DNA from: a virus | Virus record (IMG/VR): IMGVR_UViG_3300025594_000007 | Location: 1 to 62,712 of that record | Direction: 5' to 3' (one strand) | DNA length: 62,712 nucleotides | Part shown: positions 1 through 62,712 of the stretch, in pieces | Layout of the letters: each line of letters begins with the position of its first letter | How positions within the stretch are numbered: position 1 is the first letter of the stretch | Notes under the pieces: model-generated | What the model saw: the letters and a program-made list of their open reading frames with translations, nothing else | Told to the model about the DNA's origin: nothing | Database searches by the model: none | Translations under genes and position numbers: made by a program

Positions 1-1707
1 ATCAGCTGGGTCAAGTTGAGCTGTGCCATTTAAAATTCTTTTTTCTGTTCCTTTTAAAGAACTCACTGTTTTAACAGTTTGATATGGAAGATTTAAGAAT
101 GATGAACTAATATTTGTATCATGTATGCGCTTACCGTTTTTTGGTTCAACGATAAAGTCCATAGTTCCTACATCAGTAATCTCTACAACAGGAGGTACTG
201 CGATTCGTTTAACATCTTTATATGGTCGACTGGTATTATTAGAACGAGCAATGTCGGTAAGATATAGTCTAGCTCTTACTTTGCCATCAGCGTTTTCACC
301 AAGTACCTCAACAGTTGATATTCTACATGTACCTACATCATTAACAAAGTCGTTAACATCTTCAGTTGACCACATAGTATAAGTTTGAACATTTGCATAA
401 TCAAGTGCAGGTAAACCAAAGGATGTATCATCGATGTAACCTTCAACATATGTTCCTAAATCTGCAGTGATCGCAGTTTTTAATAACTCGCCATTATTTT
501 TATCTATATATGACTCACGCGCACGACTTGCAAAAAGAGAAATCTGCTCAGGTAGATCTACTCTATAACCTTTAACATAAGCAGTTGACGGTTGAATAGT
601 AACAGCATAATCATCGTTAGAATCAGTAACACTTTGATATCCAGCTTCGTTTAAATCTTGTAATGATTTGTATAATCCATTAAATCTACCTACAGGATTT
701 CCATCTTCGCCATCTCCACCCCAAATATCGCGAACTTCTAAACTAAATGGATCTAAAACATAATCACCAGATTCCTCTGATGTTCTTGTTGCAAAAATAT
801 CGTTTAGCGGGCTTTCATTATTTTCAACTTTTGTTTCTAAAATAATATTAGAATCTTGAATTTCAAGTATAACAATATTAGATAGATCCAGAGTTTCGTC
901 TTTAACGAGAGCTAGATTAAGTGAAATTTGATAACGATCTGCGCCAGGCGCTGCATAGTTAGGAAACCCATTTGAGTTATCAAGAAGAGTTTGGTCATCA
1001 TTATAATTAACGGTATCTTCTCTTACAGTTAATATAAGATAGCCGGAATATACAAATTCATCGTCATCTAATGCAATCGCTGTAATTTGTTCTTTAACAG
1101 GAACACAATTTCCCTTTATGAAAAATATACCATTACTGATACTTGCGCCAACTGCTAAACCTTGCTTAATAACTCCAGCAATAAAGGATGTATCAATTTC
1201 TTTATTTTCAATTGTAATATCAGTCGCACTAAATTCACCGAGGTTTGTATCATCTTCGCTAACAGTGTCGGCAGTATAATGAATAAAAAGCCTATATGTT
1301 TTACTAGGGTTTTCTGATTCTTCATTAGCTTCTAAAATATCAACTTTGTTTATACTAGCAGTAAGCGTAGTATTAATCTGTTGTAATTCTATATTAGCTA
1401 AATCAGTTGACCATAATTCAAATGTCGATACAAAATCACTAGGTACTTCTACATCGATATAACGTAAAGTATCATCAAATGAAGCGCCTCCTCCTACAAT
1501 AGGAGAATTAGATTGAAACAAACCCTGGCCAAGTTTATCAACCTGGCTTTGCAAAATTGATTGTGCCTGATTTAATTCCCTAGCTTGAACACTTTGGCCT
1601 GGCTTAAATAAAATTCTTAAATAATTTTTATCTTCAGGCGTTAATCCATTAGCATCAGGTGTATTAAAGTCGTCATAATAATTTTCCGGATATATTGTAA
1701 TTGACAT
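1..1707 (-). CDS. Virion structural protein, DUF4815-like, partial (C-terminus off the left edge)
   Basis: The frame is open from an ATG at 1707 to the edge of the window, so at least 569 N-terminal residues are present and the C-terminus is missing. The N-terminus (PENYYDDF, then KNYLRILFKPGQSVQARELN about residues 28-47) is the hallmark of a large structural family annotated DUF4815 in marine T4-like phages; that match is from memory. The rest is beta-rich and acidic with no enzyme motif. It is the last gene seen in the baseplate/fibre run and starts 2 nt after the upstream gene stops, so it is probably translated from the same late mRNA. A baseplate-peripheral or fibre-attachment role is inferred from position. 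Confidence 0.75.
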   Translation of the reverse strand, partial: MSITIYPENYYDDFNTPDANGLTPEDKNYLRILFKPGQSVQARELNQAQSILQSQVDKLGQGLFQSNSPIVGGGASFDDTLRYIDVEVPSDFVSTFELWSTDLANIELQQINTTLTASINKVDILEANEESENPSKTYRLFIHYTADTVSEDDTNLGEFSATDITIENKEIDTSFIAGVIKQGLAVGASISNGIFFIKGNCVPVKEQITAIALDDDEFVYSGYLILTVREDTVNYNDDQTLLDNSNGFPNYAAPGADRYQISLNLALVKDETLDLSNIVILEIQDSNIILETKVENNESPLNDIFATRTSEESGDYVLDPFSLEVRDIWGGDGEDGNPVGRFNGLYKSLQDLNEAGYQSVTDSNDDYAVTIQPSTAYVKGYRVDLPEQISLFASRARESYIDKNNGELLKTAITADLGTYVEGYIDDTSFGLPALDYANVQTYTMWSTEDVNDFVNDVGTCRISTVEVLGENADGKVRARLYLTDIARSNNTSRPYKDVKRIAVPPVVEITDVGTMDFIVEPKNGKRIHDTNISSSFLNLPYQTVKTVSSLKGTEKRILNGTAQLDPAD

Positions 1708-1708
1708 T

Positions 1709-3358
1709 TTATAATTGTATAATTAGTTTTAATTCTTCGTTTTGGCCTTCTTCTCTTTGAATGCCACTTCGGTTATCCAAAAATAATACACTACCTGAGT
1801 CTCTTTCATATGAAGGCTCAAAGAGTTCCTTAATAGTGGTTCCTGTATATTGGCCAACGACTTGACTATCTGGAGACTGAAATGTTAGTTGCTCTCCTAG
1901 AGGATCTATATCGGTATATCCGAATTTATGATCTGTATAATAATAATATGAAAAATACGATAATGGTGATTGAGTGGTATTAGAATCGACAGTCTGAATA
2001 TAAGCAATTACGCCGCATTGTTTTCCATTTTGCCAAATCTTCCAACCTGGCCCAATTTCAATATTATCAATTGATGGGATTATTTGTTGAACTGGATCAC
2101 CTTCACCTTCTAATTGGAAAAACCGCATTGGCGTAACAAAGTCGTCGTTAAGTATAGGATTACCTGCTGTTGATGACAACGGATTTTTAACCAAAGAGAT
2201 TTGATGATACTTTGTATTATTAGGAACAAACGGCGCAAGACTGGTGTCTGCAAATAATCCAACATACCAGCTTGGCAGAGTTTCGCTTTTAATTCCACCG
2301 AATCCAGTTAAAGGAGCAATAAGAGGAATTATAACAGCCTCTTGTCTTTCACTAACAGCAGGCCGCACGTCACTTTCAAGTTGTAATATATTATCGGCAT
2401 CGCCTGGATTTGTTTCATTAACTAAAAGAGGATCTAAGACAAGCTTGGCTTTACTAAAGCCCCATGCGGCAATTTCTTGGCTTACTACTCCAGCACCACC
2501 GTCTGCGTAATCAATTTCATATGGAAAATTATTATCTTCTTTATAATATTTTACACTAACAATTTTAGCAGTATCATTGACAGGATCTGCTGAAAGATCA
2601 CCCGAATCAATCGTAATTTCTAATGAAACTGTAATTTCTTTAGGATTACCGTTAAGATCTAATCCAACCAAAGTACCAGTATAATCATTACTCGTACTTT
2701 CGTTCAATAAAGAAGGGTGGCGATAAATATTACCTCCATTAATAACTTTAAAACCATAAACGGCTCCAGCAGTAATATCAGAAGATGTCGTTGAAGATAT
2801 GGTTGGTAGTTGGTCATCCGTAACTGCAATGAACGAACTTGTATTAATTGATGAAAACTGGTTATATTTTCCTAGGTAAGTCCAATCATATTCTCCTTCA
2901 CCACTTGTATATAATCCATAATTATTAACCTCTTCGGCCGCGACCGGCGCAAAGGAACCGGCAACGGTCGCGTCACTTGTTTTACCAATACATAAAAATA
3001 GTTTATCATCACCAACTGTAATATAACACGGCTTTAACCCTGTGTCAGGACAACCATAAAAACAACTTGGGTCAAATGGATCATAAACTTTATACGAAGA
3101 TAATACATCATATGGATTTTTAGGAATAACATTAGTGATATTATTACTTGTTATTTTAAATAATCCGGTAAGATGCTCAAGAGTTCGTCTTTCATCTCCG
3201 AATGTACCGTTTGGAAACGGTGATGCGTCGTTACTGGAAAAAACGTCATCCCATGGATCTTGTTGACCAATACCTATATAATAATTATTGGTTGCAAAAT
3301 CGTCCGAAAAAAGTTTTTTCGTATTCTTTCTAAATTGTTCTGTAATAATTGCGGCCAT
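1709..3358 (-). CDS. Virion structural protein, probable baseplate wedge component
   Basis: This 549-residue protein begins MAAIITEQFRKNTKKLF and then has NNYYIGIGQQDPW at about residues 24-36. That type of start is shared by structural proteins next to gp6 and gp25 in marine T4-like phages. A Cys-containing loop (SCFYGCPD) lies near residue 100. The remainder is beta-rich, as expected of a wedge or fibre-connector protein. The late box TATAAATA ends 6 nt before the ATG. T4 would have gp7, gp8 and gp10 here; I cannot say which of these it replaces. Confidence 0.65.
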   Translation of the reverse strand: MAAIITEQFRKNTKKLFSDDFATNNYYIGIGQQDPWDDVFSSNDASPFPNGTFGDERRTLEHLTGLFKITSNNITNVIPKNPYDVLSSYKVYDPFDPSCFYGCPDTGLKPCYITVGDDKLFLCIGKTSDATVAGSFAPVAAEEVNNYGLYTSGEGEYDWTYLGKYNQFSSINTSSFIAVTDDQLPTISSTTSSDITAGAVYGFKVINGGNIYRHPSLLNESTSNDYTGTLVGLDLNGNPKEITVSLEITIDSGDLSADPVNDTAKIVSVKYYKEDNNFPYEIDYADGGAGVVSQEIAAWGFSKAKLVLDPLLVNETNPGDADNILQLESDVRPAVSERQEAVIIPLIAPLTGFGGIKSETLPSWYVGLFADTSLAPFVPNNTKYHQISLVKNPLSSTAGNPILNDDFVTPMRFFQLEGEGDPVQQIIPSIDNIEIGPGWKIWQNGKQCGVIAYIQTVDSNTTQSPLSYFSYYYYTDHKFGYTDIDPLGEQLTFQSPDSQVVGQYTGTTIKELFEPSYERDSGSVLFLDNRSGIQREEGQNEELKLIIQL

Positions 3359-3364
3359 TGTTTA

Positions 3365-3372
3365 TATTTATA
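3365..3372 (-). promoter_or_regulatory. T4-type late promoter TATAAATA
   Basis: An exact TATAAATA on the minus strand ends 6 nt before the ATG of the wedge-like gene. T4 late transcription starts about 6-7 nt past this box, so the predicted mRNA begins at or next to the start codon. Confidence 0.7.
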
Positions 3373-3397
3373 CTTTTAATATTTATTTTTTTATTCA

Positions 3398-6300
3398 TTA
3401 ATTTGAATTACTTTCAGTTGCATACCAACAAATTAATTCTGAGGCAGGACCTGGTTCAAAATAAACTAATGAATTGAGATAATCTGAATCTGATATGAAG
3501 ACATCGTTAGCATTTAAGTCGTCTAAAGCGCTTCCATATTCAACAATATCTTTTATATATTCTATATTTTTAATATATATTTGATATTGTGCTGTTGATG
3601 GAATTTCGTCAAAAAACAATTTTAGTGTATTATTATCTATTGCTTTCCCTTGAACATAAATAAGGTCGCCTGTTGATATCTCTCTGGCAGTATACATAAT
3701 GTTTGAAGATCCAATGTTGTGGTTAATTTCAATTTCATTATTAATTCCATCGCCAATATTAAATATTCTATCACTTGGCTCAGCATCATAAAATACTGAA
3801 ACCTTTAAAGAATCTGGAGATAACTCTGGTTTTTCATTAAACGATAGTTCTAAATTATTTGAATCAACCGTTCGGCCGCTTACCATTATATTTTGTTTAG
3901 CGATTAATTCGCTAACGGCAAAAATAACATTTTCATTATTAAGATTATGGTTAACGTTATATGTCCAAATACTATTATCTGCTGGCTCAATCGCAGTTCC
4001 TGAATTAATTTTAATTGCGCTTGGATTACGAGCCAATCTTAATGTTGAATTAGTGCCAAAAAGTTGTGGCGCTTGTTGAAATCTAGTTGATTTACTTAAG
4101 TTAGATACATCATATCCCCATGATCCACCGCGGATGACTCTATTTGCTTCAGGATTTACTTTTGCGACACGAAGACCTTTCGACGGGCTCCCGGTATTTG
4201 CACCGGCAAACTCACGCTCGGTATTTATCAAGTTGTTTGCAAATAAACCAAAGCTACCGCCGCGGTGTACCCGATTAGCAAGCACGTTAACGTTAGCGCC
4301 ATCAAAAGTATTCTCCGTATGTTCGTATACATTACCACCTTGTCCCATTGTACCATAAGGACTGAGCCCACCAGCCTCTGTGACATCAGCTGGGCTTAAA
4401 GGTGTTACACCGGCACCGACAAATACCGCGGTATCATCAACAGTTCCAGATGTTACAGCTGTTGGAGCACTATCACTGCCTGTTGGATATAACCAATAAC
4501 CAGCGTTAGTACCGCCACTCTTATAATAAGCGGCTTTATACCACTCATTTTCGTTCGGTATAAAGTATTTTGCGTCTTTATGTCTGAATAGATTTTCGCC
4601 GTCGGTTTGCCACGCTTCGCCAGAAGTCCAAACCTCAATATTTGTAGAACTGCCAGGTGCAGTAAAATTATATGCTGGCTGTATACCCTCTCTTTCGTTA
4701 AGCCAGTTAACATAACGAGCACATTCGTTCCAAGTTATGTCTGTAGCTGGTTTATTAGCGCCACGAAGAGGTGAGGTAAGTGTAATCGGTTGAAGATTAT
4801 TTGCGGGGTCTGCATTATATTCAGCAATGTTACCTTCAGTAATTTCAAACTTACTGATATCATATGCATATGATACATCACCATAGCCGGTGGTATCAGC
4901 GGCGTTACCCTCATCGCCAATAGTTACAAACGTTAACTCTTCTAAAAGATCTATCGTTGAGTTAGCGGCATCTTCAATAAATTCATAAGCATTACCACCC
5001 TGACCCATAGTACCATATGAACTTAATCCACCTGCTTCATAAACAGATGCCACCGTATCATTGATTGGATCTTGGTCAAATACTGCGGTTCCTTCATCGG
5101 TTCCACTTGCAACCGCAGTTGGTGGCGTATCGCTTCCTGTTGGATATTCATAATATCCGCCCAAACCTTCTCCGTTTTTATTAGGATCATAATAAGCAGC
5201 TTTATACCATTCATCTTCGCTTGGTATGAAATATCTTGCGTCTTTATGCCTAAACCGATTACTAGCAGACCATGAATCTGCTAAAGGCCATAATTCAATA
5301 GGGTCGTTATCATTTGAAGTTGTAAAGTTATATGCTTCATGATAACCATATCTTACATTTAACCAATTAATAAATCTTGAAAATTGATTAAAACTAAAAC
5401 CTAAAGGTGAACTATCAGGATCTCCTGAAATAGGCAATGGTGCATCCCACCATAATTCAATATCTGATATTTTAATTTCATATTTTGCTATTTCATAATC
5501 ATATGAAACTGAACCATAACTGCCATCTGCTGGGTTATTAATATCTTCTATTAATACATAATCATTTCCACTTATTATAGTGTCATCTCCATCAAATATT
5601 TCAGTGAATCCATTATTAACTGGTTGGTTATTATTAATGGCTTTAAAAATAGTAACATAATACTCATTTTCTTGTGGAACCTCCGAAAATATAAATGAAA
5701 TTATATTTTCATTAAAAACTTCCCATTGAACAATATCATTTAATTCACCGGTTATAACATTATGAATAATTGGTATAACATTCGTTGTGCCTAAATTATG
5801 AGTAATTGGTAAGACACTATTAAGCCCATCTCCAAGTTTAAATGAAAGAAAGTTTTCTAAAATTCCAGACGAGCTTGCTTGCTTAATATAAATTTCATAT
5901 TGCTCTGAAGAAGGTGGAGTATTAAATTCTAATTTAATATTATTGTCATCTATAACTTCGGCATATACAAATTGAACAGCGTCACCGGTTGAGATTTCTT
6001 TTAGAGCAAAAGCAACATCTGCATAACCAATTCCATGATCAACTATTATTTCGGTATCAATGCCATTACCAATACGGCTAGAAAAATCGTTACTTTCTTC
6101 GTTATAATATATTGTAACATAATACCCACCAGGAGACGCCGCCGGTTCTTCAGCAAACGTTAGTCTTAATATATCATTATTAATATAAGTGGCATTAGGT
6201 AAAACAAATTCGTTAGTTTCTAAGTCTCTAACAGAGAAAAGTAACTTATCATGCGAAAGGTTATGACTTATATCTTTAATCCAATATGAAGTGCCATTAA

Positions 6301-7768
6301 TGTCGGTTTCAATAGTGTCACTACCTTCAAAACTTTCAACGTAACCATTAGTAAATTCTGTTATATCAACTTTAAAAATATAAGCGCTATATTCAGAAAT
6401 ATTTGGAGCTGAATCAAAATTAAAAACAACAGTATTTAAATCGGTAACCTCAGTATGCGCATAAACAGAAAGTTCCCCTGTAATATTATTCTTAAGTAAA
6501 GGAACGATATCATATGTATTAAAATTATGTATAACAGATAAAGAAGTATCTATTGAATTACCAATTGTAATTTTTTTGCGATCTCCAGCATCAATCACTT
6601 CATTTGTATAATCAGCCCAAGCATTAAGATCAACAATAGGAGTTTCATTGGGATCAATAATACAAGTATAGGAACGAGAAAAATCATCAACCGATGTATC
6701 ATAACTCCAACCGGCAAATCTAGTATTATTATTTTCAACAGTTCTCCCAGGATTAAACTCTAATTCAGTCCCACCAATTGTATAATCTGAATATCCATCG
6801 GTATACGCGCCATGCTCTAGGTATTTACCGATTCCTCTATAAATATCATCCCACCGCTTTACTTGGCCATAAGGCTCGTCCGTAATTAAAAGCGATATTG
6901 CATATGATGCGTAAATCGCTTTTAGGTTATATTTAGAACATTTAGAATTAATCGTGTTTCTTAAATATTCAATGTAATGTACGTTACTATTATATAAGAC
7001 AGTAAATACATAAACCAGTCTTAAATCAATACATGGCTGGAATAAAGGACTATGCTTGCCAACCGCTTTTTCCCAATCAATACTTTCCCAAAAATCGCAA
7101 GGATCTTCTGGCAGTTCTCCATCTTTTAGATATTTTGTTAATACTCCACACCCGTCATTCCACATTGTTTCCAACGCAGTATCTCCACCAATTGCACTAA
7201 TTGTTAATGCTGTGAAAAACTTTAATCCGGCTGGGTGAACGAATTTTTTAAATTCGCTTTTCCATTCTGCGGCATCTCGGTTACTACTGATTAAGTATGA
7301 AAACTCTTGATATCTATAGCTGTCTCTTAATTTAAATTTATCAGATGATACGGATTTATCATTACTTGTATCGAAAATAAAGTCCTTTGGATATATTAAG
7401 GTTACAACTTCATTATAGAATATTTTAAAGAATGTATAAACGCTTTCTTCACTACCTCGATTAGTATAATAGTTTGCAATTATTTTAAAAAGCCTTTGCC
7501 GATCTAATGTTTCAGATTGCGGAATGTTCGGAGCAATAACTCTTTCAATTGCGTCTAAATATTTTTCACTTGCTAAATCAATATCATGAGATGATATTAA
7601 ATTTGAAATTTCAAAGGAGGGTCCTAGTTCAGTATTAAGATGTTTATAATATTCTTTAATTAAGACTATAAGTTTCTTAGACTCACTTTCAAAAAAGTCA
7701 GGAAGAACATCTGATGCAGAATAATTTTCTACAGCCTTTGAATTACCACTAGCTACGCTTTGAATCAT
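3398..7768 (-). CDS. Giant baseplate-associated protein with two FGE-sulfatase/C-type-lectin-fold domains
   Basis: The protein has 1456 residues. Residues 1-140 resemble the N-terminal region of large baseplate proteins of marine T4-like phages (helical, NYYTNRGSEESVYTFFKIFYN). Residues about 260-750 hold repeated beta units, each with a variant of INHNIG or VDHGIGYADV. Two formylglycine-generating-enzyme-like (SUMF1/FGE-sulfatase) domains follow at about 756-940 and 948-1206; each has RFINWLN or RYVNWLN, a FRHKDA block and IPSEDEWYKAAYY or IPNENEWYKAAYY. The second ends in two tandem copies of an RGGS(F/W)G...LR(V/L)A unit at about 1170-1225. More beta repeats form the C-terminus. The start is 4 nt after the gp6 stop. 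The FGE fold is also the C-type-lectin fold, so host-receptor binding is inferred rather than sulfatase activation. No FGE copper-site cysteine pair is evident. Confidence 0.8.
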   Translation of the reverse strand: MIQSVASGNSKAVENYSASDVLPDFFESESKKLIVLIKEYYKHLNTELGPSFEISNLISSHDIDLASEKYLDAIERVIAPNIPQSETLDRQRLFKIIANYYTNRGSEESVYTFFKIFYNEVVTLIYPKDFIFDTSNDKSVSSDKFKLRDSYRYQEFSYLISSNRDAAEWKSEFKKFVHPAGLKFFTALTISAIGGDTALETMWNDGCGVLTKYLKDGELPEDPCDFWESIDWEKAVGKHSPLFQPCIDLRLVYVFTVLYNSNVHYIEYLRNTINSKCSKYNLKAIYASYAISLLITDEPYGQVKRWDDIYRGIGKYLEHGAYTDGYSDYTIGGTELEFNPGRTVENNNTRFAGWSYDTSVDDFSRSYTCIIDPNETPIVDLNAWADYTNEVIDAGDRKKITIGNSIDTSLSVIHNFNTYDIVPLLKNNITGELSVYAHTEVTDLNTVVFNFDSAPNISEYSAYIFKVDITEFTNGYVESFEGSDTIETDINGTSYWIKDISHNLSHDKLLFSVRDLETNEFVLPNATYINNDILRLTFAEEPAASPGGYYVTIYYNEESNDFSSRIGNGIDTEIIVDHGIGYADVAFALKEISTGDAVQFVYAEVIDDNNIKLEFNTPPSSEQYEIYIKQASSSGILENFLSFKLGDGLNSVLPITHNLGTTNVIPIIHNVITGELNDIVQWEVFNENIISFIFSEVPQENEYYVTIFKAINNNQPVNNGFTEIFDGDDTIISGNDYVLIEDINNPADGSYGSVSYDYEIAKYEIKISDIELWWDAPLPISGDPDSSPLGFSFNQFSRFINWLNVRYGYHEAYNFTTSNDNDPIELWPLADSWSASNRFRHKDARYFIPSEDEWYKAAYYDPNKNGEGLGGYYEYPTGSDTPPTAVASGTDEGTAVFDQDPINDTVASVYEAGGLSSYGTMGQGGNAYEFIEDAANSTIDLLEELTFVTIGDEGNAADTTGYGDVSYAYDISKFEITEGNIAEYNADPANNLQPITLTSPLRGANKPATDITWNECARYVNWLNEREGIQPAYNFTAPGSSTNIEVWTSGEAWQTDGENLFRHKDAKYFIPNENEWYKAAYYKSGGTNAGYWLYPTGSDSAPTAVTSGTVDDTAVFVGAGVTPLSPADVTEAGGLSPYGTMGQGGNVYEHTENTFDGANVNVLANRVHRGGSFGLFANNLINTEREFAGANTGSPSKGLRVAKVNPEANRVIRGGSWGYDVSNLSKSTRFQQAPQLFGTNSTLRLARNPSAIKINSGTAIEPADNSIWTYNVNHNLNNENVIFAVSELIAKQNIMVSGRTVDSNNLELSFNEKPELSPDSLKVSVFYDAEPSDRIFNIGDGINNEIEINHNIGSSNIMYTAREISTGDLIYVQGKAIDNNTLKLFFDEIPSTAQYQIYIKNIEYIKDIVEYGSALDDLNANDVFISDSDYLNSLVYFEPGPASELICWYATESNSN
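4020..4260 (-). repeat. Tandem duplicated lectin-fold tail segment (variable-region-like)
   Basis: Within the giant protein, two consecutive segments of about 40 residues share the pattern RV.RGGS(F/W)G, then a divergent middle, then LR(V/L)A. The first lies near 4150-4260 and the second near 4020-4135. The conserved frame with a divergent middle is what is seen at the C-terminus of C-type-lectin domains diversified by retroelements. Here it may simply be an old duplication. Confidence 0.6.
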
Positions 7769-7772
7769 TTAA

Positions 7773-9695
7773 TTAACTTCTTTCTCTTGGGAATGCTTTA
7801 TAATCAATTGACTGAGTAACTCCGCCTCGAGCGATTTCATCAGGATTTGCAATTATCCTCGTTGAAGTTTCATCAATCCTTAAAAGGAAGTTTCTAGTTC
7901 CAACAACATCATTAGATTTAGGATGCACCATTATTTTTAATTTAACAGGATTATCTGCAAATATAGAACGAAGCTTTAATACACCGGTATCTAAATTTAA
8001 TTCGCCAACATCCCTAATCTTAGTAATAGAATTTTGCTCGCCCCTCTTATAAAGAAATATATTTCTTTCACGAGTTGAGTTTATTTTTGCTTCATCTCCT
8101 AAAAATACGAGCTCTCCATTTTCAGTCCATGGAATGTCTGATGATGTTTGTACTAAAACGGTTCCATCATCAACGGTTAAAGGAACACCAAACTCAATAT
8201 TAAATACATTTTGGCTATTATCATCAGGAATATCAATTGTTTGTTGTACAAATACCCTAACGTGAGTATTAAGAATAGCACGTGACGCATTATCAACTGC
8301 TCCAACAAATTGAGAATACCTAAAGATAGTATCAAACTTATTTAAAACATTATTGTTATAAGGTATTAATACCTCTCTTTCAACAACGGCCTGCATTTCA
8401 TTTGTTACTAAACTCGTAATGTTTGTATCATATTTAAATAATACATCAAGAACAATATTAATATATTTTGCATCAACAATTTCTGGTTGAATAGATAGAA
8501 TTTTTTTAGTATTAAGATAATCTACTATTTCTTTTTTATTTAAATTACTAAGCTTTTCATATTGTTGGCTATTAGAAAAGCTATCAAGCGCAATGAAGAT
8601 TTTACCATATTGAGGAGGAATGTTGTCTTCACCGCCCCACACACTTGCGCTTTGAATATATCCAAACTTAGAAAGAATTAAGCTTCGATAATCATCTGCA
8701 GTAACCGCTCTGTTTTGAGTAGTAAAAGAATTGGTTGAATTAATCTTTAATTCATTATTTGATTCTTTAACAGATCCACCAAAGACTCGAGCGTTATCTT
8801 TAATACCTAATGAAATTGGTTTTCCAATAGGACTATTATTATCATTAATTTGGTTAACTGAAAAAGGAGAGTTTAAACCATTTGCCGCCGTTCCCTGGGT
8901 GGTTAAATATTCAATTTCAATAACCTGGCCAGAAGTAAGGTTTTTACCAAAAACGCCATTACCGAAATATATTTCATATCTTCCAAATGAATTTTCAAAT
9001 ATAAAGTAAATTGTAGAATCTTCATTTACATCGCCAATATTAGAATAACGATTAAATACAACGGCGCTTCCTTCACTTTTGTTTGTTGTAGGATAAACCC
9101 TAACAATAAGAGTACTTAAATCGACGTCTTCATCTATAATTTCATACCTAGATCCATCGTCACTAGCATCTACAGCAAACGTTCTTGAAATTAAGCTGCC
9201 TTCTCTTGCAACAATCGGGGAATCCTCTGTCGTTTGATAATAAAAACTTCCGTCATCTGCTATTTTTTCAAGACGAATAATATCATCGAGAACAACAAAA
9301 TTAAATGATTCTTGGTTAAATTGAGATGAAAATATACTACCCTTTGGAATAACATATTCAATCGGAGAGTCTTCTTCTGCTTGAAATTTACCGTCAAGAA
9401 TAGCAATTGGCGCACTATAACTACGAGGAACATATCCTAAAAGTTTTGCAGAACTAACAATACTTGATCGTATTTGCGCACTATCAATAAAGCTTTCATT
9501 AACTGCCATGTGAGCGGTTACCGCATTATAATGAGTATTATATGCTAAAACATCAATCAGATTATTTATGTTTGAACTTTCAAAATCCCAGTCAGTCAAT
9601 TCGGACTCACCATTTTTGAAATAATCAATAATGTTTTGTTTAATAGTTTCAAAATCTAATTCTGAAACTTTTAGTTGTTCTCCTACTTGTGCCAT
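7773..9695 (-). CDS. gp6: Baseplate wedge protein gp6
   Basis: This 640-residue protein matches the gp6 family. The N-terminal block (DWDFESSNINNLIDVLAYNTHYNA, about residues 39-62, then SAKLLGYVPRS about 82-92) is diagnostic, and length and order (gp25 - gp6) match T4. gp6 forms the ring holding baseplate wedges together and undergoes the hexagon-to-star change on adsorption. A central stretch (about residues 320-420) resembles the J-like domain shared with gpJ of P2. It lies 4 nt after gp25, consistent with one late transcript. Confidence 0.92.
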   Translation of the reverse strand: MAQVGEQLKVSELDFETIKQNIIDYFKNGESELTDWDFESSNINNLIDVLAYNTHYNAVTAHMAVNESFIDSAQIRSSIVSSAKLLGYVPRSYSAPIAILDGKFQAEEDSPIEYVIPKGSIFSSQFNQESFNFVVLDDIIRLEKIADDGSFYYQTTEDSPIVAREGSLISRTFAVDASDDGSRYEIIDEDVDLSTLIVRVYPTTNKSEGSAVVFNRYSNIGDVNEDSTIYFIFENSFGRYEIYFGNGVFGKNLTSGQVIEIEYLTTQGTAANGLNSPFSVNQINDNNSPIGKPISLGIKDNARVFGGSVKESNNELKINSTNSFTTQNRAVTADDYRSLILSKFGYIQSASVWGGEDNIPPQYGKIFIALDSFSNSQQYEKLSNLNKKEIVDYLNTKKILSIQPEIVDAKYINIVLDVLFKYDTNITSLVTNEMQAVVEREVLIPYNNNVLNKFDTIFRYSQFVGAVDNASRAILNTHVRVFVQQTIDIPDDNSQNVFNIEFGVPLTVDDGTVLVQTSSDIPWTENGELVFLGDEAKINSTRERNIFLYKRGEQNSITKIRDVGELNLDTGVLKLRSIFADNPVKLKIMVHPKSNDVVGTRNFLLRIDETSTRIIANPDEIARGGVTQSIDYKAFPRERS

Positions 9696-9699
9696 AAAA

Positions 9700-10131
9700 T
9701 TATCTTAATCTGTTTAATGTAAATGTGACTTCTTCATCTGTATCATATCCTGCTATAAATACTATTGATACGTCGTAATCTGTATCAAATTGTCTTTGAA
9801 AAACTTCAACGCTCTTTATTTTTACTCTTGGTTCGAGTCTAGATAAAGCAATTTTGATTTCGCTTCTAATAGAAATTGCCGTAACCGGAGTAGGATGTTC
9901 AAATAAAAGGGTTTGTATTTTAGTCCCAAATGAAGGATTAAATGCTCGTGATCCTGCTGGAGTTAAAATAATATTTCTTATACTATTTTTAATAGCGTCA
10001 ATATCGGTTGCTAAAATAACTCTGCCAGAAATTGGGTGAGTTAAACTATCACTAATATCACTATAATATCTTTCTGAAATAACCTTTGGCGAATAACCAG
10101 GTGAGTTAAAGTCTGACAGAATGGTGTTCAT
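9700..10131 (-). CDS. gp25: Baseplate wedge protein gp25
   Basis: At 143 residues this is close to T4 gp25 (132). The segment DIDAIKNSIRNIILTPAGSRAFNPSFG followed by LFEHP is the gp25/GPW family signature; the same fold is found in type VI secretion TssE. gp25 joins the gp6-gp7-gp53 wedge core and nucleates sheath polymerisation. The late box TATAAATA lies 8 nt upstream of the ATG, so gp25 and gp6 are probably co-transcribed from it. Confidence 0.93.
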   Translation of the reverse strand: MNTILSDFNSPGYSPKVISERYYSDISDSLTHPISGRVILATDIDAIKNSIRNIILTPAGSRAFNPSFGTKIQTLLFEHPTPVTAISIRSEIKIALSRLEPRVKIKSVEVFQRQFDTDYDVSIVFIAGYDTDEEVTFTLNRLR

Positions 10132-10139
10132 ATATTATT

Positions 10140-10147
10140 TATTTATA
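10140..10147 (-). promoter_or_regulatory. T4-type late promoter TATAAATA
   Basis: An exact TATAAATA on the minus strand lies 8 nt upstream of the gp25 start, again implying a leader of only a few nucleotides. Confidence 0.7.
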
Positions 10148-10155
10148 ATAAAAAA

Positions 10156-11691
10156 TTAGCCCCACTTTTCCTGGGCGGTTGTATATAATGATGATACTTG
10201 TGTTCCACTTGAATATAAGTATGCTTGAACGCTTTGTAGTTGTGTTTTACTATATGCTTCAACATGTTCAGCTCCAACATATAAATTTAATAATGAAAAA
10301 TCTTTAATTCCTTCTGCAGCATCAACAACCGTAACTAATCCCTTTGAGTTTATTCCAGCAGGATCATATATAGAACCATCTCTATTCTTTAATTGTAAAA
10401 CGGTTCCTCCTTTAAACTTAGTGCTTGATACACTATATCCAGATTTTAATTCCTGATTATACACGCCGATAAACATTGAATTATAACTACGAGTTCCCAA
10501 TTTAATTCCAAATTGGTTACTTAATCTATTAGTGTCTTCTTCAATATTTTTATTTCTTTCGTCAATCCAATAATCAATTAGTTTTTGAGGACGATCTTCA
10601 GGAGCTATTAAAAGGAATCTTAAATAATTCCAATCAGGACCACCATAGATTGTTATACCAGTTGATGCTAAAGCACCTATTGAAACAGTTCCCTTTGTTA
10701 TTTTACTATCACCCGCCTTTTTATTTGATGTTGGTGAAAGAATATTATCAGGAATATTAAAGAAGTTATTACCAGTCCATGATTCAGGGCCTTCTTCCGC
10801 TTTTTTAATTTGAAAGTGTTTACCTATTATTGAGCCATCTTTATTTCCAAGATCTGTTAATTGAGTAACTCTAGTTTTAAACTCTTTCTTATCTTCTGAA
10901 CTCCATGTTTTTTCATTCTTTCTCAGTTCTTCATCTGCTGCTTGTTGTAAAGCAGTTATAGGATCTTGACTACGTTCTGTAGCATATGGTAATACCTCGG
11001 GCGCTCTTGTTCCTGCTAATGAATCATGATAATCCCGCCCAATAAATTGTAAACTTGACATCATACTCATTCCGCTTTCAGTCTTTGAGACGTTTGTTTT
11101 ATCGTTAACAACATCGCCCATTCTAGCCATCGCTTGTCGATAATCGGCTTTAGCTTCTTCAGCCGCATAGTTTACATTAACCGGTGGAGTAAAAGCCGGA
11201 AAGGGTTTTGGCTGTTCATTTAAAAATTTACCTGGTGCAGGAATTTCTTTTGCATTACCATTTGCATCAACTTTAAAATTAACCATACTACATGGATCAA
11301 AAGATGTAATGTTATCTACTAAACTGTTTAAATCTTCAACAGCATCTCCGAATTTTGATTGTATATTCGCAATAAGTGGAATCCTTTCAAGAATACCGGC
11401 GCCAGCCGCTTGCTTTAATAAGTCAGATAAGTTCTTTTCTTTTAACTCATTTATTTCATCACCCATCTTTTTGACGGTGTCAGACATTTCTTGCATCTTA
11501 GCAATATTTTTACTTAAGTCTTTAGCTGCTGGAATTTCCGAAATTGCTTTTAAAACTTGCTCTTGCGCATTATCTAATACAAGATTATCAATATCCTTAA
11601 AACAATCGCCGGCGGAAGATACTTGAGAGATAGCTTGATTTAAACCTATCCCACTTAGCTTGTTTCCAAACCCATTTACATTAATAGCCAT
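10156..11691 (-). CDS. Putative virion protein of the baseplate hub region
   Basis: This 511-residue protein was not recognised. Residues about 45-100 form a coiled coil (SKNIAKMQEMSDTVKKMGDE), followed by helical and Pro-rich linkers. The C-terminal third (about 340-500) is beta-rich with a Trp-containing motif (YGGPDWNYLRFLL). It sits between the spike gene and gp25, where only virion genes occur, so a tail-hub or baseplate role is inferred. The ATG is 9 nt after the stop of the spike gene. Confidence 0.6.
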   Translation of the reverse strand: MAINVNGFGNKLSGIGLNQAISQVSSAGDCFKDIDNLVLDNAQEQVLKAISEIPAAKDLSKNIAKMQEMSDTVKKMGDEINELKEKNLSDLLKQAAGAGILERIPLIANIQSKFGDAVEDLNSLVDNITSFDPCSMVNFKVDANGNAKEIPAPGKFLNEQPKPFPAFTPPVNVNYAAEEAKADYRQAMARMGDVVNDKTNVSKTESGMSMMSSLQFIGRDYHDSLAGTRAPEVLPYATERSQDPITALQQAADEELRKNEKTWSSEDKKEFKTRVTQLTDLGNKDGSIIGKHFQIKKAEEGPESWTGNNFFNIPDNILSPTSNKKAGDSKITKGTVSIGALASTGITIYGGPDWNYLRFLLIAPEDRPQKLIDYWIDERNKNIEEDTNRLSNQFGIKLGTRSYNSMFIGVYNQELKSGYSVSSTKFKGGTVLQLKNRDGSIYDPAGINSKGLVTVVDAAEGIKDFSLLNLYVGAEHVEAYSKTQLQSVQAYLYSSGTQVSSLYTTAQEKWG

Positions 11692-11700
11692 ATTATTTAA

Positions 11701-12603
11701 TTATGCGGGGCCTCCAGTTGAAGAACCGTGAACTCCACCATACGGATGGATGTGTGATGATAGAGAAACAGCCGGACCAAATACATCTGCGTAACCGGTA
11801 ATTTTTCCATCTGCTTCAAGAGTTGAGTGGTTTTGTTGTGCAGCAGCAACATCAAGCTGATCAAGCAGCCATGTTTTTTGTTCAACAAATAATTCACTAC
11901 CTGAAAAACGAAAAGTGCCGCCGCAATCAAAATTAATACCATTTGCTATTCCAGCGTCAAAGGATTGTCCTGCAAGTGTTATTGCTCCATTAGGAACAGC
12001 CGTAACTTTTGATCCATTAATAACCTGCGTATCATTTATACCAGTGAATCCAACTTTATTACCGGCAACGTAAGAATTAAATTCTGATCCAAGTACTTTA
12101 TGACGATGAGCGCCATTAATAGTTTCCTCAGCATCAGCATGAACATTTAATTTATAATTTTGTCCAGTCTTTAAACCAACATCACCCGTAACTGCTTTAA
12201 AATCGTTTCCATCAACACGAGTATCAACATTACCTTTAACATTAACATTCATGTTTCCTCCAACATTAATATTTAAATCATTTGTTACATTTAAGTTACA
12301 CGAATCGCCAATAACAACTGTAACGTTACCACTTACTACAATTGTCTTATCTTTAAATACTGCAGTGTAATCATCGCCTTCTACAACAACAGTCCTTCCA
12401 CCTTCTGGAGTAAACTCCTCAAAAGTTCCGCTGGCGTGAGTTCTTTTAATTCTTTCAACTGCTAAAGTATTATCTTCAACAAACTGATGGCCACCTAAGG
12501 TCTTCCTTAATGATACGGTTTGAGAGCAAGACTCTAAGGCGCCCATACTCGTAGGCAAATTAAATTCGATTTGCCCAGGAGAAATGTTTTCAGATTCTGC
12601 CAT
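11701..12603 (-). CDS. Central spike/needle protein (gp5 C-terminal beta-helix equivalent)
   Basis: This 300-residue protein is dominated from about residue 70 to 220 by short V-x-V-x-G repeats (NLNVTNDLNINVGGNMNVNV), which build the triple-stranded beta-helix of gp5 and VgrG spikes. The C-terminus has SHIHPYGGVHG, a His-x-His pair followed by a Gly-rich end, as in iron-binding spike tips of P2 gpV and phi92 gp138. T4 carries this helix on gp5; here it is a separate gene just downstream of the OB-fold/CHAP gene. It is expected to pierce the outer membrane of a Gram-negative host. Confidence 0.85.
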   Translation of the reverse strand: MAESENISPGQIEFNLPTSMGALESCSQTVSLRKTLGGHQFVEDNTLAVERIKRTHASGTFEEFTPEGGRTVVVEGDDYTAVFKDKTIVVSGNVTVVIGDSCNLNVTNDLNINVGGNMNVNVKGNVDTRVDGNDFKAVTGDVGLKTGQNYKLNVHADAEETINGAHRHKVLGSEFNSYVAGNKVGFTGINDTQVINGSKVTAVPNGAITLAGQSFDAGIANGINFDCGGTFRFSGSELFVEQKTWLLDQLDVAAAQQNHSTLEADGKITGYADVFGPAVSLSSHIHPYGGVHGSSTGGPA

Positions 12604-12616
12604 ACTCTTTATTTAT

Positions 12617-13549
12617 TTATGCAGTTGGAGTCCCGGGTTGACCAGTTGCTATAGTTCCACTTGGAGCCATACCGCCCCTCTCAGGCGATGCTGCAATTGA
12701 AATTGAATCTGTAATTAAACTTAGAGCTCGTTTTTTAATATAAACGCCATGGCCTTCACGTGATCCTGCTGCGTTTGTATTACCTTCAATGCATTGCACA
12801 TATCCGCCATTTGAGTTTTCAATAGCCATACCAATATGAGAAAATTTAAAAACAACAATGTCACCCGCATATACGGTTTGAGGATTAACTCTGCGTTGAG
12901 CAAGGTGAGGGTGTTTATTAGCCCATTGCCTATAAGCAAACGCACTAGCGGTCTTTGGTCTATCTTTATCTTCTAATACGCCTGTTTGTTCTACAATCCA
13001 TGTTACAAATGCTGCACACCATGGCTGACGACTAGAATAACCATCCCATCCGACAGAATCCCAATATTTTTGCAGCCCTGGTCCTTGATTATTTCCACTT
13101 GTTTCTCTTACTTGTAATTGGCTTTTACAAAGTGAAATTATTTTTTCTGCTGGACTACCAGCTACAGTCGCCGGAGCAGGGAACCCATCCCATCCACTAT
13201 TGGCTCCAACAAAACCGCCTGTTGCCGCAGATGTTCCACCACTCACTCCCATGCCGGTTTCACTATTGGATTTAGGGTATGCTCCAATAATAACAAAATC
13301 TTGATAATCACCCGGGTCTCTGAAAAAACCAGTTACCCATGATCCTTTAATTAGTTGAACATTGGTAGAGCCAACGCTAGCAACACCGGCACTATCCACT
13401 GGAAGTAAACATGTAGCCCAAGGTAAATCTTCGGTTGGAAGCGCCAACATATCGGTTGTATGATACTCAAGGCATCGAGCTTTTACTCGGCCCATACTTA
13501 ATGGGTCGTTAACATCTTCAACCACGGCTGTTGCAAATCCTTCTATCAT
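12617..13549 (-). CDS. gp5: gp5-like hub protein: OB-fold plus CHAP-type peptidoglycan hydrolase
   Basis: The 310-residue protein begins with a gp5-type OB domain (residues 1-95; DPLSMGRVKARC, then LPWATCLLP). A Gly/Ser linker follows, then a CHAP amidase/endopeptidase domain (about 133-265). The likely catalytic residues are Cys178 (in RQPWCAAFVTW), His238 (in FSHIGMA) and a Glu or Asn near 255-257. T4 gp5 has a lysozyme domain in this place, so the tail-borne hydrolase type has been exchanged. The protein should sit on gp27 at the tail tip and open the cell wall locally during injection. Gene order gp53 - gp27 - gp5 - spike supports this. Confidence 0.88.
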   Translation of the reverse strand: MIEGFATAVVEDVNDPLSMGRVKARCLEYHTTDMLALPTEDLPWATCLLPVDSAGVASVGSTNVQLIKGSWVTGFFRDPGDYQDFVIIGAYPKSNSETGMGVSGGTSAATGGFVGANSGWDGFPAPATVAGSPAEKIISLCKSQLQVRETSGNNQGPGLQKYWDSVGWDGYSSRQPWCAAFVTWIVEQTGVLEDKDRPKTASAFAYRQWANKHPHLAQRRVNPQTVYAGDIVVFKFSHIGMAIENSNGGYVQCIEGNTNAAGSREGHGVYIKKRALSLITDSISIAASPERGGMAPSGTIATGQPGTPTA

Positions 13550-13555
13550 ATTAAT

Positions 13556-15133
13556 TTATTTTTTAGTTTGCAGCGGTTTAATTAATTTCAATTTAGTTGT
13601 ATATTCACCATTCTTAAATATATGAATAGCAACTGCAATTGTATAATCGCCTGATAAATTTGAATCTAAATCGGTTATACCAACTTTACCGCCATCTATC
13701 GACTTACCGCCATCTGCCGCAGGAATATTAATTGTTATTTTTCTTCCTGGATTTAAATTAAAATCTCCATATAAAGTACATGAGTGAGAAATATTTTCCG
13801 ATAAAGATTTAAAAAACATTTCACGCTGACTATAAATTTCTTTAATATCAATCGTAGTTAGCGTCCCGGGCGGGAGGTCTTCATATAAAGGAGCGGGCTT
13901 ATGTAAAAAGATATCTTTATTTTTTGCTAAGCTCTTCGCTTTAAAAGCGTCATTAATGATAGCTTCTTTAATTCCTCCTGTGGCAGATGAAATAATACCT
14001 GTAAATATATTGTTACTTTGTTTTTTATTATTTTGAGAAGAGAAACTAAACGTGCTACCAAGCGTACTTTTATTATTAATAGTTTCTTTATATTTTCCTT
14101 TTTTATTTTTTAAAATTTTAGTAACCTGAGATTGAAACTTATCCATTGAATACTTAGGATCGTTAAGTTCTTTTGAAGGAATAAACAAATTAGCGTCTAC
14201 CTCTTCAGCCGCAACGTAATTCTTATCATATTCAAAAACATTTAATTGGCTGCCATAACCGCCTTCGCTAATTTCTTTTAGCTTATTTAATTTTAAAGAT
14301 GACGAAAAGGATATTATTGTGTGTAATACATCCTTTTGATATTCATCAGTTCCAGGCTTTCCTTCAAAAAACTTTTTATAAACATAAGGTTCTCCTTCAG
14401 CCCCTGTGTTAAGAATCTTTTCCCATGAAGTAATTAAAATCTTATCTTTAAATTGAGTGTTTATTGTTTGCCACATAAAGAATGGGCTAAACTTTAATTG
14501 AGATCCGCCTTCATCAGAAAACGCTTTTGATAGGACCCATGAAATTGCTTGTAATGGAGTCTTCTTTGTTAGAACTGTTTTAATTTTATGAGGGCATGTC
14601 CCATTAACAAGAATATTACTTTTTGGAACTCCTAATTTACTTTCATATAATTCTTTAACAATATCAAATATGTTTCCTTCAATAGATTCAGATATCGTTT
14701 GAATTTTACTGAAATAGCCAAATGGTGTTATAAAGATAATATCATATTCTTGAATGTGAATTCCATCAGCAGACTTTGTATATGTTGGATATTCTAAAGA
14801 AACTAAAGTAAGATCAATTGATTGTTGATCATTTGCGGTTTTCTTTATTAATGATAACTTTAAAATTTCCTTTCCAGATATTTTAAACTTTTGGAAAAAA
14901 TCATCGTCATCTGACACTGAAATTTTACATGTAATAATAGGAGAGTATATTTCTTCAATAATTTTAATAGATGAAACAATTTTACTGAAGTTTTCTTCTT
15001 CAATACCATCTTCATTGATTAAAACCATTTTAACGATTTCATATGAAGCTGGCACTGTTGAATTACCATCAGCATCAAGCGTTTTAGGACTATGGTTTTC
15101 AGGCCGATCCTTATCTACATTTAAAATTCCCAT
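13556..15133 (-). CDS. gp27: Baseplate hub protein gp27-like
   Basis: This 525-residue protein has an N-terminal half resembling the gp27/VgrG hub fold (SKIVSSIKIIEEIYSPIITCKISVSDDDDFF, then EYDIIFITPFGYFS about residues 128-141). The segment VLTKKTPLQAISWVLSKAF is typical of gp27 proteins in marine T4-like phages. gp27 forms the trimeric ring that joins the tail tube to the gp5 spike. It is longer than T4 gp27 (391 residues); the extra length is a Lys/Asn-rich insertion at about 335-400. It starts 5 nt after gp53 ends. Confidence 0.8.
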   Translation of the reverse strand: MGILNVDKDRPENHSPKTLDADGNSTVPASYEIVKMVLINEDGIEEENFSKIVSSIKIIEEIYSPIITCKISVSDDDDFFQKFKISGKEILKLSLIKKTANDQQSIDLTLVSLEYPTYTKSADGIHIQEYDIIFITPFGYFSKIQTISESIEGNIFDIVKELYESKLGVPKSNILVNGTCPHKIKTVLTKKTPLQAISWVLSKAFSDEGGSQLKFSPFFMWQTINTQFKDKILITSWEKILNTGAEGEPYVYKKFFEGKPGTDEYQKDVLHTIISFSSSLKLNKLKEISEGGYGSQLNVFEYDKNYVAAEEVDANLFIPSKELNDPKYSMDKFQSQVTKILKNKKGKYKETINNKSTLGSTFSFSSQNNKKQSNNIFTGIISSATGGIKEAIINDAFKAKSLAKNKDIFLHKPAPLYEDLPPGTLTTIDIKEIYSQREMFFKSLSENISHSCTLYGDFNLNPGRKITINIPAADGGKSIDGGKVGITDLDSNLSGDYTIAVAIHIFKNGEYTTKLKLIKPLQTKK

Positions 15134-15138
15134 TTATA

Positions 15139-16131
15139 CTATGTTAGTAAAGTTCTATATTGATATGTTAAGTCAGATAAAGATTCTTTCTTAGGAACAA
15201 TAATGTCTTTCTTGCGCTCATTAATTATTCTTTCATATTCAATAAATGTTATTTCTTGAGGAAAAGATATCTCTTGATTATAGATTGCATTAGTAACTAC
15301 ATCATAATGAGAAATTATTTTTTGATTTAATAACGTTTCTCCTTGTACAAAATTATCATAATATTGATAAGACGCGTTTTTCAAAAATTCGTGAGATAAT
15401 CTGATGTTATAATATAAAGGAATAAGAGTTTTGCCACCTTCGGTTATTGTTTGATTAAATGTAGATTCTTCAATAATTTCTAACCATTCTTGTCCAAGAG
15501 GCGAGCTATCTGCTTCTAAATATATAATTCCTAATGACTCAGGCTGAAAAGCATTATCAACAATTTTATTTCCGATACCTAATTCCGTTATATAATTATT
15601 TGTTCCTTTTTCAAGTATAATACCAAATCGGTTATTATCAACATTTTTAATTTTTAAATCGCTTTTCTGAAGGTCATCATTAATGTCTTTTACATATATA
15701 TTAATAGAAGAGTAATATTTTTTATTAAGAGGTAACTTTTGAAAGAAATAGTTCTGTGAATGCCTTGTAGAATTTGATATAGTTGGCATCGGCTCTGGAC
15801 AAATAAAACTATACCCGTCATATTCAGATTCAATCATTCTATCAAATTGAGAATTAGAAAGAGGCCAACCTTCTATACCATTTCTCAATGAATTATTATA
15901 TAAAAAGAAAAGCCAATAATATTGTGGATCATTATATAAGTTTAAAGAAACAGTGTCGGGCCGTTCGCCATCTTTAATTGAATATTTTAAATAGCGGACG
16001 CTAGTTGATTTATCTTTAATGATAATGTTTTTAGTAATATCAATAACTGTATTAAAATCGCCTTTGCCGCTAAAGTCGTATTCGACGGTATCAAAGTAAT
16101 CTAAATATTTTATTTTTCTTGGTAAAGCCAT
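15139..16131 (-). CDS. gp53: Baseplate wedge protein gp53
   Basis: At 330 residues it is longer than T4 gp53 (196), but the family core is clear: VRYLKYSIKDGERPDTVS followed by NDPQYYWLFFLYNN (about residues 45-80). gp53 is the last protein added to each wedge and locks wedges round the hub. The central part (about 130-230) is an insertion relative to T4. It lies between gp48 and gp27, as expected for a compact baseplate operon. Confidence 0.88.
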   Translation of the reverse strand: MALPRKIKYLDYFDTVEYDFSGKGDFNTVIDITKNIIIKDKSTSVRYLKYSIKDGERPDTVSLNLYNDPQYYWLFFLYNNSLRNGIEGWPLSNSQFDRMIESEYDGYSFICPEPMPTISNSTRHSQNYFFQKLPLNKKYYSSINIYVKDINDDLQKSDLKIKNVDNNRFGIILEKGTNNYITELGIGNKIVDNAFQPESLGIIYLEADSSPLGQEWLEIIEESTFNQTITEGGKTLIPLYYNIRLSHEFLKNASYQYYDNFVQGETLLNQKIISHYDVVTNAIYNQEISFPQEITFIEYERIINERKKDIIVPKKESLSDLTYQYRTLLT

Positions 16132-16152
16132 GATGATTTATATGTAATAGTA

Positions 16153-16902
16153 TTAACCAATTTCCAAAATATCTTTTCGAGTTAGAGCCTTGGTCTCTGT
16201 AAAAGTAAAATTAATATCATATTCAACAGGGTTACCATCTTCAAAGAAAGCGTTGGCGGCGCCGTTATATGTTGTTGAAAAAGACGTTAAATAACATTCT
16301 CCAAAATTTGGAAGGTTTGGTGGTTGCTTACCATTCAATACTGCGTATGATATACTCCATTTCGGCGGATACTTTAAATATAACAATTCACCTTCAGGAT
16401 ATAAATTAATTCTAAATAAGTCAATAATACTTTTAATTGAGCGAGATTCTCCTTCAGAAAATGGAACTAGTTTATATTGAAAAGAAAAGCTTCTAACATT
16501 AGTTCCTGTAAATTCTGTTGTTGTATTAGGATTAGCCGCTACACCTCGTGCAATGCCAAAAGCTTTTCCAACATTACCTAGCTTATCTTTAAGAAGTGCT
16601 GTAGCAGTATTACCAGCGCTTTCAAGACTTCCAACATTCGCTCCTAATTGTTTTTTAACGTTATCAACCGCTCCTTTAACTCCACCTGATCCAGCAGATT
16701 CAAAGGTATTTAATGCAGTCCCACCTAATGCTCCTAATTCAACTCCTGCGTAATTAGCAGAATCTGATATTTGTAAACCAACCGGCCCTGGGAAAGTGGC
16801 AGATCCATTTGTGCCTCCACCGCTTCCTCCTTGTAAACAAGTAAATGTTATAACTGGTCTTCCGCCTTGCTCTTGAATGTTTTCTGGAAAATATAAGCTC
16901 AT
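16153..16902 (-). CDS. gp48: Baseplate tail-tube cap gp48-like
   Basis: This 249-residue protein has a Gly-rich N-terminal third and a C-terminal domain from about residue 125 (RSFSFQYKLVPFSEGESRSI, then LLYLKYPPKWSISY, then YNINF/YDINFTFTET-like end), which is the pattern of gp48 proteins in marine T4-like phages. gp48 caps the hub and, with gp54, starts the tail tube. It is the first gene of the leftward late operon; its own late box TATAAATA is at 16920-16927. Confidence 0.8.
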   Translation of the reverse strand: MSLYFPENIQEQGGRPVITFTCLQGGSGGGTNGSATFPGPVGLQISDSANYAGVELGALGGTALNTFESAGSGGVKGAVDNVKKQLGANVGSLESAGNTATALLKDKLGNVGKAFGIARGVAANPNTTTEFTGTNVRSFSFQYKLVPFSEGESRSIKSIIDLFRINLYPEGELLYLKYPPKWSISYAVLNGKQPPNLPNFGECYLTSFSTTYNGAANAFFEDGNPVEYDINFTFTETKALTRKDILEIG

Positions 16903-16909
16903 ATAAATA
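16902..16909 (+). promoter_or_regulatory. Late promoter TATAAATA facing right
   Basis: An exact TATAAATA on the plus strand begins at the last base of the divergent gp48 start codon and lies 25 nt before the gp4 ATG. It is interleaved with the leftward late box at 16920-16927, so transcripts in the two directions should overlap by a few bases. Confidence 0.65.
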
Positions 16910-16919
16910 CTATTATTAT

Positions 16920-16927
16920 TATTTATA
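16920..16927 (-). promoter_or_regulatory. Late promoter TATAAATA facing left
   Basis: An exact TATAAATA on the minus strand lies 17 nt upstream of the gp48 ATG. With the rightward box it fills the 32-bp gp48-gp4 interval. Confidence 0.65.
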
Positions 16928-16934
16928 AGGAAAG

Positions 16935-17381
16935 ATGAAGTATTATTCTGGCAGATTTAGACCAAAGAACATTCCTAAGTATGCAGGAGACTATACTAAG
17001 ATTAAGTATAGATCACATTGGGAAATGCAGGTTTTCAAGTGGTGCGACACTCAATCTCAAGTTCTAAAATGGAGCAGCGAAGAAGATATTATTCCTTATC
17101 GTTGCAAAACAGACGGAAAGATGCATCGATATTTTGTAGATCTTAAAGTTACTTTTAATACAGGCGATACTTATTTAATTGAGATTAAACCAAAGAAACA
17201 AACCGAGGAACCAAAGGTTAGATCACGTAAAACTAAAAAGTATATAAATGAAGTGACCACATATGCTAAGAATATTAGTAAATGGGAAGCTGCTGAGAAG
17301 TGGTGTAGCAAGCGTGGATATAAGTTTGCGATTTGGACAGAAATCGAAATAAAAGGTCTAGGAATAAAGCTTTTAACCTAA
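16935..17381 (+). CDS. gp4: Head completion nuclease gp4
   Basis: The 148-residue protein closely matches the gp4 (gp50/65) head-completion family in size and motifs: KYRSHWEMQVFKWCD (about 25-39), EDIIPY, RYFVDLKVTF, then YLIEIKPKKQ (about 80-89). The E/D-x-K arrangement is that of TnsA/restriction-like endonucleases. gp4 trims packaged DNA and readies the portal for the tail. It is one of the few virion genes with an SD-like leader (AAGGAAAG) before its ATG. Confidence 0.92.
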   Translation: MKYYSGRFRPKNIPKYAGDYTKIKYRSHWEMQVFKWCDTQSQVLKWSSEEDIIPYRCKTDGKMHRYFVDLKVTFNTGDTYLIEIKPKKQTEEPKVRSRKTKKYINEVTTYAKNISKWEAAEKWCSKRGYKFAIWTEIEIKGLGIKLLT

Positions 17382-17384
17382 AAT

Positions 17385-17392
17385 TATAAATA
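17385..17392 (+). promoter_or_regulatory. Late promoter TATAAATA
   Basis: An exact TATAAATA on the plus strand ends 6 nt before the ATG at 17399 and starts just after the gp4 stop, predicting a leaderless start for the downstream gene. Confidence 0.7.
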
Positions 17393-17398
17393 TAATAT

Positions 17399-18016
17399 AT
17401 GGCAAGCACCTTTGAAAAACAATATGATAAAGCTATTGCAGCTGGCATCGGCCCATATACAAAGGAAAGCAAAAAGTGGTTCTTTGATAACTTAAAATAT
17501 CTCAGAGCTGTTAGAAACCCAAGGCGGATTATTACAGATGACGCTTTACTAAAAAGACCAAAAATTATACCTGGTCGAGTGTTTATGTATGGGTATGATC
17601 CAAAGCATGCTAAAACACTTCCCTATTATGATACGTTCCCTTTAGTAATACCGGTGAAGACTGTTAAAGATGGCTTCTATGGAATAAATTTACATTACCT
17701 TCATCCTTATGATAGAGCAAAACTGTTTGATCGAATGAGAACATTTATGCTTCAGGAGGTTGATGAAAATACAACAGGTTCTGCCGTAAGAACAAAATTT
17801 AGAGTTTCATATGATAAACTAAATGATAGTATGAAATTTAGATATTTTAAACCTGCATATAAAAAATATCTTTTTAGTCAGGTAAAAACAATTATGATGT
17901 TAGTTCCTCCAAAGTTCTGGGAGGTCGCATTGTTTATGCCAACCGAAAATTTTCAGAAAGCAACAAAAAGAAAGGTTTGGAGAGATTCAAATCGTAAATT
18001 CAGAGGAAACAAATAA
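17399..18016 (+). CDS. Putative DNA end protector gp2-like or neck-region virion protein
   Basis: The 205-residue basic protein has the pattern YYDTFPLVIPV (about 80-90), GINLHYLHPYDRAKL, FKYFKP/FRYFKPAYKKYL and a C-terminal KKVW/RKVWRDSNRKF tail. A family with these motifs is conserved next to gp4 in marine T4-like phages, where I recall it as DNA end protector gp2. In T4 gene 2 also adjoins gene 4. The assignment rests mainly on synteny; structural protein is the safe reading. Confidence 0.6.
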   Translation: MASTFEKQYDKAIAAGIGPYTKESKKWFFDNLKYLRAVRNPRRIITDDALLKRPKIIPGRVFMYGYDPKHAKTLPYYDTFPLVIPVKTVKDGFYGINLHYLHPYDRAKLFDRMRTFMLQEVDENTTGSAVRTKFRVSYDKLNDSMKFRYFKPAYKKYLFSQVKTIMMLVPPKFWEVALFMPTENFQKATKRKVWRDSNRKFRGNK

Positions 18017-18025
18017 TAAAATAAT

Positions 18026-18616
18026 ATGGCTTCAATTAATAAATTAAAATCTATCTTTAATAAAAGAGGTCCTGCGCTTGCTAATCGATTTAAACTTGAT
18101 TTTTCAGGAATGGCGACTTTAAGTAATAAATTAGATGCAACAACAGAGGATCTTAGAGAGCTTTCTTATTTAGTTGATTCTGCATTTATGCCTGGGAGAC
18201 AACTGCAAACCTTTGGGTATGACTTGTTTAGACATCCATCTGAAGTTCCAACGGGATATGTTAATGAAGGATTTTCGATTGAGTTTAATATGACAGCCGA
18301 TATGATGCCTAAGCGCGTATTTGATAGTTGGATAAATCTTGTAGTAGATTCTGAATCATACTTAATGAAATATGAAAAAGAGTTTAAATGTAATCTTCAT
18401 ATTATTCAAACCGATATGGAAGATAAGAAATCATATGTGTTAGAACTAGATAAAGTATTCCCAAAAACAATTAGAGGAATTTCATATTCTCAAACTTCAG
18501 CAGACATAACAAAGTTCGGAGTTGAATTTGCATATAATGATATTCGCATATGGGATGAGAAGCGCTATTCTGAAGTTAATAAATTAGCGTGGGATCATGA
18601 TAAAGGTGGTAATTAA
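18026..18616 (+). CDS. Tail-tube-fold protein, probable gp54 tube initiator or gp19-like tube subunit
   Basis: This 196-residue protein ends with a strand pattern shared by gp19/gp54 tube proteins (LDKVFPKTIRGISYS, then FGVEFAYNDIRIW). The N-terminal half carries PSEVPTGYVNEGFSIEFNM. T4 gp54 (320 residues) nucleates the gp19 tube on gp48. The size here suits gp19, but its place among hub-assembly genes suits gp54. No tail sheath gene is adjacent, which favours the gp54 role. Confidence 0.7.
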   Translation: MASINKLKSIFNKRGPALANRFKLDFSGMATLSNKLDATTEDLRELSYLVDSAFMPGRQLQTFGYDLFRHPSEVPTGYVNEGFSIEFNMTADMMPKRVFDSWINLVVDSESYLMKYEKEFKCNLHIIQTDMEDKKSYVLELDKVFPKTIRGISYSQTSADITKFGVEFAYNDIRIWDEKRYSEVNKLAWDHDKGGN

Positions 18617-18634
18617 GCTTTATATATAAATTAT

Positions 18635-19333
18635 ATGAACTTACCAAAAATAACTACTCCAAAATATTCTCTTACCATTCCTTCAAGTGGTAAAAAAATA
18701 GAATTTAGGCCATTCTTAGTTAAAGAAGAAAAGCTATTATTACTTGCTCAGGAATCTAAAAATACTTCAGATGTTTCAAAAGCAATTAACGAAGTTATTG
18801 ATTCTTGTACATTCGGTAAAGGAAATTTAGATGATTTAACTAGTTTTGATGTTGAATATATTTTCCTTAAGTTGCGAGCAAAAAGTGTTGGTGAACTTGC
18901 CGAGGTTTCCGTTAAGTGTAAACATTGCGATACTTCTAATGAAATTGAAATTAATTTAGATGATGTTGAAGTTGTTAAAAAAGAAGAACTTCCTAAAAAA
19001 GTAATGATAACCGATACAATTGGTATTGTTCCACGATATGTTTCTGCTTCAGCGATTAATGCTAATGTAGGAGATGATGTTAACGATATGTTTTCATTTT
19101 ATGTTAGGAGCGTAATTGAAAGCATTTTTGATGAGAATGAAGTATATCCAATTTCTCAAACGAGCAAAGAAGAATTAGATGAGTTTATCGATAGTCTTAA
19201 TCGAGAGCAGATGAGCAAGATTGAAGAGATTATTGAAAATGCGCCCAAACTTGAAAAAGAAGTGACCTTTGATTGTGTTAAGTGTAAAAAGAAAAACACG
19301 TATGTTCTTTCAGGAGCTGAAAGTTTTTTCTAG
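18635..19333 (+). CDS. gp26: Baseplate hub / tail assembly chaperone gp26-like
   Basis: At 232 residues it is close to T4 gp26 (208). The start has RPFLVKEEKLLLLAQES (about 25-41), typical of the family. Two CxxC pairs, Cys95/Cys98 (KCKHC) and Cys214/Cys217 (CVKCKKK), suggest a zinc ribbon. The reading frame ends AGT TTT TTC TAG; T TTT TTC at 19324-19330 is a canonical -1 slippery heptamer in the correct phase, immediately before the stop. The -1 frame continues for 59 codons. The gene directly precedes the tape-measure-like gene, the place of gpG/gpGT-type chaperones in other phages. Confidence 0.85.
   Translation: MNLPKITTPKYSLTIPSSGKKIEFRPFLVKEEKLLLLAQESKNTSDVSKAINEVIDSCTFGKGNLDDLTSFDVEYIFLKLRAKSVGELAEVSVKCKHCDTSNEIEINLDDVEVVKKEELPKKVMITDTIGIVPRYVSASAINANVGDDVNDMFSFYVRSVIESIFDENEVYPISQTSKEELDEFIDSLNREQMSKIEEIIENAPKLEKEVTFDCVKCKKKNTYVLSGAESFF
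19324..19330 (+). promoter_or_regulatory. Candidate -1 ribosomal frameshift heptamer U UUU UUC
   Basis: The heptamer T TTT TTC is in the X XXY YYZ phase of the gp26 frame and is followed at once by the TAG stop. Slippage by -1 gives a fusion to the reading frame ending at 19509. No strong stimulatory stem was seen; only a short CTCATGAG dyad follows. Confidence 0.75.
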
Positions 19334-19509
19334 TATGCCTCTCTCATGAGTCTTTGTTTAATTACTATAAGACAAATTTTGCTTTAATGCAACATCATAA
19401 ATATAGTTTAACAGAGCTTGAGAATATGATGCCGTGGGAGAGGGAGATTTATATTTCTCTATTAATGGAATGGATAAAAGAAGAGAATGAAAGACAAAAA
19501 AATCAATAA
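19330..19509 (+). CDS. Frameshift extension of gp26 (chaperone T-domain-like, gp51 position)
   Basis: In the -1 frame, translation from 19330 gives 59 codons with LSHESLFNYYKTNFALMQHH, then ELENMMPWEREIY and a Lys/Glu/Gln-rich end. The frame has no start codon before an internal Met at 19387, which would remove the apparently structured N-terminal part. It is therefore best read as the C-terminal half of a gp26 fusion of about 291 residues made by -1 frameshifting. T4 places gene 51, a hub assembly catalyst, in this neighbourhood. Confidence 0.72.
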   Translation, partial: LVCLSHESLFNYYKTNFALMQHHKYSLTELENMMPWEREIYISLLMEWIKEENERQKNQ

Positions 19510-19518
19510 AGATATCTA

Positions 19519-19526
19519 TATAAATA
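19519..19526 (+). promoter_or_regulatory. Late promoter TATAAATA
   Basis: An exact TATAAATA on the plus strand ends 8 nt before the ATG of the tape-measure-like gene. Confidence 0.65.
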
Positions 19527-19534
19527 TAATATAG

Positions 19535-21565
19535 ATGGAAACGCCAAGTAATACTAATAATAAGGATAATTTCATGAAATCTTTATTAAAAAAGATTTCT
19601 GATTCAACTGCAAAGACAGCTAAAATAGCTGACACAGATCAAAAAGAATCATTAGAGATTGCAAAAGCCCAAGAAAGACGGGCGAAGTGGCAACGGTCTT
19701 TTTCAATTTATTCATTCCTTGCAAGAAGAAAACAAGAAAAATTTGAAGAAAAACGTTACGTTCAACGAGAAAACCTGCGCTTAAGAGGGACTCTTGCTAA
19801 TGAAGACTTACTAGAATTTTTATCTAACGGCGGTAATGCCAAACCAATAATAGAAGTATTAAACGATTTAAAAAAAATATCTGGAAAGATATTAGATTTA
19901 CATGTTGTTTCTAATGGAATTGCTAAAAAATCTTTAAAGAATGAAGAAGCCGCTCGTCGTGATGCTGAACTTGATAAAAAAGAATCGGACGCTGAGAAAG
20001 ATAAATCTTTATTTGAAAAAATAATTGCAAAGAAAGAAGAAGTATCTAAAGATGGCGGTGGCTTTTGGGCGATGTTAATTGCTGGTGGTATTGCAGCTAT
20101 TATTGGTCTTCTTCAAGGTTCTTTAACTGGATATTTAAAAGCCTTACAAAAGTTTTTAAATTTTAAGTGGATTGATAAGGTTGGTAAATTATTTACACAA
20201 ATTAAAAATGGAGCAATAGATAAATTCACTAAATTTAAGAATGTTTTGATTGATCGTATTGCTAAAATAATAAAGCCCGTCACTGACTTTTTTCAAAAAA
20301 TTTCAAAAAGTATTAAAGGGTTAAAGGGCGATGCTCTTGGAAAAATAATAATTAAAATTACTTCTTTCTTTTCTAAAATTAAATCTGCTTTTATGTCAGG
20401 TTTAAAATATGGAAAACTATTAGGAGCTGTTATTGGTAAACTATTTTTTCCTATTCAAGTATTAATTGCATCTATCACCGGTATTGTAAAAGGCTTTAAA
20501 GCTTTTAATGAAACAGAAGGTACTTTATTAGAAAAAGCATGGGTTGGTATAAGAGAAGGTGTTGGTGGTTTTATTGATGTTATGTTTGGGTGGATACCCG
20601 ATGCTTTGAGTTGGATTGCAAGTAAATTGGGTTTAACTAAAGTGGCTGAACTAATTGATAGCATAAGCTTAAATCCATTTGTATGGATCGAAACCATTAT
20701 TACATTTTTCAAAGAACTTGGAACTCTTGTATCAACAATTGATTTTGGAGGAGTAGCTGAAACTATAAAAACGGCAGTACTTGGTTTTGTTACAGGCGCA
20801 TGGGATTGGATTGTTGATGGCGTTAAAAAATTCTTTGCTATGTCACCTGTCGGTTTAATTTCAGGCGCGCTAACAGGTAATGATGCTTTACAAAATATAC
20901 AAAGAGAAGTACTTAAAAATGTAGTTCCTGATCCTAATAAAAAGTATGATACGTTTAGTAAGGAAACCTTAATGCTTAAGGCAATGCCTGATTCTTTACT
21001 TGAATTCGTTTGGGGTTCAAAACCATCTGCAGCTGAAAGCGTTGCAGCTAGAGGATCAAAAAAGGTAGCATCTGATAAGAAAGCGGCAGAAGAAAGCGGT
21101 AATCCCGAAGCAAAACGATTGGCTGAAGAAATAGCAAAATTAGAAGCTGACAAACAAAAATTCCAAAAACAATCTGTTGAACTAACTAAACAGCAAACAG
21201 ATGAAATGGATGATTTCTTTGTTAATGACGAAAAGGTAGATACTCTTGGACAACAATCAGATGAAGCTCAACGAAAGTCAAATGAGGCTGGGCTAGAATT
21301 AAAACAAAAAAGAGAGCAACTTAATTTATTATTAAACGAACCTAATACATCAAACCAGCTTAGCCCTGATCAAATGGAAAAGCCCTCAAAGGTTGATAAT
21401 GTTGGAGAAGCGTTATCAAAAACTGGTGCGATGAATGCAGCTCCAGTTATTAATGTTGTTAATAATAACGGAGGGAACGTAACTAATAACTCATCTCAAT
21501 CCACGCAGAACACTATCGCCGAATCCACTGATAATGTTCTGGCTGGGTCTGCTATGTCTTTATAA
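19535..21565 (+). CDS. Tape-measure-like / gp29-type tail hub protein
   Basis: This 676-residue protein starts with a Lys/Glu-rich helical region (about 1-175), then has a hydrophobic segment (WAMLIAGGIAAIIGLLQG, about 182-199). A long stretch of amphipathic and hydrophobic helices runs to about residue 440, and a coiled coil covers about 500-600 (ESGNPEAKRLAEEIAKLEAD). This is the architecture of tape-measure proteins. T4 gp29 (590 residues) fills that role with gp48 and gp54. Its place right after gp26 and the frameshift ORF supports the call. The Asn/Ser-rich C-terminus (VVNNNGGNVTNN) is low complexity. Confidence 0.7.
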   Translation: METPSNTNNKDNFMKSLLKKISDSTAKTAKIADTDQKESLEIAKAQERRAKWQRSFSIYSFLARRKQEKFEEKRYVQRENLRLRGTLANEDLLEFLSNGGNAKPIIEVLNDLKKISGKILDLHVVSNGIAKKSLKNEEAARRDAELDKKESDAEKDKSLFEKIIAKKEEVSKDGGGFWAMLIAGGIAAIIGLLQGSLTGYLKALQKFLNFKWIDKVGKLFTQIKNGAIDKFTKFKNVLIDRIAKIIKPVTDFFQKISKSIKGLKGDALGKIIIKITSFFSKIKSAFMSGLKYGKLLGAVIGKLFFPIQVLIASITGIVKGFKAFNETEGTLLEKAWVGIREGVGGFIDVMFGWIPDALSWIASKLGLTKVAELIDSISLNPFVWIETIITFFKELGTLVSTIDFGGVAETIKTAVLGFVTGAWDWIVDGVKKFFAMSPVGLISGALTGNDALQNIQREVLKNVVPDPNKKYDTFSKETLMLKAMPDSLLEFVWGSKPSAAESVAARGSKKVASDKKAAEESGNPEAKRLAEEIAKLEADKQKFQKQSVELTKQQTDEMDDFFVNDEKVDTLGQQSDEAQRKSNEAGLELKQKREQLNLLLNEPNTSNQLSPDQMEKPSKVDNVGEALSKTGAMNAAPVINVVNNNGGNVTNNSSQSTQNTIAESTDNVLAGSAMSL

Positions 21566-21566
21566 A

Positions 21567-21604
21567 AATATCGCCACCTAGTAATTAAACCAGATGGCGA
21601 TATT
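21567..21604. terminator. Bidirectional stem-loop terminator
   Basis: A 10-bp perfect stem AATATCGCCA/TGGCGATATT with an 18-nt loop lies between the convergent ends of the rightward tail operon (21565) and leftward gp32 (21620). It directly abuts the tail operon stop and probably insulates both transcripts. Confidence 0.75.
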
Positions 21605-21619
21605 GTAATTAGTTTTAAA

Positions 21620-22522
21620 TTAGCTTTTGGCCAATTGAGCAAAGTAACTAAGTGAATCGTCGTCATCATCGTCATCGCTAACGTCTGATGATACTTCTTC
21701 AGTAGTAACTTCTGGTTCTGATTGAACCTTTGGAGAAGTTGGAGCAGAAGGCTCAGTGAGAACCTGTACACCATTAACTTCTTCAGCACCAAGAACTTCA
21801 ATCAGCTTGCGCTTTAGATCGTCGTATGACTTATATGAAGATTCATCGGTGAATTCAGATAGACTGTATAGTCCATCATAAATTTCGCGAAGGCGATCTT
21901 CATCGTTATCAAAGAGAGGAGTACAACCGTCAAATTCTGACTTATCATAGTTCCTCCATTGTTCGGTGCGGATCTTCAACTTAAAGTTAGCGCCTTCCCA
22001 AAAATCAAATGGGTTAACTGCTTTCTCATCTTGAAATTGTGGCTGCATAACATCCATAATTTTATCAAAGATCTTCTTACCATACTTGTAAAGGAAAGTC
22101 TTTCCTTCATTGTCTGGGTTAGCTGGATCAGATACCACCAAGATATTTGAGACATAATGTAGACGGCGTTTACGTGAACGAGCGACATCTTTGTCAGCTT
22201 CATTACCTGTATTCCACAGTCGGCTATTAATCTCAGATACTGGATCATCTTTACCAATTGATGTGAGTGATTTCTCAATGTACCACCTGCCTGTTGGCCC
22301 TTGGAATCCATGATCCCAATAACGAACCCATGGCAAATCGTCTCCATCTTTTACTGGAAGAAAACGAATGATGGCATAACCGTTACCTGCTTTATCCACG
22401 GTAGGTTTCCACTCACGATCATCGCCGTAAGATTTAGTGGATTTACCTCCGACCTTTTCAGCTTCTGCGACTAGTTTCCCAATTGCGGCTGACCGATTTG
22501 CTTTTAGTTTATCAAATGACAT
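21620..22522 (-). CDS. gp32: Single-stranded DNA-binding protein gp32
   Basis: At 300 residues this matches T4 gp32 (301). The OB-core motifs are present: EWKPTVDKAGNGYAIIRFLP (about 37-56), GRWYIEKS, VSNILVVSDPANPDNEGK and KYGKKIFDKI. The C-terminal tail ends with a run of seven Asp, the acidic protein-interaction domain. The T4 zinc ligands (His64, Cys77, Cys87, Cys90) are absent: the equivalent stretch SLTSIGKDDPVSEINSRLW has no Cys or His. It coats ssDNA in replication, repair and recombination. The promoter is at 22571-22599, with a G-poor leader of about 40 nt. Confidence 0.95.
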   Translation of the reverse strand: MSFDKLKANRSAAIGKLVAEAEKVGGKSTKSYGDDREWKPTVDKAGNGYAIIRFLPVKDGDDLPWVRYWDHGFQGPTGRWYIEKSLTSIGKDDPVSEINSRLWNTGNEADKDVARSRKRRLHYVSNILVVSDPANPDNEGKTFLYKYGKKIFDKIMDVMQPQFQDEKAVNPFDFWEGANFKLKIRTEQWRNYDKSEFDGCTPLFDNDEDRLREIYDGLYSLSEFTDESSYKSYDDLKRKLIEVLGAEEVNGVQVLTEPSAPTSPKVQSEPEVTTEEVSSDVSDDDDDDDSLSYFAQLAKS

Positions 22523-22564
22523 ATTATTTTATTTGTATTGCGTTGTATTGTTTGTTTGTTTCGT
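22523..22564 (-). promoter_or_regulatory. Unstructured A/C-rich 5' leader of gp32 mRNA
   Basis: Between the -10 box and the gp32 ATG the transcript reads as A and C with very little G or U; AATACAACG occurs twice and AAACAAACAAACAA once. T4 gp32 represses its own translation by binding an unstructured leader. This leader would suit such autoregulation, although no upstream pseudoknot was identified. Confidence 0.5.
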
Positions 22565-22570
22565 TGTATT

Positions 22571-22599
22571 ATTATACACTAATTTTCTACAGATGTAAA
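22571..22599 (-). promoter_or_regulatory. Early sigma70-like promoter (TTTACA-N17-TATAAT) for gp32
   Basis: TTTACA at 22594-22599 and TATAAT at 22571-22576 on the minus strand are separated by 17 bp, inside the 3' end of gp59. Transcription would begin about 40 nt before the gp32 ATG. Confidence 0.75.
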
Positions 22600-23223
22600 C
22601 CATAAAGTTCTAGTTATTTCTGCATACTTATTAATGTCTATCATCGGTCTAAGAAAAGGAGTATATTTCCTAACCTTAAAAGTAAGTTCAGAAGATATTC
22701 CCAGAGGGTCCGTTAACTTAGACTGAAGATCTGATGTATAAGATGAAATGATATTAAGAATAGTTATAGTCTCAATTGATACATTACCACCTTGCACCAT
22801 TTTATATATATAAGGAACATCAGTTAAGTCTTTCGGTAATATCATCTCATCAAAAGTTTTATATGGAGATTGCTCAATTAGAGTTTTCATCTCTTCTTTA
22901 TAAGTGTATTCGACGTTTTGCATTTTGGCTTTCCACCTATCATATGCGACATCTGTAAAGTTGCCAATCCATTTTTCTCCACTTAAAAGGTTAGCTAATG
23001 AGTATAGAATAATATCGTTTCTATATGGATATTTCCTTGCCAACTTTTCAAATTGAAAGCGGTTTTTGTTTTGTTCAAAGGTTTCTCTTTTACATCGAGG
23101 ACCTTTAAAACTAAATTTAAATGCATCATAATCTCTTTCAGAATTAAAATGCAGCGACATTGCAGTCACTGTACTCCACGCATCCATCGGTGAAGTACTA
23201 GTATCTATACTTAAGTTAATCAT
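22579..23223 (-). CDS. gp59: DNA helicase loader gp59
   Basis: The 214-residue protein is the size of T4 gp59 (217) and lies directly upstream of gp32, as T4-like phages keep it. The pattern KRETFEQNKNRFQFEKLARKY (about 45-65), LANLLSGEKWIGN and YKEEMKTLIEQ follows gp59. It recognises forks coated by gp32 and loads the gp41 helicase. The ATG overlaps the end of the small upstream ORF, so it is translationally coupled to it. Confidence 0.9.
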   Translation of the reverse strand: MINLSIDTSTSPMDAWSTVTAMSLHFNSERDYDAFKFSFKGPRCKRETFEQNKNRFQFEKLARKYPYRNDIILYSLANLLSGEKWIGNFTDVAYDRWKAKMQNVEYTYKEEMKTLIEQSPYKTFDEMILPKDLTDVPYIYKMVQGGNVSIETITILNIISSYTSDLQSKLTDPLGISSELTFKVRKYTPFLRPMIDINKYAEITRTLWFTSVEN

Positions 23224-23374
23224 TTAATGGTTCTTCTTTAATTACCGCCCATTTAAGTGGCTCACGGTTCCTTTGATATTGATCCATAGACCATTTAATA
23301 TTATTACTTTTAATACTAACGTATTCTATTAAATCCATATTGATATATTTTACTTCAATTGTGTAGTCTTTCAT
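23216..23374 (-). CDS. Small conserved-type protein (52 aa) between gp33 and gp59
   Basis: A 52-residue frame beginning MKDYTIEVKYINMDLIEYVS and ending KWAVIKEEPLND. The start overlaps the gp33 stop by one base (TAATG) and its stop overlaps the gp59 start, so it lies in a tightly coupled run. Function unknown. Confidence 0.7.
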   Translation of the reverse strand: MKDYTIEVKYINMDLIEYVSIKSNNIKWSMDQYQRNREPLKWAVIKEEPLND

Positions 23375-23625
23375 TATTCTAGTGTAGCTGTATTAGATCG
23401 AGGTAAAACATTATTTTTCTGTGCTTCAACTTTTAGTTTAGTTTTTAATGGTCCTGAAATTAATTTAGCAACATCTTCTGGATCTAGCTCTAGTTCTAAA
23501 CAGATCTGGCATACAGCCTGAGCATACTCAATCTTATCCTTTAATACTAACCGTTCTGTTTTTAAAATTAATTCTTCCTTTGTTATTGCTAATCCTATTG
23601 TTTTTTTAATGTCGGTTTTTTTCAT
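23374..23625 (-). CDS. gp33: Late transcription coactivator gp33-like
   Basis: The 83-residue protein has IEYAQAVCQICLELELDPEDVAKLI (about 32-56), then KLKVEAQKNNVLPRSNT, a pattern typical of gp33 in marine T4-like phages, though shorter than T4 gp33 (112). gp33 bridges host RNA polymerase and the gp45 clamp to activate TATAAATA late promoters, which are abundant here. It overlaps the upstream gene by 4 nt (ATGA). Confidence 0.82.
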   Translation of the reverse strand: MKKTDIKKTIGLAITKEELILKTERLVLKDKIEYAQAVCQICLELELDPEDVAKLISGPLKTKLKVEAQKNNVLPRSNTATLE

Positions 23626-24824
23626 TTAGTATCAAGTGTTCGTAGTATAATCATGTTTGCGTTTATTCTGCCATTCCCTTTACGGGGTTTTGTTTTAAGT
23701 GTTTCTAAGACCTTATCGATCTTTTTAGGAGTGGCTGATAATAATATCGGTAGAAATTCCATAGGCTTTCTAAGAGTTGTTATAATGCTTCGTTCTTCAT
23801 CAAAACCTTTTAGAGAAGTTCCTTTTACTTCAAACCCAGCATTACCACTAGCATAATAAATTGACAGTTGGCGATTCTTAGTATTAAAGAAGTAAGCTCT
23901 CTGTGAAAATGGTAAGCTCGTTGGATCAACGCTTGTTAGTTGATATTCGCTTGATGCAGCAGCATACTTAAGTCTAGTAATTTGTTTATCAACAGCCTTT
24001 GGTTTTTTAACTCGAGGTTTACGAGTCTTAACTTTGCTTCGTGAATAAATCTTAGTATCATCCAGCATTTTTTCAAAGTTCTTTATAATCCTATTTAGTT
24101 GAGGACGACGTAACCAAGAATAACCTTCAACAACATATTCATCGGTTTTGTTATACGCTTCGTTAAACTCATCGAGATGTTTATTAATCCATTCAACAAC
24201 ATATTTAATTCCATTACCAGCAGCATTATTACTACGAAGTAATCTACCAATATCCATATTTGGAATTTTTGCAGGAGCAGTATCTGGTTTGATACTAATG
24301 ATATCATCTAAAAGCATCTCAAGAGGAACAATAATATCTTCATTTATTTTATTCTCTACACGCTTTAGAGGTGATATCGGTTTTACTTTAGGAATATCTA
24401 CCTTTGCTTCTTCATCAAAGATTCGCTTTGGATCGTTCATCATTCGATTAATTTCATAAAGCGAATCATTTAACTCTGATTTAATCCAGCTCTTAATGTT
24501 TCTCTTATTAGGCATTCCCATATTCAACATACGAATGAGTTTACCAACCGTACCATTGACATAGGACGGCGGAGCCACTTTAATAATATCAACTTGCTCT
24601 TTGGTAAAACCATTAGATGGCATCCAATCAAGAACCCACGGCTTCATTGTTTTAGAATCACAATAATAACCATAAAACCTTAACCCACGATCGAGCCGTT
24701 TATTATATTCTTTAAGGTCAATTTCAGATGCATCGCCCCATTCGGGTTCGTCACCAGTATACTTTGTATCTAGTGCAATTATTCGGCCGCGTTTATTAAA
24801 TAGTCGTTGTGATGTTTTTGCCAT
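23622..24824 (-). CDS. Conserved phage protein of unknown function upstream of gp33
   Basis: This 400-residue basic protein has no motif I can name. It has an N-terminal region with EYNKRLDRGLRFYGYYCDSK, a central helical part, a Lys/Arg-Pro stretch (about 268-282, TRKPRVKKPKAV) and a C-terminal alpha/beta region. Large proteins of this type occur next to gp33 and gp59 in marine T4-like phages. It is the first gene after a strong early promoter at 24846-24874, so an early replication- or transcription-linked role is inferred. Confidence 0.75.
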   Translation of the reverse strand: MAKTSQRLFNKRGRIIALDTKYTGDEPEWGDASEIDLKEYNKRLDRGLRFYGYYCDSKTMKPWVLDWMPSNGFTKEQVDIIKVAPPSYVNGTVGKLIRMLNMGMPNKRNIKSWIKSELNDSLYEINRMMNDPKRIFDEEAKVDIPKVKPISPLKRVENKINEDIIVPLEMLLDDIISIKPDTAPAKIPNMDIGRLLRSNNAAGNGIKYVVEWINKHLDEFNEAYNKTDEYVVEGYSWLRRPQLNRIIKNFEKMLDDTKIYSRSKVKTRKPRVKKPKAVDKQITRLKYAAASSEYQLTSVDPTSLPFSQRAYFFNTKNRQLSIYYASGNAGFEVKGTSLKGFDEERSIITTLRKPMEFLPILLSATPKKIDKVLETLKTKPRKGNGRINANMIILRTLDTK

Positions 24825-24845
24825 AATGTGATTTTGTATAATATA

Positions 24846-24874
24846 ATTATAATCTAAAATGAAGTATATGTAAA
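24846..24874 (-). promoter_or_regulatory. Early promoter TTTACA-N17-TATAAT
   Basis: TTTACA at 24869-24874 and TATAAT at 24846-24851, spacer 17 bp, minus strand. It would transcribe the 400-aa gene, gp33, the 52-aa ORF and gp59. Confidence 0.8.
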
Positions 24875-24887
24875 GGATAAAATAACC

Positions 24888-25109
24888 CTAAAAGGATATA
24901 TTAGTATTCTCTTCTTCAGTAACAAGATCTTCGATCCTTTTTAAGACTTCGGCTTTCTTATCTGAATAATTGTTGTGTATTTTTAAGGTATTATCCAACG
25001 CATAAATCATTCGGATTTGAGTTCTTTTCAAATCTAAACATATAGCAATAGATGTAACCAAGCACACAAGAAAAACAAAGTTTATTAATAGTTGTAGTTT
25101 CATTTTCAT
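24888..25109 (-). CDS. Small membrane-anchored protein (73 aa)
   Basis: One N-terminal hydrophobic segment (about residues 5-24, LLINFVFLVCLVTSIAICLD) is followed by a charged, helical cytoplasmic or periplasmic part ending EEENTNISF. Function unknown. It starts 1 nt after the previous gene stops. Confidence 0.65.
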   Translation of the reverse strand: MKMKLQLLINFVFLVCLVTSIAICLDLKRTQIRMIYALDNTLKIHNNYSDKKAEVLKRIEDLVTEEENTNISF

Positions 25110-25110
25110 A

Positions 25111-25458
25111 TTAGTCTAATCCGTTTTCGCTAAGCCATTCGAGGTCTGATTCAAATGTGACGTCATCATCAGTACCAAACTCTTTTCTTTTGTCATAAAC
25201 AATATCGCCATCCCAGAGCTCTTCAATATAATCGCCAGGGCAATCTTTAATTGCTTCGGCAAGTTCAACATTACTCATATCTTCATATGAAATTCCGTTG
25301 TTAGTTCTAACATCATCAAGGTTAATTTCAGTTCTCCATGTTGTGCAAAGGTGAGCGGTTTCTGTTCTTTCTACTATAACAGTAGTTTCACGAGATTCCA
25401 TTAGTTCTTTACACCCATCATATTCCTCCAATAAGGATTCACTTGTTTCGTTGTTCAT
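25111..25458 (-). CDS. Acidic small early protein (115 aa)
   Basis: The sequence is strongly acidic throughout, with few Lys, and ends SDLEWLSENGLD. No known domain. Small acidic early proteins in T4-like phages often bind host enzymes or mimic DNA, but nothing specific shows that here. Its leader is a run of AAAACA units with no Shine-Dalgarno. Confidence 0.7.
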   Translation of the reverse strand: MNNETSESLLEEYDGCKELMESRETTVIVERTETAHLCTTWRTEINLDDVRTNNGISYEDMSNVELAEAIKDCPGDYIEELWDGDIVYDKRKEFGTDDDVTFESDLEWLSENGLD

Positions 25459-25461
25459 AAT

Positions 25462-25704
25462 TTATTTGTTTTGTTTTGTTTTATTATATGAGATATTAAT
25501 CTCAAAGTTTCTTTCTACTAGAAATCTTACCACTTCGTTTAAAGGCATACATGCTAGCATATAAGCTTCTTCTGGGAGTGTATCCATCTGCGTGAATGGA
25601 TCGATGCTTTCGTCATTACTGCATTCTGATAAAACATCTTGCAGCATATTCCAAAAGGCACCAATCTTTTCATTTTCAATTAGGTCTATATCTGTTGGCA
25701 TCAT
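25462..25704 (-). CDS. Acidic small protein (80 aa), unknown
   Basis: An 80-residue helical, acidic protein (DVLSECSNDESIDPF; EEAYMLACMPLNEVVRFLVER). Not recognised. Part of a run of adjacent early genes with gaps of 2-4 nt. Confidence 0.65.
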   Translation of the reverse strand: MMPTDIDLIENEKIGAFWNMLQDVLSECSNDESIDPFTQMDTLPEEAYMLACMPLNEVVRFLVERNFEINISYNKTKQNK

Positions 25705-25708
25705 AATA

Positions 25709-26107
25709 TTACTCGCCCTTTAATTCTTTTAGTTCTTTTTCAAGAGCTTCTATTCTTTTTGATTTCTCATTCCAATCCATTTCTTGCCACTCATCAGGAT
25801 CTCCTCTATAAAAACCTCGCCATGAAATTCCATCAAGAGCTTCTTTATTATTTGTAAATATATTGGTTTCTAAATCAGGATCACTTTGATTTACAACGGC
25901 AAGATAAGTTTCAAAATAATCAGTATCTTTGCAGTCGCAGATAAGATCAGAGTCGGATATAAATTCATTTAAGTCTTCTTCATCCATTTCTAAGATATCG
26001 GGGCGTTCATAATCTTCAGCCATTTTTTTCAAATTAACTTTTAAAAGTTGCCCACGGAATTCTGTAAAGGATTCCCATTTTTCTATTATTATTTCGTCTT
26101 TATTCAT
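25709..26107 (-). CDS. Acidic small protein (132 aa), unknown
   Basis: A 132-residue acidic protein with a C-terminal coiled coil (SKRIEALEKELKELKGE). It contains EDLNEFISDSDLICDCKD with a CxC pair. No family recognised; early-operon context only. Confidence 0.68.
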   Translation of the reverse strand: MNKDEIIIEKWESFTEFRGQLLKVNLKKMAEDYERPDILEMDEEDLNEFISDSDLICDCKDTDYFETYLAVVNQSDPDLETNIFTNNKEALDGISWRGFYRGDPDEWQEMDWNEKSKRIEALEKELKELKGE

Positions 26108-26108
26108 A

Positions 26109-26198
26109 TTAAAATATTTCTGATATTGTTATTAATAATGTGTATATTACAATTATAATACTAAACGCGATTGTCGTATCAATTATCCATTCTTCCAT
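26109..26198 (-). CDS. 29-residue single-pass membrane peptide
   Basis: A short frame, MEEWIIDTTIAFSIIIVIYT followed by LLITISEIF, is almost entirely one membrane helix. It fits exactly between its neighbours. It could be chance, but very small membrane proteins recur in this region. Confidence 0.45.
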   Translation of the reverse strand: MEEWIIDTTIAFSIIIVIYTLLITISEIF

Positions 26199-26207
26199 AT
26201 TAGTATA

Positions 26208-26867
26208 TTAGTTACTTACCCAAAGTGAAGTTTCCCAGTTTCTTCTTTTAGTTAATCCTTTGAGAGTTCTACCTCCGCCTTTATTATACTTAGGTAGCAT
26301 CTTTTCTACGCTTTCATAATTTCCTGAGTTTAAGCGTCCAGGTTGATTTACTAGCATTCGCAGATTGCCTTGCCCTGCATTAAATGTGAAGGAAGTGAGG
26401 GCTGCCATTTGAGCTTTCGTTAAAGGTACCTTTACAATACGTTCTACATGGCTTCGTGCTTCCATAAGTTCATCCATTAGCATTTCCTCGGCTTCCATTT
26501 CAGATACGATTTTCTTAACTTTGGCATATTTACCAGTATGCCCATATCCAATGGTAGTTACTCCAGCAGCACATTTATAAGCTTTAGGTTTAAATCCTTC
26601 AAAGAACTTTACGCCCTCAACCATCTTATCCCAAGCTTCGTTTTCATTACGTTCGGCTTCATCTCTTTCAAAATCCTCGATGGTATATCGTTTGATTGTC
26701 GGTTTAACCAGAACTGCATAAATTCGTTTTGGCTTTACTAAGATCGGCTTGGAAATTTCAATTGGAGTAAAAATTTCGTTTGGCACGTGTGAAGCGGTAT
26801 CTTCGGCGTTAAAGGTTGTAAAAATACTTCCTCCAACGATGGTGGTTAGCGTAATTAGCGTTTTCAT
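26208..26867 (-). CDS. Secreted GH24 (T4-type) lysozyme
   Basis: I chose the Met at 26867 (219 aa) rather than an upstream one because it opens a signal peptide (MKTLITLTTIVGGSIFTTFNA). After a Pro/Lys linker, the GH24 domain starts near residue 75: catalytic Glu90 in FFEGFKPKAY, then CAAGVTTIGYGHTG (99-112) with Thr111. The usual catalytic Asp is replaced by Cys in the style of R21/P21 lysozymes. GGGRTLKGLTKRR near the end is the family C-motif. It hydrolyses peptidoglycan after export, so lysis might proceed without a large-hole holin. It lies alone in the early region behind the first 89-bp repeat promoter, far from the lysis cluster at 46.9-49.5 kb. Confidence 0.88.
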   Translation of the reverse strand: MKTLITLTTIVGGSIFTTFNAEDTASHVPNEIFTPIEISKPILVKPKRIYAVLVKPTIKRYTIEDFERDEAERNENEAWDKMVEGVKFFEGFKPKAYKCAAGVTTIGYGHTGKYAKVKKIVSEMEAEEMLMDELMEARSHVERIVKVPLTKAQMAALTSFTFNAGQGNLRMLVNQPGRLNSGNYESVEKMLPKYNKGGGRTLKGLTKRRNWETSLWVSN

Positions 26868-26914
26868 GATATAAGGTGGCGGTGGATTGAGTTGGTTGGT
26901 GTCCCTCTCTGTAG

Positions 26915-27003
26915 TTATATTATACCATAAAAATGCACATTTGTAAATAAAATAATTCACAAAATGCACATTTCGCTCTACAACCCCCGTAGAATATAGG
27001 GTT
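26915..27003 (-). repeat. 89-bp promoter module, copy 1
   Basis: This is one of three 89-bp copies (also 30991-31079 and 56733-56821). On the minus strand it has a stem AACCC...GGGTT, a dyad AAATGTGCATTT, the -35 box TTTACA, a second dyad inside the 17-bp spacer, and TATAAT. Copies 1 and 2 differ at only a few positions. It precedes the GH24 lysozyme. Confidence 0.9.
26919..26947 (-). promoter_or_regulatory. Early promoter in 89-bp repeat, copy 1
   Basis: TTTACA at 26942-26947, TATAAT at 26919-26924, 17-bp spacer carrying the dyad AAATGTGCATTT. The leader to the lysozyme ATG is about 45 nt and rich in CCAA with almost no U. Confidence 0.8.
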
Positions 27004-27009
27004 TTCCCA

Positions 27010-27216
27010 CTAGCTAAATGGGTCTCTTTTCTTTCTTTTTCGATGCGGTTTGCACCGTTTGTGCATTTCTCGGCTAATAATGTATGATTTAATAAACATA
27101 ATTCCTAGTATAATCTGAGGAATTAGCATGAGTAGAATCTTTATATTATTACTCAAATCAAAAATGAGAGATGATATGAAAAGAAAAACTGATATGAAAA
27201 GAAGGTTTAAAATCAT
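27010..27216 (-). CDS. Two-helix small membrane protein (68 aa)
   Basis: Two hydrophobic segments (about 3-19 and 26-46) and a very basic C-terminus (HKRCKPHRKRKKRDPF). No family recognised. A positively charged cytoplasmic tail is likely. Confidence 0.62.
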   Translation of the reverse strand: MILNLLFISVFLFISSLIFDLSNNIKILLMLIPQIILGIMFIKSYIISREMHKRCKPHRKRKKRDPFS

Positions 27217-27246
27217 GGCGTAAGGGCTTTATTTAATTATATTTAT

Positions 27247-27429
27247 TTAGGTTTGTAAACTAAATAAGAAATTTTTAAAATGTAATGAAACCTCGTTTAA
27301 ATCATATGATGATTTAAAGCCACTATTAAATTTTAATGTTATTGTATTATCATCTTCATATATAATTTCCTCTAATAATGATACATTAATAATAACGTTA
27401 TCGGTTATGTTGTAAAAGGGCCTTGCCAT
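27247..27429 (-). CDS. Small protein (60 aa), unknown
   Basis: A 60-residue beta-rich protein (NVSLLEEIIYEDDNTITLKFNSG). It starts just downstream of tRNA-Tyr in the same direction. Function unknown. Confidence 0.6.
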   Translation of the reverse strand: MARPFYNITDNVIINVSLLEEIIYEDDNTITLKFNSGFKSSYDLNEVSLHFKNFLFSLQT

Positions 27430-27455
27430 TAATATAATTTATAATAAAAAAAAGG

Positions 27456-27538
27456 TGGGCAGGGCTGGATTCGAACCAGCGTACTCATACGAGAGCAGAT
27501 TTACAGTCTGCCGCCTTTAACCACTCGGCCACCTACCC
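27456..27538 (-). tRNA. tRNA-Tyr (anticodon GUA)
   Basis: The minus strand folds as a class II tRNA with a 7-bp acceptor stem (GGGTAGG/CCTGCCC with one G-U), anticodon loop CTGTAAA giving GUA, a long variable arm and a T-arm GCTGG-TTCGAAT-CCAGC. The CCA end is not encoded, so host nucleotidyltransferase must add it. Confidence 0.95.
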
Positions 27539-27557
27539 AATAATTATTAACTTAAAA

Positions 27558-27632
27558 TGGCTCCCGAGGTAGGATTCGAACCTACGACCTAGTGATTAAC
27601 AGTCACCCGCTCTACCGCTGAGCTACTCGGGA
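27558..27632 (-). tRNA. tRNA-Asn (anticodon GUU)
   Basis: The minus strand folds into a full cloverleaf with acceptor TCCCGAG/CTCGGGA, D-arm GCTC...GAGC, anticodon loop CTGTTAA giving GUU and T-arm GTAGG-TTCGAAT-CCTAC. CCA is encoded at the 3' end, unlike the other tRNAs here. Confidence 0.96.
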
Positions 27633-27650
27633 ATTATACCTTTATTTGTT

Positions 27651-27881
27651 TCAGTGAATCCACTTATTACCACGCTTGCCTTTTACTAATTTAAGGTGTC
27701 TCGTACTTTCTTCAATATGAATCGATAATAGTAATATAACTGTAAACGTTAAATTACAAAATGCTAAGACAGCCAATAGAGAAAGAAATAGATTAAGTGT
27801 ATTCATATAAAGCATATATGCTATGGGTAGTAATAAACAAATTACACTTAATACCACAGCAGATCTTAATATGAGTTTCAT
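27651..27881 (-). CDS. Two-helix small membrane protein (76 aa)
   Basis: Two hydrophobic helices (about 7-27 and 31-52) and a basic tail ending KGKRGNKWIH. Unknown; similar in build to the membrane protein at 27010-27216. Confidence 0.62.
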   Translation of the reverse strand: MKLILRSAVVLSVICLLLPIAYMLYMNTLNLFLSLLAVLAFCNLTFTVILLLSIHIEESTRHLKLVKGKRGNKWIH

Positions 27882-27885
27882 AATA

Positions 27886-28086
27886 TTATTCAGTAATAAT
27901 TTCGTATTTACCTTCTAAACTTAACAATGAATCACATGCTTCTGCAACATCTAGTAGTGTATACTCATAACAGAATTGAAGGATTCTGTCTTTAGCGTGG
28001 TTACGAAAGTAGAAGCTGTGGCCATCGACATAGGTGTGGCAGGCATCATACGCTTTTTTATTTTTAAACTTTAGTTGCATTTTCAT
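27886..28086 (-). CDS. Small protein (66 aa), unknown
   Basis: A 66-residue mixed alpha/beta protein beginning MKMQLKFKNKKAYDACHTYVD and ending LSLEGKYEIITE. The start shares one base with the stop of the gene upstream (TAATG). Not recognised. Confidence 0.65.
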   Translation of the reverse strand: MKMQLKFKNKKAYDACHTYVDGHSFYFRNHAKDRILQFCYEYTLLDVAEACDSLLSLEGKYEIITE

Positions 28087-28427
28087 TATATTTTATTTGT
28101 TGTGTATTGTTTTTTTGTGTTTTCAATTGCATGTTCCCAAATTACATCTGGGACTTTATTAGCTGGAAATTTTTGTTTGTTTATAATAACCGTATGTTGG
28201 CTTCTTCTTTTTTCTAAAACCTTCTTTGGCATAAAAGCAATCCTCTTTGAAAATTCTAGATTTTTTGTAACGTGCAGGCCAATGGATATATTTTCGTATT
28301 TATCGTTTTCGTAAAAATCTGGAATAAGTTCTTTAATGCCAAGTGACAAAATTAGTTTATCAATGTTTTCTATTTGCTCAAGATATTTGGCTTTTAAATC
28401 TTTAGCTGCTTCAAGAGAGGTTTTCAT
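28086..28427 (-). CDS. Small basic protein (113 aa), unknown
   Basis: A 113-residue protein with an N-terminal helix (EAAKDLKAKYLEQIENIDKLI) and a basic central region (MPKKVLEKRRSQHTVIINKQ). It might bind nucleic acid, but no motif shows it. Its leader is CAAA-rich without a Shine-Dalgarno. Confidence 0.66.
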   Translation of the reverse strand: MKTSLEAAKDLKAKYLEQIENIDKLILSLGIKELIPDFYENDKYENISIGLHVTKNLEFSKRIAFMPKKVLEKRRSQHTVIINKQKFPANKVPDVIWEHAIENTKKQYTTNKI

Positions 28428-28447
28428 TATATTTTGTTTGCTGTGTT

Positions 28448-28672
28448 TTATTTTTTGAATGAGGCAGCAAACTGATTGATAGCGCGGCGGAGTTTGGTTT
28501 CTTCATTTTTCATTAAGCTCTTAATATACACGTCAACTTCCTCCTTACATACAAGGAATTGCTCGGCAAAACCTCCACGAAGAGGCAATACACTGTTAAT
28601 GTAATCCTGAAACTTATCATCATTGTTACCAATCGCGAGGCTTTTATCTATAAACTTTACTATCTTTATCAT
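28448..28672 (-). CDS. Small protein (74 aa), unknown
   Basis: A 74-residue helical protein (DKFQDYINSVLPLRGGFAE; ETKLRRAINQFAASFKK). Not recognised. Confidence 0.63.
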   Translation of the reverse strand: MIKIVKFIDKSLAIGNNDDKFQDYINSVLPLRGGFAEQFLVCKEEVDVYIKSLMKNEETKLRRAINQFAASFKK

Positions 28673-28674
28673 AT

Positions 28675-28824
28675 TTATTTGTTTTCTAATTTTTCTTCAA
28701 GGGTGTTTATTCGTTCATTTGAATTATTAATCTTAACCGCATTTGCTACTGATGTAATGAATATCACCAAAAAGGCAAAAGCAACTAAAAGTGTTTCGGC
28801 GTTTTTTACTTTTTCGTCTCTCAT
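28675..28824 (-). CDS. 49-residue membrane protein with coiled-coil tail
   Basis: MRDEKVKNAETLLVAFAFLV starts a frame with one membrane helix (about 11-29) followed by a short heptad pattern (NSNERINTLEEKLENK). The start overlaps the preceding stop (ATGA). Function unknown. Confidence 0.6.
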   Translation of the reverse strand: MRDEKVKNAETLLVAFAFLVIFITSVANAVKINNSNERINTLEEKLENK

Positions 28825-28925
28825 TTATTTTCAAAGTTTGATATAATTTTAATAAGAACCATTCCAATAGCAATACCACTAATCAAAGGTATTACCGTAT
28901 TCCATTCAATTATTGTCGCTATCAT
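28821..28925 (-). CDS. 34-residue membrane peptide
   Basis: MIATIIEWNTVIPLISGIAI begins a frame that is mostly a single membrane helix ending ISNFENK. It overlaps both neighbours by ATGA junctions, which supports it being real. Confidence 0.58.
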   Translation of the reverse strand: MIATIIEWNTVIPLISGIAIGMVLIKIISNFENK

Positions 28926-29176
28926 AAGTTAAACATGTGGGTTTTGAGAATCTTATCAATTAAGATATCTTCTGAGTTTGCAAGTCTAACCTTATCTGTC
29001 ACTTCAAAAGAATGAGTTGTGTGGCAGGTTTTCTCTTCATATACCCATCCATCTTCTTCATTAACAAAGTATGTTGGTTTCCAATCGGTCTGCTTATATA
29101 GATAATCCCGAGTAACTTCTTTCTGTTGCTCATTATCTAAATTTATATTTAGTTCCTGTGTTGCTTTAATTACCAT
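28922..29176 (-). CDS. Small protein (84 aa), unknown
   Basis: An 84-residue mixed protein with FVNEEDGWVYEEKTCHTTHSF in the centre. Not recognised. Coupled to the membrane peptide that follows. Confidence 0.65.
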   Translation of the reverse strand: MVIKATQELNINLDNEQQKEVTRDYLYKQTDWKPTYFVNEEDGWVYEEKTCHTTHSFEVTDKVRLANSEDILIDKILKTHMFNL

Positions 29177-29189
29177 AACGTGTTTCTAT

Positions 29190-29510
29190 TTAAAATTTAA
29201 ATTCGTATCCGAAGACTGCTCCAATAGTATTATCTTCTTCTTCAAACGCCGGCATAACAAAAAAGTCATGATAAGTTGCTCTTACAAATGGAACAACAGG
29301 CGCAATTGAATATCCAGATACTATGCCAACTTCAATGCCACAGTTATATTTTTCCCATCGATGTCCGACATATGCGCTAATTTCTTTTTCGCTATTATAA
29401 TATACTCCAGTAATAATATCATCGTGTGTATATCTTATATGTGGATGTACTTCATTATAGTCTTCTTTTAATCCTACATGTAATGATAGCGCAATTATTA
29501 AATCTAACAT
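29190..29510 (-). CDS. Small beta-rich protein (106 aa), conserved-type phage protein
   Basis: Alternating polar/hydrophobic strands with Gly turns (ISAYVGHRWEKYNCGIEVGIVSG) and a C-terminal GAVFGYEFKF. Related-looking proteins occur in marine phages. The pattern suggests a small beta-barrel with a terminal aromatic residue, but there is no clear signal peptide beyond a short hydrophobic start. Confidence 0.62.
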   Translation of the reverse strand: MLDLIIALSLHVGLKEDYNEVHPHIRYTHDDIITGVYYNSEKEISAYVGHRWEKYNCGIEVGIVSGYSIAPVVPFVRATYHDFFVMPAFEEEDNTIGAVFGYEFKF

Positions 29511-29511
29511 A

Positions 29512-29793
29512 TTAAATATAGTTAATTGTTGCTTTTAGATTTTTATAAGCATAAGTATGATCATCTTCAGTTGTAAACTTTTCAATTACAAACTTACTAG
29601 CTTCTTCTAAAGAATTAATACCAAGTTCATTATCTTCGGAAATAGATAGTAACCATGACATAATCATTTTGGAAATAAGGTTGTTATTATCAACTTCTTT
29701 AATATATAAACCGCATACTTCTTCTGAATCACATGCTATTAGCACGCCTTCATTAAATAGGTTGCCAACTATTTTTTTCTTTTGTTTTTTCAT
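29512..29793 (-). CDS. Small acidic protein (93 aa), unknown
   Basis: Begins MKKQKKKIVGNLFNEG and is acidic afterwards (EDNELGINSLEEASKF). No known motif. Early-operon context only. Confidence 0.65.
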   Translation of the reverse strand: MKKQKKKIVGNLFNEGVLIACDSEEVCGLYIKEVDNNNLISKMIMSWLLSISEDNELGINSLEEASKFVIEKFTTEDDHTYAYKNLKATINYI

Positions 29794-29797
29794 ATGT

Positions 29798-30016
29798 TTA
29801 AAATAAATCGTCTTCTGTTACTGTTGTTTGTTCTCTGTTGCCAAGAGTTTTAGCGTGTTCTATAATATCATCTGTGGACGTGTTAAACCTATAGCTTTTA
29901 CAATTCCTACATATATTAACGTGGTATTGCAAAATGGAATCACAACCTTCGCAAATCTTAAATAGATCAGGTGATGACATTATACTCAAAGCAACCATTT
30001 TTCTTTCATCACTCAT
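29798..30016 (-). CDS. Zinc-ribbon small protein (72 aa)
   Basis: Two CxxC pairs (CEGCDSIL about residues 22-29 and CRNCKSY about 36-42) form a compact zinc ribbon, followed by an acidic tail. It may touch nucleic acid or RNA polymerase. It overlaps the upstream gene by 8 nt. Confidence 0.7.
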   Translation of the reverse strand: MSDERKMVALSIMSSPDLFKICEGCDSILQYHVNICRNCKSYRFNTSTDDIIEHAKTLGNREQTTVTEDDLF

Positions 30017-30224
30017 ACATATTATTGATGTTTGCAGCGATTTTGCTTTCTGCTATTTGGTCTTGAATATTACTATAATGTTCTAAGATAAAGATATATC
30101 TTTCTTTTGATAACCCGACCATTTCACGAGCACGAGGATCAAACATATTAAATTTACCAGTTAATCTAATGCGTTCATAATTACGCCAATCAACAATATC
30201 ACGATCTGAAAATCTATTATTCAT
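30009..30224 (-). CDS. Small helical phage protein (71 aa)
   Basis: Contains DRDIVDWRNYERIRLTGKFN then MVGLSKERYIFILEHY; similar short proteins appear in marine T4-like phages. Function unknown. Confidence 0.66.
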   Translation of the reverse strand: MNNRFSDRDIVDWRNYERIRLTGKFNMFDPRAREMVGLSKERYIFILEHYSNIQDQIAESKIAANINNMYE

Positions 30225-30243
30225 AATATAATAAAGTTTTTAA

Positions 30244-30453
30244 TTAACTGCACCAATAAGTTTCACTTGCTACGGATTGTGTAAATGGAGTTTCTTCATC
30301 TTCAAGAATCCAATATTCTGACATAATGTTTTGAATCCATTTCTTACCATCAGGAGCTTCATCACGCCCATGAATGTAACCTTGTTCTACCCAATAAGGA
30401 GCAGTGTTTCCATTCTTACCTTCGTCGGTATATTCAGTTTTTTTGTTTTTCAT
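30244..30453 (-). CDS. Small protein (69 aa), unknown
   Basis: I chose the Met at 30453 (MKNKKTEYTDEGKNGN) because an upstream Met in this frame would overlap almost all of the preceding gene. The protein has several Trp and an acidic end ETPFTQSVASETYWCS. Confidence 0.66.
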   Translation of the reverse strand: MKNKKTEYTDEGKNGNTAPYWVEQGYIHGRDEAPDGKKWIQNIMSEYWILEDEETPFTQSVASETYWCS

Positions 30454-30469
30454 AATAAAATTATATAGT

Positions 30470-30694
30470 TTATCCAAATTGAATCCAGAGCTTAGTGGCA
30501 AAAGTCTTAAATTGGCCTGGCTGATTTTTATAATGTGGGTTAATCCAATCTTCACCGTTTCCGACATATTTCACTGGCATATCGCCATCTTCAGAATGAC
30601 CAACGGCGGTGTTATTAATAACAAGTATTTCTTGAATCTTTTTCAGATGCTTATCAACGAGAATGTCCATATATGGTTTGTTTTCTTTTTTCAT
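30470..30694 (-). CDS. Small protein (74 aa), unknown
   Basis: Begins MKKENKPYMDILVDKHLKK and contains GEDWINPHYKNQPGQ. Not recognised. It sits 18 nt after the previous gene. Confidence 0.65.
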   Translation of the reverse strand: MKKENKPYMDILVDKHLKKIQEILVINNTAVGHSEDGDMPVKYVGNGEDWINPHYKNQPGQFKTFATKLWIQFG

Positions 30695-30712
30695 ATTATA
30701 TTAGAGTTTTAA

Positions 30713-30907
30713 TTATGCAAAAAGGATATCATATATACCATGCCCAATAACCTTAATATAATTGTCTTTGCGATTTTTAAGGTAATTTAATGCCTCGGGC
30801 TCAGTCGTTATAATTACATCATCGTCTTCAGCAAGTTCAATGATATCTTCAAGAGTATAAATTACCCATTTAGTTGCGGGCTCTGGTGTGGCGAATTCTG
30901 ATTTCAT
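30713..30907 (-). CDS. Small acidic protein (64 aa) behind 89-bp repeat copy 2
   Basis: A 64-residue protein with a run of Asp/Glu (IIELAEDDDVIITTEPEAL). First gene after the second copy of the repeated promoter; its leader holds a strong GATCCCCG hairpin. Function unknown. Confidence 0.68.
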   Translation of the reverse strand: MKSEFATPEPATKWVIYTLEDIIELAEDDDVIITTEPEALNYLKNRKDNYIKVIGHGIYDILFA

Positions 30908-30928
30908 AATATAGTTGGTTGTGGTGGT

Positions 30929-30949
30929 GATCCCCGCCTTACGGGGATC
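30929..30949. repeat. Perfect 8-bp hairpin in a 5' leader
   Basis: GATCCCCG and CGGGGATC flank a 5-nt loop between the promoter of repeat copy 2 and the ATG at 30907. No U-tract follows on the minus strand, so it is probably not an intrinsic terminator; mRNA stabilisation, processing or a binding site are possible. Confidence 0.7.
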
Positions 30950-30990
30950 TTAGGAACTCTTAGGTTTGTTTTGCCGTTCCCTTATTATGA

Positions 30991-31079
30991 TTATATTATA
31001 CCATAAAAATGCACATTTGTAAATAAAATAATTCACGAAATGTGCATTTTGCTCTACAACCCCCGTAGAATATAGGGTT
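30991..31079 (-). repeat. 89-bp promoter module, copy 2
   Basis: The second 89-bp copy has the same arrangement as copy 1. The upstream dyad reads AAATGCACATTT on the minus strand here, the inverted version of the copy 1 sequence, as expected of a palindromic protein site. Confidence 0.9.
30995..31023 (-). promoter_or_regulatory. Early promoter in 89-bp repeat, copy 2
   Basis: TTTACA at 31018-31023, TATAAT at 30995-31000, 17-bp spacer with the dyad. Leader of about 80 nt containing the GATCCCCG hairpin and CCACAACC-type sequence. Confidence 0.8.
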
Positions 31080-31125
31080 GAGGCTCATTAAAATATTGAG
31101 AAATACGCGTAAAATGCTTATCGTT

Positions 31126-31335
31126 TTACAGATATTTACATATTTCTTCAGAAACAGTTATTTTATATACGCCAATCTTTCTAAACTTTAACCAGTTGTA
31201 TGATGATTCACATTCTTTATTTCTATTATAAAAATCAACTGCGGATTCTACATTAGAAAAACGAGGTGTATTAGGAATCGTGTAAGCATCATCGTTATGC
31301 CTACTAATAATTCCTTTTATTGCATAATGTTCCAT
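31126..31335 (-). CDS. Small protein (69 aa), unknown
   Basis: Begins MEHYAIKGIISRHNDDAYTI and contains FYNRNKECESSYNWLKFRK. Not recognised. It is the last gene before repeat copy 2. Confidence 0.65.
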   Translation of the reverse strand: MEHYAIKGIISRHNDDAYTIPNTPRFSNVESAVDFYNRNKECESSYNWLKFRKIGVYKITVSEEICKYL

Positions 31336-31344
31336 ATTAGTTCT

Positions 31345-31623
31345 TTAAGATTGCCAAAGGTTTTCTACAACATCAATTGTGATTTTTAAATCCTCGATTA
31401 ATTTTTCAACTTCCATAATTTTACTATTAGTTTCAGATGATTCTGTATGGTCTTCTTGAGTAAATTTGTCAAAGGTTAAGTTCGAAAAATGCTCACGTTT
31501 TGCAAGCAGTCCTCGCAAAGTTTTAAAATGTTTATCGGATACCTTATTTAATTCATTTAAAATATCAGCTTTTAATAATTCTTTTCGGTTGGTTGGTTCT
31601 TTTGATTTCATAAGTGTAATCAT
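31345..31623 (-). CDS. Small helical protein (92 aa), unknown
   Basis: A longer frame would run into tRNA-Leu, so I placed the start at Met 31623 (MITLMKSK); Met 31611 is nearly as good. Helical, with HFKTLRGLLAKREHFSNL and a Glu/Lys-rich C-terminal half. Function unknown. Confidence 0.62.
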   Translation of the reverse strand: MITLMKSKEPTNRKELLKADILNELNKVSDKHFKTLRGLLAKREHFSNLTFDKFTQEDHTESSETNSKIMEVEKLIEDLKITIDVVENLWQS

Positions 31624-31631
31624 TTTTAAAG

Positions 31632-31717
31632 TACGGAAGGCGGGAATCGAACCCGCAAGGACGTTACCATCCACCTGAGCTTAAATCAGGCGTGTTTACC
31701 AATTTCACCACTCCCGC
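31632..31717 (-). tRNA. tRNA-Leu (anticodon UAA)
   Basis: A class II cloverleaf on the minus strand with a long variable arm (TGGATGGTAACGTCC), anticodon loop TTTAAGC giving UAA and T-arm GCGGG-TTCGATT-CCCGC. CCA is not encoded. UUA is expected to be a favoured codon in so AT-rich a phage. Confidence 0.95.
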
Positions 31718-31729
31718 ATGTTTAATTAT

Positions 31730-31897
31730 TTATTTACCAACATCTTTCCAAATCTTACCGTGAACATCCAAGTTACTACTCCATAACATTAGCTTTTGGT
31801 AAACAGGATAAAATGGTTTAACCAAGAAATTACAGTGTAAAGTATAACTAATAATATCACCGAGCCAGAATAAAATATAAGCTAATATAATTTTCAT
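31730..31897 (-). CDS. Small membrane protein (55 aa)
   Basis: MKIILAYILFWLGDIISYTL starts a frame with one or two hydrophobic stretches and a KPFYPVYQKLMLWS segment. This organisation matches a small membrane protein widespread in marine T4-like phages. Its start overlaps the stop of the next gene upstream (TAATG). Confidence 0.7.
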   Translation of the reverse strand: MKIILAYILFWLGDIISYTLHCNFLVKPFYPVYQKLMLWSSNLDVHGKIWKDVGK

Positions 31898-32028
31898 TAT
31901 TTACCCTGCCCTCTATAACGCTTCAAATAGTTTTTACTCTGTTTCAGTTTTGAAGCTTGCGTCTTAGCATGAATGCCTTTACGTTTAATTCTTTTCGTGC
32001 TTGGTCCGGTTTGTGTATTCTTTGCCAT
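31897..32028 (-). CDS. Small very basic protein (43 aa)
   Basis: MAKNTQTGPSTKRIKRKGIH continues to KYLKRYRGQGK-like basic residues. About a third of the residues are Lys or Arg, with no hydrophobic core. I recall near-identical short proteins in cyanophages. Nucleic-acid binding is inferred from charge. Confidence 0.72.
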   Translation of the reverse strand: MAKNTQTGPSTKRIKRKGIHAKTQASKLKQSKNYLKRYRGQGK

Positions 32029-32051
32029 ATTGTTTGTTTGTTACATTATTA

Positions 32052-32079
32052 ATTATATATTAAAATGTTGATTTGTAAA
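32052..32079 (-). promoter_or_regulatory. Early promoter TTTACA-N16-TATAAT
   Basis: TTTACA at 32074-32079 and TATAAT at 32052-32057 with a 16-bp spacer, minus strand, about 24 nt before the 43-aa gene. The leader is AACAAACAAACAAT. Confidence 0.7.
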
Positions 32080-32086
32080 TAACAAA

Positions 32087-32662
32087 TTACCTTAATTCTT
32101 GTTTAAATAATCTCCATCGATCAGAGTCAGCTTTAACAGTTCCATCATTAATCTTGGTAATGATTTCCTTAACTTCATCAAATGAATTGTAAATGTATTT
32201 GTGAGGGAACATACCCATTACCCAGAACGGAGTCTTTTCTTTACCGCCTTCCATAATAATAAAGGTTGGCTTCTTACACCTAGCGGCCCAACTAAGTTCT
32301 TCCATAGTTCCAAACGTTGGTACCTCTGCGTTAAGATAACAAATGATAAAGTCTGCAGCGTCAACCATTGAAAGATCAAAGTTACGAACCTTCTTCATAT
32401 GTTTAGCAACAGTATCATACCCAGTGTCTTTACTCCAATAATCAAGATGTGTCTCGCCCTTTTTCATTAAGCTCTCCATCCATTCATGAGTTTTCTCATC
32501 TTCTTCAGGAGCATTAATAAATGGTTTCTTATAAGGATCAAAGATCGTTACGTTAATTTCATTTAGAAATTCTGAAAAATCCTCTCTCCAATATCGTCCT
32601 TCTGCATATTGCATTGGACCAATCAGGTATGTTCTTGTCTTATTTAATACTGCCGTTTTCAT
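32087..32662 (-). CDS. Nucleoside 2-deoxyribosyltransferase-like protein
   Basis: The 191-residue protein has a Rossmann-like start (RTYLIGPMQYAEG), DLSMVDAADFIICYLN (about 95-110) and GTMEELSWAARCKKPTFI (about 117-134), where the Glu of the GTMEE motif is the likely nucleophile. Members cleave or exchange the base of (deoxy)nucleosides. A role in nucleotide salvage or in modified-base metabolism is likely. The ATG overlaps the pseudopilin stop by 4 nt, so the two are co-translated. Confidence 0.82.
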   Translation of the reverse strand: MKTAVLNKTRTYLIGPMQYAEGRYWREDFSEFLNEINVTIFDPYKKPFINAPEEDEKTHEWMESLMKKGETHLDYWSKDTGYDTVAKHMKKVRNFDLSMVDAADFIICYLNAEVPTFGTMEELSWAARCKKPTFIIMEGGKEKTPFWVMGMFPHKYIYNSFDEVKEIITKINDGTVKADSDRWRLFKQELR

Positions 32663-33318
32663 AATCCTATTTGATCTGGATGTTTAATGCGCGATGTAGT
32701 ACCTTTCTTCCATATTACAAAGCCTCCAACGTTTCTATCATCATCGCTTCTTATTGGTTCTACGGTTCCTGGTGGTAATGATCCTCCGCTAATAATAAAG
32801 CGCGGTGCCAGTACTCCTGGCTTTGGATCTGTTAATAGGCCTTGTGTATTGAACTCGTAATAGAAGCATGTGGACGTTTCTCCCGCCGGTTGTCCTGGGA
32901 GCCTTGCATCGACTGTTGGTATAATTAAGTCTGTTTGATTGCTTAAGCTTGGAATGAACCATGCTCTATTTGGTAGATACTTTCCCTTCTGTGCTATTTC
33001 CCAAAAGTCATCGTCTGTGTTCAATTGCTCATCTGGCCCTGCGTTTAGTACTTGTATAACCATATACCTTAGATAGCGCTCTCTATGAAGAGTGTTGGTT
33101 GGATCATTAGTACCATGAATAAGCAGCCGTGATCGCGATGGTCTTGTCAGTGCCGTTTCTTTTGCGGCCTGTGTATATTGCTGTGCTAACGTTACTCCTG
33201 TTGACACTCCTCTAGCCTTACTGAAGTTTGAAATGCCGAACGATCCAATTGTCATCAACGTTGCCATAATGCTAATGACGATGAGTAGCTCAATTAGAGT
33301 GTATCCTGGTTTATTCAT
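32659..33318 (-). CDS. Type IV pilin/pseudopilin-like protein
   Basis: The 219-residue protein begins MNKPGYTLIELLIVISIMAT: a short leader, the prepilin peptidase site Gly5-Tyr6 with conserved Glu at +5, and the hydrophobic helix that packs into pilus cores. The rest is a beta-rich globular head with a Pro/Gly-rich region (about 120-190). Such pseudopilins are very common in Verrucomicrobiota and Lentisphaerota and rare in lytic phages. It could incorporate into, or block, the host type IV pilus or type II secretion pseudopilus. Overlapping junctions with both neighbours show it is an integral part of the operon. Confidence 0.85.
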   Translation of the reverse strand: MNKPGYTLIELLIVISIMATLMTIGSFGISNFSKARGVSTGVTLAQQYTQAAKETALTRPSRSRLLIHGTNDPTNTLHRERYLRYMVIQVLNAGPDEQLNTDDDFWEIAQKGKYLPNRAWFIPSLSNQTDLIIPTVDARLPGQPAGETSTCFYYEFNTQGLLTDPKPGVLAPRFIISGGSLPPGTVEPIRSDDDRNVGGFVIWKKGTTSRIKHPDQIGL

Positions 33319-33557
33319 TAGTGCTTAAGTTCTACGTTTATCATACCCTCAACATCCTTTGCCCACATTGTAACCATTATAACGTTTACTGTTAGTAATA
33401 GTACGGCTGATGCTAGTAGTAGTGACGATAGTGTTATATGCTTGTTTGTTGTTTGTACTATATCTACAGCTGGGGTTACATTTACTCGCACTGTCTCTTT
33501 TCTTAGTCGTATTTGTGGTGCTTTCCTTACTAGTGCTATTGTTGGTTTATCGTTCAT
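33318..33557 (-). CDS. Single-pass membrane protein coupled to the pseudopilin
   Basis: A basic 79-residue protein with one central helix (about 44-65, SLLLASAVLLLTVNVIMVTMW) and a short acidic end. Its stop overlaps the pseudopilin start by one base (TAATG). The topology resembles small inner-membrane assembly partners of pili, but no sequence family was recognised. Confidence 0.65.
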   Translation of the reverse strand: MNDKPTIALVRKAPQIRLRKETVRVNVTPAVDIVQTTNKHITLSSLLLASAVLLLTVNVIMVTMWAKDVEGMINVELKH

Positions 33558-33575
33558 CTTGTTTTACTAATTATA

Positions 33576-33845
33576 TCAATGTTCCTCTGGTTGCACTTTA
33601 TCAAACTCTGCTGCCTGTTTCTTTGCCTCTTCAAATGTGGTTAGCTTATGCTGCTCTCTGGATTCTCTCATCTCACAAAGCCTATTAGTCTCATATAGCT
33701 TATCCGCGAATTCCTTAACCTCCCTCTCTGACATTCCTGCGAAATAACCTCGCGCAAACACCTGTGTTAGATTGTCAGTATCTTTATAATACTCTCTGAC
33801 GCCATTGACCCAATCACGGGTTATATCTCGTAAGTTTATATTCAT
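33576..33845 (-). CDS. Small helical protein (89 aa), unknown
   Basis: I chose Met 33845 because it forms an ATGA overlap with the gene upstream; Met 33851 is the alternative. Helical and charged (ARGYFAGMSEREVKEFADKLYE). Not recognised. Confidence 0.66.
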   Translation of the reverse strand: MNINLRDITRDWVNGVREYYKDTDNLTQVFARGYFAGMSEREVKEFADKLYETNRLCEMRESREQHKLTTFEEAKKQAAEFDKVQPEEH

Positions 33846-34387
33846 GTCCATAGTCTATGATGGTGCTTAATAATGGCTCTCATACAATCCTTATCCTTCT
33901 TAAGTTTTATAGCTTCAAGTCTGCCTACCTCTTTATAACACGCTGTTTGCTCAGGTGAAACGGTTATCTCATAATGTCCATCAACGGTTTCACTCTTGCT
34001 GAATAGTGTCTCAAGTGGCTCTCGTGGTGGGTATGCAGCATCTATCTGCTCATCTATATCACTACGACCAGTCTTAATCCAGTTATAGGCCTTCATTAGC
34101 TCTTTGTCAACCTTCATCTGCTCATCAGCATAGGACTGACTTACAAACTTAAGCTTAACTTCTTCAGCCCAATCATAACCAATGTCGTGTACCCAGTTAA
34201 CTTTGCGTTCAACCTCTACATGATGCTCAAGGCACTTAAATAACATCCGCGGAATAAGTTCAACCTTATCACAATATGTATCAGGTATAACATTAGTCAA
34301 CCACTCTTGCTTTGGGTGGAAGAAGCATTTGATCTTATACTGTAGGTCCCACCAGTAGTGGCTGTTGAATAGTAATTTTATTTTCAT
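33842..34387 (-). CDS. Conserved-type phage protein (181 aa), unknown
   Basis: The start at Met 34387 overlaps the preceding stop (ATGA). Motifs: WWDLQYKIKCFFHPKQEWL and NVIPDTYCDKVELI (about residues 10-45). Proteins with this start occur in T4-like phages without a known role. A longer upstream start at 34417 is less likely because it would sit deep in the previous gene. Confidence 0.72.
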   Translation of the reverse strand: MKIKLLFNSHYWWDLQYKIKCFFHPKQEWLTNVIPDTYCDKVELIPRMLFKCLEHHVEVERKVNWVHDIGYDWAEEVKLKFVSQSYADEQMKVDKELMKAYNWIKTGRSDIDEQIDAAYPPREPLETLFSKSETVDGHYEITVSPEQTACYKEVGRLEAIKLKKDKDCMRAIIKHHHRLWT

Positions 34388-34857
34388 ACTTGTAATTTTT
34401 TCTTCCTTTGCTCCCACGCGTCCTTATCATACTCGTTAACAGGCTCATACTCGTGGCTTGCATCTTGAACGGCTTCGAAAGATAATGTTTTAACCCACGA
34501 TCCGCGCTTGCACAACACACCGTAGTTACCTGTAAGCTCACAACAACTACGTGATTTTTGTAATGCTGCCTCAGTTATACATTCAATGATTTTTAAAACA
34601 ACAGTGTCACATTCGCCATAGGTCATATAGATTCTCAATTGACCGAACTTCTCTTTAATTTGAGCGACAACAATATCCTCATGACCAAATTTAATACACA
34701 CCTGATTAATCATATGTAATGCTTCATCAATAACATCATACCAACCATCTCCGCACTCCATTCCCCATGCTAAACATGTAACTCTAGGATCACCACCGTA
34801 ATCCTTTAGAAGCCGAGGATATTTCTCAACGAGCTTTAGTTCTAATTCTTTTTTCAT
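34384..34857 (-). CDS. Conserved-type phage protein with Cys-rich C-terminus (157 aa)
   Basis: WGMECGDGWYDVIDEAL (about 31-47), QIKEKFGQLRIYM and a Cys cluster (SCCELTGNYGVLCKRGSW, about 105-121) are a pattern I recall from many phage proteins of unknown role; the cluster could bind zinc. The ATG lies 32 nt inside the upstream gene, and AAGGGAAATG resembles a Shine-Dalgarno. Confidence 0.75.
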   Translation of the reverse strand: MKKELELKLVEKYPRLLKDYGGDPRVTCLAWGMECGDGWYDVIDEALHMINQVCIKFGHEDIVVAQIKEKFGQLRIYMTYGECDTVVLKIIECITEAALQKSRSCCELTGNYGVLCKRGSWVKTLSFEAVQDASHEYEPVNEYDKDAWEQRKKKLQV

Positions 34858-35407
34858 TTCCCTTTGATTTAAATTCTTTACCAGCTAACCACAAATACTT
34901 ATCAACTTCTGCTAAAGAATATTCGTGTAAATGATTCTTTTGTATAAAATTATCCATCACTCTCATGAATGTTGGATAATCTCTTAGTTCTGGTTTCTTA
35001 AAGGTATCAAATGGGTCATTCTCATTAAAGGTAAACAGCGCTTTCTCAACAAATGAATCATATATTGAATATGTCTCTGGTTTATGGTGCGCGCAATATT
35101 TACTAGCGAAAGAATAAAAGTTTTTAGATTTACCGCTAATCTCACATTTTGCTATTCTATTAACTAAACTTAAATCACCAGTTAATAAATCTTCATCAAC
35201 TTCTAATTCGTAAATATGTTTAGCAACGGAATAAGTATCAAAAATTTGAGTACTATATAAACTGTTTAGCGTGCATACTTTAATTAAGATATGCTCAAAG
35301 AAAGTATTTGTATTAAAATATTCTTGGAATAAAACATCTAAAGTTTTATCAATCCCTTGAAGTTTTTCGTTCCCTTTCCAATTATATAAATGTTGTTCAA
35401 TCGTCAT
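34826..35407 (-). CDS. Phage protein of unknown function (193 aa)
   Basis: I chose Met 35407 (MTIEQHLYNWKGNEKLQG) over Met 35491, since the longer form would cover most of the zinc-protein ORF. Helical; contains SFASKYCAHHKPETYSIYDSF (about 115-135). Not recognised. Confidence 0.7.
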   Translation of the reverse strand: MTIEQHLYNWKGNEKLQGIDKTLDVLFQEYFNTNTFFEHILIKVCTLNSLYSTQIFDTYSVAKHIYELEVDEDLLTGDLSLVNRIAKCEISGKSKNFYSFASKYCAHHKPETYSIYDSFVEKALFTFNENDPFDTFKKPELRDYPTFMRVMDNFIQKNHLHEYSLAEVDKYLWLAGKEFKSKGNEKRIRTKAR

Positions 35408-35576
35408 TTTCTTTAGGGAGTGATCCTCCATGTAGTGGGCAGGCTGTACTATATATAAAAGTGTTTTCCATTCCCATATAGCCTTTCCCATATTCGTTAT
35501 CCATTACAGGACAACTACACCCAAGCGCAATCGCTTCATCTGAACCTGGACTTGGTATTTTTTTATCTTCGCTCAT
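35397..35576 (-). CDS. Small Cys/His protein (59 aa)
   Basis: PSPGSDEAIALGCSCPVMDN (about 8-27) and STACPLHGG (about 44-52) give Cys-x-Cys and Cys-x2-His ligands for a metal. This is a very widespread small phage protein of unknown function. It starts with no Shine-Dalgarno. Confidence 0.78.
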   Translation of the reverse strand: MSEDKKIPSPGSDEAIALGCSCPVMDNEYGKGYMGMENTFIYSTACPLHGGSLPKENDD

Positions 35577-35585
35577 ATTATTATT

Positions 35586-35783
35586 TTAACGATTTATTTT
35601 GTCCAATACAACTCTGGCTTTTTGATGCAGACTTTCTCTCGAATTACTAAATGTTCCGTTCGTCTTTTTAGATGCTACCGCCAAGTGAATAAAATCTAAT
35701 AGTAATGCATGCTCTTCCGCAAGTCTAAAACATTCTTTTTCCAATAGGGTATCACGTTGTGTTTCATTATAATTTTTTATCAT
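35586..35783 (-). CDS. Small helical protein (65 aa), leaderless candidate
   Basis: Helical, with LEKECFRLAEEHALLLDF. The TATAAT box ends 6 nt before the ATG, so transcription should begin at the start codon itself. Function unknown; first gene of the 35.8-32.1 kb operon. Confidence 0.68.
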   Translation of the reverse strand: MIKNYNETQRDTLLEKECFRLAEEHALLLDFIHLAVASKKTNGTFSNSRESLHQKARVVLDKINR

Positions 35784-35789
35784 GTATAT

Positions 35790-35818
35790 ATTATATCACG
35801 TATAATAAGAAATGTAAA
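35790..35818 (-). promoter_or_regulatory. Early promoter TTTACA-N17-TATAAT, leaderless
   Basis: TTTACA at 35813-35818 and TATAAT at 35790-35795. The 6 nt between the -10 box and the ATG (ATATAC) leave no room for a leader. Confidence 0.8.
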
Positions 35819-35837
35819 TAAAATAATACAATTATTT

Positions 35838-36191
35838 TCAATAACGTCGATATGGTGATACACCACAACTTGGTCTTGTACTATTATAGATATGATGATT
35901 TCCTCTTACTCTATAAACATTGGGAGCGTGATAGAATCTGTGCCCAGTTGTATAAAAGGATGCTGGTCGATCGCATCTTCCATTATATCTATTGGAACCA
36001 TAATAACGATTATTATAGTAACTATTATTCTGCCCTGCATTATACGCTAATGCTCCAACAGCAACTGCTCCAACAGTAGCTACTACAGGATCAACGGTTT
36101 GAATAGGGCGGCCATATCTATCGTATGATGTAACACAACTACATATAGTTATACAAATCAAAGGTAGTAGCGCGTATTTTATTGTTTTCAT
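35838..36191 (-). CDS. Putative lipoprotein, Tyr/Asn/Arg-rich (117 aa)
   Basis: A signal peptide ends in a lipobox (ICITICSC, Cys19). Then come SYDRYGRPIQTVDP, an Ala/Gly/Val hydrophobic stretch (about 37-52) and a low-complexity Asn/Tyr/Arg region. It should be lipidated and anchored to a membrane. Exported phage lipoproteins can act in superinfection exclusion; that is inference. It overlaps the next gene upstream by 4 nt. Confidence 0.7.
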   Translation of the reverse strand: MKTIKYALLPLICITICSCVTSYDRYGRPIQTVDPVVATVGAVAVGALAYNAGQNNSYYNNRYYGSNRYNGRCDRPASFYTTGHRFYHAPNVYRVRGNHHIYNSTRPSCGVSPYRRY

Positions 36192-36460
36192 TTGTTTTGT
36201 ACTGGTATTAATATTACTTTTTCTTTTTTAAGATTTGATACTAAAGTCGCTAATCCAAGTATGAATCCAAAGTCATACCATCCTCCATTATTATACGGCT
36301 CATAAATTAAAATGTTATCATTAAACAAAGAGATTAACCAAGCAATAAAAACTATAAAACCTTGTAAGAATCCAATAAAGAAACCGGCAGGAGCGCTGTT
36401 ATCAGATCCAGCTGAACAAGATGTAAAAAGTAGTGTTAGTATTGCTAAGTAAATTTTCAT
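36188..36460 (-). CDS. Small lipoprotein-like membrane protein (90 aa)
   Basis: The start MKIYLAILTLLFTSCSAG is a signal peptide with a lipobox (Cys15). A second hydrophobic helix (about 27-46, FFIGFLQGFIVFIAWLISL) and NGGWYDFGFILGL follow. I recall a bacterial and phage family with this layout and no known role. It overlaps both neighbours (ATGA). Confidence 0.7.
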   Translation of the reverse strand: MKIYLAILTLLFTSCSAGSDNSAPAGFFIGFLQGFIVFIAWLISLFNDNILIYEPYNNGGWYDFGFILGLATLVSNLKKEKVILIPVQNK

Positions 36461-37056
36461 AGTGTTGGTACATTCCTAGATAGATACTTATAAAGTTCAT
36501 GCGTTTTCTGAATATCATATTCCGCATTGTGAGCTTTTGATTCGTCCCAACCAACTCCAGCGCTTTCGCAAACAGTACCAAGTTGGAAATTAGGCAAAGC
36601 TCCTCGAACTCGTTGAACAAACCATGCAGCAGCTTGCATTACACAAATCGGGGGATTCCAAAAGAGAGAACCAAAGTAAGGATCATCCGCTTTTTTCCAC
36701 CACTCCCTCATAAACTCAGAATCAAACTGCGCGTTATACGCAATGAAGTGCATCTTATCTTTTTTATTATATGCGTCTACGTGAGTTTTACAAAGGTCTA
36801 TAAACAGTTGACGAGCTTCCAAAGATCCAAGTTCTAATGAATTTAAATATTCAAGAGATGCTCCAGTTTTATCCAATGCGCCTTGTTCAAAAGTTTGTGT
36901 CTGAAAGGGCCTGAATGATAGAGTCATTTCATCCAAAATATGTTCACCTGTTGGGTCAGTAATAATTGTAGCCAATTGGAATATATCACATTTATTGCGA
37001 TCAAGACCTGTTGTTTCAAGATCGACAAAACATAGTTTATGGTTATATTTGCTCAT
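36457..37056 (-). CDS. DnaQ-like 3'-5' exonuclease (DEDDh)
   Basis: The 199-residue protein has ExoI VDLETTG (Asp12, Glu14), ExoII YNAQFDSEF (Asp near 109) and ExoIII HNAEYDIQKT (His and Asp near 176 and 181), a complete DEDDh site. It could be a proofreading-type, RNase T-like or repair exonuclease. It lies in the early region among nucleotide-metabolism genes. Confidence 0.86.
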   Translation of the reverse strand: MSKYNHKLCFVDLETTGLDRNKCDIFQLATIITDPTGEHILDEMTLSFRPFQTQTFEQGALDKTGASLEYLNSLELGSLEARQLFIDLCKTHVDAYNKKDKMHFIAYNAQFDSEFMREWWKKADDPYFGSLFWNPPICVMQAAAWFVQRVRGALPNFQLGTVCESAGVGWDESKAHNAEYDIQKTHELYKYLSRNVPTL

Positions 37057-37096
37057 TTAATTTTTAAGATTCATCATATAAAGGGCGATTGAGATA

Positions 37097-37603
37097 TTAC
37101 ACAGGAGCTAGTATATAATCCTTACCGTCAATATTAATGATATTTTTGCTTGGTATTGATGGCTGAGGAGCTTCTTCTTCAAATTCAATAACAAGATCAA
37201 GTAATTCCTCTTTACTGTCAGCAAAGGTTTCTTCAGATGGTTTTACAAGATCTGAAAATTCATCTGGCATATAGGCCGCGAAAAAATCATTCATTGATTC
37301 AATTTTAATAATATCGCCCTGTTCATATCGAACCCATTCATCAAATTCATTTGCTCTATACTCAAGAATTTTTACAGGCTCTTCTGCTTCATTAATAAAA
37401 GGTTGCCATTGGCCTGTCCTAGTATACCACAACTGCCCTGAATTAGGACGAGTTAAAACTGGTGCTTCTTCAATAAATTCAGAGTGTGAATTATTATTAT
37501 GTAAACGACCAGTTAGTCTAAAGCTAATGTAAATTAGCGCCATTGCACCTACTACCAAAAATGATAGGAGTGTTTCCATTGTCATATAGTTTTGTATATT
37601 CAT
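37097..37603 (-). CDS. Membrane-anchored acidic protein (168 aa)
   Basis: One N-terminal membrane helix (about 12-29, LLSFLVVGAMALIYISFRL) is followed by a soluble domain with QLWYTRTGQWQPF, a very acidic segment (about 135-152) and a C-terminal IINIDGKDYILAPV. Not recognised. It has its own early promoter at 37669. Confidence 0.65.
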   Translation of the reverse strand: MNIQNYMTMETLLSFLVVGAMALIYISFRLTGRLHNNNSHSEFIEEAPVLTRPNSGQLWYTRTGQWQPFINEAEEPVKILEYRANEFDEWVRYEQGDIIKIESMNDFFAAYMPDEFSDLVKPSEETFADSKEELLDLVIEFEEEAPQPSIPSKNIINIDGKDYILAPV

Positions 37604-37668
37604 ATTTAATCAATTTGTGTTTAGATACTGTAAAGAAAAATGTATTCCTTTTCCAACCATCTGTATCT

Positions 37669-37697
37669 ATTCTATCACAAAAAAGGCTATTTGTAAA
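37669..37697 (-). promoter_or_regulatory. Early promoter TTTACA-N17-TAGAAT
   Basis: TTTACA at 37692-37697 and TAGAAT at 37669-37674, spacer 17 bp, about 60 nt before the ATG at 37603. Confidence 0.7.
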
Positions 37698-37718
37698 TAA
37701 AAAAATGAATATATTTTA

Positions 37719-37874
37719 CTATGAACTTGCGGCCCATATTAAGCCAATATTGGCGGTTCCATAACTCATCCATATTAAAGCCCATGGATAATCGCCTTTT
37801 AGTATGTAAGATATTCCTACTATTACATACCCAAGCATACACATTCCAACAATACAATTTTCAAGATTAAGCAT
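37719..37874 (-). CDS. Small membrane protein (51 aa)
   Basis: MLNLENCIVGMCMLGYVIVG starts a two-helix protein with DYPWALIWMSYGTANIGLI. Similar two-helix proteins are common in T4-like phages. It overlaps the end of the dNMP kinase by 8 nt. Confidence 0.68.
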   Translation of the reverse strand: MLNLENCIVGMCMLGYVIVGISYILKGDYPWALIWMSYGTANIGLIWAASS

Positions 37875-38466
37875 CAGATTCTTCTCCTTCTATATATGAT
37901 AATATTTCAGGAAATACGTTTCTTAAAATAAACCTTTCTCTATATGCAGGATCTTTAATAGTTTGCCAAGTTGTATTAATATCGGCTTCTGCTTTTAACC
38001 ACTTGTTGTTTTCCCTTTCATAATCATTGCAAGGCTGAACAATATTAGGCAGCCCATCAAAGCCAACTCCGCTAATAGCACGATCCAAAAATAACGATAA
38101 ACCATCATTATTCTTTAACCATTCAAACTCATTTTGATATCTTACATCAGTAATAATATAAACAATATCTTCGTTTGATAACTTATCGCTAACTTTATTA
38201 ATCCAATGCGAATCGTCGATGACTCTTCTAAAGTCAGTTCCCCACCAAACTAAGAATGGGCGAATTAATTTCTTTTCTTCTTTATCAGTTGTAAAGGCAC
38301 TAATGCCTAGAGATGATTTAAGAAACTCGTCGGTTTCATATTTTAATTCATCAGCAAAAGCGAAGCGTTTTGCTTTAATGTTGCGCTCTTTTAGAAGTTC
38401 TATTAGAGCGTTACAAAAAGAATCTTTACCAACAGTAGCGTTACCTGAGATACCAATTATTTTCAT
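37867..38466 (-). CDS. Deoxynucleoside monophosphate kinase (T4 gp1-like)
   Basis: The 199-residue protein has a P-loop ISGNATVGKDSF (about 5-16), a lid/substrate region IRPFLVWWGTDFRR (about 68-81) and ITDVRYQNEFEWL (about 105-117), typical of phage dNMP kinases. It phosphorylates dGMP, dTMP or modified dCMP to feed replication. The early promoter -10 box is 7 nt before the ATG, so the message is probably leaderless. Confidence 0.85.
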   Translation of the reverse strand: MKIIGISGNATVGKDSFCNALIELLKERNIKAKRFAFADELKYETDEFLKSSLGISAFTTDKEEKKLIRPFLVWWGTDFRRVIDDSHWINKVSDKLSNEDIVYIITDVRYQNEFEWLKNNDGLSLFLDRAISGVGFDGLPNIVQPCNDYERENNKWLKAEADINTTWQTIKDPAYRERFILRNVFPEILSYIEGEESDA

Positions 38467-38473
38467 TAGATTT

Positions 38474-38502
38474 ATTATACCACAAATTTGGTATAAAGTA
38501 AA
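38474..38502 (-). promoter_or_regulatory. Early promoter TTTACT-N17-TATAAT, near-leaderless
   Basis: TTTACT at 38497-38502 and TATAAT at 38474-38479, with 7 nt to the dNMP kinase ATG. Confidence 0.75.
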
Positions 38503-38520
38503 TCAAAAAATAACTAATAT

Positions 38521-38751
38521 TTAATCCTTTTTCAGGATATTAATAGTACCTACTAAAGATGCTCCTGCTGTAATAATAGCTTCTGCTTGGTCTGGAGCAA
38601 GGCGCCACCCTAATAAAGTAGCAACAGTAATAAGACCACGCCATGTACTTTCTTGTTTTAGCCTTACCATAACGTCATCATTAAAAAAACTATGCTTACA
38701 TACAACAACAGTTGTTGGCTCTTTTATTTCTTCTTTTGTTTCTTCACTCAT
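38521..38751 (-). CDS. Putative holin-like membrane protein (76 aa)
   Basis: I chose Met 38751 because GGAGG lies 8 nt upstream. The C-terminal half (ESTWRGLITVATLLGWRLAPDQAEAIITAG, about 35-64, then GTINILKKD) matches a small holin-like family with two weak hydrophobic segments. It is not beside a lysozyme, so it is a candidate second holin or an unrelated membrane protein. Confidence 0.6.
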   Translation of the reverse strand: MSEETKEEIKEPTTVVVCKHSFFNDDVMVRLKQESTWRGLITVATLLGWRLAPDQAEAIITAGASLVGTINILKKD

Positions 38752-38755
38752 ATTT

Positions 38756-38902
38756 TTATCCTCCAAATTCGTGTCCAGCAACATGTTTCATTTGTTTTTT
38801 AAACTGAGCTTTTCGCTTATCTTGAGTAGATTTAGCAAGGCCTTTACCATAAGCCTTGCTTAATTTATTTTCAATAATATATTCTTTAAACGATAAAATC
38901 AT
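38756..38902 (-). CDS. Small basic phage protein (48 aa)
   Basis: MILSFKEYIIENKLSKAYGK leads into a Lys/Gln-rich helix ending MKHVAGHEFGG. I recall related short proteins from many phages, role unknown. It overlaps the next gene upstream by 4 nt (ATGA). Confidence 0.7.
   Translation of the reverse strand: MILSFKEYIIENKLSKAYGKGLAKSTQDKRKAQFKKQMKHVAGHEFGG
38760..38764 (-). promoter_or_regulatory. Shine-Dalgarno GGAGG (unusual here)
   Basis: GGAGG lies 8 nt before the ATG at 38751 and fixes that start. Most genes of this phage lack such a site. Confidence 0.7.
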
Positions 38903-40329
38903 TTATCATTTTTTTGATTTAAAATCTTATTAGCAGCATTAACCAAAGAATCATTACGATATTTTATATGCGGCACGTTTTCATTTACAATGATGTCTTC
39001 CATTAGAGAAAGCAATGAAAGAACATATCGACCTCCGCTCTTACGTTGATTAAACTTGAGTTTAGTTTCAGGAGTATCCTTTGCTTTTACTGTAATATAA
39101 TCTTTACCCATTTTCTTAATTACTCCAAAGTTAGTTTTATCACCAACCTTCATACTTAGAGCAAGTTTAGTAATACGAGCAACTTCAGCATTCTCTTCAA
39201 GCTCAACGCTCTCAACAATCTTTCCTTTAGTTAAATCAAGTATAGTGGCCGTTCCCATTTCTTCTGGGTTCTTTTTATATTCAGCGCTGAGTTTTTTAGC
39301 TTTATCAAGAGTTGGAGCCGTATGATAAACTTGTCCTTTATTATTAAATACAAAGAACTTATTTTTTGTTTTAGTTCCTTTAGCGACAGCAACAAACTTA
39401 TCAATTGATAAATCCAATTCTACAAGATCAACGCTCTCAATCATTTTAGTATCTGCTTCAAGATCATCAAAAATTTCACCGGCCATACGAAGATGCTTAT
39501 ACATTTCATCGTACTTTTTATTAAGTTCTCCATCTGAAGCATCGTCAAGTTCTTTATTTAAACGACCTCCAAGTTTAAAATGACCCATGATATCATTAAA
39601 AAGTTTAGTTCCTTTTTTAAAGTTAGCAGTCTTTATATGACGTAAGCCTTCATTCAATTCAGCGTCTTCGCCAACTTCAACCTCTTCATTCCTCTTAAAA
39701 TCTTTATATGCTTTTTCTGCTTTAACATAAGCTTCTTTACGAAGTTTATCAATAAATTTTTGAACTTCTTTTAATTGTGCTGGATCAAGATTAAGTTTTT
39801 CTCTTTTAGCAAGAGGTATAAAATCTTTCATGACAGAATCAAGATAACCATATGCAAATGGATAATTGATTTTACTTGCTTCTGATATATCTGTATCTTC
39901 ATTAAGCTTTATACTCTTGATGTCTTTACTAAGTTGTGTCATTTGATCAGCAGTCAAGTGAACATAGTTATCTCTCACACTTCTTTTTCCAAGAGTTCCT
40001 GCACCGATTTGAAAGGCCGTGTTTCTGCCCTTTAAAGGAGAATCAAATCCCATATTCCATCGAGTAATAACAACACCCTTTTTATTATAAACCTCGGTTG
40101 ATTCGTTTAAAGTTTCTTCTGGTATATAGTCAGACTCTTCTTTTACAAGTTCTAAATCTTTTTCCTTTGCACCTGCAGCTCCAAGACGATACTTTACATT
40201 TTTTCTATTAACTGGTGTAATATTATAAACGCCATTTCCTGTCATCGCAATCACCGTATGATCTTCTCCTTTGTGCGGCCCCGCCAATGCTTTTACAATT
40301 GACCCTACTTTAATTTTTCCGTTTTTCAT
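38899..40329 (-). CDS. Large phage protein with KOW-like N-terminus, possibly virion-associated
   Basis: The start at Met 40329 gives 476 residues. Residues 5-27 (KVGSIVKALAGPHKGEDHTV) resemble a KOW motif as in NusG or ribosomal L24 proteins. The rest is Lys/Glu-rich and helical, with repeated short VESVDLVELD or VESVELEEN-like segments near 315 and 398. Next to it are the tailspike block and a 150-aa companion 1 nt upstream. Function unknown. Confidence 0.65.
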   Translation of the reverse strand: MKNGKIKVGSIVKALAGPHKGEDHTVIAMTGNGVYNITPVNRKNVKYRLGAAGAKEKDLELVKEESDYIPEETLNESTEVYNKKGVVITRWNMGFDSPLKGRNTAFQIGAGTLGKRSVRDNYVHLTADQMTQLSKDIKSIKLNEDTDISEASKINYPFAYGYLDSVMKDFIPLAKREKLNLDPAQLKEVQKFIDKLRKEAYVKAEKAYKDFKRNEEVEVGEDAELNEGLRHIKTANFKKGTKLFNDIMGHFKLGGRLNKELDDASDGELNKKYDEMYKHLRMAGEIFDDLEADTKMIESVDLVELDLSIDKFVAVAKGTKTKNKFFVFNNKGQVYHTAPTLDKAKKLSAEYKKNPEEMGTATILDLTKGKIVESVELEENAEVARITKLALSMKVGDKTNFGVIKKMGKDYITVKAKDTPETKLKFNQRKSGGRYVLSLLSLMEDIIVNENVPHIKYRNDSLVNAANKILNQKNDK

Positions 40330-40330
40330 A

Positions 40331-40783
40331 TTAGTTTCCTTGTCTTTTTGATAATTCTTTAGCAGCAAGTTTTAATGCCTGAGCGGATTTAAAGAATGCG
40401 GTTGCAAACTCTTTACCAGATTGATCTGCGATTTCCTTTGCGGTCTCTTCTTGATACTTTGCAAGAGTTGAAAGTAGATCTTCAATTACTTCAGCATCAG
40501 AAATACCGATATATTGATCCATTATACGTTGAACCGTTTTGGTTTTTGCTTTAACGCGCACTTGTTCTTGAATATCTTCTCTTTGAGTTTTTTGTTTTGC
40601 CAATCCTTTTAAAATTTCAGCAGCAATCTTTTTTGCTTCGGGATTTGTATTAGACTCCTTTGGAACTACACTAATAATATTACCAGTCTTTTGATCAACT
40701 TCAATATCATAAAAATCGTTCTCTTCAGATCCTAATGTTTTTTCAAATAGCATTTTAGCTGCCGCGTTAATTAAATGTTTCAT
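40331..40783 (-). CDS. Helical protein (150 aa), probable companion of the KOW-like protein
   Basis: Lys/Glu/Ala-rich helical sequence with IKHLINAAAKMLFE-type start and KTKTVQRIMDQYIGISDAEVI (about 79-99). Not recognised. Its stop is 1 nt before the next start, so the two are coupled. Confidence 0.62.
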   Translation of the reverse strand: MKHLINAAAKMLFEKTLGSEENDFYDIEVDQKTGNIISVVPKESNTNPEAKKIAAEILKGLAKQKTQREDIQEQVRVKAKTKTVQRIMDQYIGISDAEVIEDLLSTLAKYQEETAKEIADQSGKEFATAFFKSAQALKLAAKELSKRQGN

Positions 40784-40802
40784 ATACTCATTTATTTATT
40801 TA

Positions 40803-41249
40803 TTAAACCCAATAAGAGTCATCTTTATAATCTGCAGGAATAGGAGACATAGCTTCAATCTCATCAGACTTAGTACGAATACCTTGAATTGTTGTCCATA
40901 CTGCTTCCATCTCTGCTCTATCAGATTCTTGTTCAGTAGTAAGTGTTCCCCCGCTTTGAATAATCTTAGTGTAAGTTAAATCGGTTGCGATATGGTTCCG
41001 CTGTTTCCATTCTGGGCAGATGGCTACTATTCTACGACCCGCTTCACTCTTAACTGCACTTGGATCTATTGGATCATCTGGCGCTGGTGTGCCATCTACG
41101 TTATAGTTGTCGGCATACGTGCCATCGTCTTTACGAACGCATAGCGACCAGTCATTTTGGATGAGTTCTGGGCGAGAATCATCAACTGCGAATCTTTCTC
41201 CTTGAGGATCTATGTATATTTTGGGAATCATGGTTACGGTAGTTTTCAT
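40803..41249 (-). CDS. Putative tail-fibre/tailspike accessory protein (148 aa)
   Basis: This 148-residue protein lies 7 nt after the tailspike. It has a Pro/Asp-rich middle (DGTPAPDDPIDPSAV) and a helical half with EAGRRIVAICPEWKQRNHIA and EAVWTTIQGIRTKSDEIE, resembling fibre assembly chaperones and DUF4376-like proteins. The role is inferred from position. Confidence 0.62.
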   Translation of the reverse strand: MKTTVTMIPKIYIDPQGERFAVDDSRPELIQNDWSLCVRKDDGTYADNYNVDGTPAPDDPIDPSAVKSEAGRRIVAICPEWKQRNHIATDLTYTKIIQSGGTLTTEQESDRAEMEAVWTTIQGIRTKSDEIEAMSPIPADYKDDSYWV

Positions 41250-41256
41250 TATGTTT

Positions 41257-43131
41257 CTATCTTAGTTCGTGCCAAGTCCCTAAAGTGCCAAATATTATAT
41301 TCGCAGCTTCGCTCCTGTAGTAGACCAGTGCAGGAGTGGTAGGTATTACAGCTTGAACGCTAATGATTTCGCTAATTGATGAAGCCACTGAATTGTCTAT
41401 TATCAGCCCATCAAAGCGTAGATCTAAAGCGCCAAATTGTGCGCTCGCAGTGCCTCTGATGGCTGCTACAATGGTTCGCCCAGTAAAGTTATTATAATTG
41501 GTAAAGGGACTGCGAGCAGAAAGAACATCCACCCACCCCTGCCCGTATCCTAGTGGAGCGTTTCTAGCCTTACAGGCTAGTGTTACTGTGACACCACTGA
41601 CATTAGGCTGATCTTCAAGAGTCTTGTTTGCAGCAGTCCATATCTTGTTAGCGTGAGCGTCATTAACTTCGACTGAGCCCGGGCTGACAATGTTGGTTAC
41701 GGTAAACGCCTTGTCGTTATTGCCAGAGGTTGATCCCGTCACCTCAATGACATCACCGACAGCCAGTCCTTCTAGTAGACCGACACCAGTTAGTGCTATC
41801 GTGTTGGTTGAGTTGGTAAAGGTTGCTGTGCCTGTGACTGATGGTTCTACAAACTTACCATTGCTAATTATATTACCAGCACCGAACTTAGCATCATACC
41901 AAGCGGTTGAACCGTCCTCTTTTAAGTTTCCTGCCCACTGTATTTCTAGGTCGAGGTCATCGACATAAGATCCACTACCAGTTGTCTGGAAGTCTATGAT
42001 GTCAGTATAAGAAGTGGCGAACTTATTATTTGCTACAATAGTCTCAAGTTTTTCTCCTACTGTTCCCGTGGTCATACGTATAGCACCACCAGAAAGACTT
42101 GAGTCATAAGCAACGAAGTTATTACCTATTATTGAATGATTATGGGTGAACAGGGACGCTATACAGCCAGAAAATATATTGTTTGTGATTGAGGAAGTAG
42201 CAGACGCGGTTATGTTTACTCCTAATCTCGGAGCCCCGCTGCCATTAATTGGCGTACCGTATTGGTTAGCATTAAACATGCAATTTGAAATCAAACAAGT
42301 TTTACTATTTGTTTCTACGCAAGTTGCACAGCTACGGAAGAGACATGACTCAACTCGGGATCTTGCAATTTGAATTTTAACTGCGACGCCTGCCCAATAT
42401 AAATCATCACCGATTGCAGTAGTATTCACCAAATCCCATTTCTGAAAAGTGCAGTCCTTGACAATCTGACCAGCTCCGTTCCCAATGTATATGCCAATAT
42501 CGTTATAGTGAGAAAAGTTAACGTTGTCGTAAGTAGCACCCATTGCCAATGATAAAATTAAGTCGTTAAGGTTAGCCGTAGCTGTTGCCTCATCTCCGTC
42601 AGTTCCTCCATCAATATTGATGTTTCTGACTGTCACATGATCTGCGTTTGCATTGCAATACAACATATAGGTTGCCCCGGCTCCCGGAGTGGTATCGCCA
42701 GCCATTGCCGTTGTAGCTATTAGCGTTCCGTTCTGGAAGATGATTGGTCTGCTTATTAACAATGTGTCAGTTATACGATACAAACCACCAGCAAGGTCGA
42801 CTACAGCGCATGCGCGGCGAGTGACGATAGTACCGGCTGTAGGACCAGGAAGTAGTAATTCAGCGGCGTCAATAGCGTCCTGTATTGCAGCACGATCATC
42901 CGCAACACCGTCACCCACAGTACCGTAATCTGTTACGCTAAAAGTCTCACGTAGCTTGGTTTCTACGTCCCTGTCTACCGCTCCCGTGCCTGCTGCTGTG
43001 TAAGCCACTGATTTCGCCAGAGAACTAGTAAGGCCTTCCCATGCTTTACCGTTCCATTTCCATGTTCTGGAACTTGCGGGATCTGTATATATTTCCCCAA
43101 TAGTTGTTGGGGGTGGAAAATTAATAGCCAT
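41257..43131 (-). CDS. Tailspike with pectate-lyase-type beta-helix
   Basis: The 624-residue protein starts with a short virion-attachment motif (IGEIYTDPASSRTWKWNGKAWE, about 12-33). It then has the classic entry of a pectate_lyase_3 right-handed beta-helix (FSVTDYGTVGDGVADDRAAIQDAIDAA, about 69-95). Repeated Asn-rich coils (NINIDGGTDG, NNIFSGC, GNNFVAYD) run to about residue 380. It probably binds and perhaps cleaves host surface polysaccharide. Its base composition looks richer in GC than its neighbours, which suggests recent exchange. Late box at 43141. Confidence 0.86.
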   Translation of the reverse strand: MAINFPPPTTIGEIYTDPASSRTWKWNGKAWEGLTSSLAKSVAYTAAGTGAVDRDVETKLRETFSVTDYGTVGDGVADDRAAIQDAIDAAELLLPGPTAGTIVTRRACAVVDLAGGLYRITDTLLISRPIIFQNGTLIATTAMAGDTTPGAGATYMLYCNANADHVTVRNINIDGGTDGDEATATANLNDLILSLAMGATYDNVNFSHYNDIGIYIGNGAGQIVKDCTFQKWDLVNTTAIGDDLYWAGVAVKIQIARSRVESCLFRSCATCVETNSKTCLISNCMFNANQYGTPINGSGAPRLGVNITASATSSITNNIFSGCIASLFTHNHSIIGNNFVAYDSSLSGGAIRMTTGTVGEKLETIVANNKFATSYTDIIDFQTTGSGSYVDDLDLEIQWAGNLKEDGSTAWYDAKFGAGNIISNGKFVEPSVTGTATFTNSTNTIALTGVGLLEGLAVGDVIEVTGSTSGNNDKAFTVTNIVSPGSVEVNDAHANKIWTAANKTLEDQPNVSGVTVTLACKARNAPLGYGQGWVDVLSARSPFTNYNNFTGRTIVAAIRGTASAQFGALDLRFDGLIIDNSVASSISEIISVQAVIPTTPALVYYRSEAANIIFGTLGTWHELR

Positions 43132-43140
43132 ATTAATAGT

Positions 43141-43148
43141 TATTTATA
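43141..43148 (-). promoter_or_regulatory. Late promoter TATAAATA
   Basis: An exact TATAAATA lies 9 nt before the tailspike ATG on the minus strand. Confidence 0.7.
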
Positions 43149-43152
43149 AAAT

Positions 43153-44283
43153 TTAATTGTCAACACCTTCGCCATCTCGCAGACGAGTGACATAAGGAAA
43201 TCTTGGAATTCCATCTGGAGTTAAGTTAAAATAAGTACAAGTCGCATATGATCCAATATAAGTTTCCTTTTCAACTAGCAGGTTTTTTAGAAACTCATGA
43301 TTACCTTTAATGTTTGAATGAAATTGAGTTCCATCACTTTTCTCAAGAACCATAAATCCTGCCATATTTGTTTTATTGCCTTTCCCTTCTTCAATAGAAA
43401 CAATCTTATATTCTGAATCAGTAAAGTCTTTGCGCTTTAAAAGAGAGTTACTTCGCTTACGATCATATTTTGAATTAAGGCGAACCATGCCTCCTTCATA
43501 TCCAAGTTCAATAAAGTCTTTGTAATTGTTATTAAGGTCTTCTTCAGAATCGTGATAATAAGTTGGAACTAATATAATACCACTTAGTTTATATTCATTA
43601 CTAAGATTTACCATTTCTTTAAACCTATCAGAAAAGATAGTATCTTCTTCACAAAATCCGTCAACTGGAATAATATCATACCACCAGAACTGAAGTTTAT
43701 CAGCAGAATCTTTTAGATCTTGTTCAGTTGGTTTTGTCTTTTTAGCTAATGAACTGATTGTATTAAAGTCTTCTTTATACTCATGATTATATAGTTCGCC
43801 ATCCAATACAAGATTTGGGTAAACTTTAAATATTGGTTCTAATGATTTTAAAATATGTGGAATAGTAACCCATGGTTTTCCATTACGAGACTTTGCTCCA
43901 TCCTTTGTAATAATAGCTCTCATACCATCGAGTTTTGGTTGAGTATAAACTGGATATTCAATTTTATCTTTTCGATCTTCCCACTTCTTTGCTAGCATTG
44001 CTTTAATAAAAAGAGTACTAACATCAACAGATTTTAAATCTGGAGTATAACCGCCATCAACTTTCTTTTTCCATTTAGCTTCTGCTTGGAATTTAGATTG
44101 TTCAAGTAAGCCTCTCTCATTTGATCTACCAACATTCATTGCAGTTACAGAATACCATTTTGATGTTGTAATCTTACCGCCAATTTGACCAGAATGAGTT
44201 CGGAATTTTCCTTCTTCATATTCAACAGTCCATTCGCGAAGAGCTCCAGTTGTTGCTCTGGAATATAATGTATCTAACTTCAT
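43153..44283 (-). CDS. ATP-dependent DNA ligase with WGR-like N-terminus
   Basis: The 376-residue protein has the nucleotidyl-transfer motif I TQPKLDGMRAI with Lys117 as adenylation site, motif III-like VLDGELYNH, motif IV-like GYEGGMVRL and motif V-like LLKRKDF. An OB-fold follows (about 285-370). Residues 1-75 (LREWTVEYEEGKFRTHSGQIGG) look like a WGR-type domain, not part of T4 gp30. It seals nicks during replication and repair. The -10 box is 6 nt before the ATG. Confidence 0.88.
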   Translation of the reverse strand: MKLDTLYSRATTGALREWTVEYEEGKFRTHSGQIGGKITTSKWYSVTAMNVGRSNERGLLEQSKFQAEAKWKKKVDGGYTPDLKSVDVSTLFIKAMLAKKWEDRKDKIEYPVYTQPKLDGMRAIITKDGAKSRNGKPWVTIPHILKSLEPIFKVYPNLVLDGELYNHEYKEDFNTISSLAKKTKPTEQDLKDSADKLQFWWYDIIPVDGFCEEDTIFSDRFKEMVNLSNEYKLSGIILVPTYYHDSEEDLNNNYKDFIELGYEGGMVRLNSKYDRKRSNSLLKRKDFTDSEYKIVSIEEGKGNKTNMAGFMVLEKSDGTQFHSNIKGNHEFLKNLLVEKETYIGSYATCTYFNLTPDGIPRFPYVTRLRDGEGVDN

Positions 44284-44289
44284 AGTATT

Positions 44290-44318
44290 ATTATATATTA
44301 TTTATACATAGATGTAAA
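44290..44318 (-). promoter_or_regulatory. Early promoter TTTACA-N17-TATAAT, leaderless, overlapping a late box
   Basis: TTTACA at 44313-44318 and TATAAT at 44290-44295, 6 nt from the ligase ATG. A TATAAATA lies inside the spacer (44299-44306), so the site may serve early and late transcription. Confidence 0.75.
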
Positions 44319-44360
44319 TAAAATTAACTACCGTTATATATACTATATATTTAAAGTTAC

Positions 44361-45197
44361 ATGATTAAAAAAAATACTATAGAAAAAATTCCAGTGTTTT
44401 TTCACATACCTAAGAACGCAGGAACGTATGTATATAATAAAGCCTTTCATGTGATTAGATTATTAAACACAAAAGATCTAACAACATACAACTTAGCAGT
44501 CAAAAGAGAAGGCAAAACTGTATACCGTATAGTTTGCTCTGCAAAAAAAGAGCTGAATGACAAATATAAAGACGCAGGTTGTTGGATTGATAAAAGTGTT
44601 GACTATGAAGATCTAGATTTTAATGATTTAACTGTTTATTTTATAGTGGTATGCGATCTTAGTTTTGGTATATACAAAGAAGACATATACAAAAAACTAG
44701 ACAAAAATACAAAATTTTATGAGTTCTTGGTTTTAAGAGATCCATATGAAAGGGTTTTGTCGCTATTTAGTTATTTAAAATCCTCACAATCCTCCCACGA
44801 ATCCAAGCACGGTATTTTTGGCGACATGACATTTGTTGAATATTTAAACTCTCCTTATTTAGAGGGTTCTTGGCTTATTAGGACTTTACTACATATACCT
44901 AATAAAATACCGATAACTAGTAACGATTTCGAAAAAACCTGCGAAATACTAGACGGGTTTTTAATTGATGATATCACAGGTGTAGATAAACTTATTTCCA
45001 AAGTGTTATATACATGTTTAAACGTTAAGGATTGCAGCTTACCCCAACGATTACAAAATGTTATAAAACCTTTTTCAAATAAAACAAAGGAAAAGATTAC
45101 GTATGATTTTAATTGTTTGAGCGAGGAAACTAAAGACAACTTCAACAACCAAACAAAGTGGGATCAATTATTATTTAACAAATATAAAAAAATATAA
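44361..45197 (+). CDS. Sulfotransferase-family protein 1
   Basis: The 278-residue protein has the 5' PAPS-binding motif FFHIPKNAGTY (13-23) and the 3' phosphate motif LVLRDPYERVLSLFSYL (about 124-140), both typical of sulfotransferases acting on glycans. The last third is helical. The substrate is unknown; host or virion polysaccharide is inferred. It opens a plus-strand cassette of three genes within a minus-strand genome region. The Lys/Ile/Asn-rich composition matches the phage. Confidence 0.8.
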   Translation: MIKKNTIEKIPVFFHIPKNAGTYVYNKAFHVIRLLNTKDLTTYNLAVKREGKTVYRIVCSAKKELNDKYKDAGCWIDKSVDYEDLDFNDLTVYFIVVCDLSFGIYKEDIYKKLDKNTKFYEFLVLRDPYERVLSLFSYLKSSQSSHESKHGIFGDMTFVEYLNSPYLEGSWLIRTLLHIPNKIPITSNDFEKTCEILDGFLIDDITGVDKLISKVLYTCLNVKDCSLPQRLQNVIKPFSNKTKEKITYDFNCLSEETKDNFNNQTKWDQLLFNKYKKI

Positions 45198-45201
45198 AAC
45201 A

Positions 45202-45924
45202 ATGTACATAACACCTAAAAAAAATATAGACATAAATGATTGTCGATTTTACCATACATTTAACTTTGATGGTAAAGACAAAATCAATGCGAAATGGGAT
45301 CTTACAAACTGTATAGACGATTACCTTAGTAATTTTGATTTTAAAGGAAAGCGCGTAATTGATATTGGATCTGCTTCGGGTTACTTATCTTTTGAAATGG
45401 AGAAGAAAGGCGCTGATGTTGTTTCTTTCGATATGCCAGATGGTAGTTATTGGGATCACTTAATATATCCAGGCTATAATAAACCTAAATCAAAACCATC
45501 AGAAAGTCTTTTTAATAGTTATGAATATATTCATGAAAAACTTTCATCTAAAAACAAAATATTTAGAGCCAATATTTACGAACAGCTCCCTGATGAGATT
45601 GGTTATTTTGATGTGGCCGTTTTTGGAACCATGCTTTCTCATGTACGAGATCCAATTTTAACCTTAATGAATATACTTCTTAGAGTTAAGGATCATGCTA
45701 TCCTAATAAATCCATTTCAAAATGAGAAACCGACTATATACAAAAACCACAACGGAAAAACATGGTGGATGCTATGTCAAGAAGATATTGAAAAAATAAT
45801 GTTTGATATTGGATTTCAAATGGAAAAAGTTACAATAGTCAAACCAATGTTTGATGGAACTCCAAGACTTTACAAATCTATTTTATTTAAGAGATGCTCA
45901 TATCACATAAACACAAATTCATAA
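45202..45924 (+). CDS. Class I SAM-dependent methyltransferase
   Basis: The 240-residue protein shows motif I RVIDIGSASGYLSFEME (51-67), an acidic motif II end (VVSFDMPDG) and motif IV-like FDVAVFGTMLSHVRDP (about 136-151). This resembles small-molecule and sugar methyltransferases rather than DNA methylases, as no DPPY or PCQ motif is present. It lies between two sulfotransferases and overlaps the second by 31 nt, so the three probably act on one product. Confidence 0.82.
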   Translation: MYITPKKNIDINDCRFYHTFNFDGKDKINAKWDLTNCIDDYLSNFDFKGKRVIDIGSASGYLSFEMEKKGADVVSFDMPDGSYWDHLIYPGYNKPKSKPSESLFNSYEYIHEKLSSKNKIFRANIYEQLPDEIGYFDVAVFGTMLSHVRDPILTLMNILLRVKDHAILINPFQNEKPTIYKNHNGKTWWMLCQEDIEKIMFDIGFQMEKVTIVKPMFDGTPRLYKSILFKRCSYHINTNS

Positions 45925-46565
45925 CAATTGACATACCCAAGACAGGAACCAAAACTCTAAGGGAGACATTTTTACCTGTTATTCCTATTGATGTTATTGG
46001 TAATCCTGGCGATTATCTTGATGATTTTTATCAGCATAGCACAGTGAATGCTTGTGAAAGAGGATTTAAAAAACGCGGTTGGGATTTTAATCAATATACC
46101 ACCTTTTCGACTCTAAGAAATCCTTGGGAAAGATATGTATCTTTCCTTATGTATAAAATAAACAAAGGCAATGAATATAAAAACGCCACGGAAGAAGAGC
46201 TTAAAAATTGGAAACCTCTAAAAAGACTTCAGGGTAAAGAATGTGGCAGAGTATTTGATAACTTCAATAGAAATGAAGTAGAGTTTTTAAAGTTTATCAT
46301 AAAAACAAACCCAAGTCAAGACAATTATGTTTTAGATAGTAACGATGAGATCGCTATAGATTTTCTTGGCAACCTTGAAGATTATAATAATCATTTTTAT
46401 AAATTCTGTGATGCGGTTGGTATAACTTCAATCCCAAAACTTAAACACTCTAATAAAAGCTCATATAAAAAACCACATACTGAATATTACACTCAAGAGT
46501 TAATAGACATGGTTGCAGAGAAAGAAAAATGGGTAATAGATAAATTCAATTATAAGTATAACTAA
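45894..46565 (+). CDS. Sulfotransferase-family protein 2
   Basis: The 223-residue protein has ITIDIPKTGTKTLRETF (10-26; PAPS 5' site) and STLRNPWERYVSFLMYK (about 72-88; 3' site). The end KPHTEYYTQELIDMVAEKE...DKFNY is characteristic of sulfotransferase family 2 proteins. It overlaps the methyltransferase by 31 nt. The first sulfotransferase is clearly different, so these are not a recent duplication. Confidence 0.85.
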   Translation: MLISHKHKFITIDIPKTGTKTLRETFLPVIPIDVIGNPGDYLDDFYQHSTVNACERGFKKRGWDFNQYTTFSTLRNPWERYVSFLMYKINKGNEYKNATEEELKNWKPLKRLQGKECGRVFDNFNRNEVEFLKFIIKTNPSQDNYVLDSNDEIAIDFLGNLEDYNNHFYKFCDAVGITSIPKLKHSNKSSYKKPHTEYYTQELIDMVAEKEKWVIDKFNYKYN

Positions 46566-46601
46566 TTAAAAATGTTAATTAATAATAAACATAATGTAGT
46601 T

Positions 46602-46922
46602 CTACACTTTGACAGGCTCGTTTTTAATATCGGAAATATACCAATTGTCTTTCCATCGTAACCAACTAATAACGTTATCGGTATCTCCATCACATTCGAT
46701 TTCAATAATATCTCCAGTCTTTGGATTCTCAGAAAAAGATAATAGATATTGATTAACAATGACCTCTTTTAGTTTTTCCTTTATTGAATTAATTTTTCTT
46801 TTACATTCCCAAAAGTCATATGATTCAAAACTAGAACAATCTCTAGGAAAATATGAAATAATCGAATAGGGATATTCCTCGCTCGTCATTATAACGCTTA
46901 GTTTATCAATTGAGATTTCCAT
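46602..46922 (-). CDS. Small protein (106 aa), unknown
   Basis: The start at Met 46922 overlaps the M15 peptidase stop by one base (TAATG). Mixed alpha/beta with Trp-rich end (VISWLRWKDNWYISD). Not recognised; it ends convergently with the sulfotransferase cassette. Confidence 0.63.
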   Translation of the reverse strand: MEISIDKLSVIMTSEEYPYSIISYFPRDCSSFESYDFWECKRKINSIKEKLKEVIVNQYLLSFSENPKTGDIIEIECDGDTDNVISWLRWKDNWYISDIKNEPVKV

Positions 46923-47500
46923 TACCAATCTGCGTTTTTTCCACGAGTGTCTATATGTACAAACCCTCGATAAGTTCCTATGCCGCCTTTAAACGTTTTG
47001 TTATCTCTTAGTACTCTAGCGGCTTTAGCAACTCGCCAAGAGCTTTTATTAAATACAACATCAACGGCTTGATTCGTCATATGGTATGATCCTATATTAC
47101 CATGAACTGCTTTGTTATATTCGGGACTTCTATATGCTGAGACTATCTCTTTAACCGGTAATCCAACCTCATTACATAACTTATCAATAACCTTAAGTGT
47201 TGGGCCAACCTTCTTCCATAACTTCTTTGGTGGTATAGAATTTCTAACTCTACCGCGCGTTTTAAAGTGTGGAGCAATTACCATTCTTGGAGTTATATTT
47301 TTTAAGTTTAATTTTAAAATATAATTCGCATATCTATAAACATCATTATTTAAAATAAACCATTCATCAGGAATTCCTTTTACTTTTTTATTGTAATCTT
47401 CATGACGAATAAAAGCACTACCTACTGGTAAATTACTAATAAATAAACTTGAACTTGTTAAACCAAATAACTTTAAAAATTTACGTCTAGGTTTGTTCAT
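46922..47500 (-). CDS. Tat-signal M15A-type peptidoglycan peptidase (endolysin candidate)
   Basis: This 192-residue protein starts MNKPRRKFLKLFGLTSSSLF, a twin-arginine signal (Arg5-Arg6, hydrophobic h-region, AxA-like end near SAF). A DUF882/YcbK-like M15 domain follows: SAYRSPEYNKAVHG (121-134), SYHMTNQAVDVVF with zinc ligands His140 and Asp147, and VHIDTRG with His182. It should cut peptide crosslinks in the periplasm after folded export. It lies next to lysozyme, holin and spanin genes. A Tat-exported endolysin is unusual; a host-derived cell-wall enzyme is the alternative. Confidence 0.86.
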   Translation of the reverse strand: MNKPRRKFLKLFGLTSSSLFISNLPVGSAFIRHEDYNKKVKGIPDEWFILNNDVYRYANYILKLNLKNITPRMVIAPHFKTRGRVRNSIPPKKLWKKVGPTLKVIDKLCNEVGLPVKEIVSAYRSPEYNKAVHGNIGSYHMTNQAVDVVFNKSSWRVAKAARVLRDNKTFKGGIGTYRGFVHIDTRGKNADW

Positions 47501-47504
47501 AACT

Positions 47505-47693
47505 TTATTTAGTACGCTCTATAATTTCTTTTTCTATACTACCAATAATCTTTTTATAAGTAGGAATTAAATAAAGAGCCTTTACTCCAAACTTTTCATC
47601 TAATTCTTTCGCAGTCTTTTTATTACTTAATTCTTTTAATCGTTTTTTATGGTCTTCTAGATCTATCCTTAAATCTTTTAATGATGTTTTCAT
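47505..47693 (-). CDS. Small basic coiled-coil protein (62 aa)
   Basis: Lys/Glu/Leu-rich heptads (LRIDLEDHKKRLKELSNKK) and a basic end. It precedes the M15 peptidase by 4 nt on the same transcript from the promoter at 47786. Function unknown. Confidence 0.62.
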   Translation of the reverse strand: MKTSLKDLRIDLEDHKKRLKELSNKKTAKELDEKFGVKALYLIPTYKKIIGSIEKEIIERTK

Positions 47694-47720
47694 AATGATA
47701 TATTTATTGTTATTTAAGAT

Positions 47721-47765
47721 CCCTTCGGGAACCTTCGGGGTTTAGTTTTTAAACCTTTATGGTTT
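47721..47765. terminator. Cluster of three small hairpins with UUCG loops
   Basis: CCC-TTC-GGG, AACC-TTCGG-GGTT (followed by TAGTTTTT on the plus strand) and AAACC-TTTAT-GGTTT lie in a row. Tetraloop orientation and the T-run point to a plus-strand terminator, but all nearby genes run on the minus strand, where the cluster falls in a 5' leader. The role is unresolved. Confidence 0.5.
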
Positions 47766-47785
47766 CTTTAATAACTCATAGTTAT

Positions 47786-47814
47786 ATTATACACTAAGAA
47801 TAGAATTATGTAAA
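47786..47814 (-). promoter_or_regulatory. Early promoter TTTACA-N17-TATAAT before the M15 operon
   Basis: TTTACA at 47809-47814 and TATAAT at 47786-47791. The leader to the ATG at 47693 is about 85 nt and includes the UUCG hairpin cluster. Confidence 0.78.
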
Positions 47815-47827
47815 TAAAAAAATGTAA

Positions 47828-48463
47828 TTATTTTAAATACTTAAAGTTTAAAATCTTTTTATCTTCCATTCTTTTCCAAATCGCGGCAACTCCAATTTGT
47901 TTAGAACGAGCTGTGCTGCTCCACTTTCCATCTGAGACATATTTCCCAGGCTTTTCAATAGAAGTCTTAGCATAAAGATATGGCGAAGGTGTAGATCTAT
48001 GGTACCTCCAATAGCCAGTTCCATTATAACCTTCAACTGCCCAAAGAGTATCAAATAAGTATGCCCAACGTTTTTGACCCATCTTATCATAGCTTAATGC
48101 GTCCTGCGCACTTTCTACCCACGTAAATGGCGGAGCGCTGGTTTTAGGTCTACCTTTTGGTACCCAACGAGTTCTACCATATAATGGAGACCCTTCATGT
48201 AAATGGTGTTTAAATGATCCACCACTTTCCATATTATGAAGGCTGGCAATAACATACCAAGGAACATCTGTTCTACTATCAACACACTTATATAGTTTTT
48301 GATTTAATAAAATGCGTCTAACAACTTTATCAACTTGTGGTATATATTGCTTCTTAACTTCTGCATTAAGAAAACGCTGTACACGCAAGTCCGCTCCCTG
48401 CTCGAAAGCAGGAAGGGACCCAGTTAGTAAAGTCAGTACAATTAAAGTAATGAAGAAACGCAT
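47828..48463 (-). CDS. Secreted lysozyme-like muralytic protein
   Basis: Starting at Met 48463, a Sec signal peptide (MRFFITLIVLTLLTGSLPAF) leads a mature domain with PWYVIASLHNMESGGSFKHH (68-87), where Glu79 is the likely catalytic acid. HEGSPLYGRTRWVPKGRP and PPFTWVESAQDAL follow, with a C-terminal YNGTGYWRYH...SPYLYAKT. I recall this pattern from a phage and bacterial lysozyme/transglycosylase-like family. It overlaps the holin candidate by 22 nt in the lysis cluster. Confidence 0.78.
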   Translation of the reverse strand: MRFFITLIVLTLLTGSLPAFEQGADLRVQRFLNAEVKKQYIPQVDKVVRRILLNQKLYKCVDSRTDVPWYVIASLHNMESGGSFKHHLHEGSPLYGRTRWVPKGRPKTSAPPFTWVESAQDALSYDKMGQKRWAYLFDTLWAVEGYNGTGYWRYHRSTPSPYLYAKTSIEKPGKYVSDGKWSSTARSKQIGVAAIWKRMEDKKILNFKYLK

Positions 48464-48813
48464 AGTAGTGTAACAGCGTAAGATACGAATGTTGCAAACC
48501 AATAATGTAAAAGCTCAGGCGTTGCTGTTTTTAATTTCAGTAACTCTTTAACTTTTCCACTCTCGGCGAGAGCCGCCGCCTCATTGAAAACGAGGAAACG
48601 AATAATCGGCGCAATAACGATAACTGCACTCGTAAGAACACCGGCATAAATGAGTTCAGCAAAAGGTGCATCGCTCAGGCCTGTGTACTTTAAAATCAGC
48701 ATAACCAGTAGAATAATGGCGACGCCTTTACTCCATAGTAACTGAACAACCGATTTTGTTTTATTCCAAAATCCGGTTAATAACGGACTAATTAATTTTA
48801 GTAATGTATTCAT
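48442..48813 (-). CDS. Holin candidate (123 aa, three membrane helices)
   Basis: The start at Met 48813 gives helices at about 26-44, 54-75 and 99-120 with a charged loop (AALAESGKVKELLKLK) between the second and third. The family is not recognised. Location directly upstream of a secreted lysozyme-like gene and after a spanin-like gene makes a holin role likely. Confidence 0.65.
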   Translation of the reverse strand: MNTLLKLISPLLTGFWNKTKSVVQLLWSKGVAIILLVMLILKYTGLSDAPFAELIYAGVLTSAVIVIAPIIRFLVFNEAAALAESGKVKELLKLKTATPELLHYWFATFVSYAVTLLCVSSLL

Positions 48814-48886
48814 ATTTGTTTGTTTGTTTAAATGAGCCACTCGGCCCTAATATCATCAACCATATTAAATGATTGAGATATAAAAA

Positions 48887-49540
48887 TTATCCAATAAGAG
48901 CTTTAGCGATTCTTCCTTGAGGAGACCACATACCAAGTCCGCCTAAGAACTTAACTAATATCCATCCGCCCAATCCCCAAACAATCCACTTATACTTGGT
49001 TAGCTTATGATACTTGTCTTTATAGCCTTCAGCTTCTTTTAACTTTTTTTGTAAAGATTTGTTATGAGCAAGCATGGCAGCTTTATGTTGTTCTTGTGCT
49101 GCTATCTGAGCTTTTGCTTTAATAAGTTCTGCTTCTGTATTCTTAAGAGCAACTAACTGTTTCCTTAGTGCAATACCAGTTATGGTTAATTCTCTATCAA
49201 GTACAACAATATGCTGAACATATATCTGCCTTAAGTTTTCAATGTTTTCAGCAAATTCAGACTTCTTACGTCTCATTACTTCAACCAAAGATTCAATCTC
49301 TTTAGCATGTATCTTTGCTTTCACTATTTCTGCCTGTGCGGTGGTGACGGCTTGTTGAGCAGTGAAGGAAAAACCAGTTGCAGCACCTAAGCTCTCTGTT
49401 GCTCCACCAATATCTATTGCTCCGCCTTTTCCAGGGTCGCCTTGTTCTGTTTGTTTAAAAAGAGCACAAGACGTCATTATCAGTGTTAATGAACTGACGA
49501 TCATTAGTCTTAATAAGACTTTATATGAAGTTGTTTTCAT
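48887..49540 (-). CDS. Unimolecular spanin (u-spanin) candidate
   Basis: The 217-residue protein has a lipoprotein signal with Cys25 in IMTSCALF, a long helical coiled coil (about 65-175) and a C-terminal membrane helix (about 188-207). An outer-membrane lipid anchor at one end and an inner-membrane helix at the other is the layout of T1 gp11-type u-spanins, which fuse the two membranes in the last step of lysis. It starts behind a late box and lies beside the holin and lysozyme candidates. No sequence homology to known u-spanins is claimed. Confidence 0.7.
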   Translation of the reverse strand: MKTTSYKVLLRLMIVSSLTLIMTSCALFKQTEQGDPGKGGAIDIGGATESLGAATGFSFTAQQAVTTAQAEIVKAKIHAKEIESLVEVMRRKKSEFAENIENLRQIYVQHIVVLDRELTITGIALRKQLVALKNTEAELIKAKAQIAAQEQHKAAMLAHNKSLQKKLKEAEGYKDKYHKLTKYKWIVWGLGGWILVKFLGGLGMWSPQGRIAKALIG

Positions 49541-49548
49541 AGTATTTT

Positions 49549-49556
49549 TATTTATA
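49549..49556 (-). promoter_or_regulatory. Late promoter TATAAATA for the lysis cluster
   Basis: An exact TATAAATA lies 8 nt before the u-spanin candidate ATG, fitting late expression of spanin, holin and lysozyme-like genes. Confidence 0.7.
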
Positions 49557-49585
49557 TGTTTACGTTTTCTCTGAAGGGTGAATTA

Positions 49586-50722
49586 CTATGGATATTCCAT
49601 CTTTAATTGTTCAATTGAAATACTTTCTTTGGATTTGTTTTCATACCATCCTTTTCCAGTATATACATTAAGAACATCGTCAAAGTATTTTTTGTACCTT
49701 GGCCGTATATTATCTATACTAAAATTATTTGCCCATTTTCTACAATCGCCGCTTTTAATTTTGCCATCATTAACATTATGAACCGCTTCAACAAAATCGC
49801 TCATTGTTCTACATCTATAACCAGTTACTCCATGTAAATTGTTTTCAGAAAAAGCTCCCCAATCTGTAGTTATTGTTGGAGTGCCACTAAATAAGTTTTC
49901 AATTTGTACTCCACCAAATGGTTCATAATACATTGATGGTAAAAAAGAACCTTTTGCATTTGCCATTAATTCTTTTCTTTTATCAACTCCAGCATACCCA
50001 ATATACTCAACGTCATCTGGTAGTTTATATCCTTTTTCTTTTTGGCCTGCTATTACTAATTTTACTCCAGCTCTTTTGCTTGCTTCAATTGCAATTTTTA
50101 CACCCTTGCCATCATATACTCTACCAAGATAAAGAAAGTAATCTTCCTTTTTTTCTTTATATTCAAATTGTGTTTCATCAAAATAATTTGGTATGACAAC
50201 ATCATACCAATTAGGGTTACAATTTAAAACCATTTTATTACCGCCACAGGCGTGCATTATAGCATAAGACTCCCACACCTTCCATTTAGCGAAATGGCCT
50301 TCACCATAACCAATCCCAGGTTCTACAACAATAGCTTTCTTTTCTTTTTCAATTAAACCACAAACAGATCTAACTCCAGATCCCCAAAAAGCTAAAACAA
50401 AGTCATTCTTTTTTAATCTTTTATTTAATTCACGAAGAGTATTTTCATAGAAGGTTGTATAAGCATGATCATTATTATTAAACTTAAAAAATTCTTTTCT
50501 CCAATCATGAGAGCCATATGCTTTTTGTAAATCATCATTGGTTGTAACAGTAATATGTTCATCACAACAAACATTACTATCTTCATGGCCATAATGAAAT
50601 ACTTCAACACCGGGTTGCCCGGTAAACATTTTACCAAATTTTAATACTTTGGCGGTATATGCACAGGCCGTATATTCATCATTGGTAACCGTATGTGGTA
50701 TACCCAATAAATGGAATCTCAT
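49586..50722 (-). CDS. Family 4-type glycosyltransferase
   Basis: The 378-residue protein has a GT-B C-terminal domain: YFLYLGRVYDGKGVKIAIEA (about 190-209), VKLVIAGQKEKGY, and PSMYYEPFGGVQIENLFSGTP with the E-x7-E motif of retaining GT4 enzymes. The N-terminal half (VEVFHYGHEDSN, FVLAFWGSG) is the acceptor domain. It may glycosylate a phage protein, phage DNA or a host surface glycan. It lies 3 kb from the sulfotransferase cassette. Confidence 0.84.
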   Translation of the reverse strand: MRFHLLGIPHTVTNDEYTACAYTAKVLKFGKMFTGQPGVEVFHYGHEDSNVCCDEHITVTTNDDLQKAYGSHDWRKEFFKFNNNDHAYTTFYENTLRELNKRLKKNDFVLAFWGSGVRSVCGLIEKEKKAIVVEPGIGYGEGHFAKWKVWESYAIMHACGGNKMVLNCNPNWYDVVIPNYFDETQFEYKEKKEDYFLYLGRVYDGKGVKIAIEASKRAGVKLVIAGQKEKGYKLPDDVEYIGYAGVDKRKELMANAKGSFLPSMYYEPFGGVQIENLFSGTPTITTDWGAFSENNLHGVTGYRCRTMSDFVEAVHNVNDGKIKSGDCRKWANNFSIDNIRPRYKKYFDDVLNVYTGKGWYENKSKESISIEQLKMEYP

Positions 50723-50724
50723 AA

Positions 50725-50997
50725 TTACTGAGATGTTCCGTTGTAAATATTATCAAGGAATGCTTGGAATTGATTAATTTTTTCAATTCGGTTTGGCCAA
50801 TAAATGTAATCCTTACTGCTATCTTTTTCTAGATTTTCTAATAAAGGTTTAATTGCAGCAAACATTTTATCTAAACGCTCCTGTGCACTGCTGGCTTCAG
50901 TTGTTGCTTTTGTCACAATATCCAATTCTTCTTCGTTTACCGCAGTAAAACCAAAATCTTCAAATGTAGCAAAATTATTTACTATTTCTTCACTCAT
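50725..50997 (-). CDS. Conserved-type phage protein (90 aa)
   Basis: FEDFGFTAVNEEELDIVTKAT (about 12-32), LDKMFAAIKPLLENL and YIYWPNRIEKINQFQAFLD match a short protein I recall from many T4-like marine phages, role unknown. It is coupled to the thioredoxin-like gene (4-nt overlap). Confidence 0.75.
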   Translation of the reverse strand: MSEEIVNNFATFEDFGFTAVNEEELDIVTKATTEASSAQERLDKMFAAIKPLLENLEKDSSKDYIYWPNRIEKINQFQAFLDNIYNGTSQ

Positions 50998-51275
50998 AAT
51001 TCTTTTAGTATGTTTTGTATTGATGTTATATCTAGTATACCAACGTATACATTTTCCATTTCATATTTGTTTTTTGTTACTAAGATTGGTAAATGCTCAA
51101 TATTGTTTCCTTTTTCTCTTAGTCTTCTAACTTCTTTAAAAACTAAGATAGGATCAACATCACAAGTTGTTAATGTATATTCATATTGAAAAGCTTTACA
51201 ACCCTTTTGAATTTCATCTAAATAGTCGTCGCATCCTCCGCAACTCCAATCTAAATAAACATTTACCGTTTCCAT
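50994..51275 (-). CDS. Thioredoxin/glutaredoxin-fold protein (93 aa)
   Basis: A start strand VNVYLDW leads to a redox motif SCGGCDDY with Cys12 and Cys15. The conserved cis-Pro segment is LPILVTK (about 62-68). This is the minimal glutaredoxin/NrdH-like layout, but the CGGC motif is unusual. It might reduce a phage ribonucleotide reductase or a redox partner. Confidence 0.65.
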   Translation of the reverse strand: METVNVYLDWSCGGCDDYLDEIQKGCKAFQYEYTLTTCDVDPILVFKEVRRLREKGNNIEHLPILVTKNKYEMENVYVGILDITSIQNILKEL

Positions 51276-51394
51276 AACCGATATATTATATATCTGCTTA
51301 ATTATAGTTCATAATATAAACATCCCATATACTGGAACTAAATTCGAACCGCTATCAGCAATTCAACATTGAATTGCAACACTCTTGAATAACG
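51276..51394. other. Intergenic stretch with a 20-bp near-perfect palindrome
   Basis: Just after the fibre stop on the minus strand lies GCAATTCAA-CA-TTGAATTGC (about 51359-51378). It can form a 9-bp hairpin without a U-tract. The rest is AT-rich, with a weak TATAAT near 51285 lacking a good -35 box. Confidence 0.5.
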
Positions 51395-53206
51395 TTATAC
51401 AACAAACGCGATTTGTTTACTAGTGCCGTCAGGTAGTGTTAGGTATAAATCGCCGGTGGTATTTTCTACCCATAACTGGCACTTTCCTGCCTTATTAACG
51501 TCTGCTGCTGCACGTTGTTTTATGTATACAGTTCCCTGAACATCCAGACTTGGAGCAAAAGCTGTATCCGCTGCATCGGTTACGGTGCCCGTGCCTCCTA
51601 ATATTACAGAGCGATCATGCCCAGTCTGAATTGTGTTTGTAGTTCCCCCAATTATGACCGCTCCAGTTGCGCTTTCGATTATGTTTGTATCGCCTCCAAG
51701 AACCGATGAATGCGCTGTTGCTGTTGATGCCGTTCCCGCTCCGGCTAATCCTACAACGCTGTTGATTGTTCCAACAGCACTCGTATATTTCGTGTTAAGA
51801 GTTGTGGCTGTAGACCCAAGTCCTTCAGATTCTTGCCCAATCACAATTTGACCGAAGCCTCCAATCGCAGAGCTATCGTTGCCAGTGACTTGATTTTCAC
51901 GCCCTCCATAATTTACCGAGCGATTGCCGCTTACTACGTTTACAACTCCTCCAATAGAGCAAGCTTGATTGCCCGTGGCAACGTTGTTGTTGACTGGATT
52001 AGTAGGGTGCAAAGTTACAATCCTGCCTACACTAATATTGTTTAGCGTGGTCGCTCCGTTAGTTGTAACGGAATCAAGAGTCGGGTCTGCTGGTTGTAAA
52101 GCTGAGTCAAGTGCTGTTTTGTCGCCATCAACAAATGCTCCCTCAGCGGGTTTCACTTGCAGTCCAGAAAGGTCTTGGTCACCGCTAATATAAAGTAACA
52201 AAGCTGTGCCAGTGTAATAATACTTCATAGTTATGACGTCACCGACTGTGAGGCTGTCAAAGTCAATAGGGTCTCCACTTATAACTATGTTAGGAGAGCC
52301 GACTGTCATGGAATAAGTAGCCGATCCGTCAGTCGAAAAAATTATCATCCCCGAATCTCCCTCTGCTGCATTTGTGATTGCAATAGAAGTTACGCTTTCA
52401 GTCAATATCGTCTTTACGATCTCTCCCGCTGTATAGTCAAAAGAAAGAACGCCCGATGTTGTTTGTACACCTTGAATTTTCGTTTTTGATTGCCATGTGC
52501 CTACACCAGTTGCATCTGATGTGAGGACGTAATCATCGGTTGCTCCTGTTGGCAATTTGAATTCTGTCTTGATATTTAATTTGGAAACGTATGCAGTATC
52601 CGCTGCATCGGTTACGATGCCCGTGCCTCCTAATATTACAGAGTGATCATGCCCAGTCTGAATTTTGTTCCCCTCTCCTCCCACAATAGCTGAATGGGTT
52701 GCGTTTTCAATTATTGAGGATTCCCCACCTAATGTAAGGCTGTGCTTTGCTACTGAGTCAGTAGCAAGTGAGGTTGCAAGACCTACCACATGATTAGCTC
52801 CCCCTACTGTGTTAGTGAACTTTGTGTTTAGGGTAATATTTGTTCCTCCAAATCCTTCTGACTCGTTTCCTCGGACAATTTGATTTGTCCCTCCAAAGGC
52901 TGAAGATTCGACTCCATTTGCTTGGTTTATTCTACCCCCAAAAGTTCCAGATCTAGCCCCCGCTGCTACGTTACCTGTGCCTCCAATAGACGCACTGCTA
53001 CTACCAGAGGCGATATTGGTGTTTGCTGGATTAGTTGGATGCGCTGTGGCAATTTTGCCAACAGTAATATCGTTTAGCGTGGTTGCTCCGTTTGTTGTGA
53101 CTGATTCGAGAGTCGGGTCAATAATTCCTAGGTTTGTCCTTGCTGCTGCATTGTCAGCACTCTTTAAAAGGTTGTCTATGTCTGTGGTTACGGTTACATT
53201 TGCCAT
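51395..53206 (-). CDS. Tail fibre with duplicated YadA-head-like beta-roll
   Basis: The 603-residue protein contains many short motifs of the type S(A/S)(S/F)(I/G)GG...N.(V/A).G (for example SSSASIGGTGNVAAGARSG), like trimeric-adhesin YadA heads. Residues about 30-200 and 370-560 are near-copies of one another: SVTTNGATTLN(D/N)I(T/S)VG(K/R)I opens both. A spacer of about 150 residues separates them, and a small domain (TGDLYLTLPDGTSKQIAFVV) ends the chain. A trimeric host-binding fibre is likely. It looks richer in GC than its surroundings. Confidence 0.8.
   Translation of the reverse strand: MANVTVTTDIDNLLKSADNAAARTNLGIIDPTLESVTTNGATTLNDITVGKIATAHPTNPANTNIASGSSSASIGGTGNVAAGARSGTFGGRINQANGVESSAFGGTNQIVRGNESEGFGGTNITLNTKFTNTVGGANHVVGLATSLATDSVAKHSLTLGGESSIIENATHSAIVGGEGNKIQTGHDHSVILGGTGIVTDAADTAYVSKLNIKTEFKLPTGATDDYVLTSDATGVGTWQSKTKIQGVQTTSGVLSFDYTAGEIVKTILTESVTSIAITNAAEGDSGMIIFSTDGSATYSMTVGSPNIVISGDPIDFDSLTVGDVITMKYYYTGTALLLYISGDQDLSGLQVKPAEGAFVDGDKTALDSALQPADPTLDSVTTNGATTLNNISVGRIVTLHPTNPVNNNVATGNQACSIGGVVNVVSGNRSVNYGGRENQVTGNDSSAIGGFGQIVIGQESEGLGSTATTLNTKYTSAVGTINSVVGLAGAGTASTATAHSSVLGGDTNIIESATGAVIIGGTTNTIQTGHDRSVILGGTGTVTDAADTAFAPSLDVQGTVYIKQRAAADVNKAGKCQLWVENTTGDLYLTLPDGTSKQIAFVV
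51540..53130 (-). repeat. Large internal duplication in the fibre gene
   Basis: DNA of about 530 bp near 52590-53130 recurs near 51540-52075 with clear nucleotide similarity (shared stretches such as GCATCGGTTACG(G/A)TGCCCGTGCC). It encodes the two beta-roll copies. Such repeats can recombine to change fibre length. Confidence 0.75.
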
Positions 53207-53219
53207 GATATTTTATTTG

Positions 53220-53399
53220 TTAAGGTTGTTTGTATATGGAAATTCCATCGGGTTGTAAATATTTAAAGCCAGTTGGCGAACGATATTCATCGTTTATTAA
53301 TACTGGTGATACTGCTGGAAGATGATCTACAACCGATGTTACCACGGCTTTTACTGCAGATACAGATACAGCACTAGAAACTGTTGGTTTATTAACCAT
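53220..53399 (-). CDS. Small protein (59 aa) upstream of the fibre
   Basis: MVNKPTVSSAVSVSAVKAVV begins a Val/Ser-rich frame ending QPDGISIYKQP. It fits exactly between the fibre and the 100-aa gene. Likely virion-associated by position; function unknown. Confidence 0.62.
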   Translation of the reverse strand: MVNKPTVSSAVSVSAVKAVVTSVVDHLPAVSPVLINDEYRSPTGFKYLQPDGISIYKQP

Positions 53400-53404
53400 A
53401 ATTA

Positions 53405-53707
53405 TTAATCTTTTATTACTATATTAACGGCAACTGCCGCCGTTGCTCCAGTTACTCTATATCGTATTAAGCATTTACCCAAAGAAAGCGTGTGAATTTC
53501 ATCTTCAGTAATTTCTAAAATAGTACCATCACCTTTTTTCAATGTGATATAAACCGGAATTGTGTCTGTACCATTAAAAGAAGCTTCTACCGTTAAAGTG
53601 CCTCCACCAAAATCTCCATAAAAAGCAAAAGTTGACTCTGCTGATCTATATCCATAAACATCAGATTCAATATCTGCGCCTGTACCTGTAACTGTTTGTG
53701 TTGCCAT
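53405..53707 (-). CDS. Small beta-sandwich-like virion protein (100 aa)
   Basis: A beta-rich, Thr/Gly-rich protein (GGGTLTVEASFNGTDTIPVYI, about 35-55). It resembles short head- or fibre-decorating proteins of marine phages. Its late box is 9 nt before the ATG, so expression is late. Function unknown. Confidence 0.65.
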   Translation of the reverse strand: MATQTVTGTGADIESDVYGYRSAESTFAFYGDFGGGTLTVEASFNGTDTIPVYITLKKGDGTILEITEDEIHTLSLGKCLIRYRVTGATAAVAVNIVIKD

Positions 53708-53716
53708 ATTAATTAT

Positions 53717-53724
53717 TATTTATA
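53717..53724 (-). promoter_or_regulatory. Late promoter TATAAATA
   Basis: An exact TATAAATA lies 9 nt before the ATG at 53707; a second TATAAATA at 53729-53736 overlaps the SNase gene end. Confidence 0.68.
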
Positions 53725-53727
53725 TAT

Positions 53728-54081
53728 TTATTTATATACTGTAGCTAAGCCCTCATTTAATAGTAGATCATTTATATTAGTATAATCTCCGTTTTCGTTT
53801 TGAATGAATATTGTTGCTAACCAACGTCCATATTTTCCAGATTTATCTTTATAAGATTTAATAATAATTTCCTTATCATCAATTAAATCTCGCAAACGAT
53901 CGCGCGCTATTAAACCATCTTGTCTTTCTTCACCACGAAGTTCAGGCGTGTCAATTCCATAAAATCGAATCTTCTGATTTCTCATCCATGTATTAAACCC
54001 TAAGTCAATATCAACGGTAACAGAATCTCCGTCATACACATAAACAACGTGTGCCTTATAGTGGTAAATTTGATCAAGCAT
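53728..54081 (-). CDS. Staphylococcal-nuclease-like protein (SNase)
   Basis: The 117-residue protein has VVYVYDGDSVTVDIDLGF (12-29), KIRFYGIDTPELRGEER (37-53) and GKYGRWLATIF (82-92). These supply Arg39, Glu47 and Arg86 as the likely catalytic set, with Asp calcium ligands. It has no signal peptide, so it acts inside the cell or virion, perhaps on host nucleic acid. SNases occur in several cyanophages. Confidence 0.85.
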   Translation of the reverse strand: MLDQIYHYKAHVVYVYDGDSVTVDIDLGFNTWMRNQKIRFYGIDTPELRGEERQDGLIARDRLRDLIDDKEIIIKSYKDKSGKYGRWLATIFIQNENGDYTNINDLLLNEGLATVYK

Positions 54082-54090
54082 ATTAAAGCA

Positions 54091-54126
54091 TGATAATGGG
54101 ATAGTATATAATACTGCCCATTATCA
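54091..54126. terminator. Long two-tier hairpin
   Basis: An outer stem TGATAATGGG/CCCATTATCA (10 bp) encloses an inner stem AGTAT/ATACT with an ATA loop. It fills the gap between the 112-aa gene and the SNase gene. A terminator or RNA-processing role is likely, though no U-tract follows. Confidence 0.6.
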
Positions 54127-54134
54127 AATAATAT

Positions 54135-54473
54135 TTATTCTACGATAGTTACAGAACCATCTTCGGCGGTTTCTGTAGCCGGCTTTAATGCAACTTTAGC
54201 CATAATCTCATCAAGGTCTTCTTGACGACGACCGGCTAATGCGGTACCAAAAAATGTAATCAGCTCTTCATTGAGTTCAAAAATTTCGGCGGCGTCAGTT
54301 CCAATCTCGGCTAAAACTGCCGCTGGATCTTCAGCAGACCAAACGAGGTCCCAACCGTGATGCCAAGATCTAATTAATTGATACGCCATCTGCGAAGTGG
54401 CGCGTTTAACTTGCCTTGCAGAACGTTCCCCATTTGATAAAACAGGACTTCTTTGATTTTCTAATATGCTCAT
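54135..54473 (-). CDS. Small protein (112 aa), possible virion protein
   Basis: Helical, with SARQVKRATSQMAYQLIRSWHHGWDLVW (about 18-45) and an acidic tail. It is richer in Ala and Glu than its neighbours. Not recognised. Two tandem late boxes lie upstream. Confidence 0.65.
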   Translation of the reverse strand: MSILENQRSPVLSNGERSARQVKRATSQMAYQLIRSWHHGWDLVWSAEDPAAVLAEIGTDAAEIFELNEELITFFGTALAGRRQEDLDEIMAKVALKPATETAEDGSVTIVE

Positions 54474-54536
54474 TATGCTTATATATTATTGTTTATTATT
54501 AGTTTTATATCCGTCGTAACATAACGAATATAAAAC

Positions 54537-54558
54537 TATTTATATAAAACTATTTATA
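54537..54558 (-). promoter_or_regulatory. Two tandem late boxes TATAAATA
   Basis: The plus-strand sequence AACTATTTATA occurs twice, 14 bp apart, giving TATAAATA boxes at 54537-54544 and 54551-54558 on the minus strand. They lie about 63 nt before the 112-aa gene, the one site with a longer late leader. Confidence 0.55.
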
Positions 54559-54982
54559 AACAATCTTCAAAGCATTGAATGGCTAATTGGGTTTCGAGTT
54601 TATATGCTTCTTTTTCCCAAGGCATATCATCATATTTAACTGTATCTTTAAATATGGTTTTTTTCCATTTAATTTTATTTAAAGAAACATCTTTAATTTC
54701 AAATTTAGCGTATTGTTTAAGATGTACCAATTCATGACAAAGAGAAGTCACAAAATCAAACAAACGCAATCTTTTATCAACCTCAATATTAAATTCCCGA
54801 TGTTTGTCATCCATCGCTACACAATAGCCATAAGCTTTTGATGTTTTATAGCAATCAATAATATCAACAGTAATATCTAACGTTTTATAACGAGGTAAAT
54901 ATTTCTTTAAAAACCAATCCACCGTCTTTTGAGCAATTTCTCTGCGATCTTTTGATGATCCATTTATTTCTATATGATTCAT
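54554..54982 (-). CDS. SprT-like zinc metallopeptidase (142 aa)
   Basis: FVTSLCHELVHLKQYAKFEI contains the HExxH site (His83, Glu84, His87). A later Glu (WEKEAYKLE, about 122-130) is a plausible third ligand. The domain size fits SprT/Wss1-type minimal proteases, which cut DNA-bound proteins. No zinc-ribbon follows. It could clear host DNA-protein complexes or mature a phage protein. Confidence 0.72.
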   Translation of the reverse strand: MNHIEINGSSKDRREIAQKTVDWFLKKYLPRYKTLDITVDIIDCYKTSKAYGYCVAMDDKHREFNIEVDKRLRLFDFVTSLCHELVHLKQYAKFEIKDVSLNKIKWKKTIFKDTVKYDDMPWEKEAYKLETQLAIQCFEDCL

Positions 54983-54985
54983 ACG

Positions 54986-55123
54986 TTAAGGTTTATCAAT
55001 ATAATCTTCGTCTTGAGCCTTTAACATATCATATGCTAAAGCGATAAAAAACCAAATTAAGCTGATAATCCATATAGAAACTAGGCAAGAACCTAAAGTT
55101 ATTAAAATTTGTAAAGTTGTCAT
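54986..55123 (-). CDS. Small membrane protein (45 aa)
   Basis: MTTLQILITLGSCLVSIWII starts a single long hydrophobic helix with a short acidic tail DEDYIDKP. It lies 3 nt upstream of the SprT-like gene. Unknown. Confidence 0.62.
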   Translation of the reverse strand: MTTLQILITLGSCLVSIWIISLIWFFIALAYDMLKAQDEDYIDKP

Positions 55124-55231
55124 AGTGTTTTATTTAAAAGGTTTGCCCTGTGAATCATTGCTTACGCTATCACTCTTAGCCGGAGCCAGCCACAGACTAC
55201 AGTAACGTAGTAGCCTTTACGTTCGAAATTT

Positions 55232-55579
55232 TTACCAGCTTGATGAATAGTATATTTTATTACCTTTTTTAAACTCTTTACGAGCTTTATCTATAAATTC
55301 TAAATCCTGTCTAAAATTATATTCATCTCGTGATGTATCGGATCCAAAAAAGAAACCTGCGGTGACTGGTAGTTCCTTTAGTAGAACGGCTTCTTCCAGC
55401 ATATCAATCTCATCTTCAATAAGTTCAATTTCCACACAATTAAAACTTTCCTTACCACCTTTATGATTAACATAGATTGAAGCCATCCAGCCTTCAAGAG
55501 CATTATGCTTTCGCCAATATTGCAATTCAATTTCATTGCCGTCTTTATCCTTTGTGTATCCTGTTTGATCTAATCCCAT
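55232..55579 (-). CDS. Conserved-type phage protein (115 aa)
   Basis: The start MGLDQTGYTKDKDGNEIEL with WRKHNALEGWM (about 22-32), FNCVEIELI and TAGFFFGSDTSRDEYNFRQDLEFI is a common phage family of unknown role (sometimes misnamed phosphoglycerate kinase, as I recall). Confidence 0.76.
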   Translation of the reverse strand: MGLDQTGYTKDKDGNEIELQYWRKHNALEGWMASIYVNHKGGKESFNCVEIELIEDEIDMLEEAVLLKELPVTAGFFFGSDTSRDEYNFRQDLEFIDKARKEFKKGNKIYYSSSW

Positions 55580-55585
55580 AATAAT

Positions 55586-55792
55586 TTAAAGTTCAATTTG
55601 TAATATACTATTTGCCTGATTCTTTTTAAAGGCATCCCACATTTCTTTATCATCCCAATCTTCTAAATCGATTTTCTCATGCGTGAGCTTTCGTGCTTTT
55701 AGAATCTTATACCGATGTTTCATTACTTCTTCGATATTGATTTTTTCCACATCAATTTTAAAGCTAACCAGCTCACTTATATCCATTGTCAT
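55586..55792 (-). CDS. Small protein (68 aa), unknown
   Basis: Helical, charged (RARK/KARKLTHEKIDLEDWDDKEMWDAF). Not recognised. It lies 6 nt upstream of the previous gene on the same transcript. Confidence 0.64.
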   Translation of the reverse strand: MTMDISELVSFKIDVEKINIEEVMKHRYKILKARKLTHEKIDLEDWDDKEMWDAFKKNQANSILQIEL

Positions 55793-55795
55793 AAT

Positions 55796-56077
55796 TTAGT
55801 TTGTAATTTTTGATTTAATATCAAGAGTAATAAACTCAGGTTCGCGATAAAAAGGGACGATATCAATAATCTCGCAAAGATTCCAACTGCCTTCTTTATT
55901 ATACTTAGCGTGAAATGCTTCTCTAATAGACTCATCGGCATAATAAAAAACATGCTCGTCTACTTCGGCAACAAAATCCATGCCACCTTTATTCTTATAT
56001 CGGCCATGGCCTTCGACACCTACATGGTCTTCACAACCATACCATTCTTTGTATTGCGTTTCAATTAGTACTTTCAT
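55796..56077 (-). CDS. Small protein (93 aa), unknown
   Basis: KEWYGCEDHVGVEGHGRYKNKGG (about 11-33) is Gly/His-rich, then acidic-aromatic FVAEVDEHVFYYADESI. The Cys/His content could bind a metal. Not recognised. Confidence 0.65.
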   Translation of the reverse strand: MKVLIETQYKEWYGCEDHVGVEGHGRYKNKGGMDFVAEVDEHVFYYADESIREAFHAKYNKEGSWNLCEIIDIVPFYREPEFITLDIKSKITN

Positions 56078-56097
56078 AATATATTAGTTTAGTTAAT

Positions 56098-56466
56098 TTA
56101 GAGAACATTTACACTTTCCAAATCATTAACGGTCGGCAGAGTCAGCCTATATTGAATTAGGTCTTCAATAATCTCATCAAGGATTTCGCGATTATGTTGG
56201 CATTTCAATTGCTTATTTGTAATGATATGGCCTTCAACAATATCCATAACTTCTTCAGGAATTTCATAATGAACTTTATCACTTACATTCAAATTGTGAC
56301 TTACGCGCTCAACGTCTGCAGCTTCGAAAAACACGTCTGCTTCGTATTCGTTGTCTTCGTGCCCAACCCATATCTTTACTTCGGCAATGAAGTACTCAGC
56401 TTTATAAATCATACCTGTCTCGATGTGGCGAACTGCGTCACCTTTATTAATGTCTTCGTTTTTCAT
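56098..56466 (-). CDS. Small protein (122 aa), unknown
   Basis: Acidic N-terminal half with GDAVRHIETGMIYKAEYFIAE (about 9-29), resembling a short SH3/KOW-like beta barrel, and a helical C-terminal half. Not recognised. Confidence 0.64.
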   Translation of the reverse strand: MKNEDINKGDAVRHIETGMIYKAEYFIAEVKIWVGHEDNEYEADVFFEAADVERVSHNLNVSDKVHYEIPEEVMDIVEGHIITNKQLKCQHNREILDEIIEDLIQYRLTLPTVNDLESVNVL

Positions 56467-56494
56467 AATATAATAGTTTTAAAATTTTTAGTAA

Positions 56495-56692
56495 TTACCA
56501 AGCGGGATAAACGGCCATTGTCGAAAAGCTTTCTTCCATTTTTTCACGTTCCTTTTTCAAAATAAATTCGCGCTCCAGTTCATCTTCAATCAGCATTTCC
56601 GCTTTAAAGGCGGCCAAATCATCGAGAGTAAGACCGTGCTGTTCAGCAAATTTGAAGTCGGTTGCGGTAAATGTAATAGTTGGATTTATCAT
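56495..56692 (-). CDS. Small helical protein (65 aa) behind 89-bp repeat copy 3
   Basis: Begins MINPTITFTATDFKFAEQHG and then is a Glu/Lys helix (AEMLIEDELEREFILKKE). The first gene after the third 89-bp promoter repeat; leader rich in CAA and CCA. Unknown. Confidence 0.66.
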   Translation of the reverse strand: MINPTITFTATDFKFAEQHGLTLDDLAAFKAEMLIEDELEREFILKKEREKMEESFSTMAVYPAW

Positions 56693-56732
56693 AATGTAGT
56701 GGCGGTTGGCTTGTTTCGTGCCTTCCTTGTAG

Positions 56733-56821
56733 ATATATTATACCATAAAATAGCGCATTTGTAAATAAAATAATTCACAAAATGCACATTTTGTTCTGGA
56801 ACCCCCGTAGAATATAGGGTT
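56733..56821 (-). repeat. 89-bp promoter module, copy 3
   Basis: The third 89-bp copy. It keeps the AACCC...GGGTT stem, the upstream dyad, TTTACA and TATAAT. The dyad in the spacer has diverged (AAATGCGCTATTTT), so copies 1 and 2 are closer to each other. Confidence 0.88.
56737..56765 (-). promoter_or_regulatory. Early promoter in 89-bp repeat, copy 3
   Basis: TTTACA at 56760-56765 and TATAAT at 56737-56742, spacer 17 bp, about 38 nt of leader before the ATG at 56692. Confidence 0.8.
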
Positions 56822-56891
56822 TCAAACTCTCCAAAAACAGAGATTTTTAGGCTAAAATACGCATCTGTGCATATTTAGCAGAATATTATAC

Positions 56892-57137
56892 TTACCGACG
56901 ACGGCATTTATGTATAATTGGCATCGTGCGCCATGCAAAAAGAGGTCTTCCATAATAGTCATATCCGACTAAGGTCCACTTAATATATATCGGACATCTA
57001 CAAACTGGGTCATACCCAACTAGCTTTATATTTACATTTTGACCATTACTATTAAAAGTATTGTAATAACCATGTACTGTATCTGTTAATATGAAACCGA
57101 AACATAGTATAGAAATTAGTATTAAAAATGATTTCAT
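56892..57137 (-). CDS. Small exported protein (81 aa)
   Basis: A signal peptide (MKSFLILISILCFGFILTDT) precedes a mature part with VGYDPVCRCPIYIKW, GYDYYGRPLFAW and a basic CRRR end. YD-x-YGRP also occurs in the lipoprotein at 35838-36191. The Cys pair may form a disulfide. Function unknown. Confidence 0.68.
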   Translation of the reverse strand: MKSFLILISILCFGFILTDTVHGYYNTFNSNGQNVNIKLVGYDPVCRCPIYIKWTLVGYDYYGRPLFAWRTMPIIHKCRRR

Positions 57138-57511
57138 TTGTCAGTAGTTTCTTTAACATTAAAGCTTTTAAGCATTGGAGATCCTAATGCTCCTTGTGGG
57201 AATGATGAAACTCTTGCTTCTAAGGTTGATATTCTATTTGAAAAATCCAATAGTTGGCTTTTAACATTTTGATCGCTTACCCAGATTTGATCTTTCAGAG
57301 CTTTATTTCTTTCAGCGGAGGCTTCATTCTCAGATTTAACTTGTTGCTCAAGCTGAGCTAGTCTCATTGACTCTTGAACTTCTTTTGCGATTCGTCCTTC
57401 CATAAAAGTATACATCGTAAGAGATGCTACTAATATACCAATCAAAAATGTAATAGTACCAAAACTAATATAATTAGCATTCTTTTTAGCGGTATCAGAT
57501 GCTTCACTCAT
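57134..57511 (-). CDS. Membrane-anchored coiled-coil protein (125 aa)
   Basis: A membrane helix (about 17-35, FGTITFLIGILVASLTMYTF) is followed by a long coiled coil (about 45-105) and a short Pro/Gly end. It overlaps the exported gene by 4 nt. A spanin-like or membrane-associated role is possible but unproved. The late box is 5 nt before the ATG. Confidence 0.65.
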   Translation of the reverse strand: MSEASDTAKKNANYISFGTITFLIGILVASLTMYTFMEGRIAKEVQESMRLAQLEQQVKSENEASAERNKALKDQIWVSDQNVKSQLLDFSNRISTLEARVSSFPQGALGSPMLKSFNVKETTDK

Positions 57512-57516
57512 AAAAT

Positions 57517-57524
57517 TATTTATA
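57517..57524 (-). promoter_or_regulatory. Late promoter TATAAATA
   Basis: An exact TATAAATA ends 5 nt before the ATG at 57511, directly after the terminator of the gene upstream. Confidence 0.68.
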
Positions 57525-57542
57525 TAACTTTAATTTTTAAAC

Positions 57543-57571
57543 AAAAAAAATGCGGTTATTACACCGCATTT
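57543..57571 (-). terminator. Intrinsic terminator
   Basis: On the minus strand AATGCGGT-GTAATA-ACCGCATT forms an 8-bp stem with a 6-nt loop, followed by a run of six further T. It ends the transcript of the Lys-repeat protein 24 nt upstream. Confidence 0.85.
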
Positions 57572-57594
57572 AAAATAAAGATTTACTAAAACTA

Positions 57595-57927
57595 TTAAAA
57601 ATTCATTTTAGGGGTTTTCTTTTTAACTACTTTATTTTCAGCCGCGGCTTTTTTAGTAGTAGATTTCTTTTTAGTAGATTTCTTTTTAGTAGATTTCTTT
57701 TTAGTAGATTTCTTTTTTGCTTTAGGATCAACTCCTTTACAAAATTCGCATCCGCCGTTTAGCTCTTTACTAAGTTCTGCCGGATTTACCAATAAATGCG
57801 CACCGCAAACAGAACATTCAAATACCTCTTGTTCAACATTTATATCAGCCCATCCTCTACCAAAGATCGCACGTGACATCCGTTTCCATAGGCCTTTAAT
57901 ACCTTTATTATTTTTTTCTTTTTTCAT
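57595..57927 (-). CDS. Zinc-ribbon protein with Lys/Ser/Thr-repeat (histone H1-like) tail
   Basis: The 110-residue protein has a zinc ribbon (CSVCGAHLL about 33-41, CEFCKG about 58-63), then KKKST repeated at least four times and a basic end (KKAAAENKVVKKKTPKMNF). The tail resembles eukaryotic H1 or bacterial histone-like Hc1/AlgP tails and suggests DNA or RNA binding. The late box at 57936 implies late expression, so packaging with DNA is possible. Confidence 0.72.
   Translation of the reverse strand: MKKEKNNKGIKGLWKRMSRAIFGRGWADINVEQEVFECSVCGAHLLVNPAELSKELNGGCEFCKGVDPKAKKKSTKKKSTKKKSTKKKSTTKKAAAENKVVKKKTPKMNF
57650..57717 (-). repeat. 15-bp tandem repeat coding STKKK
   Basis: At least four near-identical copies of a 15-bp unit (TTTAGTAGATTTCTT on the plus strand) encode the Lys-rich repeats. 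The copy number may vary between isolates through slippage. Confidence 0.85.
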
Positions 57928-57935
57928 ATCTATTT

Positions 57936-57943
57936 TATTTATA
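57936..57943 (-). promoter_or_regulatory. Late promoter TATAAATA
   Basis: An exact TATAAATA ends 8 nt before the ATG at 57927. Confidence 0.68.
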
Positions 57944-58196
57944 ATTTGCTATTAATATATGTGTGATCCCAATCAACAAATTTAGATTTTATTTCATGGT
58001 CAATTTCAACGTTATCAATCACGTGTTCTTGAATAATAGAAATTATTTTATTTAATGCTGATGCTGCTTCCATAGGCTCTAAAGCTGCGCCGTTTTCTAA
58101 TCGAACTTGTTTCCATAATGGCGAAGCTGAACGAGCCGCAACACTGCTTCTATCTTGAGAACCCTTTCCTGCGTCTGAATGATTATAGTTTGTCAT
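57939..58196 (-). CDS. Small protein (85 aa), unknown
   Basis: Starts MTNYNHSDAGKGSQDRSSVA and contains SPLWKQVRLENGAALEPMEAA. The N-terminal region is Ser/Gly-rich and possibly disordered; the C-terminal part is helical and acidic. Not recognised. Confidence 0.65.
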   Translation of the reverse strand: MTNYNHSDAGKGSQDRSSVAARSASPLWKQVRLENGAALEPMEAASALNKIISIIQEHVIDNVEIDHEIKSKFVDWDHTYINSKL

Positions 58197-58206
58197 TTCA
58201 AATTAT

Positions 58207-58443
58207 TTATTCAATTTCTTTTAACTTAATTTTTCTTCTATAGAATGGTTTTTCACTTGCATCTGCAGCAATAATCCATCCAGTTTTTAGTTTCGTAAAT
58301 TGCCAATCTTTACCCAAACCAAATCGGCCAACCTTATAATAAACACCAAGGACTCCTCTTTCGGTAAGGCCTTCAACGATGGTTTCTTTATTACCATCTT
58401 TAATTATCCATTTTCTTTTTTTAAATACTTTATTCTCGTTCAT
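58207..58443 (-). CDS. Small basic protein (78 aa), leaderless candidate
   Basis: Basic beta-rich protein (FKKRKWIIKDGNKETIVEG). The -10 box is 6 nt before the ATG. Unknown function; first gene of an early operon running left. Confidence 0.68.
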   Translation of the reverse strand: MNENKVFKKRKWIIKDGNKETIVEGLTERGVLGVYYKVGRFGLGKDWQFTKLKTGWIIAADASEKPFYRRKIKLKEIE

Positions 58444-58449
58444 AGAATT

Positions 58450-58478
58450 ATTATATCATAAATTTATACATATGTAAA
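58450..58478 (-). promoter_or_regulatory. Early promoter TTTACA-N17-TATAAT, leaderless
   Basis: TTTACA at 58473-58478 and TATAAT at 58450-58455; AATTCT is all that separates the -10 box from the ATG. Confidence 0.8.
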
Positions 58479-58490
58479 CAATAAAAATTA

Positions 58491-59099
58491 TTAATCGCAC
58501 GATTGGCCATAAACTTCGGGTAAACATACATATGATGATACTACATATTTAGGACCAGAGATTGGTGTAGCTCCCATATGAGGAAACATAAAGAATGGCG
58601 GAAAGCATACAACGCTCCCAGCTTTTGGTTTAACGCTTAACGTTTTTCCATCTCCAAGATCAAATATAGTTTCGCCGCCTTCTTCTACATCATTAAGATA
58701 CCAAAACATAACGAGAGCACGTCTCATTGATTCAACACTTGCGCTATCAATATGCCAATCAAATTTACCTTTATTAGGTTCATATCGTTTAACTCTTGGC
58801 GCTTCATAATCATTAAACCTTTCATAACAAGAGAATCTTTGTTTAAGGTTATCACATGTCTCATCAAAATACTTAAAGTTTGCATGTTGCATATATTGAA
58901 TAAACTTAGAAGTAATATTCTCATTATATGCTGGATGGTCTATCATATTGATTTCAGAGAACCTCATAAAATCAGTATCACGACTTACTTTTAAATCGTC
59001 ATCATCATTAATAGAATCATATGTACCGATAATATCTTTACATAACTTCTTTGGTAGAACGTTATCAAGAACAATAATATAATCTTCGATTGTTTTCAT
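58491..59099 (-). CDS. 2OG-Fe(II) oxygenase (prolyl-4-hydroxylase type)
   Basis: The 202-residue protein has the iron-binding HxD in FDWHIDSAS (about 115-117), then FWYLNDVEEGGETIF (typical P4H segment, about 131-145), the distal His in MFPHMG and a Lys/Arg for 2-oxoglutarate in SGPKYVV. Such oxygenases are common in cyanophages. Targets may be a protein, nucleotide or lipid; none is shown. Confidence 0.86.
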   Translation of the reverse strand: MKTIEDYIIVLDNVLPKKLCKDIIGTYDSINDDDDLKVSRDTDFMRFSEINMIDHPAYNENITSKFIQYMQHANFKYFDETCDNLKQRFSCYERFNDYEAPRVKRYEPNKGKFDWHIDSASVESMRRALVMFWYLNDVEEGGETIFDLGDGKTLSVKPKAGSVVCFPPFFMFPHMGATPISGPKYVVSSYVCLPEVYGQSCD

Positions 59100-59117
59100 A
59101 ATAAAATAGTTTTAATA

Positions 59118-59300
59118 TTAACTAGGTTTACTTCCTATTGCAATTGTGGAAGAATATTGTTTACCTTTATATTTAAAGTTCATTTCATCATGACCAAATA
59201 TATTTTCGCTGATATTTAAAAACTCAACGTCATCTACATCAACCCATGTGTTTTTCTTTTTAACATATACCCAAGCCGACTTTACTTTTTCTTTACTCAT
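59118..59300 (-). CDS. Small protein (60 aa), unknown
   Basis: Beta-rich, with SAWVYVKKKNTWVDVDDVEF (about 8-27). The ATG overlaps the preceding stop by one base. Not recognised. Confidence 0.65.
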   Translation of the reverse strand: MSKEKVKSAWVYVKKKNTWVDVDDVEFLNISENIFGHDEMNFKYKGKQYSSTIAIGSKPS

Positions 59301-59572
59301 TATTTTTTATGTTTTCCCCAAGATAGCTTTCCCAATATTCTGACAAAGATATAAAAAAACGTAGCACAAATTTCGAAGAATGCACTTCCATTTGATTGCC
59401 TTATCATATTTAATAAAAACTTAACATCAGATTCTTCTCTAGTAATGTCTTTAGATATATAATCCAAATCATGAATTTTACAACTGGCATTAAACTTAAA
59501 ACTTAAAATCTTTCTAATAAATTTTGGTACCCACCAAGCTCCACAATAATATTTTTGTTTTTCAGGCTGCAT
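59300..59572 (-). CDS. PLA2-like small protein with HD-x2-Y motif (90 aa)
   Basis: CGAWWVPKF (10-18) and FNASCKIHDLDYISKD (27-42) give the pattern Cys31-x2-His34-Asp35-x2-Tyr38, which resembles the catalytic segment of phospholipase A2 (C-x2-HD-x-C/Y). A hydrophobic C-terminal stretch (about 61-78) could bind membranes. Small phage proteins with this motif are known, but activity is unproven. It is adjacent to tRNA-Met. Confidence 0.6.
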   Translation of the reverse strand: MQPEKQKYYCGAWWVPKFIRKILSFKFNASCKIHDLDYISKDITREESDVKFLLNMIRQSNGSAFFEICATFFYIFVRILGKLSWGKHKK

Positions 59573-59594
59573 TATATATCTATTTATTAAAAGG

Positions 59595-59668
59595 TAGGGG
59601 CGGTAGGACTTGAACCTACGGCCAAAGAATTATGAGTTCTCTGCTCTAACCAACTGAGCTACACCCCC
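59595..59668 (-). tRNA. tRNA-Met (anticodon CAU)
   Basis: A full cloverleaf on the minus strand: acceptor GGGGGTG/CGCCCCT with G-U pairs, D-arm GCTC...GAGC, anticodon loop CTCATAA giving CAU and T-arm GTAGG-TTCAAGT-CCTAC. CCA is not encoded. It may be an elongator Met tRNA or an Ile tRNA with a modified C34; the sequence alone does not decide. Confidence 0.92.
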
Positions 59669-59678
59669 TTTTTTTAAA

Positions 59679-59906
59679 TTATTCATTTACAAATTCTTTT
59701 AGAATATAATTTTGCAACACCTTCTTTGTATAAGGACCTCCATTATAACAATAATCAAACACTAAATCTAAATAATGTTCATTGGTATCTTGCAATTCAA
59801 GAAGCAGTTCACCATACAACTTTTCCTGAAGATCGCCTAATTCTTGAATTGACTTTGCATACTTGTCAATTGACTCCAATCGCTTATTTACTTCTGACTT
59901 ATTCAT
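59679..59906 (-). CDS. Small helical protein (75 aa), unknown
   Basis: Acidic helical protein (SVNKRLESIDKYAKSIQ-like start; LQEKLYGELLLELQDTNE). It precedes tRNA-Met and has its own early promoter at 59943. Function unknown. Confidence 0.65.
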   Translation of the reverse strand: MNKSEVNKRLESIDKYAKSIQELGDLQEKLYGELLLELQDTNEHYLDLVFDYCYNGGPYTKKVLQNYILKEFVNE

Positions 59907-59942
59907 AATTAAAAGTTAAACCACTTGGCTAACCATAGATAT

Positions 59943-59971
59943 ATTATATACTATTTTTACGCAAATGTAAA
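59943..59971 (-). promoter_or_regulatory. Early promoter TTTACA-N17-TATAAT
   Basis: TTTACA at 59966-59971 and TATAAT at 59943-59948, leader of about 30 nt to the ATG at 59906. It would also transcribe tRNA-Met and the oxygenase block. Confidence 0.75.
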
Positions 59972-59976
59972 TAATA

Positions 59977-60726
59977 TTATGTTGGTAAATTATCAGAAAA
60001 TTTACTTCTTAAATCCTGAACCGCAGGATCATCTGCATTATTTTCTAAAAATGAAACATATGAATAAGCTTGGTTATATCTAATAGCTTCATCCCAAGCA
60101 ACGCGTTCCTGAGCGGCGAAACCGTCAAAGCTACTATTTATTGAAGATACTAAGTTTTTCGCTGCAGTTATAATTGCTTTTGCGGCATTTATGTTTGTTG
60201 TGGTTGTTTGCGAAGCCGTACCACCATTAGAGATAGCGCTAACTAAAGGCTCTTGCGCATTTATCTGAGATATCCAACCTGCTAAGTTTCCTACGTCGTC
60301 CGCCCAAGTTTGTCTGCCTTTATAAAAAAAGGTGTCTTGTTCATCTGGTAGCGGTAAGTTACTTTCTGTAAATATCTTTATTTTTGTCTTATCTCCGCCA
60401 GTTAAAACATTGGGTGTAATTTTATAACTACTAAAGTTGTCAGTACTAGGATTTTCTTTCCACCAATCATTATAATGAAGTTGTGCTGCAGCATTCATAT
60501 CATCAATGGTATCTCCTAAAAAACCAATCTCATTATGATAAGCGTCAATAGCATCAATCACCGTTGTGTTTGGTGGTTCTCCTCCAGATAAACCATTTGT
60601 AAAAATACCGATTTTTGATGTGCTTACGCTTTTTAAATTATTAAGCGGGACGTTTAATGTCCTATACGGATATGCCGCATCATTTTCATTATAAACGGAT
60701 TCTACTAATTCATATAATGTTGCCAT
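59977..60726 (-). CDS. Putative virion protein (249 aa)
   Basis: Helical and Asn/Ala-rich with a Thr/Asn-rich segment (NGGTASQTTTTNINAAK, about 167-183). It has a late box 9 nt upstream, so it is made late and is probably structural. Not recognised. The start MATLYELVESVYNEND is typical of marine-phage structural proteins. Confidence 0.62.
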   Translation of the reverse strand: MATLYELVESVYNENDAAYPYRTLNVPLNNLKSVSTSKIGIFTNGLSGGEPPNTTVIDAIDAYHNEIGFLGDTIDDMNAAAQLHYNDWWKENPSTDNFSSYKITPNVLTGGDKTKIKIFTESNLPLPDEQDTFFYKGRQTWADDVGNLAGWISQINAQEPLVSAISNGGTASQTTTTNINAAKAIITAAKNLVSSINSSFDGFAAQERVAWDEAIRYNQAYSYVSFLENNADDPAVQDLRSKFSDNLPT

Positions 60727-60735
60727 AACTAAATA

Positions 60736-60743
60736 TATTTATA
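60736..60743 (-). promoter_or_regulatory. Late promoter TATAAATA
   Basis: An exact TATAAATA lies 9 nt before the ATG at 60726, overlapping the stop of the gene upstream. Confidence 0.68.
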
Positions 60744-60909
60744 TACCAAACAGTGACCAACCGTGTGTAGCAATAGCGTTTAATATAATAAAGACACATG
60801 TAATCATATTAAGTAATATCCATACACTTCTTACAATAGCAACGCGATCGGCTTTACGATTATCAGTATAAGCTTTCTGCCCAATTGATTTACACCATAA
60901 TTCCCACAT
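60739..60909 (-). CDS. Small membrane protein (56 aa)
   Basis: MWELWCKSIGQKAYTDNRKA leads to one membrane helix (VWILLNMITCVFIILNAIA) and GWSLFGI. I recall near-identical proteins in T4-like marine phages. Unknown function. Confidence 0.75.
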   Translation of the reverse strand: MWELWCKSIGQKAYTDNRKADRVAIVRSVWILLNMITCVFIILNAIATHGWSLFGI

Positions 60910-60914
60910 AAACT

Positions 60915-60922
60915 TATTTATA
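60915..60922 (-). promoter_or_regulatory. Late promoter TATAAATA
   Basis: An exact TATAAATA ends 5 nt before the ATG at 60909 and overlaps the last codons of the UV endonuclease gene. Confidence 0.68.
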
Positions 60923-61847
60923 CTTCAGCTTCCAGAAATTTCTTATCATCTTTAATTTTACAGATAGCTTTATCTTTAGATTTTATTTCACATTCCCAAG
61001 TAACATCTTTGTTTAATTGAACAACAGCTGGGACATGAGTAAAATAATCTGCGTGCTTATTAGATCCATCTATACCTTCGCTCCAATGGAAAACTGGTGT
61101 ATGTACTCCCCAAGTTCCTTTGAATAACTTAGCCCATTGATCTGAATATGGTATTGACGAAGGATTACATTGGTCATGAAGGTTATCATAAACAAATGGA
61201 ATAAAACCATTAAACGTATTATATAAGTTTTCGCATGACCAATACCCTTTGTCTTCGTTTTCTAATACTAAACGATTCTGAACTCCTTTGGAACACCGCC
61301 AAAAGCCTTCACAAAATCTATCAAAATACTGAGTGGTAAATTCTTCTACGCCTGGCGATCTATTTAGATGTAAACACATTGGCGAACTATAATCAGATTT
61401 GCAACCTAGCCAATCAAGAACTTGACTCTCATGATTTAATTGAAGTATACTTCGACGAATAGTATCTTCACTAAGACTTGCTAATACGTTAAATTGAGAA
61501 GGATGGCAACTTAAAGTAATATCATATTGTCGAGCAAGATCTCCTGCTTTTCCTAACCCTGATATAATAGAATCAATATCTGGAAGATCTTCATATGATA
61601 ATTTTAAAGTCTCATCCGTGACAAGAGGAAATATACTGCTGCTTACACGAAGATGACCAATTCCATTTTCATGGCATGTCTGAATCGTTTTAGATAAGAC
61701 TAAAACATTATGTGCAATACGAGCCGATAGCTCAACCATACTTACGGCTCTATCTTCAGTTAAAAACCTTTTACGAGTCATTGCTCGACTATGCAGTTTT
61801 TCTTTTGAACGGAGGATCTCACTAATACATACTAAACCTAATCTCAT
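60918..61847 (-). CDS. uvsE: UV-damage endonuclease UvsE (UVDE family)
   Basis: The 309-residue protein has the UVDE TIM-barrel pattern: MRLGLVCIS (1-9), HLRVSSSIFPL (about 65-75), TLSCHPSQFNVLAS (about 111-124), LVLENED (about 195-201), FVYDNLHDQCNPS and a VFHWSEG end. His, Glu and Asp residues at these sites bind the metal ions. It nicks 5' to pyrimidine dimers and other lesions. Early promoter with the -10 box 6 nt before the ATG. Confidence 0.92.
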   Translation of the reverse strand: MRLGLVCISEILRSKEKLHSRAMTRKRFLTEDRAVSMVELSARIAHNVLVLSKTIQTCHENGIGHLRVSSSIFPLVTDETLKLSYEDLPDIDSIISGLGKAGDLARQYDITLSCHPSQFNVLASLSEDTIRRSILQLNHESQVLDWLGCKSDYSSPMCLHLNRSPGVEEFTTQYFDRFCEGFWRCSKGVQNRLVLENEDKGYWSCENLYNTFNGFIPFVYDNLHDQCNPSSIPYSDQWAKLFKGTWGVHTPVFHWSEGIDGSNKHADYFTHVPAVVQLNKDVTWECEIKSKDKAICKIKDDKKFLEAEV

Positions 61848-61853
61848 ATAATT

Positions 61854-61882
61854 ATTATATCACATAAACTAGCATTTGTAAA
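61854..61882 (-). promoter_or_regulatory. Early promoter TTTACA-N17-TATAAT, leaderless
   Basis: TTTACA at 61877-61882 and TATAAT at 61854-61859; only AATTAT separates the -10 box from the uvsE ATG. Confidence 0.8.
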
Positions 61883-61904
61883 TAATAAAATAAGATATTA
61901 TATA

Positions 61905-62712
61905 TTAGTTTAAATCAATGATTTCAATAGCATTAATTGCACAATTTTCTACATTATTAATAAATTCAATTGTTAATAATTCGTTATTAGTAGAGATATT
62001 AAAGGATTTTGTTATTCCTTTATATAATATACTGCCCGCCTCAGCAAATCTATCAAAATCAAGTAATTTGGTCACGCCATTAATTTTAACTTGAAACAAG
62101 CGTTGCCCTGCGCTAGTAATCCCATTGAATAATTCAGCAAAATATAATCTGACTTCATACTCACCATTTGATACTGGAAAATTATAGGTCATTTCATCAT
62201 ATCGTTCAGTATGAATAACCTCTTCAGGCGTTGATGTTGGTACTGAAGAATCAAAAGTATAAGTCGGCGTACCACCGGGAGTGAATATGTTATTAGAGGC
62301 AGCTGTTAGATATGTTGTATTAATTGTATTATCCGCTTCCCAATCCATATAATTATCAATGGATGTTGCTAATGGACCTCCACAATTAATTCTATAAATA
62401 ACATATGTGGCGCCCGCAAAGATAAAGTTGTTAGCCAGCGCGTTTTCTATAGTCGCTAGATCCAATAGTTCGTCATCCCAAATAGGGTTCCCGTGTAATT
62501 TAACTCGGTTTTGATAAGCTTCTTTTTCAGGATCTCCTTTAACAAATTGGGAAATATCTAAAAGACTTCCTTCGGAAAAATTACAATCAGACCAATCATT
62601 TACTCCTGATATAGTAAGCGTCTTTGGATCCAAAGGATAAAACCCAGTAAGGTTAGTACATCCTCTTAAGTTTAAAGTATGCTTTGTATTATATCCACTG
62701 CCTAAAGCTAAG
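61905..62712 (-). CDS. Malectin-domain protein, partial (N-terminus off the right edge)
   Basis: The reading frame is open to the edge of the window; a TTG at 62633 is internal, since in-frame codons continue before it (HTLNLRGCTNLTGFYPLDPK), giving about 268 residues. The C-terminal part (about 95-268) is malectin-like: YRINCGG, then YNFPVSNGEYEVRLYFAELF, FQVKINGV and NCAINAIEIIDL. Malectin domains bind carbohydrates. The upstream part is leucine- and glycine-rich. A tail fibre or receptor-binding role is inferred. Confidence 0.75.
   Translation of the reverse strand, partial: LALGSGYNTKHTLNLRGCTNLTGFYPLDPKTLTISGVNDWSDCNFSEGSLLDISQFVKGDPEKEAYQNRVKLHGNPIWDDELLDLATIENALANNFIFAGATYVIYRINCGGPLATSIDNYMDWEADNTINTTYLTAASNNIFTPGGTPTYTFDSSVPTSTPEEVIHTERYDEMTYNFPVSNGEYEVRLYFAELFNGITSAGQRLFQVKINGVTKLLDFDRFAEAGSILYKGITKSFNISTNNELLTIEFINNVENCAINAIEIIDLN

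Follow-up and report, generated by a model that had tools for sequence, protein, structure and literature searches.

The window, that is, the whole 62,712-nucleotide stretch of viral DNA analysed here, contains two open reading frames between the genes of the tail tube protein and a putative tape measure protein, and the second of them lies in the -1 frame without a start codon of its own (Table 1). The 3' end of the gp26 reading frame reads AGT TTT TTC TAG. The -1 frame is open from 19330 to 19506, with its stop codon at 19507-19509, and its translation is LVCLSHESLFNYYKTNFALMQHHKYSLTELENMMPWEREIYISLLMEWIKEENERQKNQ. The first ATG of this frame, at 19387, is within the conserved domain, and in the list of open reading frames the TTG at 19354 is the sole other bacterial start codon before it. 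The preliminary description of this locus, in which gp26 ended in T TTT TTC TAG with the heptamer in the X_XXY_YYZ phase and a -1 frame of 59 codons ran to 19509 with no start before an internal Met, is exact in coordinates, phase and length. The profile of T4 gp29 gave no match to the downstream 676-aa reading frame; in Ochrobactrum phage OC, the reading frame at the same position matches tape-measure PHROGs.

Table 1. Features at the gp26 locus and its neighbours, in positions of the window
Feature	Position	Strand	Basis
Tail tube protein family, upstream neighbour	18026..18616	+	phrog_45, E 8e-23
Gene 26 homologue, probable TAC-N (short tail assembly chaperone), 232 aa	18635..19333	+	PF12322, phrog_150, AlphaFold2 model
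AGGAG, Shine-Dalgarno-like tract, proposed 5' stimulator	19312..19316	+	7 nt between tract end and heptamer
Slippery heptamer T_TTT_TTC, X_XXY_YYZ phase	19324..19330	+	sequence; in-phase T_TTT_TTN in relatives
Zero-frame stop TAG, adjoining the 3' end of the heptamer	19331..19333	+	sequence
-1 frame extension, probable TAC-C (gp51-family domain), 59 codons and stop, entered by putative frameshift	19330..19509	+	phrog_634, phrog_150, alignment
Candidate 3' RNA hairpin, weak and poorly defined in the window itself	19353..19376	+	folding tests
Putative tape measure protein, 676 aa	19535..21565	+	position, length, two hydrophobic segments

The gp26 protein matches PF12322 with an E value of 1.9e-59 (201 bits; cut-off 24.5) and phrog_150 with 7e-63, covering positions 5-232 of the latter model. 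For the -1 frame, the match is to phrog_634 (gp51 family, E 4.1e-29) and also to positions 236-278 of phrog_150, colinear with the part matched by gp26. Matches to successive parts of phrog_150 mean that members of this family having both parts in one frame exist. T4 gp51 spans phrog_150 from 13 to 280, i.e. it has both domains in one frame, whereas T4 gp26 spans only 14-235. Since both T4 proteins belong to PF12322, and align with each other in hhalign (E 8e-21), they are identified as paralogues; in other words, T4 gp26 is, by sequence comparison, a paralogue of the N-terminal part of T4 gp51. When the conceptual fusion of the family was aligned with T4 gp51 by hhalign, the probability was 99.6 and the E value 9.7e-24, with both domains covered and the junction free of gaps. 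By this alignment, the two domains that the window has in different frames are naturally fused in one frame in T4 gp51. The T4 genes 26 and 51 are separate, as the preliminary description had it, and they are divergently transcribed. The gp26 of the window is less than 60% identical to every record of the phage collection searched.

The AlphaFold2 model of gp26, built on an alignment of 40 sequences, has a pLDDT of 88. When PDB chains were re-aligned with residues 1-94 of the model, the three highest Z scores were 7.9 for 3fgx, 7.3 for 2ob9 and 7.2 for 3klu, and that of the next entry was 3.4. The 2ob9 entry is the HK97 tail assembly chaperone and 3klu is YqbN; both 3klu and 3fgx are regarded here as tail chaperones of prophages. 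Z scores of 7-8 are moderate and within the range that common arrangements can give, and the weight of the result is in the three top matches all being phage tail chaperones or proteins regarded here as such. The model supports a tail-assembly-chaperone-like predicted fold for the N-domain of gp26. None of these three structures was listed when a T4-type gp51 model was compared with the PDB; the support from the fold therefore comes solely from the gp26 model of the window. A search of PDB sequences with the gp26 profile gave no real match.

Relatives of the locus were drawn from viral contigs and annotated phages, giving 125 non-identical loci; these include Vibrio phage KVP40, Aeromonas phage CC2, Cronobacter phage S13, Rhizobium phage RL2RES, Stenotrophomonas phage Mendera, Pseudomonas phage pf16, a Methylophilales phage and a Prochlorococcus phage. 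An in-frame T_TTT_TTN is present within the last 20 codons of gp26 in 124 of the 125 loci, one codon before the stop in 90 of them and directly at it, with zero codons between, in 27. The gp51 domain could be placed by tblastn in 121 loci, and in every one of them it occupies the -1 frame; the identity of this frame is 34-97% across 17 aligned relatives. The comparison of gp26 3' ends suggested in the preliminary description agrees with its proposal, and neither an unrelated -1 frame nor one with stop codons was found in the loci where gp51 could be placed. The lone locus without T_TTT_TTN (L054) has GAT CTT TTT ACG TAA at the end of gp26; its gp51 is still in the -1 frame, with an ATG two bases after the first position of the stop codon. 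One T4-type gp51 gene (L168:3001-3746) changes frame midway through the N-domain and not near the chaperone slip site, probably owing to a sequencing or assembly error.

The two domains are in one frame in T4-type phages, so that an assembly or sequencing indel within a single gp26-gp51 reading frame might be supposed in the window as well. However, more than 100 non-identical loci share this relation of frames, and so do complete genomes, those of P-SSM2 and KVP40 for example. The indel, whose probability is practically negligible, is ruled out by this conservation of frame.

Another reading is an independent start for gp51: TAC-C would be a separate gene, its translation being coupled to that of gp26 or re-initiated at the gp26 stop codon. 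Separate coding sequences are annotated in P-SSM2, KVP40, D527, RL2RES and Mendera, and in several of these an ATG overlaps the stop codon or closely follows it. Re-initiation can make use of Shine-Dalgarno (SD)-like tracts (PMC5009743), and one lies ahead of the gp26 stop codon. However, when the loci were grouped into 81 clusters at 80% nucleotide identity, the first six codons of the -1 frame contained no ATG, GTG or TTG in 63 clusters; some start codon was present in 18, and an ATG in 12. The ATG overlaps the gp26 stop codon in KVP40, RL2RES and Mendera, and synthesis of TAC-C on its own is possible in loci having an ATG close to the junction. The -1 frame of the window has its first ATG within the conserved domain. 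Furthermore, a separate start would leave unexplained both the near-invariant in-phase T_TTT_TTN and the gap-free alignment to the natural fusion in T4 gp51. We consider this reading highly improbable: neither the window nor the majority of the relatives supports a gp51 gene that starts on its own. The preliminary description had named an independent start with its own initiation signal as an observation against the frameshift; no such start was found in the window, and among the relatives a minority, 12 of the 81 clusters, have an ATG close to the junction.

Records matching the -1-frame domain number 611 and, among the matches listed, the domain is usually under a gene name of its own. In phage records such as L001, L067, L069 and L077 it is annotated as a separate gene, either a "baseplate hub assembly catalyst" or a hypothetical protein, and the ATG chosen as its start is often internal or overlapping. 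The domain is without any annotation in CC2 (L070) and Cronobacter phage S13 (L078).

The SD-like tract of the family is approximately 7-10 nt upstream of the heptamer. The presence of an SD 4-mer at this site (106 observed against 103 expected across the relatives) is uninformative, because the E-G dipeptide encoded there nearly forces the 4-mer; codon choice and pairing energy with the anti-SD sequence were therefore tested instead. GAG is used in 27 of the 43 E-G dipeptides at the upstream site, compared with 29% elsewhere (p 3.5e-6). With an assumed anti-SD sequence, the pairing energy relative to synonymous resampling had a mean z of -1.01 at the site and +0.07 in control segments of the same genes (n=80 relatives; Mann-Whitney p 4e-12). 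A scan along the gene placed the minimum in 12-nt segments starting 14-23 nt before the heptamer, and the z value of the window itself was -1.2. The signal was also seen in loci without a nearby ATG (n=18, p 0.03). In those without any nearby start codon it was of similar size, which argues against a role in a separate start, though it was statistically weaker (n=13, p 0.07).

Downstream of the heptamer, 60-nt segments near the site fold better than their synonymous recodings, with a family mean z of -1.62 to -1.76, as compared with -0.2 to -0.5 in upstream control segments (p 6e-11 for the difference). This signal fades beyond 45-60 nt. Both the anti-SD and the folding effects also hold in paired comparisons of 59 and of 36 protein-level clusters, down to 45% protein identity. 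In the window, the 3' element is weak directly behind the slip site, where the 60-nt fold from 19331 gave a z of +0.57; segments of that length that begin 15-24 nt beyond the heptamer's first base gave -1.98 to -2.72 in the synonymous test. A single conserved 3' hairpin was not seen by eye in the single-sequence folds, which differ by lineage. Two relatives (L121 and L129) have an 8-bp hairpin, GGGCTCTC-ACAT-GAGAGCCT, five bases past the heptamer, with altered versions in L136 and L138, and P-SSM2 has a long stem 3' of the slip site. The tests of both stimulators were devised post hoc, after the sequences had been seen, and on related sequences; the signals suggest selection and are not proof of function.

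The folding result also bears on slippage of the RNA polymerase on the T-run, which would produce mRNAs of altered length fusing both frames. Runs of T are indeed present, with eight T in 13 and seven T in 10 of the 81 clusters. However, 58 clusters have only six, like the window, whereas transcriptional slippage has been described for runs of about nine (PMC5009743). In six-T loci the downstream folding selection (mean z -1.61, n=56) is present to the same degree. Such selection, together with the conservation of phase, fits slippage of the ribosome, and slippage in transcription is hardly credible.

Conservation of the slip site, the alignment with the T4 gp51 fusion and the chaperone-like predicted fold are the reasons for considering that the locus very probably encodes a tail assembly chaperone (TAC) pair, TAC-N and TAC-NC, by -1 frameshifting at U_UUU_UUC. 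A frameshifted chaperone pair before the putative tape measure gene had been proposed in the preliminary description, and the comparative evidence supports it. The reading frames, the slippery site, its conservation, the domain homology and the TAC-like predicted fold of the N-domain are what the comparison shows. As to how the pair is made and used, we infer the following. Most ribosomes would halt at the TAG, producing TAC-N. In some, the pair of tRNA-Phe would slip back by one base on U_UUU_UUC, which encodes Phe-Phe in both frames, and these ribosomes would read through the gp51 domain to produce the minor TAC-NC of 291 aa. The rate of slippage might be raised by the SD-like tract on the upstream side and RNA folding on the downstream side. 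If the pair acts like gpG/gpGT of lambda (PMC5009743), the putative tape measure protein, whose gene follows immediately, might be coated by many TAC-N and few TAC-NC molecules, which would deliver the tail tube subunit to it.

Four tRNA genes are found in the window, all on the minus strand: Tyr(GTA) at 27454-27538, Asn(GTT) at 27558-27632, Leu(TAA) at 31631-31717 and Met(CAT) at 59593-59668. In many relatives the heptamer is T_TTT_TTA, whose last codon, UUA, is read by tRNA-Leu(UAA); the heptamer of the window ends in a different codon.

The frameshift reading would correct many phage records in which "gp51" is listed as a separate gene. The approximately 80 divergent sequence clusters are also a natural set for asking which stimulators set the ratio of long to short chaperone, and why the T4 lineage has two separate chaperone genes. 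On balance, we lean toward the view that the T4-like sites are three-part recoding signals, composed of an internal SD-like tract, T_TTT_TTN and a lineage-specific 3' structure. Selection of these signals across the group would imply a tuned ratio of TAC-NC to TAC-N, which seems to have been replaced in the T4 lineage by two paralogous genes. The evidence for two stimulators is possibly new: no description of a two-sided signal was found in the literature searched, in which the study of Vladimirov et al. is represented by the papers citing it.

In a 2016 review, G-T frameshifting was regarded as conserved among long-tailed phages except T4 (PMC5009743). The chaperone genes of T4-like phages were then identified by Vladimirov, Gautam and Davidson in 2022 (Virology 566:9-15, doi 10.1016/j.virol.2021.11.003), as cited in PMC10885494 and PMC12846349. 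According to the former, some T4-like phages dispense with frameshifting and have one short gene and one longer, fused gene; according to the latter, polyT sequences are known -1 signals in the TAC-N genes of T4-like phages. A similar arrangement was later described in Vandenendeviridae (PMC12846349). This means that, as these citing papers present it, the frameshifted chaperone arrangement of T4-like phages is already known, and the link between T4 hub assembly and the lambda logic, offered as new in the preliminary description, had been anticipated. The locus of the window has the same gene family, the same TAC-N and TAC-NC logic and the same kind of polyT signal as those T4-like chaperones, as far as the citing papers describe them; it differs in belonging to an uncultivated, diverged phage.

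The heptamer of lambda is G_GGA_AAG, unlike the T_TTT_TTC of the window. The long form of the lambda gpG/gpGT pair is rare, at 30:1 (PMC5009743), and the T4-like sites differ from that system in a codon choice that points to an SD-like tract on the 5' side and to RNA folding on the 3' side. In T4 itself, gp51 has both domains in one frame and gp26 has the N-domain alone, both being of PF12322 as is gp26 of the window; in contrast to the window, T4 uses two divergently transcribed paralogous genes without a frameshift. The layout proposed for the T4-like signal may be compared with that of E. coli dnaX; this gene is unrelated, its heptamer is A_AAA_AAG and its shift yields the shorter product. 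In dnaX, a 5' SD, a slippery heptamer and a 3' stem-loop form a three-part -1 signal (PMC5009743).
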